Source of the DNA: an uncultured Ignavibacteriota bacterium
GTDB lineage: Bacteria > Bacteroidota > Ignavibacteria > UBA10030 > UBA8401
NCBI GenBank assembly: GCA_903861125.1
Contig: CAIOTF010000039.1
Location: 1 to 64,000 of the forward strand
Direction of reading: 5' to 3'
DNA length: 64,000 bases
Made by a program: the position numbers and the translations under genes. Positions within the stretch are counted from its first letter, which is position 1. Each line of letters begins with the position of its first letter. Shown in pieces: positions 1 to 64,000 of this stretch. The notes under the pieces are model-generated. The model ran no database searches and had not been told where the DNA came from. It was given only the letters and a program-made list of their open reading frames with translations.

Positions 1-23
1 ATTGTCACGCCGGCAAATCACGT

Positions 24-1157
24 ATGAAAATCTTCGGAATTGTTCTGATACTGTTAGTTCATCTTGTGTTTTCACAAAAGATGCACGTGACAATTCTTGT
101 TGAACCGAAGGCCGGTGCGCGGGATTCCATCGGGCATGTTTATATAGCGGGAAATAAAACTGAAGTTGGGAATTGGAATCCCTCGGCTGTAGAGCTTCAC
201 AAGATTTCAGATTCACTCTGGAAATTTGAATCGTCATTCGACAGCGGAACAGTACTGCAATGTAAGATCACCGCCGGCTCGTGGGAGACCGAAGCAATCT
301 ACGACAGCGACAAAGTACCGCAAAACACCATTATTGATGTAACGAAAGATACCATCGTGATACTTCGTCCGTTCTTCTGGAAACGATACATACTTCCCCA
401 AAAACCTGAGCAGACCATTCGCGGAAAGGTAGAGTATCACCGTCAACTTTCGGGTGAAGGACTCAATCATAGCCGTGACATCATCGTCTGGCTTCCCCCG
501 TCATACGATAAGAATGTGAAGAAACATTATCCGGTGCTGTATATGCACGACGGACAGAATATTTTCGACCCAACTACCGCATTTACCGGCTACGATTGGC
601 GCGTGGATGAAGTAGCCGATAGTCTTATCAAATTGAAAAAAATTGAAGAGATCATCATCGTGGGGATCTACAATTCACCGGATAGACTTCCGGAGTATTC
701 CGATTCGCCGCTCGGCTCAGCTTATTTGAATTTTGTCATCAACAATGTGAAGCCATTGATCGATTCTTCCTATCGGACAAAGCCGGGGAAAGAGCATACG
801 GGAGTTGCCGGATCATCGCTGGGCGGACTGGCATCGCTTCTGTTCGTCTGGAAAAGGCCAGATGTGTTCGGCATGGCAGGCTGCATTTCAACATCGTTTT
901 GGTATGACAATGAAAAGACGCTGAAAGAAGTCCGGGAATACTCCGGTCAAAAAAAGAATGTGAAAATCTACCTGGATTGCGGCGGACGTGAAAAAGAACT
1001 TATCAGCGGTTACAAGCGGATGGTGGAGATCTTAAAATCGAAAGGATATAAAAAAGGGAAGGATCTGGAATATACACTTGATTCAAAAGCAACCCATAAT
1101 GAACAGCATTGGGCTAAACGTGTCTGGAGGCCGCTAGTGTTTATGTACGGACGATAG
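24..1157 (+). CDS. Exported esterase with N-terminal starch-binding-like domain
   Basis: This 377-residue protein begins with a hydrophobic signal peptide ending near residue 18 (VFSQ). Residues about 20-115 look like a CBM20/E-set starch-binding fold, including a GNWNP motif. Residues about 130-375 match the Esterase D/Fes family (alpha/beta hydrolase). The nucleophile elbow GSSLGG lies near residue 265, and a likely catalytic His sits in ATHNEQHW near the C-terminus. It is probably a periplasmic or secreted carboxylesterase. The same family includes siderophore esterases and acyltransferases, so the substrate is unknown. The start lies close to the window edge and I see no clear ribosome-binding site. 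It converges with purE downstream. Confidence 0.8.
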   Translation: MKIFGIVLILLVHLVFSQKMHVTILVEPKAGARDSIGHVYIAGNKTEVGNWNPSAVELHKISDSLWKFESSFDSGTVLQCKITAGSWETEAIYDSDKVPQNTIIDVTKDTIVILRPFFWKRYILPQKPEQTIRGKVEYHRQLSGEGLNHSRDIIVWLPPSYDKNVKKHYPVLYMHDGQNIFDPTTAFTGYDWRVDEVADSLIKLKKIEEIIIVGIYNSPDRLPEYSDSPLGSAYLNFVINNVKPLIDSSYRTKPGKEHTGVAGSSLGGLASLLFVWKRPDVFGMAGCISTSFWYDNEKTLKEVREYSGQKKNVKIYLDCGGREKELISGYKRMVEILKSKGYKKGKDLEYTLDSKATHNEQHWAKRVWRPLVFMYGR

Positions 1158-1181
1158 GGTAGGTTTTACTTTCCTTCCCGA

Positions 1182-1201
1182 GTCAGATATGAATCTCTGA
1201 C
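1182..1201. repeat. Short inverted repeat between convergent genes
   Basis: GTCAGA and TCTGAC form 6-bp arms around an 8-bp centre in the gap between the convergent esterase and purE genes. A wider GTAGG/CCTAC pair flanks it. There is no T-tract, so a bidirectional terminator role is only a guess. Confidence 0.3.
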
Positions 1202-1204
1202 CTA

Positions 1205-1690
1205 CTACGACAATGTATCATTTTTCTTCAACGACTCTTTCTTCAACTTCTTCTTGTAATCAATCATCTTCTTCATCAAATTCTTATCACTGATTGCAAG
1301 CATTTGAACTGCAAGCAGACCGGCATTTTTACCTCCGCCAATTGCCACAGTTGCAACAGGAATGCCGCCCGGCATCTGGGCAATCGAAAGCAATGAATCC
1401 AATCCGTCCAACGCTTTTGTTTTTATCGGAACACCAATCACGGGAAGAGGAGTATGGGAAGCGGTCATTCCCGGCAGATGAGCTGCTCCGCCAGCGCCGG
1501 CGATGATTAGTTTAAGTCCGCGCTTCAAAGCAGACGAAGAATATTTTGCCATAAAATCCGGTGTGCGGTGTGCGGAGGTGATCTTCATCTCATATGCGAT
1601 GCCGAATTCTTTCAGCACGATTGCCGCTTCCTGCATAGCGGGAAGGTCAGAATCGCTTCCCATAATAATTCCAACGATAGGTTTTTTCAT
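1205..1690 (-). CDS. purE: N5-carboxyaminoimidazole ribonucleotide mutase PurE
   Basis: PurE rearranges N5-CAIR, the product of PurK, to CAIR in de novo purine synthesis. The 161-residue protein has the class I signature GSDSDLP near the N-terminus and SAHRTPD near residue 40. It also has the glycine-rich [11 protein letters not shown] segment and the [11 protein letters not shown]-terminal stretch. I chose the ATG giving MKKPIVG; another in-frame ATG lies three codons upstream at 1699, and neither has a good ribosome-binding site. The partner purK lies upstream on the same strand, separated by a gap holding a hairpin repeat. The purK-purE pair indicates the bacterial two-step route rather than the class II PurE route. 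Confidence 0.95.
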
Positions 1691-1746
1691 TAAAAACATT
1701 CTTTAACTTGTGAAAAAATATTATCCATGATATCATTGTCCGACCG

Positions 1747-1815
1747 ACATCCTGAGCAAGTCCCGTTTGCCACCCTGAGCGTAGTCGAAGGGTGGCGGGA
1801 CGCGTCGAAGGATGT
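1747..1815. repeat. Nested REP-like hairpin in the purK-purE gap
   Basis: Three stems nest on one axis. ACATCCT (1747-1753) pairs with AGGATGT (1809-1815), GTCCC (1760-1764) with GGGAC (1797-1801), and GCCACCCT (1769-1776) with AGGGTGGC (1789-1796). Inner and outer layers carry related units of the form CCTGAGC...GTCGAAGG, as if one repeat had been inserted into another. The element lies in the transcribed gap of the purK-purE unit. Confidence 0.7.
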
Positions 1816-1860
1816 TCAACCTTTGAAAATGTATCACATGCAGAACATGATGCAAAAAAT

Positions 1861-2997
1861 CTATAAACTAATTTTTTCTTCTATCGCCGTAGCTTCTTTA
1901 AGGATCTTCTGCAGATTATCACCGACGATGGTGATGTGACCCATTTTTCTGCCGGCGCGTGAGCCTTCTTTTCCGTACACATGGAGATGCACGTTAGGAT
2001 ATGCCAATGCCGTTTGATACAGTTCTCTCTTCTTTTGCGGAACCGTTTTGCCGAGAAGATTAATCATCACAGCATACGGTTTTACCATTGCGGTTGAGCC
2101 AAGTGGTAATTCCATTACAGAGCGGATATGGTTTTCAAATTGCGATGTTACGCATGCTTCTATCGTGTAATGACCCGAATTATGCGTGCGTGGGGCCATT
2201 TCATTGACGATGATGGATTTGTCGCCGGTCAGGAACATTTCAACACCGAAAATGCCGAATCCTTTCATTGCTTTCACGGATGCGATTGCGATCTCTTCCG
2301 CTTTCTTCGCGATCGGTTTCGGGATCTGTGCCGGAGCGATTACGGTGTGACAGATGTGATTTTTTTGAATTGTCTGCACAACAGGATATGTTATTGTATC
2401 CGTCTCTGTTCTCACCACCATTATGGCAAGTTCCATAGTGAAATTAATGAATGCTTCCGCCATCAAATTAAAATGCCGGTTCGAGAGGTGTTTTACAGAC
2501 GCTTTGAATTCCTGTTCGTTATTGATAAGAGCATTTCCATATCCGTCGTATCCCATTTTTCGCGATTTTAACAGGAACGGAGTTCCCAATTTTTTTGCAA
2601 TCTCGGAATAGGTATGTTTTTCCAGTACATCAAGAAAAGGTGCTACCGGAATTCTGCTCTTTTTTAGCGTCTGTTTCTGAAGCAGTTTGTCCTGAATCAG
2701 GCCGATCGTTATGGAGGAAGGGAATACTTTCTTTCCCAGTTTTTCCAGAAACTCAATTTTGTGATGATCGACAAATTCATTCTCGAGTGTTACCACATCA
2801 CAGTGGAGAGCAAATGATTTTAAGGTCAGTTCATCTTCCACCCAGCCTATCGATTCGTTATGCGTTAATTGGCCGGCGGGTGAGTGCATCTCTTTATCCA
2901 TGATGGCAATATCAAAGCCAAGACGCGATGCTGCGAGCGTGGACATTTTTGCCAGTTGACCGCCACCAAGTATTCCGATGCAGAATTTTTTGAACAT
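1861..2997 (-). CDS. purK: N5-carboxyaminoimidazole ribonucleotide synthase PurK
   Basis: PurK is the ATP-grasp enzyme that carboxylates AIR to N5-CAIR with bicarbonate. The 378-residue protein starts MFKKFCIGILGGGQLAKM, with the GGGQL motif of the N-terminal nucleotide-binding fold. The ATP-grasp core follows, with LKSRKMGYDGYGN near residue 145 and metal/phosphate-binding NEMAPRTHNSGH near residue 270. Length fits the family. It is the first gene of the purK-purE pair on the minus strand. Confidence 0.95.
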   Translation of the reverse strand: MFKKFCIGILGGGQLAKMSTLAASRLGFDIAIMDKEMHSPAGQLTHNESIGWVEDELTLKSFALHCDVVTLENEFVDHHKIEFLEKLGKKVFPSSITIGLIQDKLLQKQTLKKSRIPVAPFLDVLEKHTYSEIAKKLGTPFLLKSRKMGYDGYGNALINNEQEFKASVKHLSNRHFNLMAEAFINFTMELAIMVVRTETDTITYPVVQTIQKNHICHTVIAPAQIPKPIAKKAEEIAIASVKAMKGFGIFGVEMFLTGDKSIIVNEMAPRTHNSGHYTIEACVTSQFENHIRSVMELPLGSTAMVKPYAVMINLLGKTVPQKKRELYQTALAYPNVHLHVYGKEGSRAGRKMGHITIVGDNLQKILKEATAIEEKISL

Positions 2998-3130
2998 GTG
3001 ATCTTTAGTTATTAATCAAAGGATGCAATGTCGGACGGGTTGTGGCCGGACACTATTTCATTCACAAAGATAATGTGAATTGCATGCATTTGCAAGATTT
3101 CGTTGACCGGTAACGGCCGTTCACCGGAAA

Positions 3131-4411
3131 TTATTGCGCAGTGATGTGAGAGTTCAATTCATTGAACGAATTGGCTGCATTTTCTCCGGCAACATATCCG
3201 GTTGAGAATGCCGCCTGTAAATTATATCCTCCTACCGGTCCGGCGATATCAAGAATCTCTCCGCACAAAAATAATCCTTTCACGATTCTTGATTCCATTG
3301 TTGTCGGATCGACTTCGTTTAAGGCAATGCCGCCGGCCGTTACTTCGCCTCGGTCGAGCGGGATCTCTTTCACCGTGCCGAGCGAAAAGCGTTTCAGAAT
3401 TGTAGTCAATGCGCGCCGTTCATTCTTCGATATCTGATTCAGCTTCTTGATGAATCCGATCTTTGCAGAGATCAAAATGTACTCTGCCAATTTTTGCGGA
3501 ACAAGCTGTTCGGTAAGTGTCAGCACAGTGCGGGCGGGGGCAGAGGCTATTTCGGCGATCAATTTCTCATCCAGCTGTTCAAAAGTCAATTCCGGATAAA
3601 AATCGACGCAGATGTCGATCATCTTCCCGCGCTCAAATTCCAGATAAGCGTTGCGGCTTACCTCCAGCGTTGCCGGTCCGGAAAGACCGAAATGCGTTAT
3701 CAAAACATCTCCTCTCCATTCCGATACAATTTTTTTATCGCTGATTGCCATTAAATTACAATCGCGGATCGGAGTGCCCTGCCACAGAGAAGGAGGAGCC
3801 GGTGACACAATGATCGGCGTCAGTGCGGGGCGGAGCGGAACGATCGTATGGCCAAGTTTTTTCATCCAACGGTAACCGTCTCCGGTCGTTCCTGTCTTTT
3901 GATATGATGAACCGCCGGTCGCAACAATGACTGTAGATGCGGTGATTGTATCGCGACCGATTTTTACGCTGAACAGACCATCGGAATCAACAAATATCTC
4001 TTTGACAGGAGACTGCAGTCTGACAGAAACATTTACTCTCTCCATCATTCTGCGCAGCGCATTCAGCACATCTTCGGCATCGTGACTTTTCGGGAAAACT
4101 TTGCCGTTTTCCTGTACGTATGTTTCAACACCTTCAGCATGAAGAAGGTCAAGCAGGGCAATATTGGTGAATGTATGGAATGCATATTTCAGAAAACGGG
4201 ATTCATTCATTTGGAACTGCCGGATCATCGTTTGAATATCGGCACCGTTCGTGATATTGCATTTTCCCCCTCCCGAGATGAGGATTTTAATACCGAGGTG
4301 AGTATTTTTTTCCAACAGCATTACTTTTGCGCCGAGTGCAGCGGCACGCCAGGCAGCGATCATTCCGCCAGCACCACCGCCGATAACAATAATTTGTTGT
4401 TCGTTTACCAT
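3131..4411 (-). CDS. BaiN/RdsA (YhiN, HI0933) family NAD(P)/FAD-dependent oxidoreductase
   Basis: This flavoprotein belongs to the HI0933/YhiN family. The dinucleotide-binding motif GGGAGGMIAAWRAA is at the N-terminus, followed by LLEKN and then GGGKCNITN. The C-terminus has the family-typical GPVGGYNLQAAFSTGYVAGENAA segment. Members are called aminoacetone oxidase or BaiN-like, but the physiological substrate is generally unsettled. I chose the start at MVNEQQIIVIGGG; the reading frame extends 12 codons further upstream, but those residues do not look like part of the fold. It is transcribed divergently from uppS. Confidence 0.85.
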   Translation of the reverse strand: MVNEQQIIVIGGGAGGMIAAWRAAALGAKVMLLEKNTHLGIKILISGGGKCNITNGADIQTMIRQFQMNESRFLKYAFHTFTNIALLDLLHAEGVETYVQENGKVFPKSHDAEDVLNALRRMMERVNVSVRLQSPVKEIFVDSDGLFSVKIGRDTITASTVIVATGGSSYQKTGTTGDGYRWMKKLGHTIVPLRPALTPIIVSPAPPSLWQGTPIRDCNLMAISDKKIVSEWRGDVLITHFGLSGPATLEVSRNAYLEFERGKMIDICVDFYPELTFEQLDEKLIAEIASAPARTVLTLTEQLVPQKLAEYILISAKIGFIKKLNQISKNERRALTTILKRFSLGTVKEIPLDRGEVTAGGIALNEVDPTTMESRIVKGLFLCGEILDIAGPVGGYNLQAAFSTGYVAGENAANSFNELNSHITAQ

Positions 4412-4461
4412 AGTAATAGAATATAATGAGGAACTTCCCTTCATCAAAGCCGTCTAAATCG

Positions 4462-4490
4462 TTGATTATCTCTCCATAAAAGAGTATCTT
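4462..4490 (+). promoter_or_regulatory. Candidate promoter for uppS-bamA-skp
   Basis: TTGATT (4462-4467), a 17-bp spacer and TATCTT (4485-4490) resemble a sigma-70-type promoter in the divergent gap before uppS. A small CACCG/CGGTG hairpin (4514-4530) lies in the resulting leader. This is assigned by consensus only. Confidence 0.4.
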
Positions 4491-4564
4491 TACTTAGTTT
4501 TTGAACCATATTTCACCGTATTCTGCGGTGCGTTTCATTTTTTAAACAATTTCGGAGTTTTTCC

Positions 4565-5407
4565 TTGGCTAAAGGTGTGGCTCGTCCGGCGAGTCAGGAT
4601 AAAAAACTGCAAGAACGTCTGCAAAAGAACGGTCATATTCCGAAACATATCGCTGTGATTATGGATGGAAATGGACGCTGGGCGAAGAAACGTTCATTGC
4701 CTCGGGTTGCGGGTCATCATGAAGGGGTGAATTCTGTCCGCGATATGGTGGAAGCGTGCGCACAAATTGGTGTTAAATTTCTTACGTTGTATACTTTCTC
4801 AACCGAAAACTGGAGCCGTCCCAAAGAAGAGGTCTCAATTCTTATGAGACTGCTTGTCAGTTCTTTGCGCGATGAGCGGGATCGGTTGCATAACAACAAT
4901 GTAAGGGTGAAGACGATCGGTGATTTTGCGTCGCTACCGCAGGATGCTCAGGATGAATTTCTTGATGCGATCGAATTAACAAAGAACAATACCGGCTTGA
5001 CGCTTGTGCTTGCATTAAGTTACAGCGGCAGGTGGGATATAAAAAATGCAATAAAGCAGATCGCAGAACACGTAAAAGAGGGAAAACTTACACCGGAATC
5101 GGTCACCGATGATCTCATCGCTCAATATTTGGCGACGAAGAATATTCCTGATCCGGATCTGTTGATCAGAACAAGCGGCGAACTTCGTCTCAGTAATTTT
5201 TTGCTCTGGCAGCTGGCGTATTCCGAGATGTATGTTACGGATATCCTCTGGCCGGATTTCAGACGAGAAGCATTATATGCAGCAATAGAGTCATTTCAGG
5301 CCCGCGAGCGCCGGTTCGGTAAAGTGAGCGAACAAATTGTGAACCCATCAAAAACCTCATCAAAAAACTACGTGCGGCGATTGTTAAAAAGTGTTTCCGG
5401 AATCTAA
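4565..5407 (+). CDS. uppS: Undecaprenyl diphosphate synthase (cis-prenyltransferase)
   Basis: UppS condenses isopentenyl diphosphate onto farnesyl diphosphate to make the C55 carrier for peptidoglycan and LPS. The sequence has the catalytic-Asp motif IMDGNGRWAKKR (residues 32-43), then TLYTFSTENWSRP near residue 78. It ends with LIRTSGELRLSNFLLWQLAYSEMY, which binds the diphosphate. The start is TTG, and an N-terminal extension of about 23 residues precedes the core. It is the first gene of the envelope run, with bamA 10 nt downstream, which couples lipid carrier and outer-membrane assembly. Confidence 0.96.
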   Translation: MAKGVARPASQDKKLQERLQKNGHIPKHIAVIMDGNGRWAKKRSLPRVAGHHEGVNSVRDMVEACAQIGVKFLTLYTFSTENWSRPKEEVSILMRLLVSSLRDERDRLHNNNVRVKTIGDFASLPQDAQDEFLDAIELTKNNTGLTLVLALSYSGRWDIKNAIKQIAEHVKEGKLTPESVTDDLIAQYLATKNIPDPDLLIRTSGELRLSNFLLWQLAYSEMYVTDILWPDFRREALYAAIESFQARERRFGKVSEQIVNPSKTSSKNYVRRLLKSVSGI

Positions 5408-5417
5408 TCGAATACTA

Positions 5418-7790
5418 ATGACCATAAAACAAATAGCTTTTGCGCTTCTCTGCGTCAGCGGAATATTGTTTGCACAGCAGGCGGCGCAGCAAAAACAGTA
5501 TAAAATTCTCGGGATCAGTGTTTCGGGAAATAAACTCGCCGAAGCGGCTGCCATAATCGGAAATTCAGGATTGAAGGTCGGCGATGAACTTTCCGTTCCC
5601 GGCGAACAGACGCGCAATGCGATCCTCCGTCTCTGGAACCTGAAGATTTTCGCCAACATTGATATCCAGGCTGAAAATGTTGTTGGTGACGGAGCCTATC
5701 TGCTGATTGTTGTGGAAGAGTTTCCGCGTCTGGAAAAAGTGGAATATGCGGGGAACGAAAAACTCGATGCGGAGGACCTTGATAAAAAAATTAATGTTAC
5801 GAAAGGTCAGATCATCGCTCCGCAGGAAATCAACAAGATATCCAAGATAATTAAGAAAGCATATGAAGATGAAGGATACCTGCAGGCGCGAGTTTCATCG
5901 GAACTGATTGACGCTCCTGATTCATCATCAAAAGGCCGCAAGATTTTGAAACTGATCGTCACAGAAGGGAACGACGCACGGGTCCGGCAGGTTCAGTTCT
6001 TCGGAAATAAATTTTTTGATGACGCTGATCTTGAAAACGAACTGCCCGATGTGCATACGACCGTCTGGTGGAAATTCTGGCGCACGGGAAAACTTGAAAA
6101 GAAGAAATATGAGGATGCAAAAAAGAAACTAATTGAGTTCTACAAGAAGAACGGTTTCCGCGACGCTGAATTGATCACGGATTCGGTTACGTTCAGCGAA
6201 AATAAGGAAGATATTGTGCTGAAACTGTTCGTCTTTGAAGGTCCGCAATACAAGGTCCGGAACATCAAGTGGGACGGGAACACTGTCTTTAAGACGGAGG
6301 CATTGAACCAGCGACTCGGCTTCCAGTCCGGCGAAGTGTATGACATGGAAAAGTTCGAACAAAATCTGCGCGGAAATCAGGACCAAACAGATGTGGCTTC
6401 GATGTATCTTGATAACGGATACCTAACCGTGCAGATCGAACCGGAAGAACAAAAGGTCGGCGAGAACGAGATCGACATCACGATCCGTGTTCGTGAACGG
6501 AATCAGTTTAAGATCGCAGGGGTTGAGATCCGCGGGAATACGAAGACTCAGGAACGGGTGATTCGCCGCGAACTGTATGTCCGTCCGGGTGATTATTTCA
6601 GCCGTTCCAATATTATCCGCAGCATCCGTCAGTTGTCGGTTTTGAATTATTTCAATCCGGAAAAAATCAAACCAGATACAAAATTTGTTGACGACAAGAA
6701 TGTGGATATCGTTCTTGATGTTGAGGAAAAATCAAGCGATACGTTTAATGCTTCTGTCGGGTATAGCGGTGCATTTGGTGCAACAGGCGCGCTTGGCTTG
6801 ACGTTCAATAATTTTGACATCACTGAACCGTTCTCGGGCGGTGGTGGACAGGTATTAAACTTCGACTGGCAGTTTGGCGAAGGTTCGCGGTACAGAACAT
6901 TTTCGATTTCGTTCCGTGAACCGTGGGTGTATGATACGCCGACGTCGTTCGGATTCAGTCTGTACGATACCAAACAGGATTATTATTATTCGATCCATCA
7001 GCAAGGGGGGACGATCAGTGTCGGACGGCGATTCAAATTCCCTGATGATTATTTCAGCGCAAACTGGACGTTCCGTTTTCAGCGGTTGGATGTGTTCAAT
7101 GTTGGTTCGTCATATTACTATCAGGAAGGAAAATCCAGTCAGTTCAGTGTTTCCCAGGTCATTCAGCGCAACAGCGTAAACAGTCCGTTGTTCCCCACGC
7201 AGGGAAGCAATATTTCTCTCTTTACAGAATTTGCCGGTGCACCAATCCTCCCCGGTACGGCGCAGTATAACAAACATCTTTTTTCGGCAGACTGGTATAT
7301 TCCCGTATTAAATAGTTCGCGCTTGGCATTATATTTTGGATCGCAATACGGAGCGATCTTTCCGTATAAGAAAAATTCCTACGTTCCGTACATCGAAACA
7401 TTCTATATGGGCGGTACCGGACTTGGTCAGATCGCAACAACACCGTTGCGTGGATATGAAGATCGCAGTATCGGTCCGGTCAACGTGAACGGACAATACA
7501 TTCCGGCGCATGCGATGGCAAAGTATACTGTCGAACTGCGTTTTAATGTTGCACTTAATCCAATTCCGATTTACTTTCTTGCGTTTGCCGAAGCTGGCAA
7601 CACGTGGGAGAATGTATCAAAATCCGAGATGTTCGATCTGAAACGGTCGGCGGGATTGGGGGCACGACTGCTCATCAATCCGATCGGTCTGCTCGGATTT
7701 GATTACGGTTACGGTTATGACAATATCGGTGCAGGAATAAAAAGTCCGGCAGGATGGAAATTCCACTTCCAGTTCGGCAAAGGATTCTAA
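5418..7790 (+). CDS. bamA: Outer membrane protein assembly factor BamA
   Basis: BamA is the central Omp85 component that folds and inserts beta-barrel proteins. The 790-residue protein has a signal peptide (ALLCVSGILFAQQ), about five POTRA repeats over residues 25-420, and a C-terminal 16-strand barrel. The barrel has aromatic-rich strands and a family-typical GYGYDNIGAG...FHFQFGKGF ending. The open frame begins at a GTG at 5391, but the ATG at 5418 directly precedes the signal peptide and avoids overlap with uppS. Two skp genes follow. The window has two other Omp85 proteins (19873-22626, 45605-47392), but this one has the domain count and neighbours of the essential assembly factor. Confidence 0.95.
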   Translation: MTIKQIAFALLCVSGILFAQQAAQQKQYKILGISVSGNKLAEAAAIIGNSGLKVGDELSVPGEQTRNAILRLWNLKIFANIDIQAENVVGDGAYLLIVVEEFPRLEKVEYAGNEKLDAEDLDKKINVTKGQIIAPQEINKISKIIKKAYEDEGYLQARVSSELIDAPDSSSKGRKILKLIVTEGNDARVRQVQFFGNKFFDDADLENELPDVHTTVWWKFWRTGKLEKKKYEDAKKKLIEFYKKNGFRDAELITDSVTFSENKEDIVLKLFVFEGPQYKVRNIKWDGNTVFKTEALNQRLGFQSGEVYDMEKFEQNLRGNQDQTDVASMYLDNGYLTVQIEPEEQKVGENEIDITIRVRERNQFKIAGVEIRGNTKTQERVIRRELYVRPGDYFSRSNIIRSIRQLSVLNYFNPEKIKPDTKFVDDKNVDIVLDVEEKSSDTFNASVGYSGAFGATGALGLTFNNFDITEPFSGGGGQVLNFDWQFGEGSRYRTFSISFREPWVYDTPTSFGFSLYDTKQDYYYSIHQQGGTISVGRRFKFPDDYFSANWTFRFQRLDVFNVGSSYYYQEGKSSQFSVSQVIQRNSVNSPLFPTQGSNISLFTEFAGAPILPGTAQYNKHLFSADWYIPVLNSSRLALYFGSQYGAIFPYKKNSYVPYIETFYMGGTGLGQIATTPLRGYEDRSIGPVNVNGQYIPAHAMAKYTVELRFNVALNPIPIYFLAFAEAGNTWENVSKSEMFDLKRSAGLGARLLINPIGLLGFDYGYGYDNIGAGIKSPAGWKFHFQFGKGF

Positions 7791-7839
7791 CAAGCATTTT
7801 CTTTTAATTCATTCATTCTTATCATCTATAGAGGTTATC

Positions 7840-8352
7840 GTGAAAAAATTATTGTTCGTTGTATTGGTATTCACTGCGGCACTGTTTGCTCAGCAGCCGG
7901 CATTAAAAATTGGGTATGTAAATTCCGAAACGATCATTAAGGAATTGCCGGAAGCGAAAGATGCTCAGTCGAAACTGGAGGGGATCCTAAAAGGATGGCA
8001 GGATGAAATTGAAAAACGCGGTAAAGATCTGCAGGCAAAATATGAAGAGTACCAAAAACAGTCGAACATGCTGAATGAATCGTCGAAACAAGCGAAACAG
8101 AAAGAGCTTGTTGACGACGAGCAGAAACTGAATCAGTACCGACAGGATAAACAACAGGAACTGGCCGCGCAGCGGGAAAAGATCATGAAACCGATCCAGG
8201 AAAAAGTATTCAAAGCAATCGAAAAGGTTGCCAAAGAACAAAAGTTATCTTTTGTTTTGGATAGAGCCACCGAGGTTCCTGTATTGTATGCAGATCCGGC
8301 GTATGATTATACGTTCAAAGTGCTGGACATGCTCAAACGCGGCGGAAAATAA
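7840..8352 (+). CDS. skp: Skp/OmpH family periplasmic chaperone (copy 1)
   Basis: Skp holds unfolded outer-membrane proteins in the periplasm and delivers them to BamA. The 170-residue protein has a signal peptide (LFVVLVFTAALFAQQ), a short beta segment (KIGYVNSETIIKELPEA), a long charged coiled coil over residues 45-130, and a closing strand (LSFVLDRATEVPVLYAD). The start is GTG, with GAGG 6 nt upstream. It is directly downstream of bamA and upstream of a second copy of exactly the same length. Confidence 0.92.
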   Translation: MKKLLFVVLVFTAALFAQQPALKIGYVNSETIIKELPEAKDAQSKLEGILKGWQDEIEKRGKDLQAKYEEYQKQSNMLNESSKQAKQKELVDDEQKLNQYRQDKQQELAAQREKIMKPIQEKVFKAIEKVAKEQKLSFVLDRATEVPVLYADPAYDYTFKVLDMLKRGGK

Positions 8353-8412
8353 TTTTTTTTCACACGCCGTTTGTGTTCTTCGCTGAACCGGGTAAACATT
8401 AAAAGGATGCTT

Positions 8413-8925
8413 ATGAAAAGAATAATTCTATTGTCCGGCTTGTTCTTTGCAGTCATTCTGTCGAATGCACAGACAAAGATCGCTTTCATTAATTCCGCAA
8501 CCGTTATGGAGCAATTGCCCGAGGCGCAGGATGCCCAAAAGCAGATCGATGCGCTTGCGCAGCAATGGCAGAACGATCTGAATCAAATGGCGTCCGACAT
8601 GCAGAAGAAAGTGGAAGATTATGATAAGCGTAAACTGATCATGTCTGACAAACGCCGGTCCGAGATTGAAAAAGAACTGCAGGAACTGGACAAGAAGATC
8701 GTCGATTTCAGGAACCAAAAGTTCGGGACGACCGGTGATATGTTCACGAAGCAGAATGAATTCATGAAGCCGATCCAGGAAAAGATCTTCAAAGCGGTGA
8801 AAGATGTTGCGGACGAAGAATCGTATGATTACGTGGTGGACCGGAGTAATTCAACGCTGCTGCTCTTCGCCAATGCCAAACATGATCTGACCCAAAAAGT
8901 AATTTCCAAGTTACTTCAAAAATAA
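8413..8925 (+). CDS. skp: Skp/OmpH family periplasmic chaperone (copy 2)
   Basis: This is a second 170-residue Skp-like chaperone, tandem with copy 1. It has a signal peptide (LLSGLFFAVILSNAQ), KIAFINSATVMEQLPEAQDAQKQ, a charged coiled coil and the closing VVDRSNSTLLLFA. I chose the ATG at 8413 because AAAAGG lies 6 nt upstream and the signal peptide begins there; the open frame extends to 8371. The two copies share the VNSET/INSAT...QLPEA and KPIQEKIFKA motifs but diverge in the helical arms. A strong terminator follows at once. Confidence 0.92.
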   Translation: MKRIILLSGLFFAVILSNAQTKIAFINSATVMEQLPEAQDAQKQIDALAQQWQNDLNQMASDMQKKVEDYDKRKLIMSDKRRSEIEKELQELDKKIVDFRNQKFGTTGDMFTKQNEFMKPIQEKIFKAVKDVADEESYDYVVDRSNSTLLLFANAKHDLTQKVISKLLQK

Positions 8926-8929
8926 TCGA

Positions 8930-8953
8930 ACGAGGTCTTCCGACCTCGTTTTT
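8930..8953 (+). terminator. Rho-independent terminator abutting the lpxD start codon
   Basis: ACGAGGTC (8930-8937), loop TTCC and GACCTCGT (8942-8949) form a perfect 8-bp stem followed by a T-run that ends at 8953, one base before the lpxD ATG. It should end the uppS-bamA-skp-skp transcript and also occupies the lpxD ribosome-binding region. Confidence 0.85.
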
Positions 8954-10027
8954 ATGTACATGATCACAGTCAACGAAATAGCAACGATCCTGGACGGCGA
9001 AGTTGTCGGCGACGGATCGATACGCATATCCGGTGTTGCCAAAGTAGAAGAGGCGCAGCAGGGGATGCTGGCGTTTATCGCAAATCCGAAGTACGAGAAA
9101 TATGCCGAAATCACTTCAGCATCATGTATCCTTGTCGGACGGAATTTTGATCCATCGAAATTTTCAAAAGTCCCGCCGGCGCTCATTAAACTGGATGATC
9201 CGTATTCTTCATTTGTTATTGCCATCGGCAAATTCGCTCCTAAAAAAATAGATATCGCAAAAGGTATCCATCCGACGGCAGTGATCTCTGCCAGCGCACA
9301 GATAGGGAGTGACTGTTCCATTGGAGCGTTGGTTGTGATCGGAGATCATGCAATCATCGGTGACCGTGTCACAATACATCCGCATGTGGCTATTGGACGC
9401 GATGTGAAGATCGGGAGCGATTGTTTGTTCTATTCGCAAGTAACCATCCGCGAAGAATGTATTATCGGGAAGAGAGTGGTCATTCAGCCGGGCGCAGTGA
9501 TTGGCGGCGACGGATTCGGATTTGCACCAAAGCAGGACAAGACCTACCAAAAAATTCCGCAATTAGGTATTGTAGTGATTGAAGATGATGTTGAAATACA
9601 AGCAAATACATGCGTCGACCGTGCAACGCTCGGAGAAACGCGGATAAAACGCGGTACGAAATTGGATAATCTGGTGCAGATCGCCCACAATGTTGTTGTC
9701 GGCGAAGATACCGTCATTGCAGGTTCATCCGGTGTTGCCGGCAGTACAAAGATAGGGAACCGGAACATGATCGGTGGTGCGGTAGCGATTACCGGACATA
9801 TTTTTACAGCAGATGATGTTAAAGTTGCAGGGGGTTCCACTGCGAGCCGTGCGCTGGATGAACCCGGTGAAACATACTCGGGGTATCCGGCCAAGAAAGT
9901 AGCAAAATGGAGAAGGATTGAAGCGGCATCGCGTTCACTTCCTGAGATGCTGATGGAAATGAAGGAATTGAAAGATAAAGTAAGCGCTCTTGAAGCAGAA
10001 ATCTTGAATATAAAAAAACAACGTTGA
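8954..10027 (+). CDS. lpxD: UDP-3-O-acylglucosamine N-acyltransferase LpxD
   Basis: LpxD adds the second (N-linked) acyl chain in lipid A synthesis. The 357-residue protein has the LpxD N-terminal uridine-binding domain (residues 1-100, including ISGVAKVEEAQQGMLAFIANPKY). A left-handed beta helix of hexapeptide repeats follows (about 105-310), with GGDGFGFAP and the catalytic-His region IAHNVVVGEDTVIAG. A C-terminal helix covers 325-357. ATG codons at 8954 and 8960 are both possible. No Shine-Dalgarno sequence is visible because the upstream bases form a terminator hairpin. Confidence 0.95.
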   Translation: MYMITVNEIATILDGEVVGDGSIRISGVAKVEEAQQGMLAFIANPKYEKYAEITSASCILVGRNFDPSKFSKVPPALIKLDDPYSSFVIAIGKFAPKKIDIAKGIHPTAVISASAQIGSDCSIGALVVIGDHAIIGDRVTIHPHVAIGRDVKIGSDCLFYSQVTIREECIIGKRVVIQPGAVIGGDGFGFAPKQDKTYQKIPQLGIVVIEDDVEIQANTCVDRATLGETRIKRGTKLDNLVQIAHNVVVGEDTVIAGSSGVAGSTKIGNRNMIGGAVAITGHIFTADDVKVAGGSTASRALDEPGETYSGYPAKKVAKWRRIEAASRSLPEMLMEMKELKDKVSALEAEILNIKKQR

Positions 10028-10047
10028 CGGGGAGCATCTGCCGGTAG

Positions 10048-10076
10048 ATCCCATCGGAGAAATATTTCGTTGGGAT
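10048..10076. repeat. Imperfect dyad upstream of lpxC-fabZ
   Basis: ATCCCA (10048-10053) and TGGGAT (10071-10076) flank a GAAATATTTC palindrome in the 91-bp gap between lpxD and lpxC-fabZ. There is no T-run, so this could be an mRNA hairpin or a protein site. Confidence 0.35.
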
Positions 10077-10118
10077 TGAATCATGAAACGCTGACCCACC
10101 AAAATTGCAGGAGGTTTG

Positions 10119-11531
10119 ATGTTAGTTCAACAGCGCACAATTAAAAAATCTGTTTCGATGTCCGGCATAGGTTTGCACACCGGTACACAGTGCACTATGA
10201 CGTTCCGGCCTGCACCCGAGAATTACGGGATCCGTTTCCGGCGTATTGATATCGGCGGCTCCCCGGAGATTCCGGCCGATGTGGATCATGTGGTCGAAGT
10301 GGCTCGCGGAACAACGCTGGGCATCGGCGACGTTCGTGTGCATACCACTGAACACGTGCTGGCGGCCATCGTCGGCTTGCTGATTGATAATATTATCATT
10401 GATCTTGACGGGATCGAACCGCCGATCGGCGACGGCAGCGCAAAACCGTACGTTGACGTTCTGCAGGAAGCCGGATTTGAAATGCAGGATGCTCCGAAAG
10501 ATTATCTTGTGATCGACCAGATGGTGGAATACAAGGATGAAAAACGCGGAGTTCACATCGTTGCATTGCCGACCGATGATTTCAGGATGACGGTGATGGT
10601 AGATTATAATAATCCCGCATTGGGAAGCCAGCATACCGGAATTTTCAACCTTGAACAGGAATTTGTCCCCGAATTTTCAATGTGCCGCACATTCTGTTTC
10701 CTGCACGAAGTGGAACAATTGCGTGAGGCAGGATTAATCAAAGGTGGTTCCCTTGATAATGCGATCGTTATTGCGGACAGAGATCTTCCGGACGAAGAAC
10801 TGCGCCGCATTGCCGATAAATTGGGGATCAAAGAATCGATCTTTTTAAATGGACATGGTCAGCCGATTAACAACAATGCACTTCGCTTCAAAAATGAACC
10901 GGCGCGCCATAAACTTCTCGACATGCTTGGCGACCTGGCATTGATCGGCGTACCGCTGAAAGCGCATATTCTTGCAGCTCGTCCCGGTCATGCAGCCAAC
11001 GTGGAGTTCGCAAAAGTTGTGCGCAAACTGTATCAGCAGAAGAAGATTGTTAAAAAATATCAGCACGAGAAAAAACAAGGTGTCGTATTCGACACCAATG
11101 CATTGCAGCGCATCCTTCCGCACCGCTATCCTTTTTTACTTGTCGATAAGATCGTCGAATTTAAACTGAACGAACGCTGCGTTGGCGTAAAAAGTGTTAC
11201 GATGAACGAGCAGTTTTTTCAGGGACACTTTCCAGGTGCTCCCGTGATGCCGGGCGTGCTGATCATTGAAGGAATGGCACAGACCGGAGGAATTCTGCTC
11301 CTGGATGGTTCCGATACGAACGACCGTCTTGTTCTGTTCATGGGCATCAACAATGCAAAGTTCAGACGGCAGGTTGTACCTGGCGACCAGTTGGTCTATG
11401 AATTGACTATGGTGAATCGCCGAAGTAAAGTCTGCACCATGCGTGGAGAAGCATATGTTGACGGTCAGCTGGTATGCGAAGCAGAGATGATGGCGACGAT
11501 TGTGGATAAACCAAAATTACCTAAATCATAA
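10119..11531 (+). CDS. lpxC/fabZ: Bifunctional LpxC deacetylase / FabZ dehydratase fusion
   Basis: This 470-residue fusion joins UDP-3-O-acyl-GlcNAc deacetylase, the committed zinc enzyme of lipid A synthesis, to 3-hydroxyacyl-ACP dehydratase. LpxC spans about residues 1-310, with GIGLHTG, the zinc motif HTTEHVLAA (His79), and the later ARHKLLDMLGDLALIG and GHAANVEFAK motifs. A lysine-rich linker leads to FabZ (about 328-470), with LPHRYPFLLVDKI and catalytic FFQGHFPGAPVMPGVLIIEGMAQ. AGGAGG lies 4 nt before the ATG. The fusion is a known hallmark of Bacteroidetes/Chlorobi-type genomes. It places two enzymes competing for 3-hydroxyacyl-ACP flux on one chain. Confidence 0.97.
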   Translation: MLVQQRTIKKSVSMSGIGLHTGTQCTMTFRPAPENYGIRFRRIDIGGSPEIPADVDHVVEVARGTTLGIGDVRVHTTEHVLAAIVGLLIDNIIIDLDGIEPPIGDGSAKPYVDVLQEAGFEMQDAPKDYLVIDQMVEYKDEKRGVHIVALPTDDFRMTVMVDYNNPALGSQHTGIFNLEQEFVPEFSMCRTFCFLHEVEQLREAGLIKGGSLDNAIVIADRDLPDEELRRIADKLGIKESIFLNGHGQPINNNALRFKNEPARHKLLDMLGDLALIGVPLKAHILAARPGHAANVEFAKVVRKLYQQKKIVKKYQHEKKQGVVFDTNALQRILPHRYPFLLVDKIVEFKLNERCVGVKSVTMNEQFFQGHFPGAPVMPGVLIIEGMAQTGGILLLDGSDTNDRLVLFMGINNAKFRRQVVPGDQLVYELTMVNRRSKVCTMRGEAYVDGQLVCEAEMMATIVDKPKLPKS

Positions 11532-11537
11532 AACTTT

Positions 11538-12344
11538 ATGGCTACTCAAATTCATTCCACCGCAATTGTCAGTGCCAAAGCGGAACTTTCCGAAGGCGTT
11601 ATTGTTGATCCGTATGCCATTATCGAAGATGATGTGATCATTGGTGAAGGCACATACATCGGACCGCATACATTAATTGCTAACGGTGCGCGGATCGGTA
11701 AGAACTGCAAGATCCATAAGGGTGCCGTTGTGTCGACACCTCCGCAGGATCTTTCCTACAAAAATGAACCGACACTCTTTGAACTGGGCGATAACTCAAC
11801 CATTCGCGAGTTTTGCACGCTCAACCGCGGTACAACAAAACAGCATCTTAAATCCACCGTCGGGAGCAATTGTCTTCTTATGGCATATGTGCACGTAGCA
11901 CACGATTGCGTTATCGGCAATAATGTGATTATTGCCAATTCAGTTCAAATGGCCGGACACGTGACCATCCATGACTTTTCAATCATCGGCGGACTTACCG
12001 CCATTCACCAATTCGTCAATATTGGCGCATATACGATGGTAGGAGGGCACTTCAGAGTTCCGAAGGACATTCCGCCCTATATTATTGCCGGAGGGTGGCC
12101 TGTGTCGTTTGAACGGCTTAATATCATCGGATTGCGAAGGAAGGGCTTCACGAAGGAAGCGATCGATTCATTGAATGAAGCTTACCGGATATTGTTTCTT
12201 TCCAAACTGAACGTAAGTCAAGGCGTTGAAAGAATAAAATCAACAATGACCATCACCCCTGAAGTACAGAAAGTACTGGATTTCATTGCTGTATCGAAAC
12301 GCGGTATTGTCACTGCTCGCCGGCATTCATCGGGCGATGAATAA
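11538..12344 (+). CDS. lpxA: UDP-N-acetylglucosamine acyltransferase LpxA
   Basis: LpxA performs the first acylation of UDP-GlcNAc for lipid A. The 268-residue protein is a hexapeptide left-handed beta helix (residues 1-190), with STPPQDLSYKNEPT, the catalytic-His region VHVAHDCVIGN and the diagnostic GGLTAIHQFVNIG segment. A C-terminal helical domain follows, including LNIIGLRRKGF. It starts 6 nt after lpxC-fabZ, so the two are surely cotranscribed. Confidence 0.97.
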   Translation: MATQIHSTAIVSAKAELSEGVIVDPYAIIEDDVIIGEGTYIGPHTLIANGARIGKNCKIHKGAVVSTPPQDLSYKNEPTLFELGDNSTIREFCTLNRGTTKQHLKSTVGSNCLLMAYVHVAHDCVIGNNVIIANSVQMAGHVTIHDFSIIGGLTAIHQFVNIGAYTMVGGHFRVPKDIPPYIIAGGWPVSFERLNIIGLRRKGFTKEAIDSLNEAYRILFLSKLNVSQGVERIKSTMTITPEVQKVLDFIAVSKRGIVTARRHSSGDE

Positions 12345-12350
12345 TTGACA

Positions 12351-13127
12351 ATGTCCGGAACTTCAAATCTCGCATGGCACTTCATTAATACCGGCTTTCA
12401 TACCGGCGCATACAACATGGAATATGATGTTGCGCTGGCCGGCAAATTACAGCGCGGAGAGATTCTTCCGACCCTTCGTTTGTATGGCTGGAAGCCATGG
12501 GCGGTTTCCCTCGGTTACAATCAGACAGAAAAAGATATCAATGAAAAAAAATGTTCCGAATACGGATTTGATATCGTCCGCCGTCCGACCGGCGGTAGGG
12601 CAATACTTCACGCAAACGAGCTGACCTATTCCGTGGTGATGGCTGCGGACGGAAAAGGGATCACGGAAATTTATTCTTTCATCAGCAAAGCATTGGTTGC
12701 AGGATTGTCAAAGATATGTCCTGAGGTATCGTACGAAACATCGCAGCCGAATTTTCAGTCGCTCTATAAAAAGCAGGAATCAATACCTTGTTTTTCCGCC
12801 TCTGCGCGGTACGAAGTTCAAATTAACGGAAAGAAATTGGTCGGCAGTGCTCAGCGCAGATTCTCATCACAGGACCTTCCTGAAGTTGTACTGCAGCATG
12901 GATCGATTCTGCTTGGTCCTGAACATAAACTTCTTGCCGAGATATTAAATGTTGAGCATCAGGAGGTAAAAGAAAAGATCGTGAATGATATTGGTTCAAA
13001 AACGATCGATCTATCATCTGCCGTTCGGCGGACCGTTTCATTCGATGAAACGGCATCAGCTATTCTTGCCGGTTTCCAGGAAACACTGAACACGAGTTTC
13101 GAACATCAACATGAGGCGATCATATGA
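12351..13127 (+). CDS. LipM-type octanoyltransferase / lipoate-protein ligase family
   Basis: This 258-residue protein belongs to the biotin/lipoate A/B ligase family. It has the substrate-binding RRPTGGRAILH motif near residue 78 and GKKLVGSAQRR near residue 163. A Cys in SIPCFSASARYEV matches the active-site Cys position I recall for LipM octanoyltransferases, favouring octanoyl transfer over ATP-dependent ligation. The ATG at 12351 is preceded in frame by a TTG at 12345 that touches the lpxA stop, so the start is uncertain by two codons. It overlaps panB by 4 bp. Confidence 0.8.
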   Translation: MSGTSNLAWHFINTGFHTGAYNMEYDVALAGKLQRGEILPTLRLYGWKPWAVSLGYNQTEKDINEKKCSEYGFDIVRRPTGGRAILHANELTYSVVMAADGKGITEIYSFISKALVAGLSKICPEVSYETSQPNFQSLYKKQESIPCFSASARYEVQINGKKLVGSAQRRFSSQDLPEVVLQHGSILLGPEHKLLAEILNVEHQEVKEKIVNDIGSKTIDLSSAVRRTVSFDETASAILAGFQETLNTSFEHQHEAII

Positions 13128-13942
13128 GTACGCAATCTTCCGATTATAAACGCATCACAACAAAGACCGTTCTCGCCATGAAGAAAAAAGGGGAGAAGAT
13201 CGCGATGCTGACCGCATATGATTATATCACGGCGCATCTGCTTGATGAGTCAGGAATCGACATAATTCTTGTTGGTGATTCTGTGGCAAATGTTTTTCAG
13301 GGACTTGAAACGACTATACCGGTAACCATAGATGAGATCATCTATCATACAAAAGTTGTCCGGCGTGCAGTAAAGAGAGCGATGCTTGTTGCCGATATGC
13401 CGTTCATGTCGTATCAGGTAGACATCAAAGAAGCTGTTCGTAATTGCGGCAGGATGTTAAAAGAGTCTGGCGCAGAAGCGGTAAAGATGGAAGGGGGTAA
13501 ACGTATCATACCCCTTATTGAGCAGCTTGTTGACATTGGCATTCCCGTTATGGGCCATTTAGGACTCACGCCGCAATCGATCTATAAATTCGGGACGTAT
13601 GAAGTACGTGCGAAAGAATCAGCAGAAGCAAAAAAACTGATCGACGATGCAAAAATGCTGGACAATGCCGGTGTATTCGGAATCGTTCTTGAAAAGATTC
13701 CCGATTCATTAGCGGCAAAAGTAACAAAAGCAGTTTCATGTGTAACGATCGGGATTGGAGCCGGTTCCGGCTGCGACGGCCAGGTTCTTGTTACGAATGA
13801 TATGCTGGGGATGAACGAACAATTTCGCCCGAGGTTTGTCAGGCAATACTCAAATCTTTCTGAGTCAATGCGATCGGCGTTTACGTCCTATATCAAGGAT
13901 GTAAAAGCTTCAAAATTTCCCAATAAAAAAGAGAGTTATTAA
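13124..13942 (+). CDS. panB: 3-methyl-2-oxobutanoate hydroxymethyltransferase PanB
   Basis: PanB transfers a hydroxymethyl group to ketoisovalerate to give ketopantoate for coenzyme A synthesis. The sequence shows MLTAYDYITAHLLDESGIDIILVGDS near the N-terminus, DMPFMSYQ, and the signature GAEAVKMEGG near residue 120. It then has PVMGHLGLTPQS and IGIGAGSGCDGQVLV. Length, 272 residues, is normal. The start overlaps the stop of the LipM-like gene (ATGA), suggesting coupled translation. A T-tailed hairpin lies about 85 nt downstream, past the start of the next promoter. Confidence 0.96.
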   Translation: MSTQSSDYKRITTKTVLAMKKKGEKIAMLTAYDYITAHLLDESGIDIILVGDSVANVFQGLETTIPVTIDEIIYHTKVVRRAVKRAMLVADMPFMSYQVDIKEAVRNCGRMLKESGAEAVKMEGGKRIIPLIEQLVDIGIPVMGHLGLTPQSIYKFGTYEVRAKESAEAKKLIDDAKMLDNAGVFGIVLEKIPDSLAAKVTKAVSCVTIGIGAGSGCDGQVLVTNDMLGMNEQFRPRFVRQYSNLSESMRSAFTSYIKDVKASKFPNKKESY

Positions 13943-13958
13943 AAGATAATTTTAAGTG

Positions 13959-13987
13959 TTGACATCTTCCCGTTAAGTAGGTACATT
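13959..13987 (+). promoter_or_regulatory. Promoter of the tetR-efflux operon
   Basis: TTGACA (13959-13964), an exact 17-bp spacer and TACATT (13982-13987) form a good sigma-70-type promoter just after panB and immediately before the first dyad. The transcript would carry both dyads and a hairpin before the tetR ATG. Confidence 0.6.
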
Positions 13988-14015
13988 GGAAACGGAAAAT
14001 ACGATTAAAGTTTCC
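13988..14015. promoter_or_regulatory. Candidate TetR operator, dyad 1
   Basis: GGAAAC and GTTTCC are separated by 16 bp, giving a 28-bp dyad starting directly after the -10 box. An identical dyad with the same spacing recurs 71 bp downstream. The position would block transcription initiation. Confidence 0.6.
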
Positions 14016-14026
14016 TTCTAAAAAAT

Positions 14027-14048
14027 GCCAAAATATTTGGCTTTTTTT
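14027..14048 (+). terminator. Hairpin with T-run between the two dyads
   Basis: GCCAAA (14027-14032), loop ATA and TTTGGC (14036-14041) are followed by seven T residues. It may terminate panB read-through, but it also lies inside the leader of the tetR transcript and could attenuate it. Confidence 0.65.
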
Positions 14049-14058
14049 AGGTAAACAT

Positions 14059-14086
14059 GGAAACTATAAAAAATATAAAAGTTTCC
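14059..14086. promoter_or_regulatory. Candidate TetR operator, dyad 2
   Basis: This is the second GGAAAC-N16-GTTTCC dyad, ending 23 bp before the tetR start codon. Arms and spacing match dyad 1 exactly while the spacer sequence differs, which argues for a bound dimeric protein. Confidence 0.6.
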
Positions 14087-14109
14087 CTGGTAAAAATAAA
14101 AGGCATACA

Positions 14110-14736
14110 ATGGAAGCGGTAGCAGAAAAAGAACCGAAAGAAAGAATCCTCGACCTGGCAAAGGAGAGGTTTTTTAAGATGGGTTTCAATAAAGTGACGC
14201 TCGATGAATTGTCCGGAGAACTCGGCATCAGTAAAAAAACAATGTACAAGTTTTTTATCAACAAGGATGATCTGGTGAAAACAATCGTCTGGATGATGCT
14301 GAAAAGAATTGAGAAAGAAGTTCACCGTATCTCTGAAGAAGATAAACCGTTTGTGCACCGGTTAGCGGAACTGATCTTATATACCGGAAAGACCTTCGGC
14401 AGTTTAAGCAAATCGTTTCAGCAGGATATGAAACGATTTGCACCGATGATTTGGGCCGAAGCAGAAAAATACCGTCAGGAACATATCGTAAACAAAGTGG
14501 CGGAGATGATACGGCAGGCAAAAAAAGAAAATGTCTTCCGCAGCGACATTAATGATGAAGTGATCGTGATGATGCTGGCGAGCTGCTTTCAGAACATTCT
14601 CACTCCGGAAGTGCTCGGGGAACATTCATTCTCACCGAAAGAAGCAATTTTTACGATCTTTCATGTTATTTTCGAAGGAGCTCTGACCGAGGAAGCACGC
14701 AAAGAATTTTTGAATTATGAAATAACCATTTTTTAA
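14110..14736 (+). CDS. TetR/AcrR family transcriptional regulator
   Basis: This is a 208-residue repressor-type protein. The N-terminal helix-turn-helix (residues about 12-58) reads KERILDLAKERFFKMGF, then KVTLDELSGELGISKKTMYKFFINKDDLV, typical of TetR. The rest is an all-helical ligand-binding domain. AAAAGG lies 7 nt before the ATG. It heads an operon with a membrane fusion protein and a four-gene ABC-2 exporter. The natural inference is local control by the two GGAAAC-N16-GTTTCC dyads upstream, relieved by an exported compound. Confidence 0.92.
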   Translation: MEAVAEKEPKERILDLAKERFFKMGFNKVTLDELSGELGISKKTMYKFFINKDDLVKTIVWMMLKRIEKEVHRISEEDKPFVHRLAELILYTGKTFGSLSKSFQQDMKRFAPMIWAEAEKYRQEHIVNKVAEMIRQAKKENVFRSDINDEVIVMMLASCFQNILTPEVLGEHSFSPKEAIFTIFHVIFEGALTEEARKEFLNYEITIF

Positions 14737-14746
14737 TGAGGAGAGT

Positions 14747-15766
14747 ATGAAACAGTTCAATTTTATTTCACAGATGAGACAACATGTTCATTATCTTTCG
14801 CGGGGGAATAGCGGTCGTCTACACCGTTTTTTCACGGTTTTGTTGATCGTATATTTTTCCGGATGCGGCAATAATGGAAAAACGATCGAGTCGAGCGGCA
14901 TCCTTGAAACGGTGGAAGTTAATGTTGCGTCGAAGGTGCCGGGACAATTGATGCGTCTTGATGTTCAGGAAGGGGTGATAGTAAAGAAAGGGGATACACT
15001 GGCCATTATTGATCATGAGACACAGCAATTACAATTACAGCAGGCTCAAGCAGGAATCGATCTTGCCGAAGCGCAGTATCAACTGCTGAAAAATGGAGCC
15101 CGCTCCGAAGATCTGCAATCCGCCGAAGAGTCGGTCCGGCAATCAGAGTCCGGATATAAAACTGCAGCTTCTGATTTTGAGCGTATCAAGGAGTTATATT
15201 CATCGAATTCCGTACCAAAAAAACAATACGAAGATGCAGAATCCCGTGCGACGATCACTAAGGCTCAGTTCAATTCGGCAAAACAGAATCTGCTAAAGCT
15301 GCAGCGCTTTGCCCGTATCGAAGACTTGAGCGCGGCGAAAGCGCGCGTGGACCAGGCCAAAGCTCAAGCGAATCTTATTAAAAAACAAATTATTGATTCG
15401 TATGTCGTTGCTCCGGTTTCCGGAACGATAACATACAAGCCGGTTGAGGAAGGTGAGCTGATCGGAATGGGAACAACCATCGTCCGTATTTCGCGTCTTG
15501 AAAAAATGGAGCTGATGATCTATGTGAACGAAACTGAACTGGGCAAGGTGAAATTGGGATCATCAGCCGATGTGCTCATCGATACGTTTCCCGATAAAAA
15601 GTATCCTGCAACGGTGGTCTATATCTCTCCCGTGGCGGAATTCACCCCGCGCAATGTTCAAACGAAAGATGAACGGACAAAACTTGTTTTCGGCGTGAAA
15701 CTTGAGGTCGAAAATGCGAACGGCGAACTGAAATCCGGCATGCCGGCTGACGCCTTTGTGAAATGA
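14747..15766 (+). CDS. HlyD/YbhG-type membrane fusion lipoprotein
   Basis: This periplasmic adaptor links the ABC exporter to the outer membrane. It has an unusually long N-terminal leader of about 35 residues, then a hydrophobic stretch ending FSGC, which suggests a lipid-anchored Cys. A biotinyl-lipoyl-like segment (VASKVPGQLMRLDVQEGVIVKKGDTLAIID) follows. A long coiled-coil hairpin spans about residues 95-215, then a second lipoyl half (VVAPVSGTITYKPVEEGE) and a beta-barrel domain. GAGGAG precedes the ATG. It overlaps the first ATPase gene by 4 bp. Gene order matches the E. coli ybhGFSR exporter. Confidence 0.9.
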   Translation: MKQFNFISQMRQHVHYLSRGNSGRLHRFFTVLLIVYFSGCGNNGKTIESSGILETVEVNVASKVPGQLMRLDVQEGVIVKKGDTLAIIDHETQQLQLQQAQAGIDLAEAQYQLLKNGARSEDLQSAEESVRQSESGYKTAASDFERIKELYSSNSVPKKQYEDAESRATITKAQFNSAKQNLLKLQRFARIEDLSAAKARVDQAKAQANLIKKQIIDSYVVAPVSGTITYKPVEEGELIGMGTTIVRISRLEKMELMIYVNETELGKVKLGSSADVLIDTFPDKKYPATVVYISPVAEFTPRNVQTKDERTKLVFGVKLEVENANGELKSGMPADAFVK

Positions 15767-16689
15767 ATTCTATGAATGCCCTGGAATTACATTCAGTCCA
15801 TAAGTCGTTCGGAGAGATCATCGCCGTCGATGATCTGTCGCTAACCGTGGACCGCGGTGAGATGTTCGCTCTGGTCGGTCCTGACGGATCGGGTAAGACA
15901 ACGACGATCCGCATGCTGTGCGGAATTGTCAAACCGACGAAAGGTGATCTGCTTGTTCTCGGCTTTGACGTGCAGAAACAAAAGGAAGAAGTGAAAAAAA
16001 GGATCGGGTACTTGTCCCAAAAGTTTTCACTTTACGGTGATCTCACAATCGACGAGAATATTGAATTCTTTGCCGAAATTCATGGCGTGTACGATTACAA
16101 AGAACGCAGGAATGAACTGCTCGAATTTACGCGTCTTATTCCGTTTCGCGACCGCCTTGCAGAAAAATTATCCGGCGGTATGAAGCAAAAACTTGCCCTG
16201 GCATGCACGCTTATCCACACGCCGGATATTATATTTTTGGATGAACCGACAACGGGTGTAGATCCAGTCTCACGCAGGGATTTTTGGAAGGTCCTATCGG
16301 CACTTCTGAAGACGGGCATCACGATCATTATGACCACGCCGTATCTTGATGAAGCCGAACGCTGCAGCCGTGTAGCGCTGATGGACAAAGGACGGGTGCT
16401 GATGGCCGACACGCCTTCCAATTTGAAAAAAGTGATGAACGGCGAAGTAGTAGAGATCGTCTGTTCGGATATCAGGCGTTCATTTTCCTTAATGAAAAAG
16501 TTCGCTGCTGTGAAAGAAGTACAAGCGTTCGGCGACCGTTTGAATATTGTTGTAGCGTCATCGTCTCGCGATATGCAGTCCGTGTTGGATCATTTGAAAA
16601 ACCAAACGATCGAAGTATCGGATTGGAGAGTGGTAAAACCCTCTCTTGAAAATGTTTTTATTTCATTACTGACGGACCGGAAGAATTGA
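15763..16689 (+). CDS. ABC transporter ATPase with degenerate H-loop
   Basis: This 308-residue ABC-2-type nucleotide-binding protein corresponds to one half of the fused YbhF ATPase. It has Walker A GPDGSGKTT (39-47), a Q-loop at YLSQKFSLYGDL, signature LSGGMKQ (136-142), and Walker B IIFLDEPTTGVD (156-167). The switch position reads TTPYLDEAE, with Pro193 where the catalytic His normally stands, so its ATP site may be weak or regulatory. The next gene encodes a partner with an intact His. Stop and start overlap that gene by one base. Confidence 0.93.
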   Translation: MNSMNALELHSVHKSFGEIIAVDDLSLTVDRGEMFALVGPDGSGKTTTIRMLCGIVKPTKGDLLVLGFDVQKQKEEVKKRIGYLSQKFSLYGDLTIDENIEFFAEIHGVYDYKERRNELLEFTRLIPFRDRLAEKLSGGMKQKLALACTLIHTPDIIFLDEPTTGVDPVSRRDFWKVLSALLKTGITIIMTTPYLDEAERCSRVALMDKGRVLMADTPSNLKKVMNGEVVEIVCSDIRRSFSLMKKFAAVKEVQAFGDRLNIVVASSSRDMQSVLDHLKNQTIEVSDWRVVKPSLENVFISLLTDRKN

Positions 16690-17621
16690 TGAATACCATC
16701 GAAGTCGAGAATCTGACGAAACGTTTTGGGAAATTCACCGCCGTTGATCACATCAACTTTGAGGTGAAACAAGGCGAGATCTTCGGATTTTTGGGAGCGA
16801 ACGGTGCAGGTAAATCAACGACAATACGCATGCTGTGCGGATTGCTTTCGTCATCGGAAGGGACGGCGCGTGTCGGTGGATTCGATATCAATAAAGATCC
16901 GAACAGCGTGAAAGAAAGCATCGGATACATGTCGCAAAAATTCTCGTTGTATGAAGATCTTACGGTTACGGAGAATATCGAATTTTTCGGAAAGGTATAT
17001 GGGTTATCGGATTCCGACCTGAACGAGCGCAAGAACTGGGTGCTTGATATTGCAAATCTTCACGGCAGGGAACACAGTATTACGCAAACATTAAGCGGTG
17101 GCTGGAAACAGCGCCTTGCACTCGGTTGTGCCGTTCTTCATCGTCCGCGAATCATTTTTCTTGACGAGCCTACCAGCGGTGTCGATCCGGTAATGCGAAG
17201 AAAATTCTGGGAATTGATCAATGATCTTTCTGCGGAAGGGGTAACGGTACTGGTGACGACACATTTTCTTGAAGAAGCGGAGTATTGCAATGATATCATC
17301 CTTATCAACGCGGGGAAGATCATTGCGGCCGGCAGTCCGAAAGAGTTGAAACAGAACTATATCAAACATCCAATCCTTGAAGTGCAGTGTTCCGATGTCG
17401 TTGATGCGATGGAAAAGATCGAAACGCAGCCGTGGGCGGTGGAAACATCAATTTTCGGTACGAGTATCCACGTCAATGTAGAGGATGAAGAAAAGGCAAG
17501 AGTGAAGATCAAAGAATTATTATCCGGTGCGAAGATCAATTTGATTGCCATCGAACGTATCACCCCGTCACTCGAAGATGTGTTCATTTATCTTCTGGAT
17601 CAACAGGGGGGAGAGAAATAA
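16689..17621 (+). CDS. ABC transporter ATPase with canonical motifs
   Basis: This second nucleotide-binding protein of the exporter has 310 residues. It has Walker A GANGAGKST (36-44), YMSQKFSLYEDL, signature LSGGWKQRLALG, Walker B IIFLDEPTSGVD and an intact switch histidine in TTHFLEEAEYC. A C-terminal extension of about 85 residues (VLEVQCSDVVDAMEKIETQ...) is like that of its neighbour, showing that the two arose by duplication. The ATG at 16689 shares a base with the previous stop. It probably forms a heterodimer with the preceding ATPase. Confidence 0.93.
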   Translation: MNTIEVENLTKRFGKFTAVDHINFEVKQGEIFGFLGANGAGKSTTIRMLCGLLSSSEGTARVGGFDINKDPNSVKESIGYMSQKFSLYEDLTVTENIEFFGKVYGLSDSDLNERKNWVLDIANLHGREHSITQTLSGGWKQRLALGCAVLHRPRIIFLDEPTSGVDPVMRRKFWELINDLSAEGVTVLVTTHFLEEAEYCNDIILINAGKIIAAGSPKELKQNYIKHPILEVQCSDVVDAMEKIETQPWAVETSIFGTSIHVNVEDEEKARVKIKELLSGAKINLIAIERITPSLEDVFIYLLDQQGGEK

Positions 17622-17622
17622 T

Positions 17623-18750
17623 ATGTTCAGACAATTGCTTCCGATCATAACAAAAGAGTTCCGGCAGATAAAGCGGGATAGACGAGTGCTGGCGATACTT
17701 ACGCTCGTACCGGCCATGCTGCTGCTGCTCAACGGATATGCTCTGAACTTCGATGTTCGGAATATTAAAATGGCAGTGTATGACGGCGAGAAAAGTTCAC
17801 AAAGCAGGGAGCTGGTCAGCAGTTTCCTGACAGCCGGATATTTTGAATACACGGAGCATCTTACCGATTATTCAATGGCCCAATCGCTAATCGATGAAGG
17901 AACGGTGAAATTAGTGCTTGTCATTCCCCCCGGTTTTTCACGCGAGATCATTTCAGGACGTCAAACATCCATCCAGCTTCTTGTGGACGGGATGGATGCC
18001 AATGCAGCGGCAACGATCATCGGCTACGCACAGGCTGTAACGCAGCAATATTCACAGCAGATCATCCTCCGGAATCTTTCAAAGATAGGCCGGAAAAGTT
18101 ATATCCCGGTCAATTATGAAGCGCGTATCTGGTACAATCCGGAGATGAAGAGTGCAAAATTTCTTGTGCCAGGACTGATCGCATTCATTTTGGCGATTAC
18201 CGGAGTAATTGCGACGGCGCTTTCCATTGTAAAAGAAAAGGAAAGGAATACCATTGAACAGATAGATGTATCGCCGATCAAACCGCTCAGTCTGATAGTG
18301 GGGAAGATGATACCGTATGCCATTATCTCGCTAGTGGCTGCGGCTCTTGTATTGATCGCTGCCTATTTCATGTTTGATGTTCAGGTGAAAGGCAGTCTCG
18401 TGATGCTGTTCTTTGCTACATTACTTTTCGTGTGTGCTGCACTGGGGCAGGGACTGCTTGTATCAACCATCGCCGACAGCCAGCAGGTTGCATTTCAAAT
18501 TGCTTCAGTGGTTTCCATGCTGCCCACGATGATCCTTTCCGGATTTATGTTCCCCATAAAAAGTATGCCGTTGTTTCTGCAGATAATTTCCAACATCACT
18601 CCCGCGAAGTTCTATCTTGTGATCATGCGGGGCATCGTACTGAAAGGTGTAGGCATTGAAGCGTTCTGGCAGCAGATGATCTATCTTCTCATTTTTATCA
18701 CGGTCGTTGTCACGATCAGCGTCAAACGGTTCAAACAGCATTCGGTATAA
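17623..18750 (+). CDS. ABC-2 type permease (first of pair)
   Basis: This is a 375-residue ABC-2 permease of the YbhS/YbhR kind. One N-terminal membrane helix (VLAILTLVPAMLLLLNGYAL) precedes a periplasmic domain of about 140 residues. A bundle of five helices follows from about residue 180, and the family-typical ERNTIEQIDVSPIKPLSLIVGKMIPY cytoplasmic loop lies within it. The ATG at 17623 follows the ATPase stop by one base; the open frame starts earlier inside the ATPase gene. It pairs with the next gene. Confidence 0.92.
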   Translation: MFRQLLPIITKEFRQIKRDRRVLAILTLVPAMLLLLNGYALNFDVRNIKMAVYDGEKSSQSRELVSSFLTAGYFEYTEHLTDYSMAQSLIDEGTVKLVLVIPPGFSREIISGRQTSIQLLVDGMDANAAATIIGYAQAVTQQYSQQIILRNLSKIGRKSYIPVNYEARIWYNPEMKSAKFLVPGLIAFILAITGVIATALSIVKEKERNTIEQIDVSPIKPLSLIVGKMIPYAIISLVAAALVLIAAYFMFDVQVKGSLVMLFFATLLFVCAALGQGLLVSTIADSQQVAFQIASVVSMLPTMILSGFMFPIKSMPLFLQIISNITPAKFYLVIMRGIVLKGVGIEAFWQQMIYLLIFITVVVTISVKRFKQHSV

Positions 18751-18751
18751 C

Positions 18752-19876
18752 ATGAATATCCGGCGATTACAGGCATTGGTAAATAAAGAATTCGCTCAAT
18801 TCTTTAAGGATAAGCGGCTGCTGCCGATCATTTTCGTTGCACCGATCATCCAGCTTACGCTGTTAGGTTTTGCAGCATCATTGGATGTAAAGAATATTTC
18901 ATTCGTCCTTTGCGACCTGGACAAAACGAGTGAAAGCCGAAAATTTGCGGAATCGTTTACCAATTCCGGATATTTCACAATGGAATATTCTACGGAAGAT
19001 TATAATGATGTTCAGCGCTACCTCGATGAAAGCAAAGCGGCAATGGCACTTGTGATCCCGCCGAAATTCGGGAATAAAATATTGCGGCGGGAAACCGTTG
19101 ATGTGCAGGTGCTCTTTGACGGAAGTGAGGGAAATTCCACGGCGATTGCCTCGGGATATGTCATGCAGATCATAAGCCGTTATTCACAGAATGTTCTGGT
19201 AAATATTGTCGGCGATTTAAAACGGCTTGGCGGAATTAATTCGGAGATACGTGCGTGGTACAATCCGTCGCTGATCAGCAGAAAGTTCATGGTTCCGGGC
19301 GTTCTGGTGCTGATTCTGCTCATCACAACAACAAACCTTACCGCTATGGCCATTGTAAAAGAAAAAGAAGTCGGAACGCTTGAACAACTTCTTGTTACAC
19401 CGTTGCGTCCGGTCGAATTAATAATAGGAAAACTGATCCCGTTTACGCTGATCGGTCTTATTGTTGTTACGTTTGCCCTTCTGGTGATGATATTCGGATT
19501 TTCCATTCCGGTGCGAGGTTCCATCGTTTTGCTCTATGTCTTAACAGGATTTTTTTTGATGACGTCGCTTGGACTTGGTTTGTTCGTTTCGACTATTTCA
19601 AAGACCCAACAGCAGGCGATGATGGTCGGCATGTTCTTCGTGCTGATGCCCATGATGTACATTTCGGGATTTGTCTTTCCGGTTGAAAATATGCCGAAGA
19701 CCCTTCAAGTGATTGCCAATCTTATTCCGATGAAATATTATCTGGTCGTGATCCGTTCGATCATTTTGAAAGGTGTCGGCATATCGCATTTATGGTTCGA
19801 GGCAGTAATGCTTTTCGTTATGGGTGTGGTTGTGCTGACGGCCAGCGTAATGCGGTTCAAAGAAAAGACCGATTAA
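18752..19876 (+). CDS. ABC-2 type permease (second of pair)
   Basis: This 374-residue permease has the same topology as its neighbour and is clearly paralogous. It has an N-terminal helix, a periplasmic domain (DLDKTSESRKFAESFTNSGYF), then KEKEVGTLEQLLVTPLRPVELIIGKLIPF and five membrane helices. The pair would form a heterodimeric pore driven by the two ATPases. Its stop codon overlaps by 4 bp the stop of the convergent patatin gene, so there is no room for a terminator between them. Confidence 0.92.
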   Translation: MNIRRLQALVNKEFAQFFKDKRLLPIIFVAPIIQLTLLGFAASLDVKNISFVLCDLDKTSESRKFAESFTNSGYFTMEYSTEDYNDVQRYLDESKAAMALVIPPKFGNKILRRETVDVQVLFDGSEGNSTAIASGYVMQIISRYSQNVLVNIVGDLKRLGGINSEIRAWYNPSLISRKFMVPGVLVLILLITTTNLTAMAIVKEKEVGTLEQLLVTPLRPVELIIGKLIPFTLIGLIVVTFALLVMIFGFSIPVRGSIVLLYVLTGFFLMTSLGLGLFVSTISKTQQQAMMVGMFFVLMPMMYISGFVFPVENMPKTLQVIANLIPMKYYLVVIRSIILKGVGISHLWFEAVMLFVMGVVVLTASVMRFKEKTD

Positions 19877-22626
19877 AGAATCGGGTATCCGAGTGAGATG
19901 TATGCAACAACAGGTCCAAGCGTCAACGGTTGGTCGAGCAGATCCCTTCGTATATAGAAACTTCTTCCAAGAGAAAAATTGATCGGTCCCGCCGGAGTGT
20001 CAAGCGAAATCACCGCACCTACCCCATGATGGAAATCTCTGAAACGGATGTCTTCCCGCTGCGGCCAAATGCTGCCGAGATCATATCTCAACCTGAAATA
20101 CGTATCCCAAATTACCTGGAAGGGAAATCGTGTGCGAAGCTCAACGCTGGTAAGGAATACTTGACGGCCGCGGGAGTCGTATTCACGCAAACCAAAAAAA
20201 GAATCTTCGCCTCCCAAAGAAAATTGCTGGGTCAGCGGAAGGGTCTGATCGCCGAAACCAATAATAATTTTCGGCACCAGAGTGAAATTGCTGTAGGAAG
20301 TGTTTGTTTCATAGGCGAGATAGATCTTTGAATATCCAACATCACCCACAACGCCTTTTAATGAGGATGTTGCCGTTTCCCAGGAAAAATTTGTGAGAGA
20401 TCCTTTTCGGGCGAAAGGATACCGGTCCCGCGAATCAATGGTCGATGAGATTCTGAACGCCTGAAGAGAGAATTGTTCCGGCTGATATCCTGTTCCGGAA
20501 ATAAATTTGACTTCATCAGATTCGAGTCGATACTCTATATTGAATATGCCAAAGCGTTCAACCTGCTGCCCAAGCTGCAGCGAAACGCCATAAATGACCT
20601 GTCGGTATTCACCGTTACGCGAGCGTACAAACTCTGTCCGGTTACTCCTGGCAGGATCGGTAAAATACGAATCAATATCCCGAAGGTCATAATATGCATC
20701 AAGATTGAACGTAAAGTACGAGTTGAATATTCTGTTCGCCTGGAAATCGGCGATATATTTTCTGTTGCTCAGCCCACCGGCAAAACTTGCCCCGATCTCT
20801 GTTGCGGTACCCAGAAGATTTTCGTTCCGGAATTCCAGCGATGGTTGAACATTTCTTTCGTTGTCGATCCTGAAGCCAAGCCGCGAAACGTCGGTCGGTT
20901 TTTCTTCCATTTGTATCGAGATTACCGGAAGATCGTTCTCATAACCGACATCCATGGATACTTGTTCAAAAAGATTTGTGCCGTATAGATTGGCCAAAGC
21001 TTTTCTCCCTTTATCAACGGTAAAGATATTCCCGTCGCGAAAACCCAACTCTCTCCAGATCACCCAATCGCGGGAATATTTTTTCCCCTTTAGATATATT
21101 TTTTGGATGATGCCTTCATTGATCCCGAGCGAAAGTTTCCCCGACAGCGTATCGAAATGAACCGATTGAATGCGTGCCAGGGAATAACCGTTCTCGCGAT
21201 ACATACCCAGGAATTGTTCAAATGCAGACTCCAAGTTCGGAATGTTAACTGGTTTCCCAATAAGCGAGTCAATAGGCCCCATAAGTACATCCGATTCAAC
21301 CAATGTGTTTCCGGATATTTCAACGGACCGCAATAAAGGATTTACGGCCGTTTGGATTTTCAGATATGCTGATGTATCAATCAGCGACAATTCTCCGCTG
21401 ACATTGCTATATTGTCCGGTATTGTACAGGCTGGAAATGATTTCCCGTAGTGCCGGAATAGATGTTCTGGAGTTTTTTCCTATCGGCAGCAAAAGAACTG
21501 AGTCAGATGTGAGGATGTTATGTTCTAACCTGTCTATAGTGAAAGAAAAACTGGATAAGGGGGAAGCGTCACGAAGTGACAAATATATTTTACTATTAAT
21601 GCTGTCCTTGATCTCATTTATTTTATTAAGAGCAGCAATACTTCCCTGTTGTTTGGCAAACGCCAGATGTGTGAAATCGACGAATGGAAACTGACCAAGG
21701 TCGGGCGTAATAACTATTGTGGCATTTTCCAAAGACTGTTTATTCTTTTCCTGAGCCATGATGTTGACTATCTGGTCGGTTACTTCCCAGGGATTGTTTA
21801 ACTGTGAAGCGGTCCGCAACGGACTGACGACATTCACGGCAATGATAATATCAGCTCCGAGTTTTTTTGCAACATCAACAGGTATATTAGAAACCAAGCC
21901 GCCGTCGGTCAGTTCCAGTGTATCTTTTTTCAAAGGACTGTAAAGCAGGGGAATAGAAATGCTGGCTCGCAATGCTTCCGAAAGATTTCCCGAACGAAAG
22001 ACTATTTGTTTGCCGGAGACAAGATCTGTTGAAACACACCGGAAAGGAATCTTCAAATCGTCAAAATTCTTAACGGGATGATACAAACTCTGGAGAGTGA
22101 GCTGATTGATGAAATTCGTGAGTCTCTGACCGCTTGAAAGTGCCGAAGGAAGAATCGGTGTTAGTCCGTCAAACCGTAACGTCAATTGTTTACGGTCGGC
22201 AGCAACTTTGTGGGAAAGATACATATCCTCACGTTCGTTATCCTGTGTCAGGGAGAGAACGTAATTCCAGTCCGTTGAATCGACAAGTTTTTCAAGTTCC
22301 GCTGTTGTATATCCGGATGCGTATAATCCGCCTATGATTCCTCCGATGCTTGAACCGACAATAAAATCGATCGGGATATTGTTCTTTTCAAGTTCTTTCA
22401 GAACGCCAATATGCGCAATACCCCTTGCGCCGCCGCCGCTCAGCACTAAGCAAACAGTCGGACGTTTAATCTTTTGAAATTTTACCGTAAAGATGGTATC
22501 TGCAGGTGTTTCGGAAAAGACCGGCGAAATGGTTAAAGTTCTTTCCTGAGAATTCGCGAGGATAATAAAAGAGAATAAACAGGCAAGAACTCTAATAAAG
22601 GTATGTGAAAAAACGTTTTTGCGCAT
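19873..22626 (-). CDS. Patatin-POTRA-Omp85 barrel protein (type Vd autotransporter-like)
   Basis: This 917-residue outer-membrane protein fuses a phospholipase to its own transporter. A signal peptide (VLACLFSFIILANSQ) is followed by a patatin domain (about 55-350). That domain has the oxyanion loop GGGARG (64-69), the nucleophile Ser93 in GSSIGG and the Asp241 partner in LTDGGLVSN. POTRA repeats cover about 375-550 and an Omp85 barrel runs to the C-terminus. This is the architecture of PlpD-like proteins. I chose the start MRKNVFSH; the open frame continues 41 codons upstream with no signal-like sequence. It is divergent from a small membrane protein gene. Confidence 0.9.
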   Translation of the reverse strand: MRKNVFSHTFIRVLACLFSFIILANSQERTLTISPVFSETPADTIFTVKFQKIKRPTVCLVLSGGGARGIAHIGVLKELEKNNIPIDFIVGSSIGGIIGGLYASGYTTAELEKLVDSTDWNYVLSLTQDNEREDMYLSHKVAADRKQLTLRFDGLTPILPSALSSGQRLTNFINQLTLQSLYHPVKNFDDLKIPFRCVSTDLVSGKQIVFRSGNLSEALRASISIPLLYSPLKKDTLELTDGGLVSNIPVDVAKKLGADIIIAVNVVSPLRTASQLNNPWEVTDQIVNIMAQEKNKQSLENATIVITPDLGQFPFVDFTHLAFAKQQGSIAALNKINEIKDSINSKIYLSLRDASPLSSFSFTIDRLEHNILTSDSVLLLPIGKNSRTSIPALREIISSLYNTGQYSNVSGELSLIDTSAYLKIQTAVNPLLRSVEISGNTLVESDVLMGPIDSLIGKPVNIPNLESAFEQFLGMYRENGYSLARIQSVHFDTLSGKLSLGINEGIIQKIYLKGKKYSRDWVIWRELGFRDGNIFTVDKGRKALANLYGTNLFEQVSMDVGYENDLPVISIQMEEKPTDVSRLGFRIDNERNVQPSLEFRNENLLGTATEIGASFAGGLSNRKYIADFQANRIFNSYFTFNLDAYYDLRDIDSYFTDPARSNRTEFVRSRNGEYRQVIYGVSLQLGQQVERFGIFNIEYRLESDEVKFISGTGYQPEQFSLQAFRISSTIDSRDRYPFARKGSLTNFSWETATSSLKGVVGDVGYSKIYLAYETNTSYSNFTLVPKIIIGFGDQTLPLTQQFSLGGEDSFFGLREYDSRGRQVFLTSVELRTRFPFQVIWDTYFRLRYDLGSIWPQREDIRFRDFHHGVGAVISLDTPAGPINFSLGRSFYIRRDLLDQPLTLGPVVAYISLGYPIL

Positions 22627-22781
22627 AGGGAATACTAAAAGATACAAAAATCCCGAATAAAATACCCGTTTTTTTGGGTGGTACGGTCCCGTTGCAGCAA
22701 CGAACCAGCGTTGATTTCCGTCACGGACCATTTTCCAAAATTGTTGCAATATTATTATACAATTACGATGAAAGGTTTCTC

Positions 22782-23003
22782 ATGGAAAAAAACGAAAATG
22801 ATGAAAAAGAAAATAAACAGCTCATACTTTTATCCTTTAACATTGCTCTTATGATAGCAAGTTTTATCATCGCACTTGTTGCGCTGCCGTATGAACTTTT
22901 TTTTATTGTTGCCGTCGTCATATTAATTGCGCTGCACAGTGTGGAAAAAGACCTCAAAAAGATCAATCCTAAACGAATAACGATTTCCAGCATTCTCAAA
23001 TAA
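22782..23003 (+). CDS. Small membrane protein, unknown function
   Basis: This 73-residue protein has a charged N-terminus (MEKNENDEKENKQ), two closely spaced hydrophobic helices over residues about 14-56 and a basic tail (EKDLKKINPKR). AAAGG lies 6 nt upstream of the chosen ATG; the open frame extends further upstream but that part looks random. I do not recognise a family. It is divergent from the patatin gene and followed by a clear terminator, so it is probably a single-gene unit. Confidence 0.6.
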   Translation: MEKNENDEKENKQLILLSFNIALMIASFIIALVALPYELFFIVAVVILIALHSVEKDLKKINPKRITISSILK

Positions 23004-23029
23004 ATAAAAAATTGCGGATAGTAAAAAAC

Positions 23030-23053
23030 AGCGGAAGTGATTCCGCTTTTTTT
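23030..23053 (+). terminator. Rho-independent terminator after small membrane protein
   Basis: AGCGGAA, loop GTGA and TTCCGCT form a 7-bp stem followed by a T-run, 27 nt after the stop codon. Confidence 0.85.
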
Positions 23054-23070
23054 ATTCCCTAATTGGTAAA

Positions 23071-23114
23071 TACCCCGCAGTTTGTCCGAAGGACCACTTC
23101 GTAGCTGCAGGGAT
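23071..23114. repeat. Decayed palindromic repeat
   Basis: ACCCCGCAG (23072-23080) and CTGCAGGGAT (23105-23114) are imperfect inverted arms around a smaller GTCC/GGAC hairpin (23084-23094). It resembles a degraded REP-like hairpin in the gap before the isoaspartyl peptidase gene. Confidence 0.4.
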
Positions 23115-23212
23115 GATTTATTTTTGAATGTGCAGCGAAATATTTCCATAGGACTAACATATTTTATTAAGTAAATTTCCGTTATAAATTTAAAACTTTT
23201 TACAGTGGGTCA

Positions 23213-24118
23213 ATGATTTCATTGGTAGTTCATGGCGGTGCATGGAATATTCCGGATGACATGGTGCAGGCGCACCGCGCCGGCATTGCGAAGGCGCTTG
23301 AAATTGGATGGAAGCTTTTGTCTAACGGCGGCAATGGTGTTGAGGCCGTTGAACAGACCATACGATCCATGGAAGATGATCCAACATTTGATGCCGGCAG
23401 GGGTTCCTTCGTAAATGCTCTTGGGGAAATTGAACTTGATGCCAGCATTATGAACGGCAGTTCATTACGGTGCGGAGCCGTTGCGTCAGTTCAAAACATA
23501 CAAAATCCGATCTCACTTGCACGATTGGTGATGGAAAAAAGCGAACATGTTCTTCTCACCGGCATGGGCGTCGTACGTTTTGCAAAAGAAAATGGAATGA
23601 TGCAATGCAGTAAAGACGAATTGCTGGTCGGCAGGGAACTGGAGCGATGGAAGAGTCTTCAGTCGAAAACAAGATTTTCCACAAAAGATGCTTTCAAAGC
23701 CGATCGGCCTTCGGATACGGTGGGAGCAATTGCATTAGATACGGCCGGAAATATTGTGGTAGGAACATCCACCGGCGGAACACCGAATAAATATCCCGGA
23801 CGTGTCGGCGATTCGCCGCTGATTGGTTGCGGGACATATGCGGATTCCAACATCGGCGGTGTGTCGTGTACCGGCTGGGGCGAAGCGATTATTAAAGTTG
23901 TTTTAGCGAAAACGATCATCGATTATATGGATATGAATGGTGCGGATGGGGACACTGCCGCCAAGTATGGCATCGATCGTCTTGCCAAAAAAGCAGATGG
24001 TTATGGCGGTGTGATTGTTTTGGATAAACACGGGAAACCGTCGGTCTGTTTTAATACTCCCCGCATGGCGCGGGCATACCGGACATCGGAGATGAACAGC
24101 ACTGTGATAGAGGTATAA
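23213..24118 (+). CDS. Isoaspartyl peptidase / L-asparaginase (Ntn hydrolase)
   Basis: This is a plant-type asparaginase that removes isoaspartyl residues from dipeptides and hydrolyses L-asparagine. The precursor self-cleaves before Thr169 in PSDTVGAIALD to expose the nucleophile. VVHGGAWNIP lies at the N-terminus. The substrate motifs STGGTPNKYPGRVGDSPLIGCGTYAD follow the cleavage site. Length, 301 residues, is typical. There is no signal peptide, so it is cytoplasmic and probably acts in repair or turnover of damaged peptides. It lies 9 nt before the methyltransferase gene. Confidence 0.93.
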   Translation: MISLVVHGGAWNIPDDMVQAHRAGIAKALEIGWKLLSNGGNGVEAVEQTIRSMEDDPTFDAGRGSFVNALGEIELDASIMNGSSLRCGAVASVQNIQNPISLARLVMEKSEHVLLTGMGVVRFAKENGMMQCSKDELLVGRELERWKSLQSKTRFSTKDAFKADRPSDTVGAIALDTAGNIVVGTSTGGTPNKYPGRVGDSPLIGCGTYADSNIGGVSCTGWGEAIIKVVLAKTIIDYMDMNGADGDTAAKYGIDRLAKKADGYGGVIVLDKHGKPSVCFNTPRMARAYRTSEMNSTVIEV

Positions 24119-24127
24119 ACTGCACGC

Positions 24128-25411
24128 ATGAAACTTTCCTCGTTGATCGGACACGTAACAGAATTATATTCAGAAGTCAATCATTCGCCAAAACCGGCTG
24201 ACCGTCTTATCGATCTCTTTTTCCGGGAACGAAAATATCTCGGTTCAAAAGACCGCCGGTTCATTTCTGAGACGCTCTACGGCATGCTGCGTCACAAAAA
24301 AAGGATTGAATGGAGCCTTTCCATTCTTGAAAATAAAAACACTCCTCTGTATCACGCCTTGGCATATTTGCTGTTTGGGAACACAATGGATGCCGGGAAT
24401 CTTTCCGCCGAGGTGAATGTTTCTGCCGACGATCTTGCCATGATCGGTCAGCGGATTAATAGTGAACCGGTTCTCGATTCTGAAATTGAAACGACCGCAA
24501 CGAAGTTCTCATTCCAAAACTGGATGATCGAAGATTGGGAAAAGAACATCGGCAGCGCAGAACTCAGCCCATTATGTGCTTCGTTGAATACACAGGCTCC
24601 TATGACGATCCGCGTCAATACAATTAAAATATCAAGGGATGAGTGTCAGCAAAAATTATTGCAGGAGGGAATTGAGACTGACAAAACGGAATTGTCTCCG
24701 TACGGCCTTCATTTGAAAAAGCGGACCAATCTTTTTCAATTGCAGTCGTTTAAGGAGGGATTGTTTGAAGTGCAGGACGAGGGGAGTCAATTGCTCGCAC
24801 TGCTTGTCGATCCGAAGCCGAAGTCAAAGGTCATCGATGCATGTGCGGGTGCTGGCGGGAAAGCGCTTGCTTTGGCTTCCATAATGAACAACCGCGGGGA
24901 AATTTTTGCGTTTGATGTTCACTCTTTTCGGCTTGAAGAACTGCGGAAACGGATCAGACGCGACGGTGTTGATTCAATCCGCACTAAGGTTATACAGGAA
25001 GATGAAGCTGTTGAAGAATTTTTAGGTTCGGCGGATTATGTGCTCGTCGATGCACCGTGTACTGGTACGGGAACGATCCGCCGCAATCCGGGAATGAAGT
25101 GGAGCGTGTCGAAACAGATGCTCGAAGAACTGAAGGAAAAACAATATTCCATCCTTTCACTGAATTCACAGTATGTGAAACCCGGCGGACGGTTGATCTA
25201 TGCTACCTGTTCATTATTCAGAGACGAAAACCAGAATGTAGTTGAACGGTTTCTGTCGCAGCACCCTCATTTTGAACTGCTTGATCCATCATCAATTTTA
25301 ACCCGTTATAGTCTTGCACCTTTGGCAAACAAGGAATATTTTCAACTGTTGCCGCACCAATACAACACAGACGGATTTTTTGCCGCCGTCATGAAAAATT
25401 CAAAGATATGA
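24128..25411 (+). CDS. RsmB/NSUN-family RNA 5-methylcytosine methyltransferase
   Basis: This SAM-dependent enzyme is likely to methylate a 16S rRNA cytosine. Residues 1-130 form a NusB-like helical RNA-binding region (DRRFISETLYGMLRHKKRIEW). A ferredoxin-like RNA-binding region follows, then the catalytic domain with VIDACAGAGGKALALAS for SAM. The two catalytic cysteines sit in DAPCTGTGTIRRNPGMKW and YATCSLFRDEN. The 427-residue length fits RsmB. The target base cannot be read from sequence. It overlaps the following lipoprotein gene by 4 bp. Confidence 0.9.
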   Translation: MKLSSLIGHVTELYSEVNHSPKPADRLIDLFFRERKYLGSKDRRFISETLYGMLRHKKRIEWSLSILENKNTPLYHALAYLLFGNTMDAGNLSAEVNVSADDLAMIGQRINSEPVLDSEIETTATKFSFQNWMIEDWEKNIGSAELSPLCASLNTQAPMTIRVNTIKISRDECQQKLLQEGIETDKTELSPYGLHLKKRTNLFQLQSFKEGLFEVQDEGSQLLALLVDPKPKSKVIDACAGAGGKALALASIMNNRGEIFAFDVHSFRLEELRKRIRRDGVDSIRTKVIQEDEAVEEFLGSADYVLVDAPCTGTGTIRRNPGMKWSVSKQMLEELKEKQYSILSLNSQYVKPGGRLIYATCSLFRDENQNVVERFLSQHPHFELLDPSSILTRYSLAPLANKEYFQLLPHQYNTDGFFAAVMKNSKI

Positions 25412-25896
25412 AAACGCTCTCTGTATTCGTATGCGTATTTATTGCCGGTTGTTCATCACTGTCGGATGAAGATCTATGGAAAAAAGTTGAACAGGCAAAA
25501 GCAAACCGCAATTGGGATTCAACGATCCAGGTGTCGCAACGGATACTCAAGGAATATCCTGAAGGGCGCTATGGGAGTTGGGCGAGGTTTGCACTTGCGG
25601 AAAGCTACCGGTTCAAGAACCAACCGCGCGAAGCATTGGATAACTACAAGATATTTATTAACCGGTATTCCGATATGCAGCCGGGTGCTTTGTCGCTGTT
25701 CCTTGTCGGTTATATTTACGGTAACAATCTGCATCTGTATGATAGTGCCAAAATCTATTACGAACGGTTCCTGGTTAAATATCCGGGGCATGAATTGATC
25801 CCGTCTGTAAAATTGGAGCTGGAATCACTCGGAAAATCGCCTCAGCAGGTATTGGATGAACAATCAGCGCACCGAAATCAGCTAACGAAAAAATAA
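25408..25896 (+). CDS. TPR-type lipoprotein (BamD/YbgF-like fold)
   Basis: This 162-residue lipoprotein has signal peptide MKTLSVFVCVFIAGC with lipobox IAGC. It has about three tetratricopeptide-like repeats, including YPEGRYGSWARFALAESYRFKNQPREALDNY and DSAKIYYERFLVKYPGHELIP, which resemble outer-membrane lipoprotein BamD. It is shorter than BamD (usually about 240), so I do not call it that. It sits between an rRNA methyltransferase and a DUF58 gene with overlapping or abutting ends. Confidence 0.8.
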   Translation: MKTLSVFVCVFIAGCSSLSDEDLWKKVEQAKANRNWDSTIQVSQRILKEYPEGRYGSWARFALAESYRFKNQPREALDNYKIFINRYSDMQPGALSLFLVGYIYGNNLHLYDSAKIYYERFLVKYPGHELIPSVKLELESLGKSPQQVLDEQSAHRNQLTKK

Positions 25897-26811
25897 TTGA
25901 AGACTCAGCTTAAATATTTACAGCCAGACGTTATCTCGAAACTTTCAACCATGGAACTGCGGGCCCGTCTTGTTGTAGAAGGATTTATTACGGGATTGCA
26001 TAAAAGTCCGTACCATGGATTCAGCGTTGAGTTTGCCGAACACCGGCAGTACATGCCGGGCGACGAGATACGCAGGGTCGATTGGCGTGTGTACGGCAAG
26101 ACGGACAGATTTTATGTGAAGCAGTTTGAAGAAGAGACCAATCTAAAATCATATATCATCATCGATACAAGTGCTTCAATGGGATTCGCTTCGGAGATTC
26201 CGAAATCGAAAGATCACCGTATTTCGAAGATCGAATATGCATCGTATATTGCCGCATCCCTTTCTTATCTGATGGTTCAGCAGCGTGATGCGGTGGGACT
26301 TACGCTGTTCGACTCGACAGTGCACTCTACGATTCCGCCGCATGCAACGAAACAGCATTTGCGCCGTCTTTTGGCCGAACTGGAAAAGATTACACCGGGC
26401 CAAACTACGAACTCTGCTTCCGCACTGCATCAACTGGCAGAGCGGATCTCACGAAGAGGTCTTGTGATTATCTTAAGCGACCTTTTTGATGATCCGTCAA
26501 AAGTTATTGCGGCGCTGAAACATTTTCGTCATAATCACCACGAAGTTCTGGTGATGCATATTCTTGATCCGCTGGAACGAAGTTTTGCGTTCGGCGGCGA
26601 TGCCGTTTTCAAAGATGTTGAAACAGGGGAGAAACTGACGACACAACCGTACCATATCCAAAAAGCGTATCAGGAAGCAATGAAAAATTTTATCGACCGC
26701 TACAAACGTGAGTGCCGTGAGAATTCAATAGACTATTTTCTTCTCGATACGGCCACTCCTTTTGATGTCGCACTCTTGAATTATCTCAATAAAAGGCAGC
26801 GCATTGGATAA
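25897..26811 (+). CDS. DUF58 (vWA-like) protein
   Basis: This 304-residue DUF58 protein starts with TTG immediately after the lipoprotein stop. It has the family motifs EFAEHRQYMPGDEIRRVDWRVYGKTDRFYVKQFEEE, a MIDAS-like DTSASMGF near residue 90 and a vWA-type fold (GLVIILSDLFDD). DUF58 proteins usually work with a MoxR AAA+ ATPase, often beside aerotolerance-type vWA proteins. No MoxR gene is present nearby, so its partner must be elsewhere. No membrane segment is visible. Confidence 0.9.
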   Translation: MKTQLKYLQPDVISKLSTMELRARLVVEGFITGLHKSPYHGFSVEFAEHRQYMPGDEIRRVDWRVYGKTDRFYVKQFEEETNLKSYIIIDTSASMGFASEIPKSKDHRISKIEYASYIAASLSYLMVQQRDAVGLTLFDSTVHSTIPPHATKQHLRRLLAELEKITPGQTTNSASALHQLAERISRRGLVIILSDLFDDPSKVIAALKHFRHNHHEVLVMHILDPLERSFAFGGDAVFKDVETGEKLTTQPYHIQKAYQEAMKNFIDRYKRECRENSIDYFLLDTATPFDVALLNYLNKRQRIG

Positions 26812-27349
26812 CAAACTGAACAACGTTCTTGATATCGGCTGTGGAAAACGAAAAAGAAGCAATGCCACGGGGATCGATATCAATCCCCGTTCGGATGCTG
26901 ACATTCTGCATGACCTGAATCATTATCCCTATCCGTTTACCGACAGCAGTTTTGACGCGGTGTACGCCGATAATATTCTGGAACATCTCGACGACGTGCT
27001 TAAGGTGATGATAGAACTTCACCGAATCACGAGACCGGAAGGATTTATTGAGATCACCGTACCCTTTTATCCTCACCGGAACGCCAATACCGATCCGACG
27101 CATAAGCATTTTTTTGGCGTTCATTCATTCGATTACTTCATTTCGGGTACGGATCACGGAAATTTCCGGTATTCGCCAATCCAATTTCAGCTGCTTTCGG
27201 TTGAATTCGATGCTGGTCTGGTGAAACGGCACTGGTTCGACAGAATGCTGGCAAATTTTGCCAACCGAAACAAGGATCTTTATGAGAACAGATTTGCGAA
27301 TATCTTTCCGTTAAGCCAGCTTACGTACCGTTTAAAACCGGTAAAATAA
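26804..27349 (+). CDS. Class I SAM-dependent methyltransferase
   Basis: This is a small methyltransferase of 181 residues with motif I NVLDIGCGKRKR at the N-terminus, then GIDINPRSDADILHDLN and FDAVYADNILEHLDD. The FPKPHRI-like region is ITRPEGFIEITVPFYPHRNANTDPTH. It starts with TTG inside the end of the DUF58 gene (8-bp overlap). The methyltransferase-11-like core, with TDPTHKHFFGVHSFDYF, recalls enzymes from polysaccharide or surface-glycan clusters, but the substrate is unknown. Confidence 0.8.
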   Translation: MDNKLNNVLDIGCGKRKRSNATGIDINPRSDADILHDLNHYPYPFTDSSFDAVYADNILEHLDDVLKVMIELHRITRPEGFIEITVPFYPHRNANTDPTHKHFFGVHSFDYFISGTDHGNFRYSPIQFQLLSVEFDAGLVKRHWFDRMLANFANRNKDLYENRFANIFPLSQLTYRLKPVK

Positions 27350-27446
27350 AGTTTCATTCCCCAATCTTTGCCTCTGCGCGTTTCTTTCAGTATCTTACCA
27401 TTTGAATTCCGCCAATCGTACCTTGTTGTGTCCTTAATATTCACCT

Positions 27447-30344
27447 ATGAAAAAATCTAAAACTGCTCCTGATCATTCGATCAGTTCCGAACAGAACATG
27501 CTCATTGTTAAAGGAGCACGAGAGCATAATCTTAAAAATATTGATGTCGAAATTCCCCGCGATAAACTGGTTGTGATCACCGGTCTTTCAGGATCCGGGA
27601 AATCCTCGCTTGCATTCGATACGATCTATGCGGAAGGGCAGCGACGCTATGTTGAATCGCTTTCCGCCTATGCGCGTCAATTCCTTGGATTAATGGAGCG
27701 TCCGGATGTTGATTATATTGAAGGACTTTCACCCGCAATTTCCATCGAACAGAAAACCGTCAGCACAAATCCCAGATCAACAGTCGGAACGGTAACGGAA
27801 GTGTATGATTTTTTGCGATTGCTCTACGCCCGTGTCGGTACGCAATTCTGCGTCAACGACGGATCAAGAGTGCAAAAGCAGAGTGTCGACCAGATCATCG
27901 ATGCTATCATGAAGATTCCGCCGGGGACGAAGATCCAGATTCTTGCGCCAATCGTTAAAGGAAGAAAAGGACATTACCGGGAATTATTTGAAAAGATATT
28001 GAAAGACGGGTTCCTGCGTGTACGGGTGGACAATGAAGTGCAAGAGATTTCCAAAGGAATGAAACTGGACCGTTATAAGATCCACAACATTGAGATTGTT
28101 GTTGACCGCATTCAGATCAAAAAAGAGAGCCGTTCGCGCGTTGCGGATTCGGTGGAAGTTGCGATGCAATTCGGCGAAGGGGTGCTGATCGTTAACGACG
28201 GGAAACAGGATATCCTCTATAGTAAAAAATATTCGTGCGCTGTGTGTGGTACCAGCTACGAGGAACCGGCACCGAACTCTTTTTCATTCAACACGACTTC
28301 GGGAGCGTGTTCTTCCTGCGAAGGATTGGGTGAGAAGAAAGATTTTGACCTTTCGCTTATCATTCCTAATCCCACTCTATCTATACAGCAGGAAGGGATC
28401 GCTCCGCTCGGAAAACCGCGCGCAACATGGTTCTACGCTCAGGTTAGGGCCGTGCTTAAACGGCACCATTTGGATTATAACACACCGATAAAGGACTTTC
28501 CCAAAATTGCCCTCGATGAACTGCTTAATGGAACCGGCGGCGAAAAGATCGAGGTGGAATACACCTATGCCGGCGGACGCACCGCGAACTATAAACACCG
28601 CTATGATGGCGTTATGAAAATGCTGCAGGAATATTACAGCGATACTGCATCGCTGAAGATCCGTGAGTGGGTTGAAAGTTTTATGAGCACGAAAGTATGT
28701 CCGGATTGCGACGGCGGACGACTACGGAAGGAAAATCTTGCCATTCAATTGGACGATGCAACGAGCGGCGCACGAATTAAAATATCGGATGTGGTGAAAA
28801 AATCGCTGGTCGAGTCGCAGGCGTTTTTCCGTTCCCTTACATTCACCAGCCGGCAAATGGAAATTGCACGACCAATTCTAAAAGAGATAAATCAGCGGCT
28901 GGGCTTTATGGTCGATGTCGGTTTGGGATATTTAACGCTGGACAGGGCAGCACGAACATTGTCCGGAGGAGAGGCGCAGAGAATTCGTCTTGCCACGCAG
29001 ATCGGATCACAACTGGTCGGCGTGCTGTACATCCTGGATGAGCCGAGCATTGGTCTGCATCAGCGCGATAATTCGAAGCTGATCAATTCGCTGAAAAATC
29101 TTCGTGACCTTGGCAATACCGTACTTGTTGTTGAACACGACAAAGAGATGATGGAGAATGCCGATTTCATAGTCGACCTTGGACCGAGAGCCGGCGAACA
29201 TGGCGGAGAACTTGTCGCGGCCGGTTCACCGGAAGAATTCAGGACAGGTCTTTCAAAAACAGTCGGGGAACGTTCATCAACGATAGAATACCTTACCGGG
29301 AAAAAGAACATCGACGTACCAAAGGTAAGGAGGAAGGGAAATGGGAAATTTCTTTCCATCAGAAATGCTTCCGGAAATAATCTCAAGAATGTTGATCTGC
29401 ATATACCGCTGGGAATCTTGACCTGCGTGACGGGCGTAAGCGGTTCCGGAAAATCCACTCTGATCAATGAAACGCTCTATCCGATACTTTCACAAAAATT
29501 TTATAAAACGAAGATCTCCGTTTATCCGTACCAATCCATCGAAGGGATCGAACATATCGATAAAGTGATCGATATCGACCAGTCACCGATTGGCAGAACG
29601 CCACGCTCAAATCCGGCAACGTATACCGGATTGTTCACATTCATACGTGATCTCTTTGCGCAGCTTCCCGAATCGAAGATACGCGGGTATAAATCGGGTA
29701 GGTTCAGTTTTAATGTGAAAGGGGGACGATGCGAAGCGTGCGAAGGGGATGGCGTGAAAAAGATCGAAATGAATTTCCTTCCGGATGTGTATGTGGTATG
29801 CGATGTATGCCGCGGAAAACGGTACAACCGCGAAACTCTTGAAGTTCTTTACAAAGGGAAATCGATCTCGGATGTGCTGGAAATGACCGTTGAGGAAGCA
29901 TTGGGATTCTTCAGTGAAATGCCGGTGATGAACCGAAAGATCCAGACGCTGTTCGATGTCGGTCTCGGTTACATCCATCTCGGACAGCAGGCCACAACGC
30001 TTTCCGGCGGAGAAGCGCAGCGTGTAAAGTTATCGACCGAACTTTCGAAAGTGGGCACCGGCAACACATTATACATTTTGGATGAACCAACAACAGGACT
30101 GCATTTCGACGACGTAAAGATGCTGCTTGAAGTGCTTGATAAACTTGTTGAAAAAGGAAACACCGTTGTAATCATAGAGCATAATCTTGATGTGATTAAA
30201 ACCGCGGATTGGATCATCGATCTTGGACCTGAAGGTGGTTCAGGAGGCGGGTTGATCATCGCCGAGGGAACCCCGGAACACGTTGCATCCCTGGAACAAT
30301 CGTTCACCGGCCAATATCTGCATAAAGAATTATTCCCCGATTAA
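27447..30344 (+). CDS. uvrA: Excinuclease ABC subunit A
   Basis: UvrA is the damage-recognition ATPase of nucleotide excision repair and works as a dimer with UvrB. The 965-residue protein has two ABC modules, with Walker [11 protein letters not shown] near residue 45 and [10 protein letters not shown] near residue 662. Zinc-binding CxxC pairs lie at [11 protein letters not shown]...CSSCEGLG and [11 protein letters not shown]...CDVCRGKR. Both signature motifs, [12 protein letters not shown] and [12 protein letters not shown], are present. It is about 25 residues longer than the E. coli protein, partly from an N-terminal extension. It is probably monocistronic, and I saw no LexA-type box. Confidence 0.98.
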
Positions 30345-30393
30345 ATTATTTGTCTGAAATGATATTATTGATTCAATATCCGAAGAGCATAGA

Positions 30394-31044
30394 ATGTCTG
30401 ATACAAAAGTGATTCAATGTCACCGTTCAAAATTTGCATCGATTACTGAGTTCGGGGAATCGGCCATTTCGCAAATCGATATCAGTGAACCACTCAATTT
30501 TGCCGACGGCGCCGAAGTGCCACAGTCAATTGCAACTCAATTCGGCATAGAATGGAATGATTCCGGATTGCTCGTCTATTTCCGTGGACGTTTTGAACAA
30601 CTTCGTTATCTGCCGCAGGAAGAGCAGTCGACGCCGAATTCAAAAACTCCGAAATTATGGGAATTGTCCGATGTCTACGAAATATTCATCGGACCGAATG
30701 CAAAAAACACAAAGCGATACAAGGAATTTCAAGTATCCCCAGATTCACGCTGGGTGGATATCGATGTGGACCGTCAATTAGGGATATCAAATCACCATTG
30801 GTATTCCGGGATGCGTTGCCGTTCGATGATCGACCATGAATTGCGGATCTGGACCTCTATAGCCGAACTACCGTGGAATTGTTTCGGCCAGGAAAAGAAA
30901 ACTGACGAAATATGGCACGCAAACTTTTATCGCGCATCCGGTAAGTATCACGGGGATGAATTGCTGGCGTGGTCGGCTACAGGTTACGGTGAGAAGTGCT
31001 TTCACCGGCCCGAACATTTTGGAACGATCAATTTTGTGAAATGA
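30394..31044 (+). CDS. Cytoplasmic CBM9/DOMON-like domain protein
   Basis: This 216-residue protein resembles the carbohydrate-binding family 9-like fold. It has the W/D-rich pattern LWELSDVYEIFIGPNAKNTKRYKEFQVSPDSRWVDIDVD, then RSMIDHELRIWTSIAELPWNCFG and a closing ARxxxGxxxGDELLAWSATGY block. Homologous domains normally sit in exported proteins, but no signal peptide is present here. It is translationally coupled by a 4-bp overlap to the next gene, a predicted exported protein. Confidence 0.6.
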   Translation: MSDTKVIQCHRSKFASITEFGESAISQIDISEPLNFADGAEVPQSIATQFGIEWNDSGLLVYFRGRFEQLRYLPQEEQSTPNSKTPKLWELSDVYEIFIGPNAKNTKRYKEFQVSPDSRWVDIDVDRQLGISNHHWYSGMRCRSMIDHELRIWTSIAELPWNCFGQEKKTDEIWHANFYRASGKYHGDELLAWSATGYGEKCFHRPEHFGTINFVK

Positions 31045-31649
31045 AAAAATATCTTGTCGTGATTTTACTGTTGAGTTGTTTTATCCTCCGGTTAGATGCG
31101 CAGGATTCAACCCGCACGGATGATTCGACAACGGAAGAGAAAATTGCTTTAACGGCAATGACGGGAATTATCGTACCATTAGCACTTGCCGGTACAGTGA
31201 TTAGTATTGCACCTCCCAGTGTCGGTTTTGTAACAAAAAATGGGACCAATTACGGTTCTTTGAATTTTGAGAGCGGAATTGGAATCGGAGAAAAAAAAGA
31301 GACAGGTATATTTTCGGACTGGAGAGCGGGAGTAAGTTATTCTCACATTTTTTCATCACGTGTCAGAGATATCTATCGCGCCGAGGTAAAAAAGGATTTC
31401 AATTTTGCATTTATTGACAGAAGAAAGTTATGGCTTTCCGGATTCCACGTTAGCGTGGGCGTTCTCACCGATTTTCCGAATGATGGTTATACAATTGGTG
31501 TCGGCGCCTGGGCAAAATCACCCTGGCTCAGTTATTTCGGATTTTTCCCGCAGCATACGGTCGGTTTCACGTATCGGTACAACAAATATTTCGGCGGGAG
31601 TGACTTTCACGAAATAACGATGGGTATGACCTCGTCATTCACTTTTTAG
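31041..31649 (+). CDS. Predicted exported protein, unknown function
   Basis: This 202-residue protein has a signal peptide (MKKYLVVILLLSCFILRLDA) and a Thr/Glu-rich linker. A small hydrophobic stretch (GIIVPLALAGTVISIA) precedes repeated aromatic strands (GFHVSVGVLTDFPNDGYTIG, HTVGFTYRYNKYF) ending in SFTF. Alternating strands and a terminal Phe suggest a small outer-membrane barrel. I do not recognise a family. The ATG overlaps the preceding stop (ATGA). Its 3' end overlaps the convergent glycosylase gene by 11 bp. Confidence 0.6.
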   Translation: MKKYLVVILLLSCFILRLDAQDSTRTDDSTTEEKIALTAMTGIIVPLALAGTVISIAPPSVGFVTKNGTNYGSLNFESGIGIGEKKETGIFSDWRAGVSYSHIFSSRVRDIYRAEVKKDFNFAFIDRRKLWLSGFHVSVGVLTDFPNDGYTIGVGAWAKSPWLSYFGFFPQHTVGFTYRYNKYFGGSDFHEITMGMTSSFTF

Positions 31650-32223
31650 AAACCCACGCATTATCTTTAATGTAATACCGCAGTTTCTTCTCTTTTGCTG
31701 TGCTGATCCCTATCCGTGTTGTTGTAACAATCTTAGATCTTGGAACGGTATCGCCGTTTGTAATAAAGATGACACTTCCTGTCAGATCTGTTCCGGATTG
31801 TTTTTTCGTTAAACCGAATGCCTGAGCCAATTTTGCCGGACCGTTTGTTGTTTTGAGATGGTTCCGTTCATTTATCAGGCCACGGTTTTTCAGCATCACC
31901 TTCATTCCATTTTTCGGTTCTACAGCGCGGATCAATACGGCTTCACCAATTCCTTCCTTAAACGTAACGACATTGGCGCAATAATGCATGCCGTACGTGA
32001 AGTAAACGTAAAGAAATCCACCTTTGCCAAACATTACCTTATTTCGTTCTGTCATTCCCCGAAAGGAATGCGATGCGGTGTCATTAAAGAGATACGCTTC
32101 AGTTTCAACGATTTTTCCGGTAAGAATATTTCTTCCGATCCTACGGACAAGAATCTTTCCGAGAAGGTTTTTGGCGACGGTACTTGTCTTACGGGTGTAG
32201 AACGAGCGCGGAAGTTTTTGCAT
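31639..32223 (-). CDS. DNA-3-methyladenine glycosylase (AAG/MPG family)
   Basis: This alkylation-repair glycosylase excises 3-methyladenine and related bases. The 194-residue protein has the family blocks LARNLLGK-like VAKNLLGKILVRR and GKIVETEAYLFNDTASHSFRGMTERNKVMFGKGGFLYVYFTYGMHYC, in which Glu and Tyr form the active site. GEAVLIRAVEP and NGPAKLAQAFG follow. The chosen ATG shares a base with the ruvB stop, so it is the last gene of the obgE-ruvB operon, giving that transcript two DNA-repair functions. Confidence 0.95.
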   Translation of the reverse strand: MQKLPRSFYTRKTSTVAKNLLGKILVRRIGRNILTGKIVETEAYLFNDTASHSFRGMTERNKVMFGKGGFLYVYFTYGMHYCANVVTFKEGIGEAVLIRAVEPKNGMKVMLKNRGLINERNHLKTTNGPAKLAQAFGLTKKQSGTDLTGSVIFITNGDTVPRSKIVTTTRIGISTAKEKKLRYYIKDNAWVSKK

Positions 32224-33269
32224 CAAAAAAGAGAGTCTTGTTTCGGAGAGTTCGTTTGTTTCCCAAAGTGTTTGTAGGCCAATTCGGTAGCTTCTCTGCC
32301 GCGCGGTGTACGCTGAAGAAATCCTTCCAGGATCAGATACGGTTCATAAACCTCTTCGATCGTTCCTGCTTCTTCTCCGACCGCTACGGCAAGCGTTGAG
32401 ATGCCGACCGGACCGCCTTTATATTTTTCAATGATCGTGCGGAGCAGACGTTTGTCCATATCATCCAGACCGTGTTCATCTACCTCAAGTGCCCGTAAAG
32501 CATACTGTGCGACATCTTTGGTGATGATCCCGTTGTGATGCGAAAGTTTTACGTCGGCTTCGGCAAAATCGCGGCAGCGTTTCAGCAAACGATTGGAGAT
32601 ACGTGGTGTGCCGCGCGAACGTTTGGCAATTTCCATTGCACCGTCTTTGTCAATTTCAATTCCGAGAATTACTGCAGAACGGACAATAATGGTGAAAAGA
32701 ACTTCCGGCGTGTAGTAATCCAACCGGTTGGTGATGCCGAAACGGGCGCGAAGGGGAGCCGTGAGCAGTCCGGAACGAGTTGTAGCGCCCACCAGCGTGA
32801 ACCGCGGAAGCGAAAGTTGAATGCTACGCGCGCTTGGTCCCGAATCGATCATGATATCCAGCCGGAAATCTTCCATTGCGGAATAGAGATATTCCTCCAC
32901 AACGGCATTCACCCGGTGAATTTCATCGATGAAGAGAACGTCCCCTTCGCTGAGGTTCGTAAGGATGCCGGCAAGATCGGCCGGTTTGTCGAGCACAGGA
33001 CCGGATGTGATCTTAATATCCGTTCCCATTTCGTTTGCGATAATAAATGAGAGGGTTGTCTTTCCCAATCCAGGAGGACCGGTGAGCAGCACATGGTCGA
33101 GCGACTCGCCCCTTTTTTTGGCGGCGGCGATGAAGATCTTCAGATTATCGACGATCTTCTGCTGTCCGGAAAAATCATCGAACGCCGACGGACGGAGCGT
33201 ATTCTCAAACTCTTTTTCCGCGTTGGCAGGTTCTGTTGAAGTATGTTCGGATTTACGGCTTTGCTTCAT
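32223..33269 (-). CDS. ruvB: Holliday junction branch migration ATPase RuvB
   Basis: RuvB is the AAA+ motor that drives RuvA-bound Holliday junctions. It has Walker [11 protein letters not shown] near residue 65, Walker [13 protein letters not shown], sensor 1 [18 protein letters not shown] and the arginine-finger region [20 protein letters not shown]-terminal winged helix follows ([27 protein letters not shown]). I chose the ATG at 33269, which overlaps the obgE stop as ATGA. A GTG eight codons upstream lies within obgE. ruvA and ruvC are not in the window. Confidence 0.97.
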
Positions 33270-34255
33270 TTTCCTTTGGAGACTAATTTCCACATTGCTT
33301 CAACGAGATCCGAAATTCCTTCACTGGTTGCGGCGGAAATATACTGAACCACGACACCTCGCGGAAATTTCAGTTTTTTTATTTCTTTCCGTTTATCCTC
33401 ATCAGCAATGTCCAGTTTGGTGATGGCAACAATACTTTTTTTCTTGGGGAGATCTTTGTTGAATGCTTTCAGTTCGTTGGCGAGCACTTTATAATCGTGC
33501 TTGATATCTTCACTTGTGCAATCGATCAGATAGAGTAGAGCCTTGGTCCGTTCAATATGCTTCAGAAATTGAATTCCCAAACCTTTTCCTTCGTGAGCTC
33601 CTTCGATCAAGCCGGGAATATCCGCCACGACGAAACTTTTACCTTCTTGAAAATAGACCATACCCAGATTGGGTATCAGTGTCGTAAAAGGATAATCGGC
33701 GATCTTCGGCCGTGCAGCGGAGATCGTGGAAATAAGCGTGGACTTCCCGGCATTCGGGAATCCGACAAGTCCGATATCGGCAAGAAGTTTCATCTCCAGT
33801 TCCAAATGAAATTCTTCACCCGGATCGCCGGGAGTACAGACTCGCGGAGCCTGATTGGTGGGGGAGCGGAACAGCCAGTTTCCTTTACCGCCGCGTCCGC
33901 CTTTTGCTATAACAAGTTCCTCACCGTCTTCGGTGATATCGGCAACAAGTTCGCCGGTTTCTGCGTTACGGATTAACGTCCCTACCGGAATTTTAATATA
34001 GATAGGTTCTGCGGATCGTCCTTCTTTGTTTGAACCTTCGCCGGGATTTCCGTTCTTCGCGATGAATTTTTTGTGATACCGGAAATCGAGCAGCGTATTG
34101 ATTTGTTTGTCGGCACGGAAGATCACATCACCGCCGACACCGCCGTTGCCGCCATCCGGTCCACCTTTTGGAATGAATTTTTCGCGGCGCCAATGGATGA
34201 TTCCGTTGCCGCCTTTTCCTGATTTAACATAAATCTTTGCCGAGTCTATGAACAT
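33266..34255 (-). CDS. obgE: GTPase Obg (ribosome maturation)
   Basis: Obg is a conserved GTPase acting in 50S ribosome assembly and stress control. The glycine-rich Obg fold occupies residues 1-158 ([30 protein letters not shown]). The G domain follows with G1 [10 protein letters not shown]3 [16 protein letters not shown] and TKLD. The 329-residue length means the variable C-terminal OCT domain is missing, as in many non-Firmicute Obg proteins. It is transcribed with ruvB and the glycosylase, 45 nt after an unknown gene. Confidence 0.96.
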
Positions 34256-34300
34256 AAATACTTCGCAGAAAGCCGGTTGGTGTGCCGGTCTTTCGTCCCC

Positions 34301-35368
34301 TTATAGTGATTCTCTATTATTGAAATATGATTGAAGTGCGTTTGTCAGCACGATCGCATCGCGGGAAAACGGGTCGACATCATTCATTGTAAAATAATGG
34401 TCGAGTGATAGCCCTGCATCATCCCATGATGCCGAAGAAAGAACTTTCTCCATCATTACAATATACTTCGTTTCATCGTCACCAAACAAGGATTTTATGA
34501 TGGAATATTTATCCTTGTCCGAAATTGGGAGCACAGTAAAATTCTTTTTTTGAGGCTGACGGACCTGTGCGACCTCTTCGGCGATGGAAAAACTTTTTTG
34601 AGTAAATGAATCTTTCAATGCTTCAATTAATTCATCATACAGTAATGATTGTTTTCCCTGTTCACGCAATTTTAACATATGCTGAGAAACGGTGTTGATC
34701 TTTTTATCTTCAAAAAAGTAGATCAGCGCACGTGTAGGTAAGTCACCGCGTCCGCCATTCTGTGCATTTTGATGCACAAATCCGATAAACTCGAAGAAAG
34801 GAACCGTCATCTTTGCCATATCTTCGGCGGAGTGAGTGTTGATTATTTCAGCATCAATTCTTCTTAATAAGCGGGCTGCTTCATCTCTTTCAATCTCATT
34901 TTTATTCTTACCGACAAGATATTTTTCCAGAACGGTCCAATAATACGGGTAATCGCTGCAAAAACGGAATTTCATTGCAAGTTCCTTAAGACTCAGCGAA
35001 TTTTTTTCTTCAAATAAATAGCTCTCCAGTGTCCATTGCGGCCTGCAAAGATAGTTGAAAAGAAAATGTGCACATGTATCAAGCGTTTTCAGAAAATCTT
35101 CCCGAGAGAATGTGTAGTGATACACAAGCATAATATCCATTTGTTCCCGCAGAAGCCGCACATCTTCCTGCTGATAATTGAATTTTGACGAATGGTGTTC
35201 CGTCAATTTTTCCTTATAAAGCAGCCATTCCACTTCGCCGCGGAAATATTTTTTTATATTCGCGGGTATGTTCGATTCTAAGACAGTCTTTAATGCGATG
35301 GAGGATGTATTCCCGATCGTGTTATTGACGGTTATTTTCTGAATATTTTCAAGTTCTTGTTCAAACAT
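34301..35368 (-). CDS. Unrecognised 355-residue cytosolic protein
   Basis: I do not recognise this gene. The protein is mainly helical and charged, without signal peptide or membrane segment. Features include a Cys/His/aromatic-rich middle (TCAHFLFNYLCRPQWTLESYLFEEKNSLSLKE) and a short loop QNGGRGDLPTRALIYFF. A conserved-looking C-terminus GDDETKYIVMMEKVLSSASWDDAGLSLDHYF follows. The end resembles a region of a signalling or scaffold protein, but no catalytic motif is visible. It lies 45 nt upstream of obgE on the same strand and probably leads that operon; the divergent neighbour is a small membrane protein gene. Confidence 0.7.
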   Translation of the reverse strand: MFEQELENIQKITVNNTIGNTSSIALKTVLESNIPANIKKYFRGEVEWLLYKEKLTEHHSSKFNYQQEDVRLLREQMDIMLVYHYTFSREDFLKTLDTCAHFLFNYLCRPQWTLESYLFEEKNSLSLKELAMKFRFCSDYPYYWTVLEKYLVGKNKNEIERDEAARLLRRIDAEIINTHSAEDMAKMTVPFFEFIGFVHQNAQNGGRGDLPTRALIYFFEDKKINTVSQHMLKLREQGKQSLLYDELIEALKDSFTQKSFSIAEEVAQVRQPQKKNFTVLPISDKDKYSIIKSLFGDDETKYIVMMEKVLSSASWDDAGLSLDHYFTMNDVDPFSRDAIVLTNALQSYFNNRESL

Positions 35369-35443
35369 AAGTTTTGTTTTAGTTTATGAACAAATTATCG
35401 TTAAATTCACTTGTAATCAATACATCATTTAGAAAGGTTCAAA

Positions 35444-35800
35444 ATGCTACACACAATTCTCTTTATGTTTCATTTCCTCGGAATGTTAACGATCATCTCA
35501 CTTGCTTTGTACTTGTCGGTGAAAAAAAATATAGCCGACGAAACCCGAAAAAAGATTTCACTAATACTCATGTCTGCCGCACATACGCAACTGCTTACCG
35601 GATTTGCTCTGTTTTTTCTTTTACTTCCTAATGTAAATCACATGAAAATAGGAATTAAAATGCTTATTGCATTGGAAGTTGCAATTACAACAACAATATT
35701 CAGGAAAAAAATTGCACAACAAATTACGCCGCATCCTTCGTTGATATGGATTGTTGTTCTTTCTGCATTATCAGTAACAGTCATAGCGTTTTTGCTGTAA
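35444..35800 (+). CDS. Small four-helix membrane protein
   Basis: This 118-residue protein has four predicted membrane helices (about residues 3-25, 40-62, 66-84 and 98-117). A Lys/Arg-rich loop (SVKKNIADETRKK) follows the first helix. AAAGG lies 6 nt before the ATG. The HTILFMFHFLGM start and the AAHTQLLTGF segment contain histidines within the membrane part, which could bind metal or haem, but I cannot assign a family. It is divergent from the unrecognised 355-residue gene. Confidence 0.65.
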   Translation: MLHTILFMFHFLGMLTIISLALYLSVKKNIADETRKKISLILMSAAHTQLLTGFALFFLLLPNVNHMKIGIKMLIALEVAITTTIFRKKIAQQITPHPSLIWIVVLSALSVTVIAFLL

Positions 35801-36016
35801 ATTGAAAAAATGTTCTTTTTGGCGTCATTATTTAAAATATTTTTTTTGCGCTATATTTTAACGGCTTATCAATAGTTTATTAATACCACTCCAAAAAATC
35901 CCTTAATTTTCAAAAAATTAGCCATTTTTTGATGCTTCTAAAATGTTCAATGATATGGCGCGATTTTTGACACTACCCTAAAAAACCCAATAGAATAAGA
36001 TTTTTTCAACAGAGTA

Positions 36017-36045
36017 TTGACACTCCGCAATGAAAACTATATATT
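36017..36045 (+). promoter_or_regulatory. Strong sigma-70-type promoter of hup
   Basis: TTGACA (36017-36022), a 17-bp spacer and TATATT (36040-36045) give a near-consensus promoter. A 65-nt leader separates it from the HU start codon. Confidence 0.7.
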
Positions 36046-36068
36046 TACACCAGTTGGTTATAGGGATA

Positions 36069-36100
36069 CACTAAATAAAATTTCCAATTCACTAAATAAA
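36069..36100 (+). repeat. Two direct repeats in the hup leader
   Basis: CACTAAATAAA occurs at 36069-36079 and 36090-36100, exactly 21 bp apart. The second copy runs into the Shine-Dalgarno sequence AAAGGAG. Confidence 0.6.
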
Positions 36101-36109
36101 GGAGTTCAT

Positions 36110-36397
36110 ATGGGTAAGGCAATGTCGAAATCGCAAATAGCAAGCCATTTTGCAGATAAGTTTGGAATGAAGAAGAAAGCAGTAACAGAATTTTTTGAAG
36201 AATTATCAACATTAGCATATAAAGAAGCACCAAATCAATTTACAATTCCCGGTATCGGAAAATTAGTTCTTGTTGATCGCAAAGCACGCATTGGCCGCAA
36301 TCCTGCCACTGGCGAAACGATTCAGATTCCTGCTAAGAAAGTTGTGAAATTTAAAGTAGCAAAAGCAGCAAAAGATGCTATTCTTGGCAAAAAGTAA
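36110..36397 (+). CDS. hup: HU-family DNA-binding protein
   Basis: HU is a nucleoid protein that bends DNA as a dimer. The 95-residue protein has the helical N-terminus SKSQIASHFADKFGMKKKAVTEFFEEL. It then has the saddle FTIPGIGKLVLVDRKARIGRNPATGETIQIPAKKVVKFKVAKAAKDAI, including the GRNP arm turn that contacts DNA. I chose the ATG at 36110 because AAAGGAG lies 5 nt upstream; the longer frame reads through the promoter and leader. It is a single-gene unit with its own strong promoter and terminator, consistent with high expression. Confidence 0.96.
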   Translation: MGKAMSKSQIASHFADKFGMKKKAVTEFFEELSTLAYKEAPNQFTIPGIGKLVLVDRKARIGRNPATGETIQIPAKKVVKFKVAKAAKDAILGKK

Positions 36398-36422
36398 TAT
36401 TTGAATTTGCTGAAGTTTTTTT

Positions 36423-36456
36423 ACTCCATTCAGTTCGCTGAATGGAGTTTTTTTTT
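36423..36456 (+). terminator. Strong Rho-independent terminator after hup
   Basis: ACTCCATTCAG, a TTCG tetraloop and CTGAATGGAGT form a perfect 11-bp stem followed by nine T residues. Confidence 0.95.
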
Positions 36457-36563
36457 GTACCTGTATTATTTTCGTTGTTTCTCATGTTTGTAATGTTACT
36501 CTCAGGAATATTTTTTGGAAGTCGGTCTTCTTTTCCGTATTTTGAATAAAATTTGGAAATCTT

Positions 36564-36968
36564 ATGTTAAAAAAACTGATATTTTTTTCTCTTTTACTCT
36601 CATTTCTTATAACATCCTGCGGAAGAAAAAATTTTATGACAAAATCAGGCGTAAATGTAGAAGTTATTACTGAAGGAAAAGGTGCGTCGCCAAAACAAGG
36701 ACAGGTTGTGACTGTTCATTATACAGGTTGGCTCACCGATAGCACGAAATTCGACAGTTCGGTGGATCGCGGTCAACCGTTTAAATATCAATTCGGTGTC
36801 GGTCAAGTGATTCAGGGGTGGGATGATGGAGTAGAAACAATGAAACTCGGTGGGAAAAGCAGATTCACAATTCCCCCTGAACTTGGATATGGAAGACAAG
36901 GTGCCGGAGGAATTATTCCTCCGAATGCAACGTTGATCTTTGAAGTAGAATTATTAGGAATCCAATAA
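36564..36968 (+). CDS. FKBP-type peptidyl-prolyl isomerase lipoprotein
   Basis: This 134-residue lipoprotein has signal peptide MLKKLIFFSLLLSFLITSC with lipobox ITSC. A single FKBP domain follows, with VTVHYTGWLTDSTKFDSSVDRGQPFKYQFGVGQVIQGWDDGVETMKLGGKSRFTIPPELGYG, the usual active-site aromatics and an intact YG loop. The closing GGIIPPNATLIFEVELLGI is typical. It catalyses proline isomerisation in proteins crossing the periplasm. The stop overlaps the ferredoxin start by one base. Confidence 0.95.
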   Translation: MLKKLIFFSLLLSFLITSCGRKNFMTKSGVNVEVITEGKGASPKQGQVVTVHYTGWLTDSTKFDSSVDRGQPFKYQFGVGQVIQGWDDGVETMKLGGKSRFTIPPELGYGRQGAGGIIPPNATLIFEVELLGIQ

Positions 36969-37219
36969 TGCCTTTACCGCATTTGATGATCCATATCGTT
37001 CCGGGAAAATGCGACTTCTGCGGATGCTGCGTTGGCGTTTGTCCGGAAGATGCAATTGAATTGATGGAATCGAAAATTGCGATCATCGAAGACCGGTGTA
37101 CGAATTGCCGTAAATGTGTATGGGCCTGTCCGTGGGAAGTAATTGAATTCCATCGCGAAGGGGTCGGTCATCTTCCGACACACATGCCGCAAATGATAAA
37201 TGAACCGACTGCATATTAA
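36968..37219 (+). CDS. 2[4Fe-4S] ferredoxin
   Basis: This is an 83-residue low-potential electron carrier. Two cluster motifs are complete: C15, C18, C21 and C25 (CDFCGCCVGVCPED), and C44, C47, C50 and C54 (CTNCRKCVWACPWE). Cys20 is an extra cysteine in the first motif. The gene begins in the FKBP stop codon and ends 2 nt before a geranylgeranyl-reductase-family flavoprotein. It is therefore a likely dedicated electron donor for that enzyme. Confidence 0.93.
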   Translation: MPLPHLMIHIVPGKCDFCGCCVGVCPEDAIELMESKIAIIEDRCTNCRKCVWACPWEVIEFHREGVGHLPTHMPQMINEPTAY

Positions 37220-37221
37220 AT

Positions 37222-38388
37222 ATGAAATTTGATTACGACATTATTGTTGTTGGTGCAGGTCCGGCCGGTTCGACTGCCGCACGGTATGCTGCATCCGGCG
37301 GCGCAAAAGTTTTGATGCTGGAAAAAGACCGTGATGTTGGTTATCCGGTCCGTTGCGGTGAAGCAGTAAGTCACGAAGGTGTTGTTCAGTTTATCAAACC
37401 GGATCCAAAATGGATCGCGTCGACAGTCACAAAATTTCGCCTCGTCGCGCCGAATGGAAAAAGCGTTGTTCCGAAACTTGACGGCAGCGGTTATGTTCTT
37501 GAACGAAGGATCTTCGATTATGAACTGGCAAAGCTGGCAGCGAATGAAGGGGCCGAAGTAATCACGAAGGCTTATGTATATGATCTGCTTCGGGAGGACG
37601 GAAAGATCGTCGGTGTGAAGACGTTGATTAAAGATAAACAAACGGAAATCCGTGCAAAGGTAATTATCGCAGCGGACGGTGTGGAATCCCGAGTCGGCAA
37701 GTGGGCCGGTATCGACACAACGTGCCACATCAAGGATATGGAAAGTTGTGCGCAGATGACCCTTTCGGGAATTCACATGGACGAGGATATTCTCGAATTT
37801 TATTTTGGTGATAACGTTTCGCCGGGAGGCTATCTTTGGGTATTTCCGAAAGGGAACGGTACAGCGAATGTCGGTATCGGACTTTCCGTGGAAGCAGCGA
37901 AGAAAAAATCGGCAATACGGTTTCTGCAGGAGTTTGTTGATAAAAAATATCCTCATGCTGCTATGCTGACGCATATTGCGGGGGGCGTTCCGTGTGCAAA
38001 GACAAATTCTGAGATCGTGAAGGGTAATGTTATTCTTGTGGGTGATGCGGCGCATCAGGTTAATCCCGTTTCAGGAGGCGGAATCATCTCCGGAATGATC
38101 GGCGGAATGATCGGCGGACAGGTAGCTGCAGAAACGGTTCAAAGAGGCGATTTAATGCATCTGCAGGAATATGCCAGGCAGTGGCAAAAACGCCTCGGCT
38201 GGCGCCATGAAATTTTTTATAATATCAAAGAAGCCATTTCCGGTTTTCACGACGAAACGCTGAACGACATTTGTAACAGCGCGCTTCAGATACCTGAAGA
38301 GAAACGTTCTCTCGGCGGAATATTCCGTGCAGCGTTATGGAATAAGCCTTCCCTGATCCTTGATGTAGCCAAAGTATTTGTCTCCTGA
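37222..38388 (+). CDS. Geranylgeranyl reductase family flavoprotein
   Basis: This 388-residue FAD enzyme belongs to the family that saturates double bonds of geranylgeranyl chains. It has the FAD motif VVGAGPAGSTAARYAA (9-24), PVRCGEAVS with a conserved Cys45, family motif GGYLWVFPKGNG (202-213), GDAAHQVNP (274-282) and a glycine-rich GGGIISGMIGGMIGG. Homologues reduce archaeal ether lipids, bacteriochlorophyll side chains or quinone tails. The adjacent ferredoxin supplies a reductant. The DGGGP-synthase-like UbiA at 47392 favours a lipid substrate, but this is an inference. Confidence 0.88.
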   Translation: MKFDYDIIVVGAGPAGSTAARYAASGGAKVLMLEKDRDVGYPVRCGEAVSHEGVVQFIKPDPKWIASTVTKFRLVAPNGKSVVPKLDGSGYVLERRIFDYELAKLAANEGAEVITKAYVYDLLREDGKIVGVKTLIKDKQTEIRAKVIIAADGVESRVGKWAGIDTTCHIKDMESCAQMTLSGIHMDEDILEFYFGDNVSPGGYLWVFPKGNGTANVGIGLSVEAAKKKSAIRFLQEFVDKKYPHAAMLTHIAGGVPCAKTNSEIVKGNVILVGDAAHQVNPVSGGGIISGMIGGMIGGQVAAETVQRGDLMHLQEYARQWQKRLGWRHEIFYNIKEAISGFHDETLNDICNSALQIPEEKRSLGGIFRAALWNKPSLILDVAKVFVS

Positions 38389-38392
38389 CTCT

Positions 38393-39004
38393 ATGAAAAT
38401 TTCATTCGTCGCAGCGGTTGCATTTCTTTCCCTCAATTGCAGTACAACATCACGCATCATTGATCATCAAAATGAGATCGTCGACCTGCTCACCATTGAT
38501 TCGACATTTGTTCTTGATATCCGGTATGCTACGGAGAATAATTTTACGAAAAGAGTTCTTTATCCCGCAGCAAAGGCAAAATTGCGAAGAGCAGCGGCGG
38601 AAAGCCTTGCTTCGGTCCAACACGAGTTGAAAGAATTGCATTGCGGTCTGAAAATCTATGACGGATACCGTCCGCTGTCCATACAATGGAAATTATGGGA
38701 AATTGTACCAAACGAAGATTTTGTTGCAAATCCAAAAAAAGGATCGAAACACAACCGCGGCGCCGCAGTCGATCTTACGATTGTCGATTCGCTCGGGAAT
38801 GAAATAGAAATGCCGACCGGGTATGATGATTTTACCGAAAAAGCATCGCACGAATACAATAATCTTTTCGCTATGGCACTGAAGAACCGTGCATTCCTAA
38901 AAGATGTGATGATGCGTCACGGTTTTAAGCCGATAAAAAGCGAATGGTGGCATTACGATTTTCAAGGCTGGGAACGTTTTGACATTTTGGATGAACCTCT
39001 CTGA
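38393..39004 (+). CDS. VanX/DdpX-type D-Ala-D-Ala dipeptidase lipoprotein
   Basis: This M15-family zinc peptidase is predicted to cleave D-Ala-D-Ala. It has the zinc motifs SKHNRGAAVDLTIVD (His and Asp) and EWWHYDF with the catalytic Glu and third ligand. YDGYRPLSIQWKLWE supplies the conserved Arg. A hydrophobic N-terminus (ISFVAAVAFLSLNC) suggests a lipoprotein with an atypical lipobox. A periplasmic place fits peptidoglycan-peptide recycling rather than vancomycin resistance; no VanR/S/H/A genes are nearby. It ends on the start of the glycosyltransferase gene. Confidence 0.9.
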   Translation: MKISFVAAVAFLSLNCSTTSRIIDHQNEIVDLLTIDSTFVLDIRYATENNFTKRVLYPAAKAKLRRAAAESLASVQHELKELHCGLKIYDGYRPLSIQWKLWEIVPNEDFVANPKKGSKHNRGAAVDLTIVDSLGNEIEMPTGYDDFTEKASHEYNNLFAMALKNRAFLKDVMMRHGFKPIKSEWWHYDFQGWERFDILDEPL

Positions 39005-40032
39005 TGCAAAAAGACAGCGTTTCGGTTAACAAAATTCTTTTGGTGCGGACGGACCGCATAGGCGACGTTGTTCTTTCTCTTCCGATGCTTCCGCTGCTCA
39101 AAAAAAAATATCCGAATGCTGCGATCTCCGTTCTCGTCCGTCCATATACGAAAGAACTTGTCGAACACCATTCCTGCGTAAGTGAAGTGATCCTGTGGGA
39201 TGAGCAGCAAAGTATCAGTTCATTTGCATCGTTATTAAAGAAAAAACATTTTGATATAGCCATATTGCCATATCCGCGTTTCAACCTTGCGCTGATCGCA
39301 TACATAGCCGGAATTCCGCTGCGCGTGGGAACGGGATATCGATGGTATTCGTTCCTCTTTAATAAGAGGATCTACGAACACCGCAAAGATGCAAAACGGC
39401 ACGAGGTTGATTATAATCTGAATCTCCTGACGACGATCGGCATTGAAACAGAATCGGATCCGCATTTTGAGTTTTCAATTCCAGACGGTGTGAAAAAACG
39501 GATAGATGATATTCTCATCAGCGATGGCATTTCCCGATTTGTTGTGCTGCACGCGGGAAGCGGCGGATCGGCACGGGATTGGAGCATTGAACGGTTCGCT
39601 CAACTTGGGGACAAACTGCAAGAAGAGCATCGTGTGCGGGTCGTACTGACCGGTGGAGAAAATGATGTGGCGCTTGTTACTGATCTTGCAGCGAAAATGA
39701 AGACTACCCCGGTGAATTATGCCGGAAGGTTCTCATTACAGGAACTTGGCGCATTGTTTTTGAATGCTGCCGCGTTCGTGTCGAATTCGACGGGACCGCT
39801 TCACATAGCATCGATGGTCGGGACTCCTGTTGTGGCATTTTATCCGCCGATCATTCAGTGCAGCCCCAAACGATGGGGACCATACACGGAAAAGAAGAGA
39901 GTTTTTGCAGCGGATAAAACACGGTGCGAATTATGCAAAGGGGGACCGTGCAGGTCGAATGTTTGTATGAATCAGATCACTGTTGACCAGGTGATTTCCG
40001 GAATAAAAGAATTATTGGATGAGAAAAAATAA
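39004..40032 (+). CDS. Glycosyltransferase family 9 (heptosyltransferase-like)
   Basis: This 342-residue GT9 enzyme probably adds a sugar to the LPS core. It has the N-terminal ILLVRTDRIGDVVLSLPMLPLLKKKYPNA, the VVLHAGSGGSARDWSIERFAQL nucleotide-binding block, LTGGENDVAL and NSTGPLHIASMVGTPVVAFYPP. A C-terminal Cys cluster (CELCKGGPCRSNVC) resembles that of several heptosyltransferases. The donor sugar cannot be told. It overlaps the dipeptidase stop by one base. Confidence 0.9.
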   Translation: MQKDSVSVNKILLVRTDRIGDVVLSLPMLPLLKKKYPNAAISVLVRPYTKELVEHHSCVSEVILWDEQQSISSFASLLKKKHFDIAILPYPRFNLALIAYIAGIPLRVGTGYRWYSFLFNKRIYEHRKDAKRHEVDYNLNLLTTIGIETESDPHFEFSIPDGVKKRIDDILISDGISRFVVLHAGSGGSARDWSIERFAQLGDKLQEEHRVRVVLTGGENDVALVTDLAAKMKTTPVNYAGRFSLQELGALFLNAAAFVSNSTGPLHIASMVGTPVVAFYPPIIQCSPKRWGPYTEKKRVFAADKTRCELCKGGPCRSNVCMNQITVDQVISGIKELLDEKK

Positions 40033-40033
40033 C

Positions 40034-40831
40034 ATGATACGAAAACAAGTGCTGGGTGCAGTTCGTCGGTTGAAGAATGGAATCATACTGTCATTAATAT
40101 TTGTGGCGGTTGCACTTTCGCAAAAAGCGGAGAACCAGAAAGCCTTCGCGGTCGGCGAGAAACTTTTGTTTGATGTGAACTATGGGATTATCACGGCGGG
40201 TTATGCCGAGATGACCATTCCACAGTTTGATACGGTTCTTGGGAACAGTGCATACAAGGTGCAGTTTAACGTGCGGTCTACGCCGACATTCGATTTTTTT
40301 TTTGAAGTGCGTGACCGGTACGAAACATATCTTGATTCCGCCGGAATATTCCCATGGAAATTTGAACAGCACATTAAAGAGGGAAAATTCAAAAGAGATT
40401 ATACTGCGCTCTTCGATCAGAAGAACCATAAAGCAAAGACCGATGAGGGAGATTTTGATATTCCCGCCTACGTTCACGATATCATGTCCGCATTTTATTA
40501 TGCACGGACGATCGATTATTCCGGGTTCAAGGTCGGACAGCGCGTGAATCTCCGGAATTTTTTCAAAGGGAAAACGAATCCTCTTGATATCAAATATCTC
40601 GGGAAACAAAAGATCACGGTGGATGCAGGGACGTTCAATTGCATCATTGTTGAACCGATGGTAAGGGAGGGTGGATTGTTCAAAAGCGAAGGACGGATCT
40701 TGATCTGGCTTTCCGACGATGAACGGAAAATTCCCGTAAAGGTGAATACCAAGGTCATTATCGGTTCCATCGACGCCGAGTTAAAAGAATATTCCGGTAT
40801 CAACGGTGCATTGAAAGCAAAAGTACAATGA
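40034..40831 (+). CDS. DUF3108 domain exported protein
   Basis: This 265-residue protein has a hydrophobic N-terminal segment (GIILSLIFVAVALSQ) consistent with export. It is mostly beta strands, with the DUF3108 pattern AFAVGEKLLFDVNYGIITAGYAEM near the mature N-terminus, RDRYETYLDSAGIFPWKFEQHIKEGKF and a central VDAGTFNCIIVEPMVREGGLFKSEGRILIWLSDDERKIPVKV. The function is unknown. I chose the ATG at 40034; an ATG at 40019 lies within the glycosyltransferase gene. It overlaps the CPBP gene by 4 bp. Confidence 0.88.
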   Translation: MIRKQVLGAVRRLKNGIILSLIFVAVALSQKAENQKAFAVGEKLLFDVNYGIITAGYAEMTIPQFDTVLGNSAYKVQFNVRSTPTFDFFFEVRDRYETYLDSAGIFPWKFEQHIKEGKFKRDYTALFDQKNHKAKTDEGDFDIPAYVHDIMSAFYYARTIDYSGFKVGQRVNLRNFFKGKTNPLDIKYLGKQKITVDAGTFNCIIVEPMVREGGLFKSEGRILIWLSDDERKIPVKVNTKVIIGSIDAELKEYSGINGALKAKVQ

Positions 40832-41769
40832 GTGAACCGATCATCAACATTGAGCAAGTAATAATCCAACCGGAGCAGACGAAATACAAACCTGCCTGGT
40901 TTGCCGTTGCTGCGCTGATCGGATTGTTTCTTCTCTACCAGGTTGTCGGCGGAGGAATCACGCTGCTGATTATCGGCGGACGAGTGACGGATGACAATGT
41001 TACTCTTGCGCGTCTTGCAACGATGATCTCACAGATACTGTTCCTACTTGTCCCGACGGTGCTACTTGCGAAAAGACAGCATGGGAAAATATCCGGTGTC
41101 TTCCGTTGGAGAATTCCATCGTTCAGTGAATCGTTTCTTGCCATCGTTGGTATGATTGCGCTGATGCAGATAGGTGAAATGTACCTGTTCTTTCAAAGTA
41201 AAATCCCGCTTCCGCCTGAAGTAGTACCGTATATTGAGGCATTCAAGAAAGCGATTGAAGAGGCTTTTAGAATTTTGATCGTTGCCCGGTCCGTTCCGGA
41301 GATGCTTTTCGTTGTCGTCGTTGTTGCCATAACGCCGTCGCTCTGCGAAGAATTGATGTTCCGGGGACTGATCCAAAAAAATCTCTCCATCGCTTACGGA
41401 AATACAAAAGGATTTATCCTTGCCGGTACGATCTTCGGATTGTATCACATGAATCCCTTTTGGCTGGTGCCGCTTGTTGCGCTTGGGATCTATTTCAGTT
41501 TCCTCCAATACCGTTCGCAGTCATTGATCCTGCCTATTGTGGCTCATCTTATGAACAATGCGTCGGCAACGATCGGCGTTTATTTCTTTGGTGAATCCGA
41601 TTCGACTACTCCCTCTATGTTCATGGGAGAGCAGGGTGAACCGTCTGTTTTCGTGGTGCTCGGAACAGGGATAGTGTTCGTCATTATTTTTTCTCTCGTC
41701 ATGGTTCAGTACATTAAAGCGACCGAGCATGTGCAGAACAAACAACAACTCAATGAATATACAATCTGA
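40828..41769 (+). CDS. CPBP family intramembrane metalloprotease
   Basis: This is a 313-residue membrane protein with about seven helices. The CPBP (CAAX protease/Rce1-like) motifs are complete: EELMFRG near residue 178, FGLYHMNPF near residue 210 and AHLMNNA near residue 236. These provide the glutamate and histidine metal or acid-base residues. Bacterial members cleave membrane proteins or peptides, but the substrate here is unknown. The gene overlaps both its neighbours. Confidence 0.9.
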   Translation: MSEPIINIEQVIIQPEQTKYKPAWFAVAALIGLFLLYQVVGGGITLLIIGGRVTDDNVTLARLATMISQILFLLVPTVLLAKRQHGKISGVFRWRIPSFSESFLAIVGMIALMQIGEMYLFFQSKIPLPPEVVPYIEAFKKAIEEAFRILIVARSVPEMLFVVVVVAITPSLCEELMFRGLIQKNLSIAYGNTKGFILAGTIFGLYHMNPFWLVPLVALGIYFSFLQYRSQSLILPIVAHLMNNASATIGVYFFGESDSTTPSMFMGEQGEPSVFVVLGTGIVFVIIFSLVMVQYIKATEHVQNKQQLNEYTI

Positions 41770-42031
41770 TAGCGAGACACCGAACGGTGCATCCCAACCG
41801 AGAACAATGGAAGGGTACCATCAATTACTTTCGACTTCCACTATTTTTGAAATGGACCTGGTTGGAAAGAATCTTCACATGAACGGGATCGATGCTGTAT
41901 GGTTCTATCATGATCCCGTCGAAAATCCTGATGAGATATCGTCGTTATTCGTCAGGAATGATCAAAAAGAAAACGCACTATCATTACTTACATCATTGGA
42001 CCTCACGGATTTTACCACACACAATGGCTAA
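41753..42031 (+). CDS. DUF2007-like putative signal-transducing protein
   Basis: This 92-residue protein has a Ser/Thr-rich N-terminus, then STSTIFEMDLVGKNLHMNGIDAVWFYHDP and a C-terminal NDQKENALSLL. This is the beta-alpha-beta pattern of the DUF2007/GlnB-like signal-transducing family. The chosen ATG lies inside the end of the CPBP gene (17-bp overlap). It overlaps cdsA by 8 bp. The function is unknown. Confidence 0.7.
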   Translation: MNIQSDSETPNGASQPRTMEGYHQLLSTSTIFEMDLVGKNLHMNGIDAVWFYHDPVENPDEISSLFVRNDQKENALSLLTSLDLTDFTTHNG

Positions 42032-42986
42032 TAAATTCTCAAATCTTGCGCCCAGGGCCGCAGTGGCAGCTGTGGCTATACCATTTATCCTTTACGCCAG
42101 TTATCGGGGGGGACTGTTGTTCGTTCTGTTCGTCCTTGCGATCGGAATTCTGGCATTGCTTGAATTCTTTACGATGGCAAAAGCAAAAGGATCAAATCCC
42201 CAAACAGCGGTGGGAGTTGCCGGTCTTGCGGCTATGCACCTCTCATTTTTTCACGAACAGATTCAAAATTTCATTGTGCCGTTCTTCATCGGCAGCGGTG
42301 GAATTTCACTGCTAATGAAACTGCAGCTGTTCCTGACAGCCTTGTTCCTGTTCCTGACGATCGTTATGCTGGTCGAATTATTCCGGAATAAAGGTTCGGC
42401 ATTCTTGAATGCAGGCTCTACGATCTTCGGTGTGATGTATGTAGGAGTTTTTCTTGCTTCGCTGACGGGAATCCGTGAACTGTTCGGGGCTGAATTTCCA
42501 TATCATCTTGCCGTGCAGTATTTTCCATCGTCATCGGCACTGACGGATACAACATTGCATGCTGCAACATATGCTTGGGGAGGATTGACGATCATTGCAA
42601 TCTTTGCTTCTATCTGGCTGTGTGATACGGCTGCATATTTCGGCGGACTTACCATGGGAAAACACAAACTATTCCCGCGCGTCAGTCCTAACAAAAGCTG
42701 GGAAGGGGCAGTGTGGGGATTTTTTGGTGCGGTGGTGACGATGATCGTTTTTCAAATTTATTTTTTGCCGTATTTAAAATTGCATCAGGCGGTTATCATC
42801 GGCGTCATCATCGGCGTATTCGGACAGATCGGTGATCTGATAGAATCGCTGCTGAAGCGTGATGCCGGTGTGAAAGATTCTTCCGGCCTGATACCCGGGC
42901 ACGGCGGAGTGTTCGACCGGTTTGATAGTTTGATCTATGTTTCGCCGATTCTGTACCTTTATATAGATTTTGTCGTTCTTTCATAA
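42024..42986 (+). CDS. cdsA: Phosphatidate cytidylyltransferase CdsA
   Basis: CdsA makes CDP-diacylglycerol for phospholipid synthesis. The 320-residue protein has about eight membrane helices and the CTP-transferase signature near the C-terminus: SPNKSWEGAVWGFFGA, then LLKRDAGVKDSSGLIPGHGGVFDRFDSL. The chosen ATG gives MANKFSNLAPRAAVAAVAIPF; the open frame upstream is out of context. The sequence pattern is the bacterial CdsA one. Archaeal CarS is homologous, so the neighbouring UbiA gene makes substrate range worth testing. Confidence 0.94.
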   Translation: MANKFSNLAPRAAVAAVAIPFILYASYRGGLLFVLFVLAIGILALLEFFTMAKAKGSNPQTAVGVAGLAAMHLSFFHEQIQNFIVPFFIGSGGISLLMKLQLFLTALFLFLTIVMLVELFRNKGSAFLNAGSTIFGVMYVGVFLASLTGIRELFGAEFPYHLAVQYFPSSSALTDTTLHAATYAWGGLTIIAIFASIWLCDTAAYFGGLTMGKHKLFPRVSPNKSWEGAVWGFFGAVVTMIVFQIYFLPYLKLHQAVIIGVIIGVFGQIGDLIESLLKRDAGVKDSSGLIPGHGGVFDRFDSLIYVSPILYLYIDFVVLS

Positions 42987-44287
42987 TGAACACCAAACAG
43001 CAAAAAATAAATATCATCACGCTCGGCTGTGCAAAAAACACCGTCGATTCCGAAGCGCTGTACAGCCAGCTGCTGCACAATGAGTTTTCGCTGACGGAAA
43101 CAATTGAAGATGCCGATATTGCCATTATAAACACATGCGGATTTATCGATGCGGCAAAACGCCAATCAGTCGATACGATCCTCTCGGCGGTTGAACGCAA
43201 AACATCGGGGCAATTGAGCAAAGTATTCGTAATGGGCTGCCTTGTTGAGCGGTATAAGAACGATCTGCAAAAGGAAATTCCGGAGATCGATAATTTTTTC
43301 GGAACAAACGAGCTACCGAACATCCTTGAAACACTTGGCGGAAAATATAAATATGAATTGCTGGGGGAACGGGCCGTCTCCACCCCAAAATATTTTTCCT
43401 ATATCAAAATATCCGAAGGATGCGACAATCCCTGTTCGTTCTGTGCAATCCCGCTTATGCGGGGAAAACATAAAACGAAACCGGTTGAACAGGTGATGGA
43501 TGAGACAATGCGCTTGGTGGAAAAGGGCGTGAAGGAACTCATCGTCATCGGTCAGGATACGACGTATTATGGACTTGATATCTACGGAGAGCGGAAACTT
43601 GCATCGCTCTTAACGTCGCTCTCATCTGTTAAAGAACTGGAATGGATCAGGCTGATGTACGCGTTCCCGGCAAAATTTCCGATGGATGTTTTACAATCGT
43701 TTAGTGACAATCCGAAACTGTGTCGTTACATTGATATGCCGATCCAGCATGCGGCAGATAATGTGCTGAAATCCATGCGGCGCGGCATTACCCGGCATTC
43801 AACAGAGAATTTGATCGCATCGATCAGAACGGCTGTGCCCGACATTGCACTGCGCACAACGCTTATCGTCGGTTATCCGAATGAAACGGAAGCGGATGTT
43901 GAGGAACTTGTTCAGTTCATCAAGGATGTGAAGTTCGACCGGCTTGGAGTGTTTGCCTATTCACTGGAAGATGATACAACAGCATTCGGGCTCGGCGATC
44001 CGATTCCGGAAGAGGAGAAAGAACGCAGAAAAGAATATGTGATGGAGGTTCAGCGTGCTATCTCGTTGGAGAAGAATGAATCCCGAATCGGAAAAAAGAC
44101 GCGTGCTGTGATCGAGCGGATTGAAGAGGGGAATTTTGTCGGCAGAACGGAATGGGATGCACCTGAAGTAGACAACGAAGTGTTTATTCCGAAAAATGCA
44201 AAGGTTCGCGTCGGCGACTTTGTGGATATTACGATCACCGATGCAACCGAATATGATCTGTACGGCGCAATAATCGAAAAATCGTGA
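42986..44287 (+). CDS. rimO: Ribosomal protein S12 methylthiotransferase RimO
   Basis: RimO methylthiolates Asp of ribosomal protein S12 using two iron-sulfur clusters. Residues 8-90 form the UPF0004 domain with C15, C51 and C85. The radical-SAM core has CDNPCSFC (C146, C150, C153), and the C-terminal TRAM domain starts near residue 368. The MPIQHAADNVLKSMRRG motif supports RimO over MiaB. It begins in the cdsA stop codon. Confidence 0.95.
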   Translation: MNTKQQKINIITLGCAKNTVDSEALYSQLLHNEFSLTETIEDADIAIINTCGFIDAAKRQSVDTILSAVERKTSGQLSKVFVMGCLVERYKNDLQKEIPEIDNFFGTNELPNILETLGGKYKYELLGERAVSTPKYFSYIKISEGCDNPCSFCAIPLMRGKHKTKPVEQVMDETMRLVEKGVKELIVIGQDTTYYGLDIYGERKLASLLTSLSSVKELEWIRLMYAFPAKFPMDVLQSFSDNPKLCRYIDMPIQHAADNVLKSMRRGITRHSTENLIASIRTAVPDIALRTTLIVGYPNETEADVEELVQFIKDVKFDRLGVFAYSLEDDTTAFGLGDPIPEEEKERRKEYVMEVQRAISLEKNESRIGKKTRAVIERIEEGNFVGRTEWDAPEVDNEVFIPKNAKVRVGDFVDITITDATEYDLYGAIIEKS

Positions 44288-44289
44288 GT

Positions 44290-45579
44290 ATGAAAATTTT
44301 TCTCTTTTTCATCGTTAGTACATCATTCATTTTCGCTCAGGTAGAAGCGCGAAAGCCGGTTACGACATTCGATCTGCCGGAATATTTTGTTGATGCACTG
44401 AGTTTTTCGTCGGGTGATTCCGTCTCGTCACGTGTGGATGTATATATTCAGGTGCCGTACGATGCAATTCAGTTCGTTAAAAAGAACGACAGGTTTACCG
44501 CCAGGTATGAAGTGACGCTGAATTTCATGAACGAAGAAAACACCTCCGTCATGGAAAAAGTCTGGACGGAAGATGTGAATGTTCCATTGTTCGATTATAC
44601 AGAATCCAAAAGAGCGTTCAGTTTAACGCAGCGGTCGGTGACTATCACTCCGGGAATCTATACGCTCCGTTCGCAGGTGCGTGACAACGAGTCCAAAAAA
44701 GCCTTCCATGTCATTAAAAAGATCATCGTTGGAAATTATTCCACTAAAGCAATTTCGGTAAGCGATGTAATGCTGGTGAACAAAATCAGCAATGACGGAG
44801 AGCGGCGTTCCATCGCTCCTAATATTTCAGGAAACATCGGCGAGAATAACAATTCATTCTCGATTTTTTTCGAGATCTATTCATCGAGGTTATCCGATTC
44901 GCTGGAAATGCACTTTACGATCAACGATATGAAAGGGCGTGAACTTCTGAATAAATTTCAGAACTACCGGTCGCGCGGCAATCGAAGTCAGATCATAACA
45001 CGCTTTGACAGTGCAAAATATGCTACCGGCGCCTATCAATTGAATGTTGAGGTTCGTTCTGTACTGGACGCTGCCGATGAAATACCGGCCATCAAACAAC
45101 GATCTTTTTTTGTGCGCTGGGGTAATATGCCGATCAGTATTTCCGATCTCGATCTTGCGATCAAGCAAATGCGGTATATCGCAAAAGAGGATGAATATGA
45201 AAAGATCGAAGAAGCGGATACTGATGAATCGAAAAGAAAACTCTTTGACGATTTTTGGGCCAAACGTGATCCTGACCCGGCAACAAAGCGTAATGAATAC
45301 ATGGAAGAGTATTACAGCCGTGTTGAGTATGCGAACAAAAATTTTTCGCACTATCAGGCAGGATGGAAAACCGACATGGGAATGGTCTTTATTCTTTTTG
45401 GTTCGCCGAATAATGTTGAACGCCATCCTTTTGATATTGATGCTAAACCGTATGAGATATGGTCGTATTATGATTATAACCGCAGCGTGATCTTTGTTGA
45501 TGAATCCGGATTTGGCGACTATCGGCTGCTGACGCCGATCTGGGACATGCTGCAGCGATTAAAAACCAATCAACAATAA
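44290..45579 (+). CDS. GWxTD-domain exported protein
   Basis: This 429-residue protein has a short signal peptide (FLFFIVSTSFIFAQV). Long beta-rich regions follow (about 25-275). The C-terminal GWxTD domain has the FWAKRDPDPATKRNEYMEEYYSRVEYAN block, GWKTD at 358-362 and MVFILFGSPNNVERHPF after it. The domain is known mainly from Acidobacteria and FCB-group genomes, and its function is unknown. It lies 25 nt upstream of an Omp85 gene, which suggests joint outer-membrane work. The GTG at 44284 is an alternative start. Confidence 0.88.
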   Translation: MKIFLFFIVSTSFIFAQVEARKPVTTFDLPEYFVDALSFSSGDSVSSRVDVYIQVPYDAIQFVKKNDRFTARYEVTLNFMNEENTSVMEKVWTEDVNVPLFDYTESKRAFSLTQRSVTITPGIYTLRSQVRDNESKKAFHVIKKIIVGNYSTKAISVSDVMLVNKISNDGERRSIAPNISGNIGENNNSFSIFFEIYSSRLSDSLEMHFTINDMKGRELLNKFQNYRSRGNRSQIITRFDSAKYATGAYQLNVEVRSVLDAADEIPAIKQRSFFVRWGNMPISISDLDLAIKQMRYIAKEDEYEKIEEADTDESKRKLFDDFWAKRDPDPATKRNEYMEEYYSRVEYANKNFSHYQAGWKTDMGMVFILFGSPNNVERHPFDIDAKPYEIWSYYDYNRSVIFVDESGFGDYRLLTPIWDMLQRLKTNQQ

Positions 45580-45600
45580 TGTTCCGTCGTTTGCGGAACA
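45580..45600. repeat. Intercistronic hairpin
   Basis: TGTTCCG and CGGAACA form a 7-bp stem around a 7-nt loop exactly between the GWxTD stop codon and the Omp85 start. There is no T-run, so it is more likely an mRNA-stability or processing element than a terminator. Confidence 0.5.
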
Positions 45601-45604
45601 ACCG

Positions 45605-47392
45605 ATGAACTTAAAATCTTCCATATGGAAATCAAAGCCGTTCATGCTGTGTGGATGGCTTTTTTTATTATCCGGCATGGCAACAGCGCAAACCACTATT
45701 TCATCGGTAGAGATATTCGGGAATTCTTTCTTCTCTCAACGGGATATATTGGATAAGATCCCGTCTAAATCCGGCGCCCCGTTAAATTCCATCGAACGGT
45801 CCAAAATAATACTGCAGGATATCTACAGTGCTGAAGGATATTATTCATTTTCGATAGACTCTGTTCGTATTGAATATTCGGTTGATTCATCGAACGCACA
45901 GGTGGCGATTTTTCTAAACGAAAAAGAACGCACGCTCGTTTCCGAAGTGATTGTTAGTGGGAATAAAGCATTTACATCACGCGAACTTTTAGCATTGATC
46001 GAAACAGCATCCGGAGTGCCGTTGAATTCGCCATTACTGGAGTCAGATATCCGGTCGGTGCTTACATTCTATTCACAGCAAGGATTTCCTTTCGCAAAAA
46101 TATCCGCTGACAGCATCCATACCGATCCGGCTGACCATTCAAAACTGATCGTGCAACTGAATGTCGAAGAAGGTCCGAAAGTATACCTCGATGAGATCCG
46201 TGTAGAAGGGAATACATCGACTTCGGCCGCTGTCGTTGTTCGAGAAGCAAGGGTGGGAAAAGGTGAGTTGTTCAACCAGGACAAATTAGAAAAAATTCGC
46301 CGTAGGCTTGAACGGCTGCAATTGTTTGTATCAGTCGGCGATCCACAATTGTATATACTGCCTGGACTGAAGGGTGATTCACTGCGCGGCGGTTTGTCAA
46401 TTCCGGTGACAGAAGGGAATACGAACACCTTCGATGGCATTGTCGGATATGTTCCTTCAACAGTTCCGAGCGTAAGCGGTTATTTTACAGGTAACGTCTT
46501 TGTTGCACTGAGGAATCTTTTCGGCACCGGCCGAAAAGCATTAATAAAATGGCAGCGCGAAACATCAGTAACGCAGGAACTCGAACTTCAATACCGTGAA
46601 CCATGGCTGTTTGGATTTCCGTTAGGAATTGGCGGAACATTTTTTCAGCGCAAACAGGATTCCTCGTATGTAAAAACAAAAATAGAACTGCGCGGCGATT
46701 TTGCTTTTTCGGAAGAATTGACCGTGGCAGGAAATATTTTGTCGGAGTCGGTCTATCCGTCTGCAGATTTATCGCAATTTACAGTCTTTGAAAGCAACGC
46801 TTTGTTCTTCGGCGGCGAAATTCTGTATGATACCAGGGATAACGTGCGGAATCCCACCGGCGGGATCAGCTATGCTGCAACCATTCAACAAGGAACGAAG
46901 AAGATCACCGGTCCGAAACAATTTCTGAACTTGTCGACAGGGAAGAATTTTTCGATACAAAAATACTCCGTTGATGCGGCGGCTTTTGTTTCCACTTTCA
47001 GCCGTCAGGTAATTATGTTCGGCGTACACGGTAAACAGATCTCTTCATCTCAACTGGAATTGAGCGATCTTTTCCAATTCGGTGGCGCAACGACAATGCG
47101 TGGATACCGCGAAAATCAATTTTTTGCATCACAAATTGTGTACATTAATTCCGAATATCGTTTCCTTACGGGACGTGCATCGTCGCTGTTCGGATTCATA
47201 GACGCCGGATATTTTTCGCGCCCTGCAGATCCCTTCAAAGGAATCACACGACAGGAAAAAAGTCTGTATGGTTTTGGTTTTGGAGCACGGGTCGAAACAG
47301 GTTTAGGAATATTAAACATCAGCTATGCACTCGGCCAGGGGGACAGTTTCAGTAACGGAAAAATTCACGTAGGAATAATAAACGAGTTCTAA
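45605..47392 (+). CDS. Omp85/TamA-type outer membrane protein
   Basis: This 595-residue protein has a signal peptide (GWLFLLSGMATAQ). Three POTRA-like repeats follow (about 30-255, for example ISSVEIFGNSFFSQRDILDKIPSK and VYLDEIRVEGNTSTSAAVVVREARVGKGELF). The barrel runs from about residue 265, with the Omp85 motif FGGATTMRGYREN near residue 497 and the ending GKIHVGIINEF. The domain count is closer to TamA than BamA. It is linked to the GWxTD gene and to the UbiA gene by a one-base overlap. Confidence 0.85.
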   Translation: MNLKSSIWKSKPFMLCGWLFLLSGMATAQTTISSVEIFGNSFFSQRDILDKIPSKSGAPLNSIERSKIILQDIYSAEGYYSFSIDSVRIEYSVDSSNAQVAIFLNEKERTLVSEVIVSGNKAFTSRELLALIETASGVPLNSPLLESDIRSVLTFYSQQGFPFAKISADSIHTDPADHSKLIVQLNVEEGPKVYLDEIRVEGNTSTSAAVVVREARVGKGELFNQDKLEKIRRRLERLQLFVSVGDPQLYILPGLKGDSLRGGLSIPVTEGNTNTFDGIVGYVPSTVPSVSGYFTGNVFVALRNLFGTGRKALIKWQRETSVTQELELQYREPWLFGFPLGIGGTFFQRKQDSSYVKTKIELRGDFAFSEELTVAGNILSESVYPSADLSQFTVFESNALFFGGEILYDTRDNVRNPTGGISYAATIQQGTKKITGPKQFLNLSTGKNFSIQKYSVDAAAFVSTFSRQVIMFGVHGKQISSSQLELSDLFQFGGATTMRGYRENQFFASQIVYINSEYRFLTGRASSLFGFIDAGYFSRPADPFKGITRQEKSLYGFGFGARVETGLGILNISYALGQGDSFSNGKIHVGIINEF

Positions 47393-48216
47393 TGAAACCT
47401 TTTATCACTCTCATCCGTCCGGTTAATTTCATTATCACCACACTATCGATTTTTGTGGCGTGTCTGCTTGCCGGCGGCACACACGAACAGATTCTCTTTA
47501 TGGTCTTCGCCTCACTCGGCGGTGCGTGTATCGGAAGCGGCGGAATGGTGATCAACGATATTTTTGATATTGAGATAGACCGCATTAATAAACCGGACCG
47601 TCCATTACCGACCGGTGCAGTGGCAAAATATGATGCGTTAATGTTCTATGGCGGATTGACCGGATTTGGCTTGATCATGACAGCGTATACGACACGGCCG
47701 GCATTCATTATTGCATTTATCTCCGTTCCGATGATCGTGATGTATAGTAAAGTATTTAAAGGAACGCCTTTATTGGGCAATATGCTTGTCGGTGCGCTGA
47801 CCGGTCTTGCTTTTATTTTCGGAGGTGCTGCAGTCGGCAATATGCGTCAAATGGTCATTCCGGCGCTGTTCGCTTTCCTGATCAATGTCGGACGTGAAGT
47901 CATCAAAGATATGGAAGATGTTGAAGGGGATGCGAAGAATGGAGCTTCGACGCTTCCTGTGGTATATGGGATGAAGAATGCCGCTATCATTGCGACAATG
48001 TTCCTGCTGTTTGTCATCGCGTCAACGATCGTACCGTTCATTACCGGAATGTATAGCATGAAGTATTTTATACTGGTAAATGCAGGAGTGAATCTCGTTT
48101 TGGTCTACGTGATCTATTCGTTGTGGAACAATCAGTCCGTGAAGAATTTGAATCTGCTTTCAAAGATATTAAAGTGGGATATGCTTGTAGGTCTTGCAGC
48201 AATTTATTTAGGATGA
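47392..48216 (+). CDS. UbiA prenyltransferase, DGGGP-synthase-like
   Basis: This 274-residue membrane prenyltransferase has about eight helices. It has the first Asp-rich motif NDIFDIEIDRINKPDRPLPTG (from residue 55) and the second GREVIKDMEDVEGD (residues 167-180). The IKDMEDVEGD form and the short RPLPTG link resemble (S)-3-O-geranylgeranylglyceryl phosphate geranylgeranyltransferase of archaea. Bacteroidota-type genomes often carry such genes. Alternatives are quinone or hydroxybenzoate prenyltransferases. With the reductase at 37222 it suggests saturated isoprenoid lipids. Confidence 0.82.
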   Translation: MKPFITLIRPVNFIITTLSIFVACLLAGGTHEQILFMVFASLGGACIGSGGMVINDIFDIEIDRINKPDRPLPTGAVAKYDALMFYGGLTGFGLIMTAYTTRPAFIIAFISVPMIVMYSKVFKGTPLLGNMLVGALTGLAFIFGGAAVGNMRQMVIPALFAFLINVGREVIKDMEDVEGDAKNGASTLPVVYGMKNAAIIATMFLLFVIASTIVPFITGMYSMKYFILVNAGVNLVLVYVIYSLWNNQSVKNLNLLSKILKWDMLVGLAAIYLG

Positions 48217-48328
48217 CCAGGTGATTTGTATTAAGTGAGACAGAATGTAATGCAGTATGCCGTTCAGTGTAAGAAGAATATTTTGTAGTTATAAAAATGG
48301 TTGCTAAAAATTTGGCAGAGGTTAATAT

Positions 48329-48928
48329 TTGTTAGAATACGAACAAAAATATTGGGGCAAAGGAATTTTGTACATCGCAGGTGTTGATGAAGCGGGAAGA
48401 GGTCCGCTTGCCGGTCCTGTTGTAGCTTCAGCGGTGATCTTTCAATCAGGCGTTTTAATTGAGGGAGTTAACGACTCCAAAAAATTGACCGAGAAGAAAC
48501 GGGAGTTTTTGTTCCACCATATCCACGAACAGGCAATGGCCGTCGGGATTGGCATTGTCAGTCATGAAGTGATCGACAGGATCAACATTCTGCAGGCATC
48601 TTTTCTTGCCATGAACAAAGCGCTGGAACTTTTGAAGATACGGCCGCAGCAATTGCTTGTTGACGGAAATTTCTTTCGGCATGAGCAATATCCAGTTGAA
48701 AATATCATCAAAGGTGATGCGCTTTCACATTCTATCGCCGCCGCTTCAATCATAGCAAAGGTTACCCGCGATTCACTGATGAAAGAGATGCATGAACAAT
48801 ATCCGGAGTATGGTTTTGCGAAACATAAAGGGTATGGAACCAAGGAGCATATCGCAGCGATCCGGAAGCACGGTTATTCGCCGATTCATCGCCGTTCGTT
48901 CCATGTAGATCAATTGGAAGAACAATGA
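48329..48928 (+). CDS. rnhB: Ribonuclease HII
   Basis: RNase HII removes ribonucleotides from DNA. The 199-residue protein has the metal-site motifs VDEAGRGPLAGPVVASAVIF, VNDSKKLTEKKRE, LLVDGNFF and GDALSHSIAAASIIAKVTRD. The C-terminus GYGTKEHIAAIRKHGYSPIHRRSF is typical. The start is TTG, with the weak site AGAGG upstream. It overlaps yraN by 4 bp. Confidence 0.96.
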   Translation: MLEYEQKYWGKGILYIAGVDEAGRGPLAGPVVASAVIFQSGVLIEGVNDSKKLTEKKREFLFHHIHEQAMAVGIGIVSHEVIDRINILQASFLAMNKALELLKIRPQQLLVDGNFFRHEQYPVENIIKGDALSHSIAAASIIAKVTRDSLMKEMHEQYPEYGFAKHKGYGTKEHIAAIRKHGYSPIHRRSFHVDQLEEQ

Positions 48929-49293
48929 ACGTTAGAGAAGTACATTCTCAAAGAAGCAAAGGAAAAGCCGGTGAGGCGGCGGCAGCGGATTATTTGAAGC
49001 GGAATGGTTACGAGATACTAGAACAAAATTATTTCTTTCACCACGGCGAGATAGACATTATAGCGAAAGAAGGGAAAACGCTGGTCTTTGTTGAAGTGAA
49101 ATCCCGTCAATCGACTGTATTTGGCGAACCGGAAGAATCTGTGACTCCGAAGAAACAGGAACTGATACGGCGAACTGCGGAAGGTTACGTGCTGGAGAAG
49201 AATATCGGTGAAATTGATTGCCGGTTTGATGTTGTGTCAGTGATGCTGAAAGATGGGAAAGCAAATTGTAAAGTGCTTAAGGACTGTTTTTAA
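48925..49293 (+). CDS. yraN: YraN/UPF0102 family protein
   Basis: This is a 122-residue putative endonuclease-fold protein. It has the YraN pattern GKAGEAAAADYLKRNGYEILEQNYFFHHGEIDIIAKEGKTLVFVEVKSRQS, with conserved acidic and lysine positions of a restriction-endonuclease-like core. The closing CRFDVVSVM is usual. Pairing with rnhB is a common bacterial arrangement. The biochemical role is not established. It ends 50 nt before the inferred phoH start. Confidence 0.9.
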   Translation: MNVREVHSQRSKGKAGEAAAADYLKRNGYEILEQNYFFHHGEIDIIAKEGKTLVFVEVKSRQSTVFGEPEESVTPKKQELIRRTAEGYVLEKNIGEIDCRFDVVSVMLKDGKANCKVLKDCF

Positions 49294-49343
49294 GAAAAAG
49301 AATTTGTAATTTTGATGCAGGTGAATTAAGGGAGAAGAAGCAT

Positions 49344-50318
49344 ATCGAAAAGAAACTTACAATCAATGACGTAGACGCATTATCCCTGCTGGGATACAAT
49401 GACTCGCATTTACATCTGATAGAACAGCGTTTTGATGCCACCATCACGGCACGCGGGAGCAATATTACGCTGCGCGGCGAGGAAGTGGAACTGCAGCAGC
49501 TCGAGAGGGTATTTAATGAGCTTCAATTTCTTCTCTCCAAGAATGGAGTGCTGACAGCGAACGATGTGAACACCGTTCTCGACCTGGTCGTTGATATTAC
49601 CCCGATGAAATTTTCTGCGGCAAAGCTGAAAGAAAATGATGTTGCCGTACTCTTCACAAAAAATTCCATCATCAAAGCCAAAACTCCGACACAACGTGAG
49701 TATTTGGACAAAGCGCAGCGCAACGATATTGTTTTTGCAATCGGTCCTGCCGGTACGGGAAAAACGTATCTCGCCGTTGCCATGGCGGTTGCCAGTCTGA
49801 AGAACAACGAAGTAAGCAAGATCGTCCTCGCACGTCCTGCTGTGGAAGCAGGAGAATCGCTCGGTTTCCTTCCCGGTGATATGGCACAAAAAATCGATCC
49901 GTATCTTCGTCCGTTGTACGATGCACTGGACGACATGCTTCCAAGTGAAAAATTAAAAATGTATCTGGAGCGGCGGATAATAGAGATCGTGCCTCTTGCG
50001 TATATGCGGGGACGAACGCTGCACAATGCATTTGTCATCCTCGATGAAGCGCAGAATGCTACGGCAATGCAGATGAAGATGTTCCTGACAAGACTTGGTA
50101 ATAATTCCAAAGCGATCATCACAGGAGACGTAACGCAGATTGACCTGGCGGCCAGCGCTACATCCGGCCTTGTTCAGATACAGGATGTGTTAATGAAGAT
50201 CGACGGGATCGACTTTGTCTATTTCAACCGGAACGATGTCGTTCGTCACCGGCTAGTCAGGGATATTATTGATGCGTATGCTAAGTTCGGGGAGCGGGAT
50301 AGTGACAAAGGGAAATAA
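49344..50318 (+). CDS. PhoH-like ATPase with apparent non-canonical start
   Basis: This PhoH family protein (RNA-linked P-loop ATPase) has Walker A GPAGTGKTYLA near residue 135 and VILDEAQNAT as Walker B. The usual N-terminus is encoded upstream of the first canonical start: codons from 49344 read I-EKKLTINDVDALSLLGYND, then HLIEQRFDATITARG. That is the conserved PhoH N-domain. No ATG, GTG or TTG exists in frame between the previous in-frame stop (49278) and GTG 49485. A GGGAG at 49330-49334 lies 9 nt before ATC at 49344. I therefore place the start there; a GTG start at 49485 would cut off about 47 conserved residues. Confidence 0.8.
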   Translation: MEKKLTINDVDALSLLGYNDSHLHLIEQRFDATITARGSNITLRGEEVELQQLERVFNELQFLLSKNGVLTANDVNTVLDLVVDITPMKFSAAKLKENDVAVLFTKNSIIKAKTPTQREYLDKAQRNDIVFAIGPAGTGKTYLAVAMAVASLKNNEVSKIVLARPAVEAGESLGFLPGDMAQKIDPYLRPLYDALDDMLPSEKLKMYLERRIIEIVPLAYMRGRTLHNAFVILDEAQNATAMQMKMFLTRLGNNSKAIITGDVTQIDLAASATSGLVQIQDVLMKIDGIDFVYFNRNDVVRHRLVRDIIDAYAKFGERDSDKGK

Positions 50319-50452
50319 CTACTAGAGACATCTGAAAAATCTCACATCTATGTCAGGATGACAAAGCAACAGTCATTCTGAAGGAGCGAAGCGACTAAAG
50401 AATCCAGAAACTGGATGACAATGGACAATCTATTTTTCAGATGTCACTACTA
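50318..50452. mobile_element. MITE-like palindromic element between phoH and mazG
   Basis: Inverted ends GACATCTGAAAAAT (50327-50340) and ATTTTTCAGATGTC (50432-50445) bound this element. ACTACTA flanks it at 50318-50324 and 50446-50452, like a target duplication. Inside are GTCAGGATGAC/GTCATTCTGA hairpin arms and the CTGAAGGAGCGAAGCGAC unit. The flanking copies overlap the phoH stop and the mazG stop. Confidence 0.7.
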
Positions 50453-51202
50453 TTTCTTTTTCGCCTCATTCCACAATGCATCCATCTCTGCCAAACTTGT
50501 TTTGTGAATATCCTTACCCTGCTCCTGTAATCTCTTCTCGATATATTGAAATCTGGTGTAGAATTTTTGCACTGTTGAGTGCAGCGATTCTTCAGAGTCC
50601 ACTCCTATGAATCGGGCGTAATTAACAAGGGAGAACAAAACATCACCGAATTCCTGGTGTGTATGTTCTGCATCGCCGGACTTAATGGCGGAATGCAGTT
50701 CGGAAAGTTCTTCTTCGACCTTTTTCCAGACATCTTCCTTCGTTTCCCATTCGAATCCGACCTTGGCAGCTTTTTTTTGTACTTTCTCGGCTTTCATCAG
50801 CGCCGGATAATGATTTGGTATTCCCTCGAGCACCGACATGCGGCCCTCGGACATCTTTATTTTATCCCACAATGCAATTTGTTCTGCTCCCGAATGGATC
50901 ACGGCGTCACCGTAAATGTGAGGATGACGGCGAATCAATTTTTCATTGATTGCAGTAAACACTTCCTCAAGGGTGAATTTCTTCTCTTCTTCTGCGATGA
51001 TAGCATGAAATACCACCTGCAGCGCAACGTCCCCAAGTTCTCCTTTTAGGTCATTGAAGTTTTTCCTGTCTATAGCTTCAAGAGCTTCGTATGCTTCTTC
51101 AATAAAATGCTTCTTTAATGATTCGTGCGTCTGTTCTTTGTCCCACGGGCATTCATTCCGGAGGCGTCTCATAATGGTGACAAATTCATCAAATTCTTTC
51201 AT
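50450..51202 (-). CDS. mazG: Nucleoside triphosphate pyrophosphohydrolase MazG
   Basis: MazG hydrolyses nucleoside triphosphates to monophosphates and cleans the pool of damaged or stress-linked nucleotides. The 250-residue protein has two MazG-type helical repeats: N-terminal RLRNECPWDKEQTHESLKKHFIEEAYEALEAI with the EExxE metal motif, and a second near residues 140-215 (VEEELSELHSAIKSGD...EFGDVLFSLVNYARFIG). AGGGA lies 4 nt before the ATG. It is divergent from the amidohydrolase gene. Confidence 0.95.
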   Translation of the reverse strand: MKEFDEFVTIMRRLRNECPWDKEQTHESLKKHFIEEAYEALEAIDRKNFNDLKGELGDVALQVVFHAIIAEEEKKFTLEEVFTAINEKLIRRHPHIYGDAVIHSGAEQIALWDKIKMSEGRMSVLEGIPNHYPALMKAEKVQKKAAKVGFEWETKEDVWKKVEEELSELHSAIKSGDAEHTHQEFGDVLFSLVNYARFIGVDSEESLHSTVQKFYTRFQYIEKRLQEQGKDIHKTSLAEMDALWNEAKKK

Positions 51203-51237
51203 GAATTCCCTATAAGTATAATTTGTGAAAAAAACAC

Positions 51238-51251
51238 TATTCTTAAGAATA
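51238..51251. promoter_or_regulatory. Perfect 14-bp palindrome in divergent promoter region
   Basis: TATTCTTAAGAATA is a perfect 14-bp palindrome 36 bp upstream of mazG in its divergent gap with the amidohydrolase gene. It could be an operator serving either gene. Confidence 0.35.
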
Positions 51252-51304
51252 TATTTGTTTGTACGTGTCCCGAGTCTATGAAAAGATATTGGCTTTTACA
51301 ATAT

Positions 51305-51330
51305 CCCTTTTGTAATTTTCGACAAAGGGG
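51305..51330 (+). promoter_or_regulatory. Leader hairpin before amidohydrolase
   Basis: CCCTTTTGT (51305-51313) pairs with ACAAAGGGG (51322-51330) as nine pairs including one G-U wobble, with an 8-nt loop. The GGGG in the 3' arm is the only Shine-Dalgarno-like sequence before the ATG at 51344, so folding would hide it. Confidence 0.4.
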
Positions 51331-51343
51331 AACATAGCCAACC

Positions 51344-53104
51344 ATGAAAAAACTTCTTCTCGTATTTCTATCCGTTGTCATTTCCGGCGCAATTTTTATG
51401 CTCGTTGTTTCGCGCAAACAAACTGCCGATCTCGTGATCATCAACGCCAACATCTACACGGTTGATGCCGGTAATACGAAGGCCGAAGCGGTGGCTGTTC
51501 GGGGAAACAGGATTGTCTCCGTTGGTTCCACACAAGATATACAAAATCATTACACTTCTCAAAATATTATCGATGCAAAAGGGCGCACGATCGTGCCCGG
51601 ACTGATCGACGCGCATGCTCACATGATGGGGTTGGGCCAAAGTCTGTCGGAACTGAATCTCTACGGAACTTCTTCGGAACAGCAAATAGCAGAGATGGTT
51701 GCGCAGCGAGTGAAGAATGCAAAACCGGGAGAATGGATCCGCGGACGCGGTTGGGATCAAAATGATTGGGGTACCGGTACGGGACAAAAACAATTCCCAA
51801 CGTCGGCGGTATTAGATAAGGTATCGCCGAACAATCCCGTTATTCTCAACCGCATTGATGGACATGCGATCTGGGTAAATTCCAAAGCGATGGAAATTGC
51901 CAAACGGACTAACGACCTAAGCATAAAGATTGACGGCGGCATTATTTTCCATGACCTCTCGGGAAACCCGACCGGAATATTTGTTGACAACGCCGTAGCG
52001 ATGATCGCGAATAATGTTCCGGAATATTCAACAGAAGAAAAAATAGCTCTCTATAAATTGGCGTTCAATGAATGTCTTCGTTACGGCATTACGGGCGTAC
52101 ACGACATGGGGATTGATAGAAACGATTTTTTGATCTACAAAGAACTTGCTGATCGTCAGCAAATGCCCGTGCGGATCTATGCACTAATTGGAGGCAGCGG
52201 CCGCTTCCTGGATGAGATGCTACAGACTGGTCCGTATCGTGACAACGTTGGAAATTTCCTCACTGTCCGTTCCATAAAATTATATTTGGACGGAGCTTTG
52301 GGGTCACGCGGTGCTGCGCTGATCGAACCGTACAGTGACGAACCGGAAAGCCGCGGTGTGATTACATCATCACCCGACTCGATCCGTCTTATTACCGAAC
52401 TTGCATTATCAAAAGGTTTTCAGGTTTGCATCCACGCTATTGGAGACAGGGCAAATAATATTGCATTGAATGAATTCGAAAAGGCCTTGAAAAAATATCC
52501 TTCACAGGCACACAATGCACGATTACGGGTCGAGCACGCGCAGGTCATTGCGCCGGATGATATTCCGCGGTTCAAAAAACTGAACATCATTCCGAGTATG
52601 CAACCGACACACGCTACGTCGGACATGTATTGGGCTCAGGCACGTATCGGTCCGGACCGCATTCTCGGTGCATACGCTTGGCGTTCGCTGCTCGACAACG
52701 GAAATATCATCCCTGCCGGATCGGATTTTCCGGTTGAACTGCCTAATCCTCTGCTGGGCTTTTATGCAGCGATCACACGTCAGGATAAGGATGGAAAGCC
52801 TCGCGATGCATACGATGTCGGGAAAACATTTCAATTATCTGCAGAAGGGATTCGCGATTCCCTTGTTTTTCACGGTGGCTGGTATACTGCTCAAAAAATG
52901 TCGCGTGAAGAAGCGCTTCGTTCGTTTACCCAGTGGGGAGCGTATGCCGAGTTTATGGAACATGAAAAAGGGAGCATCGAAAAAGGAAAACTGGCGGATC
53001 TTGTAATGCTTTCAAAAGATATCATGTCTGTGGAACCAAAAGAAATTCTCACCACTGACGTTGAATTAACAATTGTTGGCGGAACAATACAGTATAAAAA
53101 ATAA
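51344..53104 (+). CDS. Membrane-anchored amidohydrolase (YtcJ-like)
   Basis: This 586-residue metal-dependent amidohydrolase belongs to the YtcJ/NfdA subgroup. An N-terminal helix (LLLVFLSVVISGAIFMLVV) anchors or exports it. A beta domain has ADLVIINANIYTVDAG. The TIM barrel has metal-site DAHAHMMGLG near residue 90, LYLDGALGSRGAALIEPY with Lys near residue 312, IHAIGDRANNIAL and RVEHAQVIAPDDI. PAGSDFPVE supplies a metal Asp. The closing KGKLADLVMLSKD strand is typical. The substrate is unknown; relatives hydrolyse formamides or imides. Confidence 0.9.
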   Translation: MKKLLLVFLSVVISGAIFMLVVSRKQTADLVIINANIYTVDAGNTKAEAVAVRGNRIVSVGSTQDIQNHYTSQNIIDAKGRTIVPGLIDAHAHMMGLGQSLSELNLYGTSSEQQIAEMVAQRVKNAKPGEWIRGRGWDQNDWGTGTGQKQFPTSAVLDKVSPNNPVILNRIDGHAIWVNSKAMEIAKRTNDLSIKIDGGIIFHDLSGNPTGIFVDNAVAMIANNVPEYSTEEKIALYKLAFNECLRYGITGVHDMGIDRNDFLIYKELADRQQMPVRIYALIGGSGRFLDEMLQTGPYRDNVGNFLTVRSIKLYLDGALGSRGAALIEPYSDEPESRGVITSSPDSIRLITELALSKGFQVCIHAIGDRANNIALNEFEKALKKYPSQAHNARLRVEHAQVIAPDDIPRFKKLNIIPSMQPTHATSDMYWAQARIGPDRILGAYAWRSLLDNGNIIPAGSDFPVELPNPLLGFYAAITRQDKDGKPRDAYDVGKTFQLSAEGIRDSLVFHGGWYTAQKMSREEALRSFTQWGAYAEFMEHEKGSIEKGKLADLVMLSKDIMSVEPKEILTTDVELTIVGGTIQYKK

Positions 53105-53150
53105 ATTGCAAATTAACGCTTGAGAAAGGATTTAGTTCAAGGAGGCAGCT

Positions 53151-53672
53151 ATGTACGAAAAATTATTGTCCGAAGCCGAAAAATATTTGGAATCTCATAA
53201 AATAAAGGAAGTTCCTATTCTTGAACTTTGGGATGAAATGGCAGAACGCGCCGAAGTGAAGGAATTCGAAATGCCGGAGAATCTCGGTGATTTTGAAATG
53301 CTGATCGAAGCAGATAAACGGTTCATTTTTGTAGCTGCCAAGATCGAAGATGAGATCGAGGATGTGGATGTCGGAGAGGAAGAAGGGGAATATGAGGTCG
53401 GCGAGGATTTCTTCGAAGTGGAAAAGATGGAGAAACTTGGCTTCAATCAGGACCAGATCGTCGGACTGAAAAAATACGAAAAAAAGCGGACGACGGATGA
53501 TGACGACGATGAGGATGCTGCAAAGTTTTCCGGACATGTCGGAACAGTCCATACTATGAATAACAAGAAAAACATAAAATCTGCAGCGGAGAAAAAGAAA
53601 CAAGGTAACGGATCTGCAAAAAACGTAAAACCGAAGTCAAAGAATGGAAAATCAATCAAAGGAAAGAAGTAA
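53151..53672 (+). CDS. Charge-segregated small protein (RNAP delta-like region?)
   Basis: I cannot assign a family to this 173-residue protein. Residues 1-65 could be a small helical domain (ILELWDEMAERAEVKEFEMPENLGDFEMLIEADKRFIFVAA), loosely like the HARE-HTH of RNA polymerase delta. Residues 66-93 are strongly acidic, 116-122 are nearly all Asp, and 139-173 form a Lys/Asn/Gly tail. AAGGAGG lies upstream. Only 3 nt separate it from prmC. A nucleic-acid or ribosome-linked role is a guess. Confidence 0.6.
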   Translation: MYEKLLSEAEKYLESHKIKEVPILELWDEMAERAEVKEFEMPENLGDFEMLIEADKRFIFVAAKIEDEIEDVDVGEEEGEYEVGEDFFEVEKMEKLGFNQDQIVGLKKYEKKRTTDDDDDEDAAKFSGHVGTVHTMNNKKNIKSAAEKKKQGNGSAKNVKPKSKNGKSIKGKK

Positions 53673-53675
53673 TTT

Positions 53676-54566
53676 TTGAGTTCATCTGCTTCACCCAAAA
53701 AGATATGGACCATCCTTGACCTTATTACCTGGGGAACGGGATATCTTACCGAAAAAAATATTGACGATGCACGCCTGACCATTGAATTGATGTTGGCGCA
53801 TGTCTTGCGATTCAAACGGATTCAACTCTACACTAGTTTCGACCGGCCTATGTCCGAGGACGAGTTAGCCCGGTTCAAGGAATTGTTGAAACGCCGTCTC
53901 ACCGGTGAACCGCTGCAGTATATCTTGGGCGAAACGGAATTTATGGGATTGAAATTTGCGGTTGATGCGCGCGTGCTGATTCCGCGCCCCGAAACTGAAC
54001 TTCTGGTTGAAAAAGCGGTTGAGCTGATCAAACAAAAATATTTACACGAAACTGCAATTTCCATTCTTGATATCGGTACTGGGAGCGGATGCATCGCAAT
54101 CAGTCTTGCTGTTTTGGTCCCGAATGCCAATATTCTCGCCATTGATATCTCGGCAGAGGCATTGGCTGTGGCAAAAAAGAATGCTGAGGATAATGGAGTT
54201 GCGGAAAGGATCGAATTCCGGCAAGCCGATATCTTAACATTGCAGGATCATTCACTCACACAGCAATTCCACTGCATCCTTGCCAATCCGCCGTATATAT
54301 CTCTAAAGGAGTTTGCGGAAGTTCCAAAGGAAGTTAAGGACTTTGAGCCGGGTGCGTCCTTAACCGACAATGAAAATGGATTGAAATATTATCCTGTGAT
54401 TGCGCATATTGCACAAGGGTCGCTGGTGAAAGAAGGCATTGTTGGTGTGGAACATGCCTATGACCAATCCGAAAGTATCCGAAAAATATTTCAAGAGTAT
54501 AATTTTTTACATCCGATCGTTGTCAAGGATTATCAAGGTATCCAACGACATCTTTTCTTTTCCTAA
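53676..54566 (+). CDS. prmC: Peptide chain release factor N5-glutamine methyltransferase PrmC
   Basis: PrmC methylates the GGQ glutamine of release factors RF1 and RF2. The 296-residue protein has the N-terminal helical domain ([22 protein letters not shown]), [38 protein letters not shown] motif [16 protein letters not shown] and the catalytic NPPYIS. The start is TTG immediately after the previous gene. It is not the rRNA enzyme because the RPETE and NPPY motifs are those of PrmC. Confidence 0.95.
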
Positions 54567-54582
54567 ACCGCAAAGAGCCATC

Positions 54583-55035
54583 ATGAGAGCTTTGATCCAA
54601 CGGGTTTCATCAGCCGGTGTAACGATCGATGGACAATTGCACAGTCACATCGGGAAGGGATTGCTGATTTTTCTTGGAGTGAGAATTGGCGATTCGGATG
54701 CAGAGTGCATCAATCTCGCTGAGAAATGTGCGTTCCTTCGAATCTTCGAGGATCCGGAAGGTAAGATGAATCTTTCGCTGAAGGATGTGAATGGATCGGT
54801 CATGATCGTTTCTCAGTTTACGTTGTATGCGGACACAAGAAAAGGGAACCGTCCGAGTTTTATTGAGGCTGCGCCGCCGCAGATCGCTGAACTGCTGTAT
54901 GATAAATTTATTACTGCCATGCAGGGACTTCTCGGTAAAGAGAAGGTAGCATGCGGAGTTTTCCGTGCAATGATGGATGTTGCACTCGTCAATGACGGAC
55001 CGGTGACCGTGATCGTAGAATCGAAGAACTCATGA
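54583..55035 (+). CDS. dtd: D-aminoacyl-tRNA deacylase
   Basis: Dtd removes D-amino acids (and glycine mis-attached to tRNA-Ala) to protect translation. The 150-residue protein begins [17 protein letters not shown] and has the active-site [17 protein letters not shown] near residue 78. It ends [13 protein letters not shown], typical of DTD. The longer upstream frame is inside prmC; the ATG at 54583 matches the family start. It lies 16 nt after prmC. Confidence 0.97.
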
Positions 55036-55132
55036 TTAAGTAGTAACAAGCGATAACTGAAAGTACATGGGAAAACAGTGCTGCTTTCATTTTTGTTTTT
55101 ACTGTTAATCTTCTACTTTTTCATTTCTTATT

Positions 55133-56044
55133 ATGGCATTCTATTTCATCTTCTGGGACGGTGTCGGCTACGGGAAGAAAGATCCCGCCACGAATCCGTT
55201 TTTTTCCGCTAATCTTCCTACTTTCCGGAAGCTGTTTGACGGGAATCTTCCGTCCCACAGGTTCAAGAACTTCTCTTCCAATGTGGTTTCCCTCTCTCCC
55301 GTGAACACGACGCTGCGCATCCCCGGGCTTCCGCAAAGCGGAACCGGTCAGACGGCTATCATGACGGGAATGAATGCATCAAAATATGTGGGAAAACATT
55401 TCGGTCCTCATCCGTACTCTACTCTCGTTCCCGTCATCAAAGAAAAGAATCTGTTCGTTCAGCTTCAGAATATGAAAAAAACATTCTTCTTTGCGAACGG
55501 ATATCCGAAACAGTATTTCGATTTTATCTTTGGTCCGAAGGGGAGAGTGCCGACGATCGCATTGTCGTATATCTCTTCCGGCATGACACTCAATTCACAT
55601 GAAGAGATAAAGAATCAAAAGGCAATTTCCGCCGACATTTCGGGAACGCGATGGAAAGAACTCGGGCATCCCGATATCGATTCGATAGAACCATCGGCGG
55701 CTGGGAAGATGTTCCATCAATTCGGGCAGAATGTCGATCTTGTTTTTTTTGAATATTTTGTAACAGATCATGCCGGACATTCACGGGAAATGCCGGTCGC
55801 TGTCGAGATGCTCGAGCGGATGGACGGATTTGTTAAAGGGATAATTGATTCATGCGATTATGAGCATGATACCATTCTCATGATCAGCGACCACGGAAAT
55901 ATCGAAGATCTGTCGGTAAAAACACATACAAAGAATCCCGTACCGCTTATCGTCATTGGTAAAAAGCATTCATTTTTTTCCTCGCGCATAAAAAACCTTA
56001 CGCACGTTACACCGGCAGTGCTTTCTTATCTCGCATCATTCTAA
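55133..56044 (+). CDS. Phosphopentomutase/iPGM-like metalloenzyme
   Basis: This is a 303-residue member of the alkaline-phosphatase/metalloenzyme superfamily. Metal ligands are visible as FWDGVGYGKKD at the N-terminus, the nucleophile region SGTGQTAIMTGMNASKYVGKHFGPHP, DHAGHSREM and ISDHGNIED. It keeps only the core without the long inserts of cofactor-independent phosphoglycerate mutase, so the substrate is uncertain. It lies 97 nt after dtd and just 5 nt before comEC. Confidence 0.85.
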   Translation: MAFYFIFWDGVGYGKKDPATNPFFSANLPTFRKLFDGNLPSHRFKNFSSNVVSLSPVNTTLRIPGLPQSGTGQTAIMTGMNASKYVGKHFGPHPYSTLVPVIKEKNLFVQLQNMKKTFFFANGYPKQYFDFIFGPKGRVPTIALSYISSGMTLNSHEEIKNQKAISADISGTRWKELGHPDIDSIEPSAAGKMFHQFGQNVDLVFFEYFVTDHAGHSREMPVAVEMLERMDGFVKGIIDSCDYEHDTILMISDHGNIEDLSVKTHTKNPVPLIVIGKKHSFFSSRIKNLTHVTPAVLSYLASF

Positions 56045-56049
56045 TCCGT

Positions 56050-58473
56050 ATGAAGAATCGTCCCGCACTTCTTGCTTCGATGGTTATGGCGGGGGGAATT
56101 TGCACGGCACGGTACATTCCTGCCGATTGGCGGATATTCGGAGCGGCAGCGCTTTTCTTTCTTCTTTTTGCACTCATAGAAATTGTGCTGAGGAGGAATC
56201 GAAATGGACGCGAGATTGTCACAATGTTTTCAATTCTCCCTTTACTTTTCTTCTCTGCTGCTTCAGCGTATTCAGTCAACGAGCAGCTGCACGGCGAACG
56301 GCACATCACCCGGTACCTCAACTCATCCGACACGTTGATGGTATATTGTAAAGTGATTGATGAGCCGAGAGAGAGCAACGGAAAAACAACTCTGCTTGTT
56401 TCCCTTATTTCGCTCAGTAACGAATTTGATTCCGTTGAAGTGGAAGGAAAAGCATATGTGGCACTCTATGCGAATAAACGGACGAAGGAGAAACCGAAAC
56501 AGATCCCGTACGGTTCTTTCATTTCATTCCGGAGTATTATTCAACCGCCGAGTGATGAAAGGAATCCGGGAGAATTCAGTTACCGCGAATATCTTGCGCT
56601 GAACAATATCTATGCTACCATGTCGGTGTTCGGCTATTCGAATGTGTCGGTGTCCGGTTATCGCGAACCGAATTTATTTTTTGAATATCTCATATTCCCG
56701 TCGAAGGAATTTGTTGTCAAAACAATCAGCACCGCGATGAAAGGGGATGAGGCGAATTTTCTGACCGGACTTTTATTGGGCGATCGGACGGATCTTTCCG
56801 AGGAGATCAAATCTGCCTTTATGAATACCGGAACGATCCACGTTCTGGCCGTCTCCGGTTCGCATGTTGTGCTGGTCGCGGAGATCATTTTTGTTGTGGT
56901 CGGACTTCTGCGCTTTTCCAGGAAACCGAAGACAATCCTGGCCATAGCCGCCTTGATCTACTACATGTTTCTCACCGGAGCAACTCCGTCGGTTGTGCGT
57001 GCTACGTTGATGATGATCATTATGACTATCGGAAAACTCTTTGAAGAACGGACAGACGTCTACAATGTTCTCGGCATTTCCGCAGTCATCATCTTTCTGA
57101 TCGAACCAAAACAGCTTTTCGATGTCGGATTCCAGCTTTCGTTCTCCGCCGTTTTCTCGATCGTTTATTTCTATCCTAAACTCAATGCGCTTATCACAAA
57201 GATACCTGAACCGTTGGAAGAACTGAAGATTATGCAATGGCTCTGGCAGCTGTTCGCCGTATCCCTTGCCGCACAGATCGGAACGATACCGTTTACCGCA
57301 TTCTATTTCGGGAAAATATCCGTTGTTTCGCTCTTTGCAAATCTTGTGGTTGTTCCGCTTGTGGGAGTGATCGTTACGATTGGTTTAAGCGGAGCGCTGC
57401 TGGGAATATTTTCGATGTGGATCGCTTCCTGCTTCAGCGAAGTGAATAGCGTGACCGCAATAGTTACGTTGAACTTTGTTAAGTGGGCGGAGCAGGTTCC
57501 GTACGCCGTGATCAATACCGCAACATTCGGATTGAAAGCGACACTGATATATTCCGCGCTGACGGCATTCCTTTTCAATATTGGAAACCGCCTGATCCGG
57601 AAGCGCATTTTGTTTGCATCGCTGACCGTTGCAAATATTCTCTTGTTCGCTTCGTTCAGCGAGGCGTCGGAAAAGAAACTGCGATTCACCTTTCTTGATG
57701 TGGGACAGGGCGATGGTGCGGTGATTCAATTTCCGGACGGCAAAACGATTGTTGTTGATGCCGGACCGAAGACTCCCGGATACGATGCCGGGGAAAGAAA
57801 TGTTGCTCCCTTTTTAAAACGGAACGGCATTTCTACTATTGATGCAGTCATTACGACGCATCCGCACGCAGATCATCTTGGAGGTGTACCATATCTATTG
57901 CGTCACTTTTCTGTCATGCGTACCATTGATGCCGGACAGCGCGAAAGATCGGATCAATTTATCGACTATGAAGCGCTTCAAAAGAATAGTGATCATGTAA
58001 CAACAAGAGCCGGTGCAATGCTTTCATACGGCGGTGCGCGGCTCTATGTTCTTCATCCGACGGAACACTTCCTTGATACAGATTCGTCGAACGGGTACAC
58101 GGATCTGAATGAATCATCCATTGTCTTTAAGTTGCTTTATGGTAAGACATCTGTATTGTTTACCGGCGATGCTGAAATGGATGCGGAAAAACAGATCGTT
58201 GATGTGTATGGGAATTTTGTGAAATCGGATATCATCAAGGCAGGTCATCACGGTTCGTCAACCAGCAGTTCGGAATATTTTATCTCAGCAGTATCTCCGT
58301 CGGAGGCAGTTGTTTCCGTAGCAAAGTTCAATAAATTCAAGCATCCGTCGAAGCGTGTAATGCAGCGGTACAAAATGGCCGGCGCAACTATTCATCGAAC
58401 GGATGTGGAAGGCGCGGTTATTTTTGAATCCAATGGGAGATCATTGAATACCTTCCATTGGAGGGATCAATAA
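56050..58473 (+). CDS. comEC: ComEC/Rec2 family DNA-uptake channel
   Basis: ComEC forms the inner-membrane channel for DNA uptake. The 807-residue protein has an N-terminal membrane/DUF4131 region and a competence domain with about eight helices (FLTGLLLGDRTDLSEEIKSAFMNTGTIHVLAVSGSHV). A C-terminal metallo-beta-lactamase-like domain has LDVGQGDGAVIQF, TTHPHADHLGG, TGDAEMDAE and GHHGSSTSSSEYF. The metal-site histidines HPHADH are intact, so nuclease activity is likely. No other competence genes are in the window. Confidence 0.95.
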   Translation: MKNRPALLASMVMAGGICTARYIPADWRIFGAAALFFLLFALIEIVLRRNRNGREIVTMFSILPLLFFSAASAYSVNEQLHGERHITRYLNSSDTLMVYCKVIDEPRESNGKTTLLVSLISLSNEFDSVEVEGKAYVALYANKRTKEKPKQIPYGSFISFRSIIQPPSDERNPGEFSYREYLALNNIYATMSVFGYSNVSVSGYREPNLFFEYLIFPSKEFVVKTISTAMKGDEANFLTGLLLGDRTDLSEEIKSAFMNTGTIHVLAVSGSHVVLVAEIIFVVVGLLRFSRKPKTILAIAALIYYMFLTGATPSVVRATLMMIIMTIGKLFEERTDVYNVLGISAVIIFLIEPKQLFDVGFQLSFSAVFSIVYFYPKLNALITKIPEPLEELKIMQWLWQLFAVSLAAQIGTIPFTAFYFGKISVVSLFANLVVVPLVGVIVTIGLSGALLGIFSMWIASCFSEVNSVTAIVTLNFVKWAEQVPYAVINTATFGLKATLIYSALTAFLFNIGNRLIRKRILFASLTVANILLFASFSEASEKKLRFTFLDVGQGDGAVIQFPDGKTIVVDAGPKTPGYDAGERNVAPFLKRNGISTIDAVITTHPHADHLGGVPYLLRHFSVMRTIDAGQRERSDQFIDYEALQKNSDHVTTRAGAMLSYGGARLYVLHPTEHFLDTDSSNGYTDLNESSIVFKLLYGKTSVLFTGDAEMDAEKQIVDVYGNFVKSDIIKAGHHGSSTSSSEYFISAVSPSEAVVSVAKFNKFKHPSKRVMQRYKMAGATIHRTDVEGAVIFESNGRSLNTFHWRDQ

Positions 58474-58572
58474 AGGCTTCAGAACCTTGCAATTCTTACA
58501 TGTTTCATCTTGTCTGCATCTTTCTTATTTTCATTCACCAATCACCTGTTCATTACTTAAAACTCAGAGAGA

Positions 58573-60138
58573 ATGTCAGCAAAGAACTTTAAGACCGATT
58601 CCGGTATCATAATCAAGGAATCATACAATCCGTCTGATGTCGATCCTGCTGTGCAGATCGGTGTGCCGGGACAGTATCCTTACACGCGTGGAGTCCATCC
58701 GGCCATGTACCGTTCGCGGCTTTGGACGATGCGGCAGTATGCCGGGTTTGGTACGGCAAAACAATCGAATGAACGGTATAAATTTTTGTTGTCGCAGGGG
58801 ACGACCGGTCTTTCCGTTGCTTTCGATCTTCCGACTCAGATGGGATACGATTCCGATCATGTGATGAGCGAAGGTGAGGTTGGGAAGGTCGGTGTGGCAA
58901 TTGATACACTTGCCGATTTGGAGATGCTTTTTGACGGTATCGAACTGCAGAAGATCACTACATCAATGACGATCAATGCAACTGCTGCCATACTGCTTTG
59001 CATGTACGTAGCAATTGCAAAGAAACAAAATGCCGACCTGACGAAAATCTCCGGCACAATACAAAACGATATTCTGAAAGAGTACATTGCCCGCGGCACC
59101 CACATCTATCCGCCTCAGCCGTCGATGCGGTTGGTTACGGATACATTTGCCTGGTGCAGCGAAAATCTCCCTAATTGGAATACGATTTCGATCAGCGGAT
59201 ACCATATTCGCGAAGCGGGATCCACCGCCGTACAGGAATTGGCGTTCACCCTTGCAAACGCAAAGGAATATGTCCGTGCTGCACTGAGTGCCGGTCTTGC
59301 CATCGATTCGTTTGCGCCGCGCCTTTCATTTTTTTTCAACGCACACAATAATCTGTTCGAAGAGGTCGCAAAATTCCGCGCAGCACGCAGACTTTGGGCG
59401 GCGATCATGAAAGAGGAATTCGGCGCGCAGAATCCAGATTCGATGAAACTGCGTTTTCATTCGCAGACAGCAGGTTCATCATTGGCCGCGCAGCAGATAG
59501 ACAACAATGTTCCCAGAGTAACATTACAAGCGCTTGCAGCCGTGCTTGGTGGAACGCAGTCGCTGCACACCAATTCGAAAGATGAAGCTCTGGCGCTGCC
59601 TACCGAGGAATCGGTGCGGCTTGCATTACGCACCCAGCAGGTGATCGGATATGAATCCGGAGTAACGGATACCGTGGATCCTCTTGCCGGATCGTATTAT
59701 GTAGAATCCCTGACGAATGAAATGGAAGATAGGGCGAAAGAATATTTAACGAAGATCGATCTGATGGGAGGTTCCGTTAAAGCTATTGAACAGCAGTATT
59801 TCCAGACGGAAATTGCCGACAGTGCCTATAAATACCAGCGTGCGATCGACGAAAAAGAAAAAATTATTGTCGGTGTGAATGAGTTTGTTGCAGACGAAAC
59901 TCGGAATGTTGACTTGTTGAAAGTTGACGAATCAATCCGCGATGAGCAGATGAAAAGTCTTCGTGATGTAAAGTTAAAACGAAACAACGAAAAACTGAAT
60001 GCAGCACTTTCGGCTCTGAAGAAAGCCGCACAGGGGAACGGGAATGTATTGCCGCATATTCTTCGTTCGGTTCAGGAATATGCGTCTATCGGAGAGATTT
60101 CAGACACGCTGCGGGATATTTGGGGTGTCTATGAGTGA
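58573..60138 (+). CDS. Methylmalonyl-CoA mutase catalytic (alpha) subunit
   Basis: This acyl-CoA mutase interconverts succinyl- and methylmalonyl-CoA, or branched analogues. The 521-residue protein contains only the substrate-binding TIM barrel, with [67 protein letters not shown]-like and [18 protein letters not shown]. The [23 protein letters not shown] motif is present. It lacks the cobalamin-binding domain, so a separate small B12 subunit is required and is not in this window. Archaeal-type MCM and isobutyryl-CoA mutases share this split form. It overlaps the next gene by 8 bp. Confidence 0.93.
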
Positions 60139-60916
60139 TGTAAGGATGCTGACCAAACAAAAATTATCGAGTATCAAAAGACTTCTTCAAAAGAAAAATC
60201 GTGAAGAAGAAGGAATGTTCATTCTGGAGGGTTGGAAGAGTCTAGAAGAAGCAGTGAATGCCGGTGTGGAGATCAATACAATCATCTACGATGCGCAGAA
60301 AGTTGAAAGTGCAAAATTATTATTGAAACTTGAACGCTCCGCAAAAGAAGTGTTTGCGGCAAAGACGAAAGAATTGGAGTCAATTTCCGATACGGTGAAC
60401 GCTCAAGGCATCATTGCCGTCCTTCCGAAACGGCCGCACACCGGTACAGTGGAATCTCTTTTCAAACAACAAACGTCGTTGATCGTAGTGTTGGACGGTA
60501 TGAACGATCCGGGCAATCTTGGTACAATCATTCGTACGTGCGATTGGTTCGGTGCTGATGCGTTGGTGATTGGTCAGAATTCGGTTGAAGTGTATAACCC
60601 GAAAGTTGTGCGGGCATCGATGGGTTCGCTGTTTCATCTGCCGGTGATCGACGAAGTTGATCTCACCGGTTTTATCACAGCATGCCGGAAAGAAAAAATG
60701 TCGATCTATTCTTCCGAGCTTTCGAACAGCGTCGATATCCGCACTGTCTCGTTTTCAAAGAGATCGGTTATTATTATAGGAAGCGAATCTCATGGAGTTT
60801 CCCCCGAGATCGCAGCGCTTGCTGATAAAAAAATATTTATTCCGCAGTTCGGGAAAGCGGAATCACTTAATGCTGCAATGGCTTGCGGCATCATTCTATC
60901 GCATATCAAATTATGA
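60131..60916 (+). CDS. TrmH/SpoU-type RNA 2'-O-methyltransferase
   Basis: This 261-residue SPOUT RNA methyltransferase has a substrate-binding N-domain, [37 protein letters not shown]. The knotted SAM domain has [22 protein letters not shown] (motif 1 Asn), [14 protein letters not shown] (motif 2) and [14 protein letters not shown] (motif 3). Members modify rRNA or tRNA 2'-OH groups, and the target is not clear here. The start lies inside the mutase gene. It overlaps the peptidase by 4 bp. Confidence 0.92.
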
Positions 60917-61845
60917 TCACAGACGTTCCGGGAATTACTGTTGGACATTATACCGATAAGGAGAATATTACCGGCTGCACGGTGATCCTTTGTCCGCCGA
61001 ATACTGTTGCCAGCTGCGACGTACGCGGCTCGTCTCCTGGTTCGCGGGAACTGGCGCTCCTTGCTCCCGATAAACAAATGCAGGAAGTACATGCAATTTT
61101 ACTCTCCGGCGGCAGCGCATTCGGTCTTGGTGCGGCGAATGGTGTAATGAAATATTTGGCAGAAAAAAATATCGGCTACAAAACACCTTGGGCAATAGTG
61201 CCGATTGTTCCTTCGGCGATTATTTTCGATTTGAACATCGGTAGTTCATCGGTATTTCCGACGCAGGAGAATGCTTATACAGCCTGTCAGAATGCATCCG
61301 TCAATGTTGAACAAGGGAGTGTCGGAGCTGGAACAGGTGCGGTGGTCGGCAAGTGGAGCGGATTTGAAAATGCCATGAAAGGCGGAATCGGCACTGCATC
61401 AATGAAGTCCGGAGAAGTCATCGTCGGCGCAATAGCCGTTGTGAATTCGGTGGGAGATATTATTGATTCGGATGGAACCACTATTGCGGGAGCGTGCATC
61501 AACGGAAAATTTTCCGAACCGATCGAACGTTTGGAAAAGTTCAAGAACGATCGCTTGCTGACCAGGAACACAAATACAACATTGATCGTCGTTGCATCCA
61601 ATGCAAAATTGAGCAAGATCGATACGCATCGTGTCTCCCAGAGGATGCACGATGGAATGGCGAGGGCTATTCAACCGTGTCACACAACATTCGATGGAGA
61701 CCTGACGATTGCTCTCTCAACCGGTGAGATCATCGCTCCAATAGACTTTGTTGCAGAAATAGCGGCCGACGTTGCAGCACAGGCGATTCGAAATGCCGTT
61801 CGTTGTGCAAAGAGCCTCGGCGGCATGAAAGGATTACAAGATTGA
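60913..61845 (+). CDS. P1 family peptidase (DmpA/BapA-like aminopeptidase)
   Basis: This 310-residue protein is a member of the DmpA/ornithine-acyltransferase fold, self-cleaving N-terminal nucleophile aminopeptidases. Family blocks are [53 protein letters not shown] and the processing region [13 protein letters not shown]. It may act on D- or beta-amino peptides. The ATG at 60913 overlaps the preceding stop as ATGA. Confidence 0.92.
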
Positions 61846-62594
61846 AATCTGTCCAGTCAAAACGTGTTGTTAGTCTTCCTCGTGCACTCTCAAAGTTGGG
61901 AGTCTGTTCGCGGAGTCAGGCCGAGAAATTCGTTGCAGACGGTATTGTTTCTGTCAATGGAAAGATCGTAACATCTCTCTCATTTCGCGTCGATCCTTCC
62001 AAAGACAAGATCTCGGTGAACAGTGAAGCAGTCAAAAAAGATAAAGTGTTCGTATATTTTTTATTGCATAAACCGGTCGATGTTGTGACGACGCGTGTGG
62101 ATGAACGGGGAAGGAAAACAGTGTATGACCTTCTTAAAGACCATCATGCAGTGCAAGGTGTCGGTCATCTCTTTCCGGTTGGCAGACTGGATAAAGATAC
62201 GAGCGGTGCTTTATTGATCACCAATGATACGCAGTTAAGTGAAAAACTGACAAATCCTGAATCAAAATTTCCGAAGACGTATGAGGCAGTCTGTGAAGGG
62301 ACACTGACGAGAGAAATCCTGAGTGAATTGGCGGAAGGGATTAAACTTGATGACGGATACACAACAATGCCAGCGCGCATTTCGAAAATGTATTCCGAAA
62401 ACAATGTTTCGGAATGTGTGATCACTATTGTTGAAGGGAAGAACCGGCAGATTCGCAGAATGTTTGAGGCGGTCGGTTTTCCGGTGATCGAATTAAAACG
62501 GATTGCAATCGGTTCTCTGCAATTGGAAGATCTGCCTGTCGGAAATATCAGAAAATTACGTGCGGAAGAAATTACTCGGTTGAAAGAAGGATAA
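61842..62594 (+). CDS. RsuA/RluB-family pseudouridine synthase
   Basis: This 250-residue pseudouridine synthase modifies rRNA. Residues 1-62 form an S4 RNA-binding domain ([29 protein letters not shown]). The catalytic domain has [24 protein letters not shown], with the active-site Asp in GRLD, and the RLU motif [13 protein letters not shown]. The start TTG at 61842 overlaps the peptidase stop (TTGA). The family covers 16S U516 and 23S U2605 enzymes; this one looks RluB-like, but I cannot fix the site. Confidence 0.9.
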
Positions 62595-63062
62595 ATGCCG
62601 AACATTGCCTGTACCATCGTAGAAGTCTGTCTCTTCTCTTTCACGAACAAAGAGCCGCTGTATCTTATGCTTCGCCGTTCTACGCATGAGAGCATGTATC
62701 CCGATATGTGGCAGATCATCACCGGATCGATCGAAAAAGGAGAGACGGCGCTGCAGGGTGCATTGCGTGAAATGAAAGAAGAGACCGGATACATTCCTCA
62801 AAAATTTTGGATCGTTCCTCACGTGAACTCCTTCTTTTCCGTACACCATGATACGCTGAACCATACAGTGGTTTTCGCTGCACAAGTGCCGCCCGGAACG
62901 GATCCGGTGCTATCAGATGAGCATTATCAGTTTGGCTGGTATACCATCGATAAAGCAAAAGCAATGTGTGTTTGGCCCGGACAGATAACGGCTCTTGAAA
63001 TCGTCCATGAATTTATTGTGAGCGGCAGAAATACAGCAAAGTTTTCCGAGATACCTTTATGA
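62595..63062 (+). CDS. Nudix hydrolase
   Basis: This 155-residue Nudix pyrophosphatase has a complete Nudix box, GSIEKGETALQGALREMKEETGY (GX5EX7REXXEEXG pattern) from about residue 44, inside a fold with LMLRRSTHESMYPDMWQIITGS. It resembles NudB-type dihydroneopterin triphosphate or (d)NTP pyrophosphatases. The substrate is unknown. It starts directly after the pseudouridine synthase stop. Confidence 0.92.
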   Translation: MPNIACTIVEVCLFSFTNKEPLYLMLRRSTHESMYPDMWQIITGSIEKGETALQGALREMKEETGYIPQKFWIVPHVNSFFSVHHDTLNHTVVFAAQVPPGTDPVLSDEHYQFGWYTIDKAKAMCVWPGQITALEIVHEFIVSGRNTAKFSEIPL

Positions 63063-63398
63063 AGATTTACCAATACTCATCATCGTTCTATCGGGTTTTT
63101 GTAGGTTAATGTGAACCGGTTACGACACTTGAATCCTTAAAACGCAAGTACATAAACCCTTCGGGTGCAGAGAACTTCCGGCAGGGAAATACGAAATACT
63201 TTTTTCAGCCGATATTTTTTCCGATATTGTAGAAGCGATATACATTTAGGCGTGACCGTGAAGTGGAGGGAACAAATTTAGTTTTCTCATTCACGTTTTC
63301 TGTATTTGGAACAACCGTCATGTTGAGCGATGCGGCATAACAAATGTTTGAATACCAACAATGACCAAAATATTTTTTATAATCATTAGGAGTAAGCA
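63063..63398. other. Intergenic region before PfkB kinase
   Basis: This gap of 336 bases has no supported gene. A 64-codon frame on the minus strand (63205-63399) looks accidental. The stretch GTCATGTTGAGCGATGCGGC (63318-63337) recalls the core of the repeat at 50318, so decayed repeat sequence may be present. No clear promoter stands out. Confidence 0.5.
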
Positions 63399-64000
63399 TT
63401 GTCTATACTAGTTGTCGGCTCAGTTGCCATTGATGATATTGAAACACCGTTCGGGAAAGCAAATGATGTTCTCGGCGGTTCCGCGGTGTACATCGCTGTT
63501 GCGGCAAGTTATTTCACCACACCGGTCCGTCTTGTCGGTGTTGTCGGCGGAGATTATCCGCAGACCGCGATCGATTTTTTAAATGAACGCGGCGTCGATC
63601 TTACAGGATTGGAGATCATCCAGGATGCAAAGACGTTCCGTTGGTCGGGCCGGTATCATTATGATCTTAATAACCGCGACACACTTTCCCTCAATCTCAA
63701 TGTCTTCGAAAAATTCAATCCGAAGATCCCCGACTCCTACAAAAAGACAAAATATATTTGTCTCGGAAATATTGATCCCGTTCTGCAGCGCAGAGTGTTG
63801 GAACAGGTAGAAAAACCGACGCTTGTTGTAGGCGATACGATGAATTTCTGGATCGATACCAAAAAAGAAGAGTTGATGAAGACGATCCCGCTTTTTGATG
63901 TTTTTATTTTGAACGATTCAGAAGCGCGGCTTCTCTCCAATGACCCGAATCTGTTACGGGCCGCGAAAAAGATCCGTGCAATGGGTGTTAAAACGCTGAT
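63399..64000 (+). CDS. PfkB-family sugar kinase, partial
   Basis: This is the 5' part of a ribokinase/PfkB-type kinase that runs off the window end. Translation from TTG at 63399 gives MSILVVGSVAIDDIETPFG, then DVLGGSAVYIAVAASYF, with the family N-terminal substrate-lid fold. It continues with RLVGVVGGDYP, GLEIIQDAKTFRWSGRY and DVFILNDSEARLL. AGGAG lies 7 nt before the TTG. The ATP-binding C-terminus is not visible, so the substrate (sugar or nucleoside) is unknown. Confidence 0.85.
   Translation, partial: MSILVVGSVAIDDIETPFGKANDVLGGSAVYIAVAASYFTTPVRLVGVVGGDYPQTAIDFLNERGVDLTGLEIIQDAKTFRWSGRYHYDLNNRDTLSLNLNVFEKFNPKIPDSYKKTKYICLGNIDPVLQRRVLEQVEKPTLVVGDTMNFWIDTKKEELMKTIPLFDVFILNDSEARLLSNDPNLLRAAKKIRAMGVKTL

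Follow-up and report, generated by a model that had tools for sequence, protein, structure and literature searches.

A control region with two layers of autoregulation probably lies in front of a TetR-repressed efflux operon within 64,000 nucleotides of DNA from an uncultured Ignavibacteriota bacterium (the whole of this stretch is referred to here as the window). We give a probability of around 60% to the reading in which one operator-like dyad would serve TetR at the promoter and a second would serve as a roadblock that aids termination at a leader hairpin. The component parts, their conservation in relatives and a nearly fixed distance between hairpin and second dyad wherever the hairpin is present are all directly visible when the sequences are compared.

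The control region and its operon

The promoter (TTGACA-N17-TACATT, 13959-13987, on the plus strand like all the features of the operon described here) comprises a -35 element at 13959-13964, a 17 bp spacer and a -10 element at 13982-13987, and is preceded at a distance of 16 bp by the end of panB (13942; identified by Pfam). Dyad 1 (13988-14015), an exact GGAAAC-N16-GTTTCC and the predicted operator O1, abuts the -10 element and covers the probable transcription start at about 13994. An 11-bp stretch then leads to a 15-nt hairpin (GCCAAA-ATA-TTTGGC, 14027-14041) and a U-tract of seven T residues (14042-14048), in which the short leader RNA is predicted to have its 3' end; hairpin and U-tract together (14027-14048) have the sequence form of an intrinsic terminator. 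Beyond a 10-bp gap (14049-14058) lies dyad 2 (14059-14086), also an exact match and the proposed roadblock site, operator O2. The sequence-only reading of this DNA had described the two dyads, 71 bp apart, the promoter directly before the first and the hairpin with its seven T residues between them, and was accurate on each. Dyad 2 is ~65 bp downstream of the start predicted from sequence, the position that roadblock regulation requires of a regulator site.

A likely ribosome-binding site (AAAAGG, 14098-14103) precedes the operon's first gene, which begins with the ATG at 14110 and encodes a TetR-family regulator of 208 amino acids (14110-14736; Pfam TetR_N, E 3.9e-9, 36.6 bits against a cut-off of 24). 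The AlphaFold model of this protein is helical (pLDDT 91.8) and its best PDB fold matches are TetR-family structures; the model thus resembles TetR folds in general and reveals neither ligand nor operator. Downstream are genes for a HlyD/YbhG-like membrane-fusion protein (14747-15766; Pfam HlyD_D23), two ABC ATPases (15763-16689 and 16686-17621; each Pfam ABC_tran and DrrA1-3_C) and two ABC-2 permeases (17620-18750 and 18749-19876; each Pfam ABC2_membrane_3). The E. coli CecR (YbiH)-YbhGFSR system likewise consists of a TetR regulator, an HlyD-type adaptor, an ABC ATPase and two ABC-2 permeases, and the gene order (TetR, adaptor, ATPase(s), two permeases) is common to both. The window operon differs, however, in having two separate ATPase genes, and its adaptor scores below the NCBIfam equivalog cut-off (NF002939, E 2.7e-64, 217 bits against 393). 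Of the flanking DNA, the region upstream of panB (8954-13942 including panB itself) contains frames whose translations read as lpxD-, lpxC/fabZ-, lpxA- and lipoate-ligase-like, and a 958-amino acid frame on the minus strand (19873-22749) runs convergently towards the pump operon, its translation resembling a patatin-type lipase fused to an outer-membrane barrel.

Conservation of the operator and promoter

A search of the 4.19 Mb genome for the exact dyad pattern, as the sequence-only reading had suggested, found it in two places only, both at this locus, so that no third exact site marks a wider regulon in this genome; the reversed pattern gave zero matches in the same 4.19 Mb. When up to two mismatches were allowed, the 64-kb window contained five matches (two of them exact) against 3.77 expected, a number equalled in 30 of 100 shuffles. 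The loose pattern is therefore at chance level in the window and only the exact pair stands out. A search for plasmid copies gave no match. A further suggestion, that related genomes be scanned, was also followed: 48 of the 60 genomes searched (the window's own included) contain the exact pattern, not always near tetR. An additional exact copy in one relative (G047:C151, L288) falls within a long open frame and is taken to be a chance occurrence.

Upstream DNA was compared for 60 TetR homologues from the window's order (L039-L098, counting the two from the window's genome) and for a further 100 from the class and phylum (L137-L236), 160 loci in total. Among relatives that bear a name, the closest have TetR proteins 88, 78, 75 and 69% identical and are metagenome-assembled genomes (MAGs) of uncultured bacteria, two labelled Ignavibacteriae bacterium and one each Bacteroidetes bacterium and Bacteroidota bacterium. 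A site with no more than two mismatches lies within 400 bp upstream of tetR at 139 of the 160 loci and is absent from 21. The sequence-only reading had named lack of conservation upstream of orthologous tetR genes as grounds for abandoning its proposal; the dyads are instead widely conserved there. TetR proteins commonly regulate their own genes, and this habit, together with the position and conservation of the dyads, leads us to infer that TetR binds them and that GGAAAC-N16-GTTTCC is the likely operator of this TetR family. Searches of the literature with the operator letters returned only unrelated papers among the matches listed.

Promoter elements are retained along with the sites. At the 60 loci with a pair of sites (defined below), the -10 element is TATATT in 31 and the hexamer 17 bp upstream of it starts with TTG in 50. 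The commonest promoter among relatives is TTGACA-N17-TATATT and the commonest junction TATATT|GGAAAC, of which the window's TACATT|GGAAAC is a variant. Across the 45 two-site loci that also have a terminator, the hexamer directly preceding dyad 1 has T, A, T, A, T and T in 93, 100, 80, 66, 97 and 97% of cases, respectively. The suggestion that an operator acts at the initiation site is thus supported by comparison, with dyad 1 abutting the -10 element and the sites kept in relatives. The claim that the spacers of the two dyads differ is also true, but both dyads nevertheless have an asymmetric inner A-N-A-C in common (operator positions 12, 14 and 15), which is kept in the same orientation in both dyads across the 45 terminator loci, the window's own dyad 2 carrying A at position 15. 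This inner motif could provide an additional half-site; in dyad 1 it could instead belong to a stem-loop at the 5' end of the RNA.

A nearly fixed distance between terminator and dyad 2

Site pairs were defined as two sites with up to three mismatches, 50-120 bp apart, at least one of them with no more than one mismatch, and terminators by a score of at least 16. Both rules were set after the first loci had been viewed and were then applied unchanged to a hold-out; the pair scan missed some weak pairs, such as that at L088. By these rules, two sites 50-120 bp apart are present in 60 of the 160 loci (45 of the 60 from the order and 15 of the 100 others), with dyad spacings of 59 to 113 bp among relatives. 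A hairpin with a U-tract lies between the sites in 45 of the 60 pairs (33/45 in the order, 12/15 elsewhere), compared with 1.85 expected from mononucleotide shuffles, a null that preserves base composition only. Ten of the 12 terminator loci outside the order belong to a single genus (g44, family f12), the others being L148 (f24) and L157 (f11).

At 42 of the 45 loci the hairpin stops 14-19 nt short of dyad 2. The same is true of 17 of the 74 hairpins that arose by chance in shuffled sequence, and the observed spread of this distance in the 45 loci (sd 2.17) was never as small in 20,000 trials of uniform placement. Three loci fall outside the range: L040 and L049, where pairing of the U-tract lengthens the stem (the U-tract itself ends 8 nt before dyad 2), and L157, whose terminator is off the usual distance. 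In the same 45 loci the distance from dyad 1 to the hairpin ranges from 0 to 32 nt, the two dyads are spaced 59-93 bp apart, and there are 43 distinct hairpin strings. The pattern is also visible when all 60 pairs are aligned on dyad 2 without selection for a terminator, T accounting for 65-85% of bases at positions -17 to -11; alignment of the 60 pairs on dyad 1 gives no such T peak. The gap between U-tract and dyad 2 is nearly constant in length and not in sequence, positions -8 to -1 holding no more than 0.36 bit each across the 45 loci. A preliminary scan of the order, whose rule differed slightly, had identified a hairpin at 37 two-site loci; 33 of these were at the score limit, and in these 33 the hairpin ended 10-19 nt before dyad 2.

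Comparison of relatives thus bears out the earlier view that the terminator belongs to the control region, and supports the second block that had been suggested. The nearly fixed distance, a feature absent from the sequence-only reading, ties terminator and dyad 2 together. That the site geometry has been kept whilst the hairpins have changed suggests a role for the bound repressor in helping the hairpin to stop stray transcription.

Two loci of family f6 appear to have the downstream half of this arrangement only. At L059, a TTGACA-N17-TATGAT promoter has no site of its own and is followed directly by a hairpin, six T residues, an 11-bp gap and one perfect operator; L252 is similar, with TATTTT as its -10 element, a less regular hairpin, a U-tract, 11 bp and dyad 2, and again no dyad 1. 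Both were picked after inspection of the sequences and their promoters were read from sequence alone; if these promoters are real, dyad 2 and the terminator must carry regulation on their own.

The two-site design with a hairpin occurs twice in the window's genome, once ahead of the ABC-2 pump genes and once ahead of RND pump genes. The second TetR (L085), 37% identical to the first, has two one-mismatch dyads 92 bp apart with a hairpin ending 16 nt before the second, and heads genes for an outer-membrane efflux channel, an HlyD adaptor and an AcrB-type RND pump. The same terminator-operator unit precedes an adaptor and RND pump at L139, from another family of the class, L085 and L139 being the two loci at which RND pumps were confirmed.

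Controls, kinship and hold-out

Of 63 single-site loci in which site and gene are separated by 25 nt or more, 1 has a terminator-like element in that interval, in a similar amount of sequence (3215 nt, against 3153 nt between pairs), and none of the 60 pairs has such an element between dyad 2 and the gene. Random upstream positions were preceded by a hairpin ending 14-19 nt away in 4 of 1180 cases. Five of 75 single-site loci (L059, L150, L165, L180 and L221) have a terminator-like element within 25 nt upstream of their only site; we read only L059 as a probable terminator-operator unit, although L165 may be either another such unit or the end of a preceding gene. The 45 leader hairpins have a median stability of -6.7 kcal/mol, compared with -4.6 kcal/mol for gene-end candidates in the window, which number only 10 and are mostly poor, too small a set to show the leader hairpins to be weaker or stronger than ordinary terminators.

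Since the loci are related, 42 of 45 does not represent 42 independent events. A tree-aware test of second site against terminator on the protein tree, in which L059 was set by hand as having a terminator and from which L049 (a partial gene, counted among the 60 pairs) was left out, gave seven supported independent pairs; on average, 3.6 varied in the same way and 0.1 in the other, and the sign test was not significant (median p 0.125). The terminator label requires 14 changes on this tree, at least seven of them forced by supported branches, so the terminator has been gained or lost several times; dyad-spacing classes, as we defined them, need 10 changes.

The hold-out consisted of all 28 matches at E 1e-35 or better in new genomes of the order, minus L287 (whose contig ends in the gene), giving 27 loci, one of which (L266) looks like a near copy of L063. 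These contain 17 site pairs, with a hairpin in only three, all three at 14-19 nt; of the 14 pairs without a terminator, 12 belong to family f6 of the order. Two sites thus often exist without a hairpin, above all in f6, and the terminator-operator unit is frequent rather than universal.

A proposed mechanism

In the first layer of the proposed mechanism, TetR bound to dyad 1 would block initiation or promoter escape. In the second, the same protein on dyad 2, whose edge is 10 bp past the U-tract, would act as a roadblock: polymerase that had escaped the first layer would meet it with the RNA 3' end still in the U-tract, would dwell there and would be released by the hairpin together with an RNA of about 55 nt. 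Inducer would remove TetR, leaving polymerase free to start, unblocked and able to pass the hairpin and to transcribe tetR and the pump genes. Four of these steps are inferred: the attachment of TetR to the dyads, its action as a roadblock, its promotion of termination, and the readthrough that follows induction.

The distances are compatible with such a scheme. Intrinsic terminators release RNA about 7-9 nt past the hairpin, and release is here predicted at 14048-14050, 9-11 bp before dyad 2. The leading edge of polymerase projects beyond its active site by more than this, so the enzyme should run up against bound TetR whilst the RNA end is in the U-tract, and the time spent there should favour the hairpin. 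In the part of the roadblock literature drawn on here, polymerase is estimated to approach to about 5 bp from an operator edge (PMC4132739 section 16), so it could reach the end of the U-tract before dyad 2 stops it. Roadblocked polymerase is described there as being released mainly by Mfd (PMC10310618, PMC4132739), and the window's genome contains an Mfd match above the family cut-off. That promoter-near complexes retaining sigma resist Mfd is put forward as one possible explanation, which the authors' modelling bore out only in part (PMC4132739 section 16); since polymerase stalled this close to the promoter may keep sigma, a hairpin at the stall point would supply an Mfd-independent means of release.

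Alternative explanations

The same parts could also make up ordinary double-operator repression combined with a constitutive leader terminator, TetR on dyad 2 forming simply a second block and the hairpin acting alone, independently of TetR. Hairpin, U-tract and dyad 2 could each reduce readthrough by known principles, and many pairs do without a hairpin (14 of the 17 in the hold-out and 15 of the 60 in the discovery set). Neither the near-constant 14-19 nt distance nor the rarity of terminators between site and gene at single-site loci is predicted by a terminator that works by itself, however, and we consider this explanation unlikely. Still less probable is that TetR proteins on the two dyads repress the promoter through looping or cooperative contact, with the terminator incidental. 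The identical arms 71 bp apart and the clustering of spacings near 71, 83 and 92 would suit the looping that the sequence-only reading had offered as a possibility, but the helical phasing (resultant 0.65 near 10.5 bp among the 60 related loci) falls to 0.28 when distinct spacings only are counted, 687 of 5000 random sets being as well phased, so that no significant 10-11 bp periodicity supports it. Looping is not usual in the TetR family, and L059 and L252 lack dyad 1 altogether.

Attenuation had also been suggested and stands in so far as a terminator does lie in the control region, between promoter and first gene. In its usual RNA sense, with a terminator/antiterminator switch governed by a leader peptide or riboswitch ligand, it is very improbable: no upstream complement of the hairpin 5' arm exceeds 4 nt in any of the 45 leaders, an ATG is present in just 12 of the 45, and no Rfam match was found up to E 1. 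The notion that the hairpin belongs to panB or to a second promoter at dyad 2, its placement being a coincidence of short intergenic DNA, gains something from the proximity of the panB end to the promoter and from the few hairpin-less relatives with a -10-like hexamer beside dyad 2, yet we find it barely credible. The hairpin is downstream of the tetR promoter; terminator loci include some in which 250-700 bp of upstream sequence yielded no panB (found at 16 of the 160 loci); and no promoter-like element is conserved just upstream of dyad 2 in the 45 terminator loci, where the gap of nearly constant length and unconserved sequence speaks against a promoter. At some pairs without a terminator (L055, L060, L249, L257 and L273), an AT-rich or TATATT-like sequence immediately precedes dyad 2 and may be a second promoter.

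Comparison with known systems and implications

QacR of S. aureus is a TetR-family efflux repressor, a pair of dimers of which binds IR1, a large inverted repeat overlapping the promoter (PMC3022030). The 28-bp dyad 1, abutting the -10 element and covering the predicted start, is likewise a long inverted repeat that overlaps the promoter; the portion of that source used here describes one operator and no terminator, in contrast to the two dyads and hairpin of the window (PMC3022030). QacR is absent from the best 60 of 159 PDB sequence matches to the window's TetR. Roadblocks formed by LacI, CcpA and CodY resemble the proposed second layer in that a regulator bound downstream of the start stops elongating polymerase, but release there is attributed, in the parts cited, to Mfd or possibly Rho, rather than to an intrinsic hairpin at the proposed stall point (PMC10310618, PMC4132739). 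In bidirectional terminators, as described in the relevant part of one account, head-on collision of polymerases and a nascent RNA hairpin together set the termination site, much like the proposed block and hairpin, except that the block is another polymerase rather than a regulated repressor (PMC13082048).

The Reb1 and TTF-I roadblock terminators of eukaryotic rDNA consist of a T-rich element followed at a short distance by a bound protein. The T-rich element and nearby protein site have their likeness in the window; the rDNA systems differ in marking a constitutive gene end, in serving another polymerase and in having no hairpin.

Each element of the scheme has precedent (TetR autorepression, double operators, roadblocks, hairpin terminators); what would be new is that a regulated repressor site and an intrinsic terminator are coupled, and that this coupling is conserved. 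The matches listed from the open-access literature included no description of such an arrangement, which is no proof of absence. More broadly, we would lay even odds that this is a regulated roadblock-terminator, in which a ligand-responsive repressor ~17 bp past the hairpin makes the terminator conditional and drug binding to a DNA-bound protein, rather than an RNA switch, decides between release and readthrough. The module (hairpin, U-tract, ~10 bp, operator) would have been retained, lost or evolved anew in several families of the class and could work without an operator at the promoter. If true, this would provide natural comparative evidence for repressor and intrinsic terminator acting jointly as a conditional stop whose spacing rule can be read from the sequence, would explain how a promoter-near repressor site is made tight and would offer a simple, testable design for synthetic switches. 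The work also points to the likely operator of an efflux-regulator family whose members, in this analysis, come largely from metagenome-assembled genomes.

Variant sites and regulators

Members of the phylum outside the class usually have one site, which in several lies just upstream of a TAnnTTTG-like element, an element resembling the Bacteroidetes -7 box. At L224, L226, L227, L231 and L234, the single operator is directly upstream of it, and the same operator seems to be used there at another place relative to the promoter. At L206, L211 and L212 the two sites are separated by 41-43 bp; TTGACA falls within the first, and no terminator was seen in the interval. Seven loci from family f15 of the class (L164, L165, L168, L172, L175, L177 and L182) have an operator one base longer, GGAAAC-N17-GTTTCC, the arms being extended to GGAAACC/GGTTTCC in most of the seven. 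Finally, two TetR-family matches at L217 (G170:C73) lie within one open frame of 457 amino acids, perhaps a fused regulator pair.
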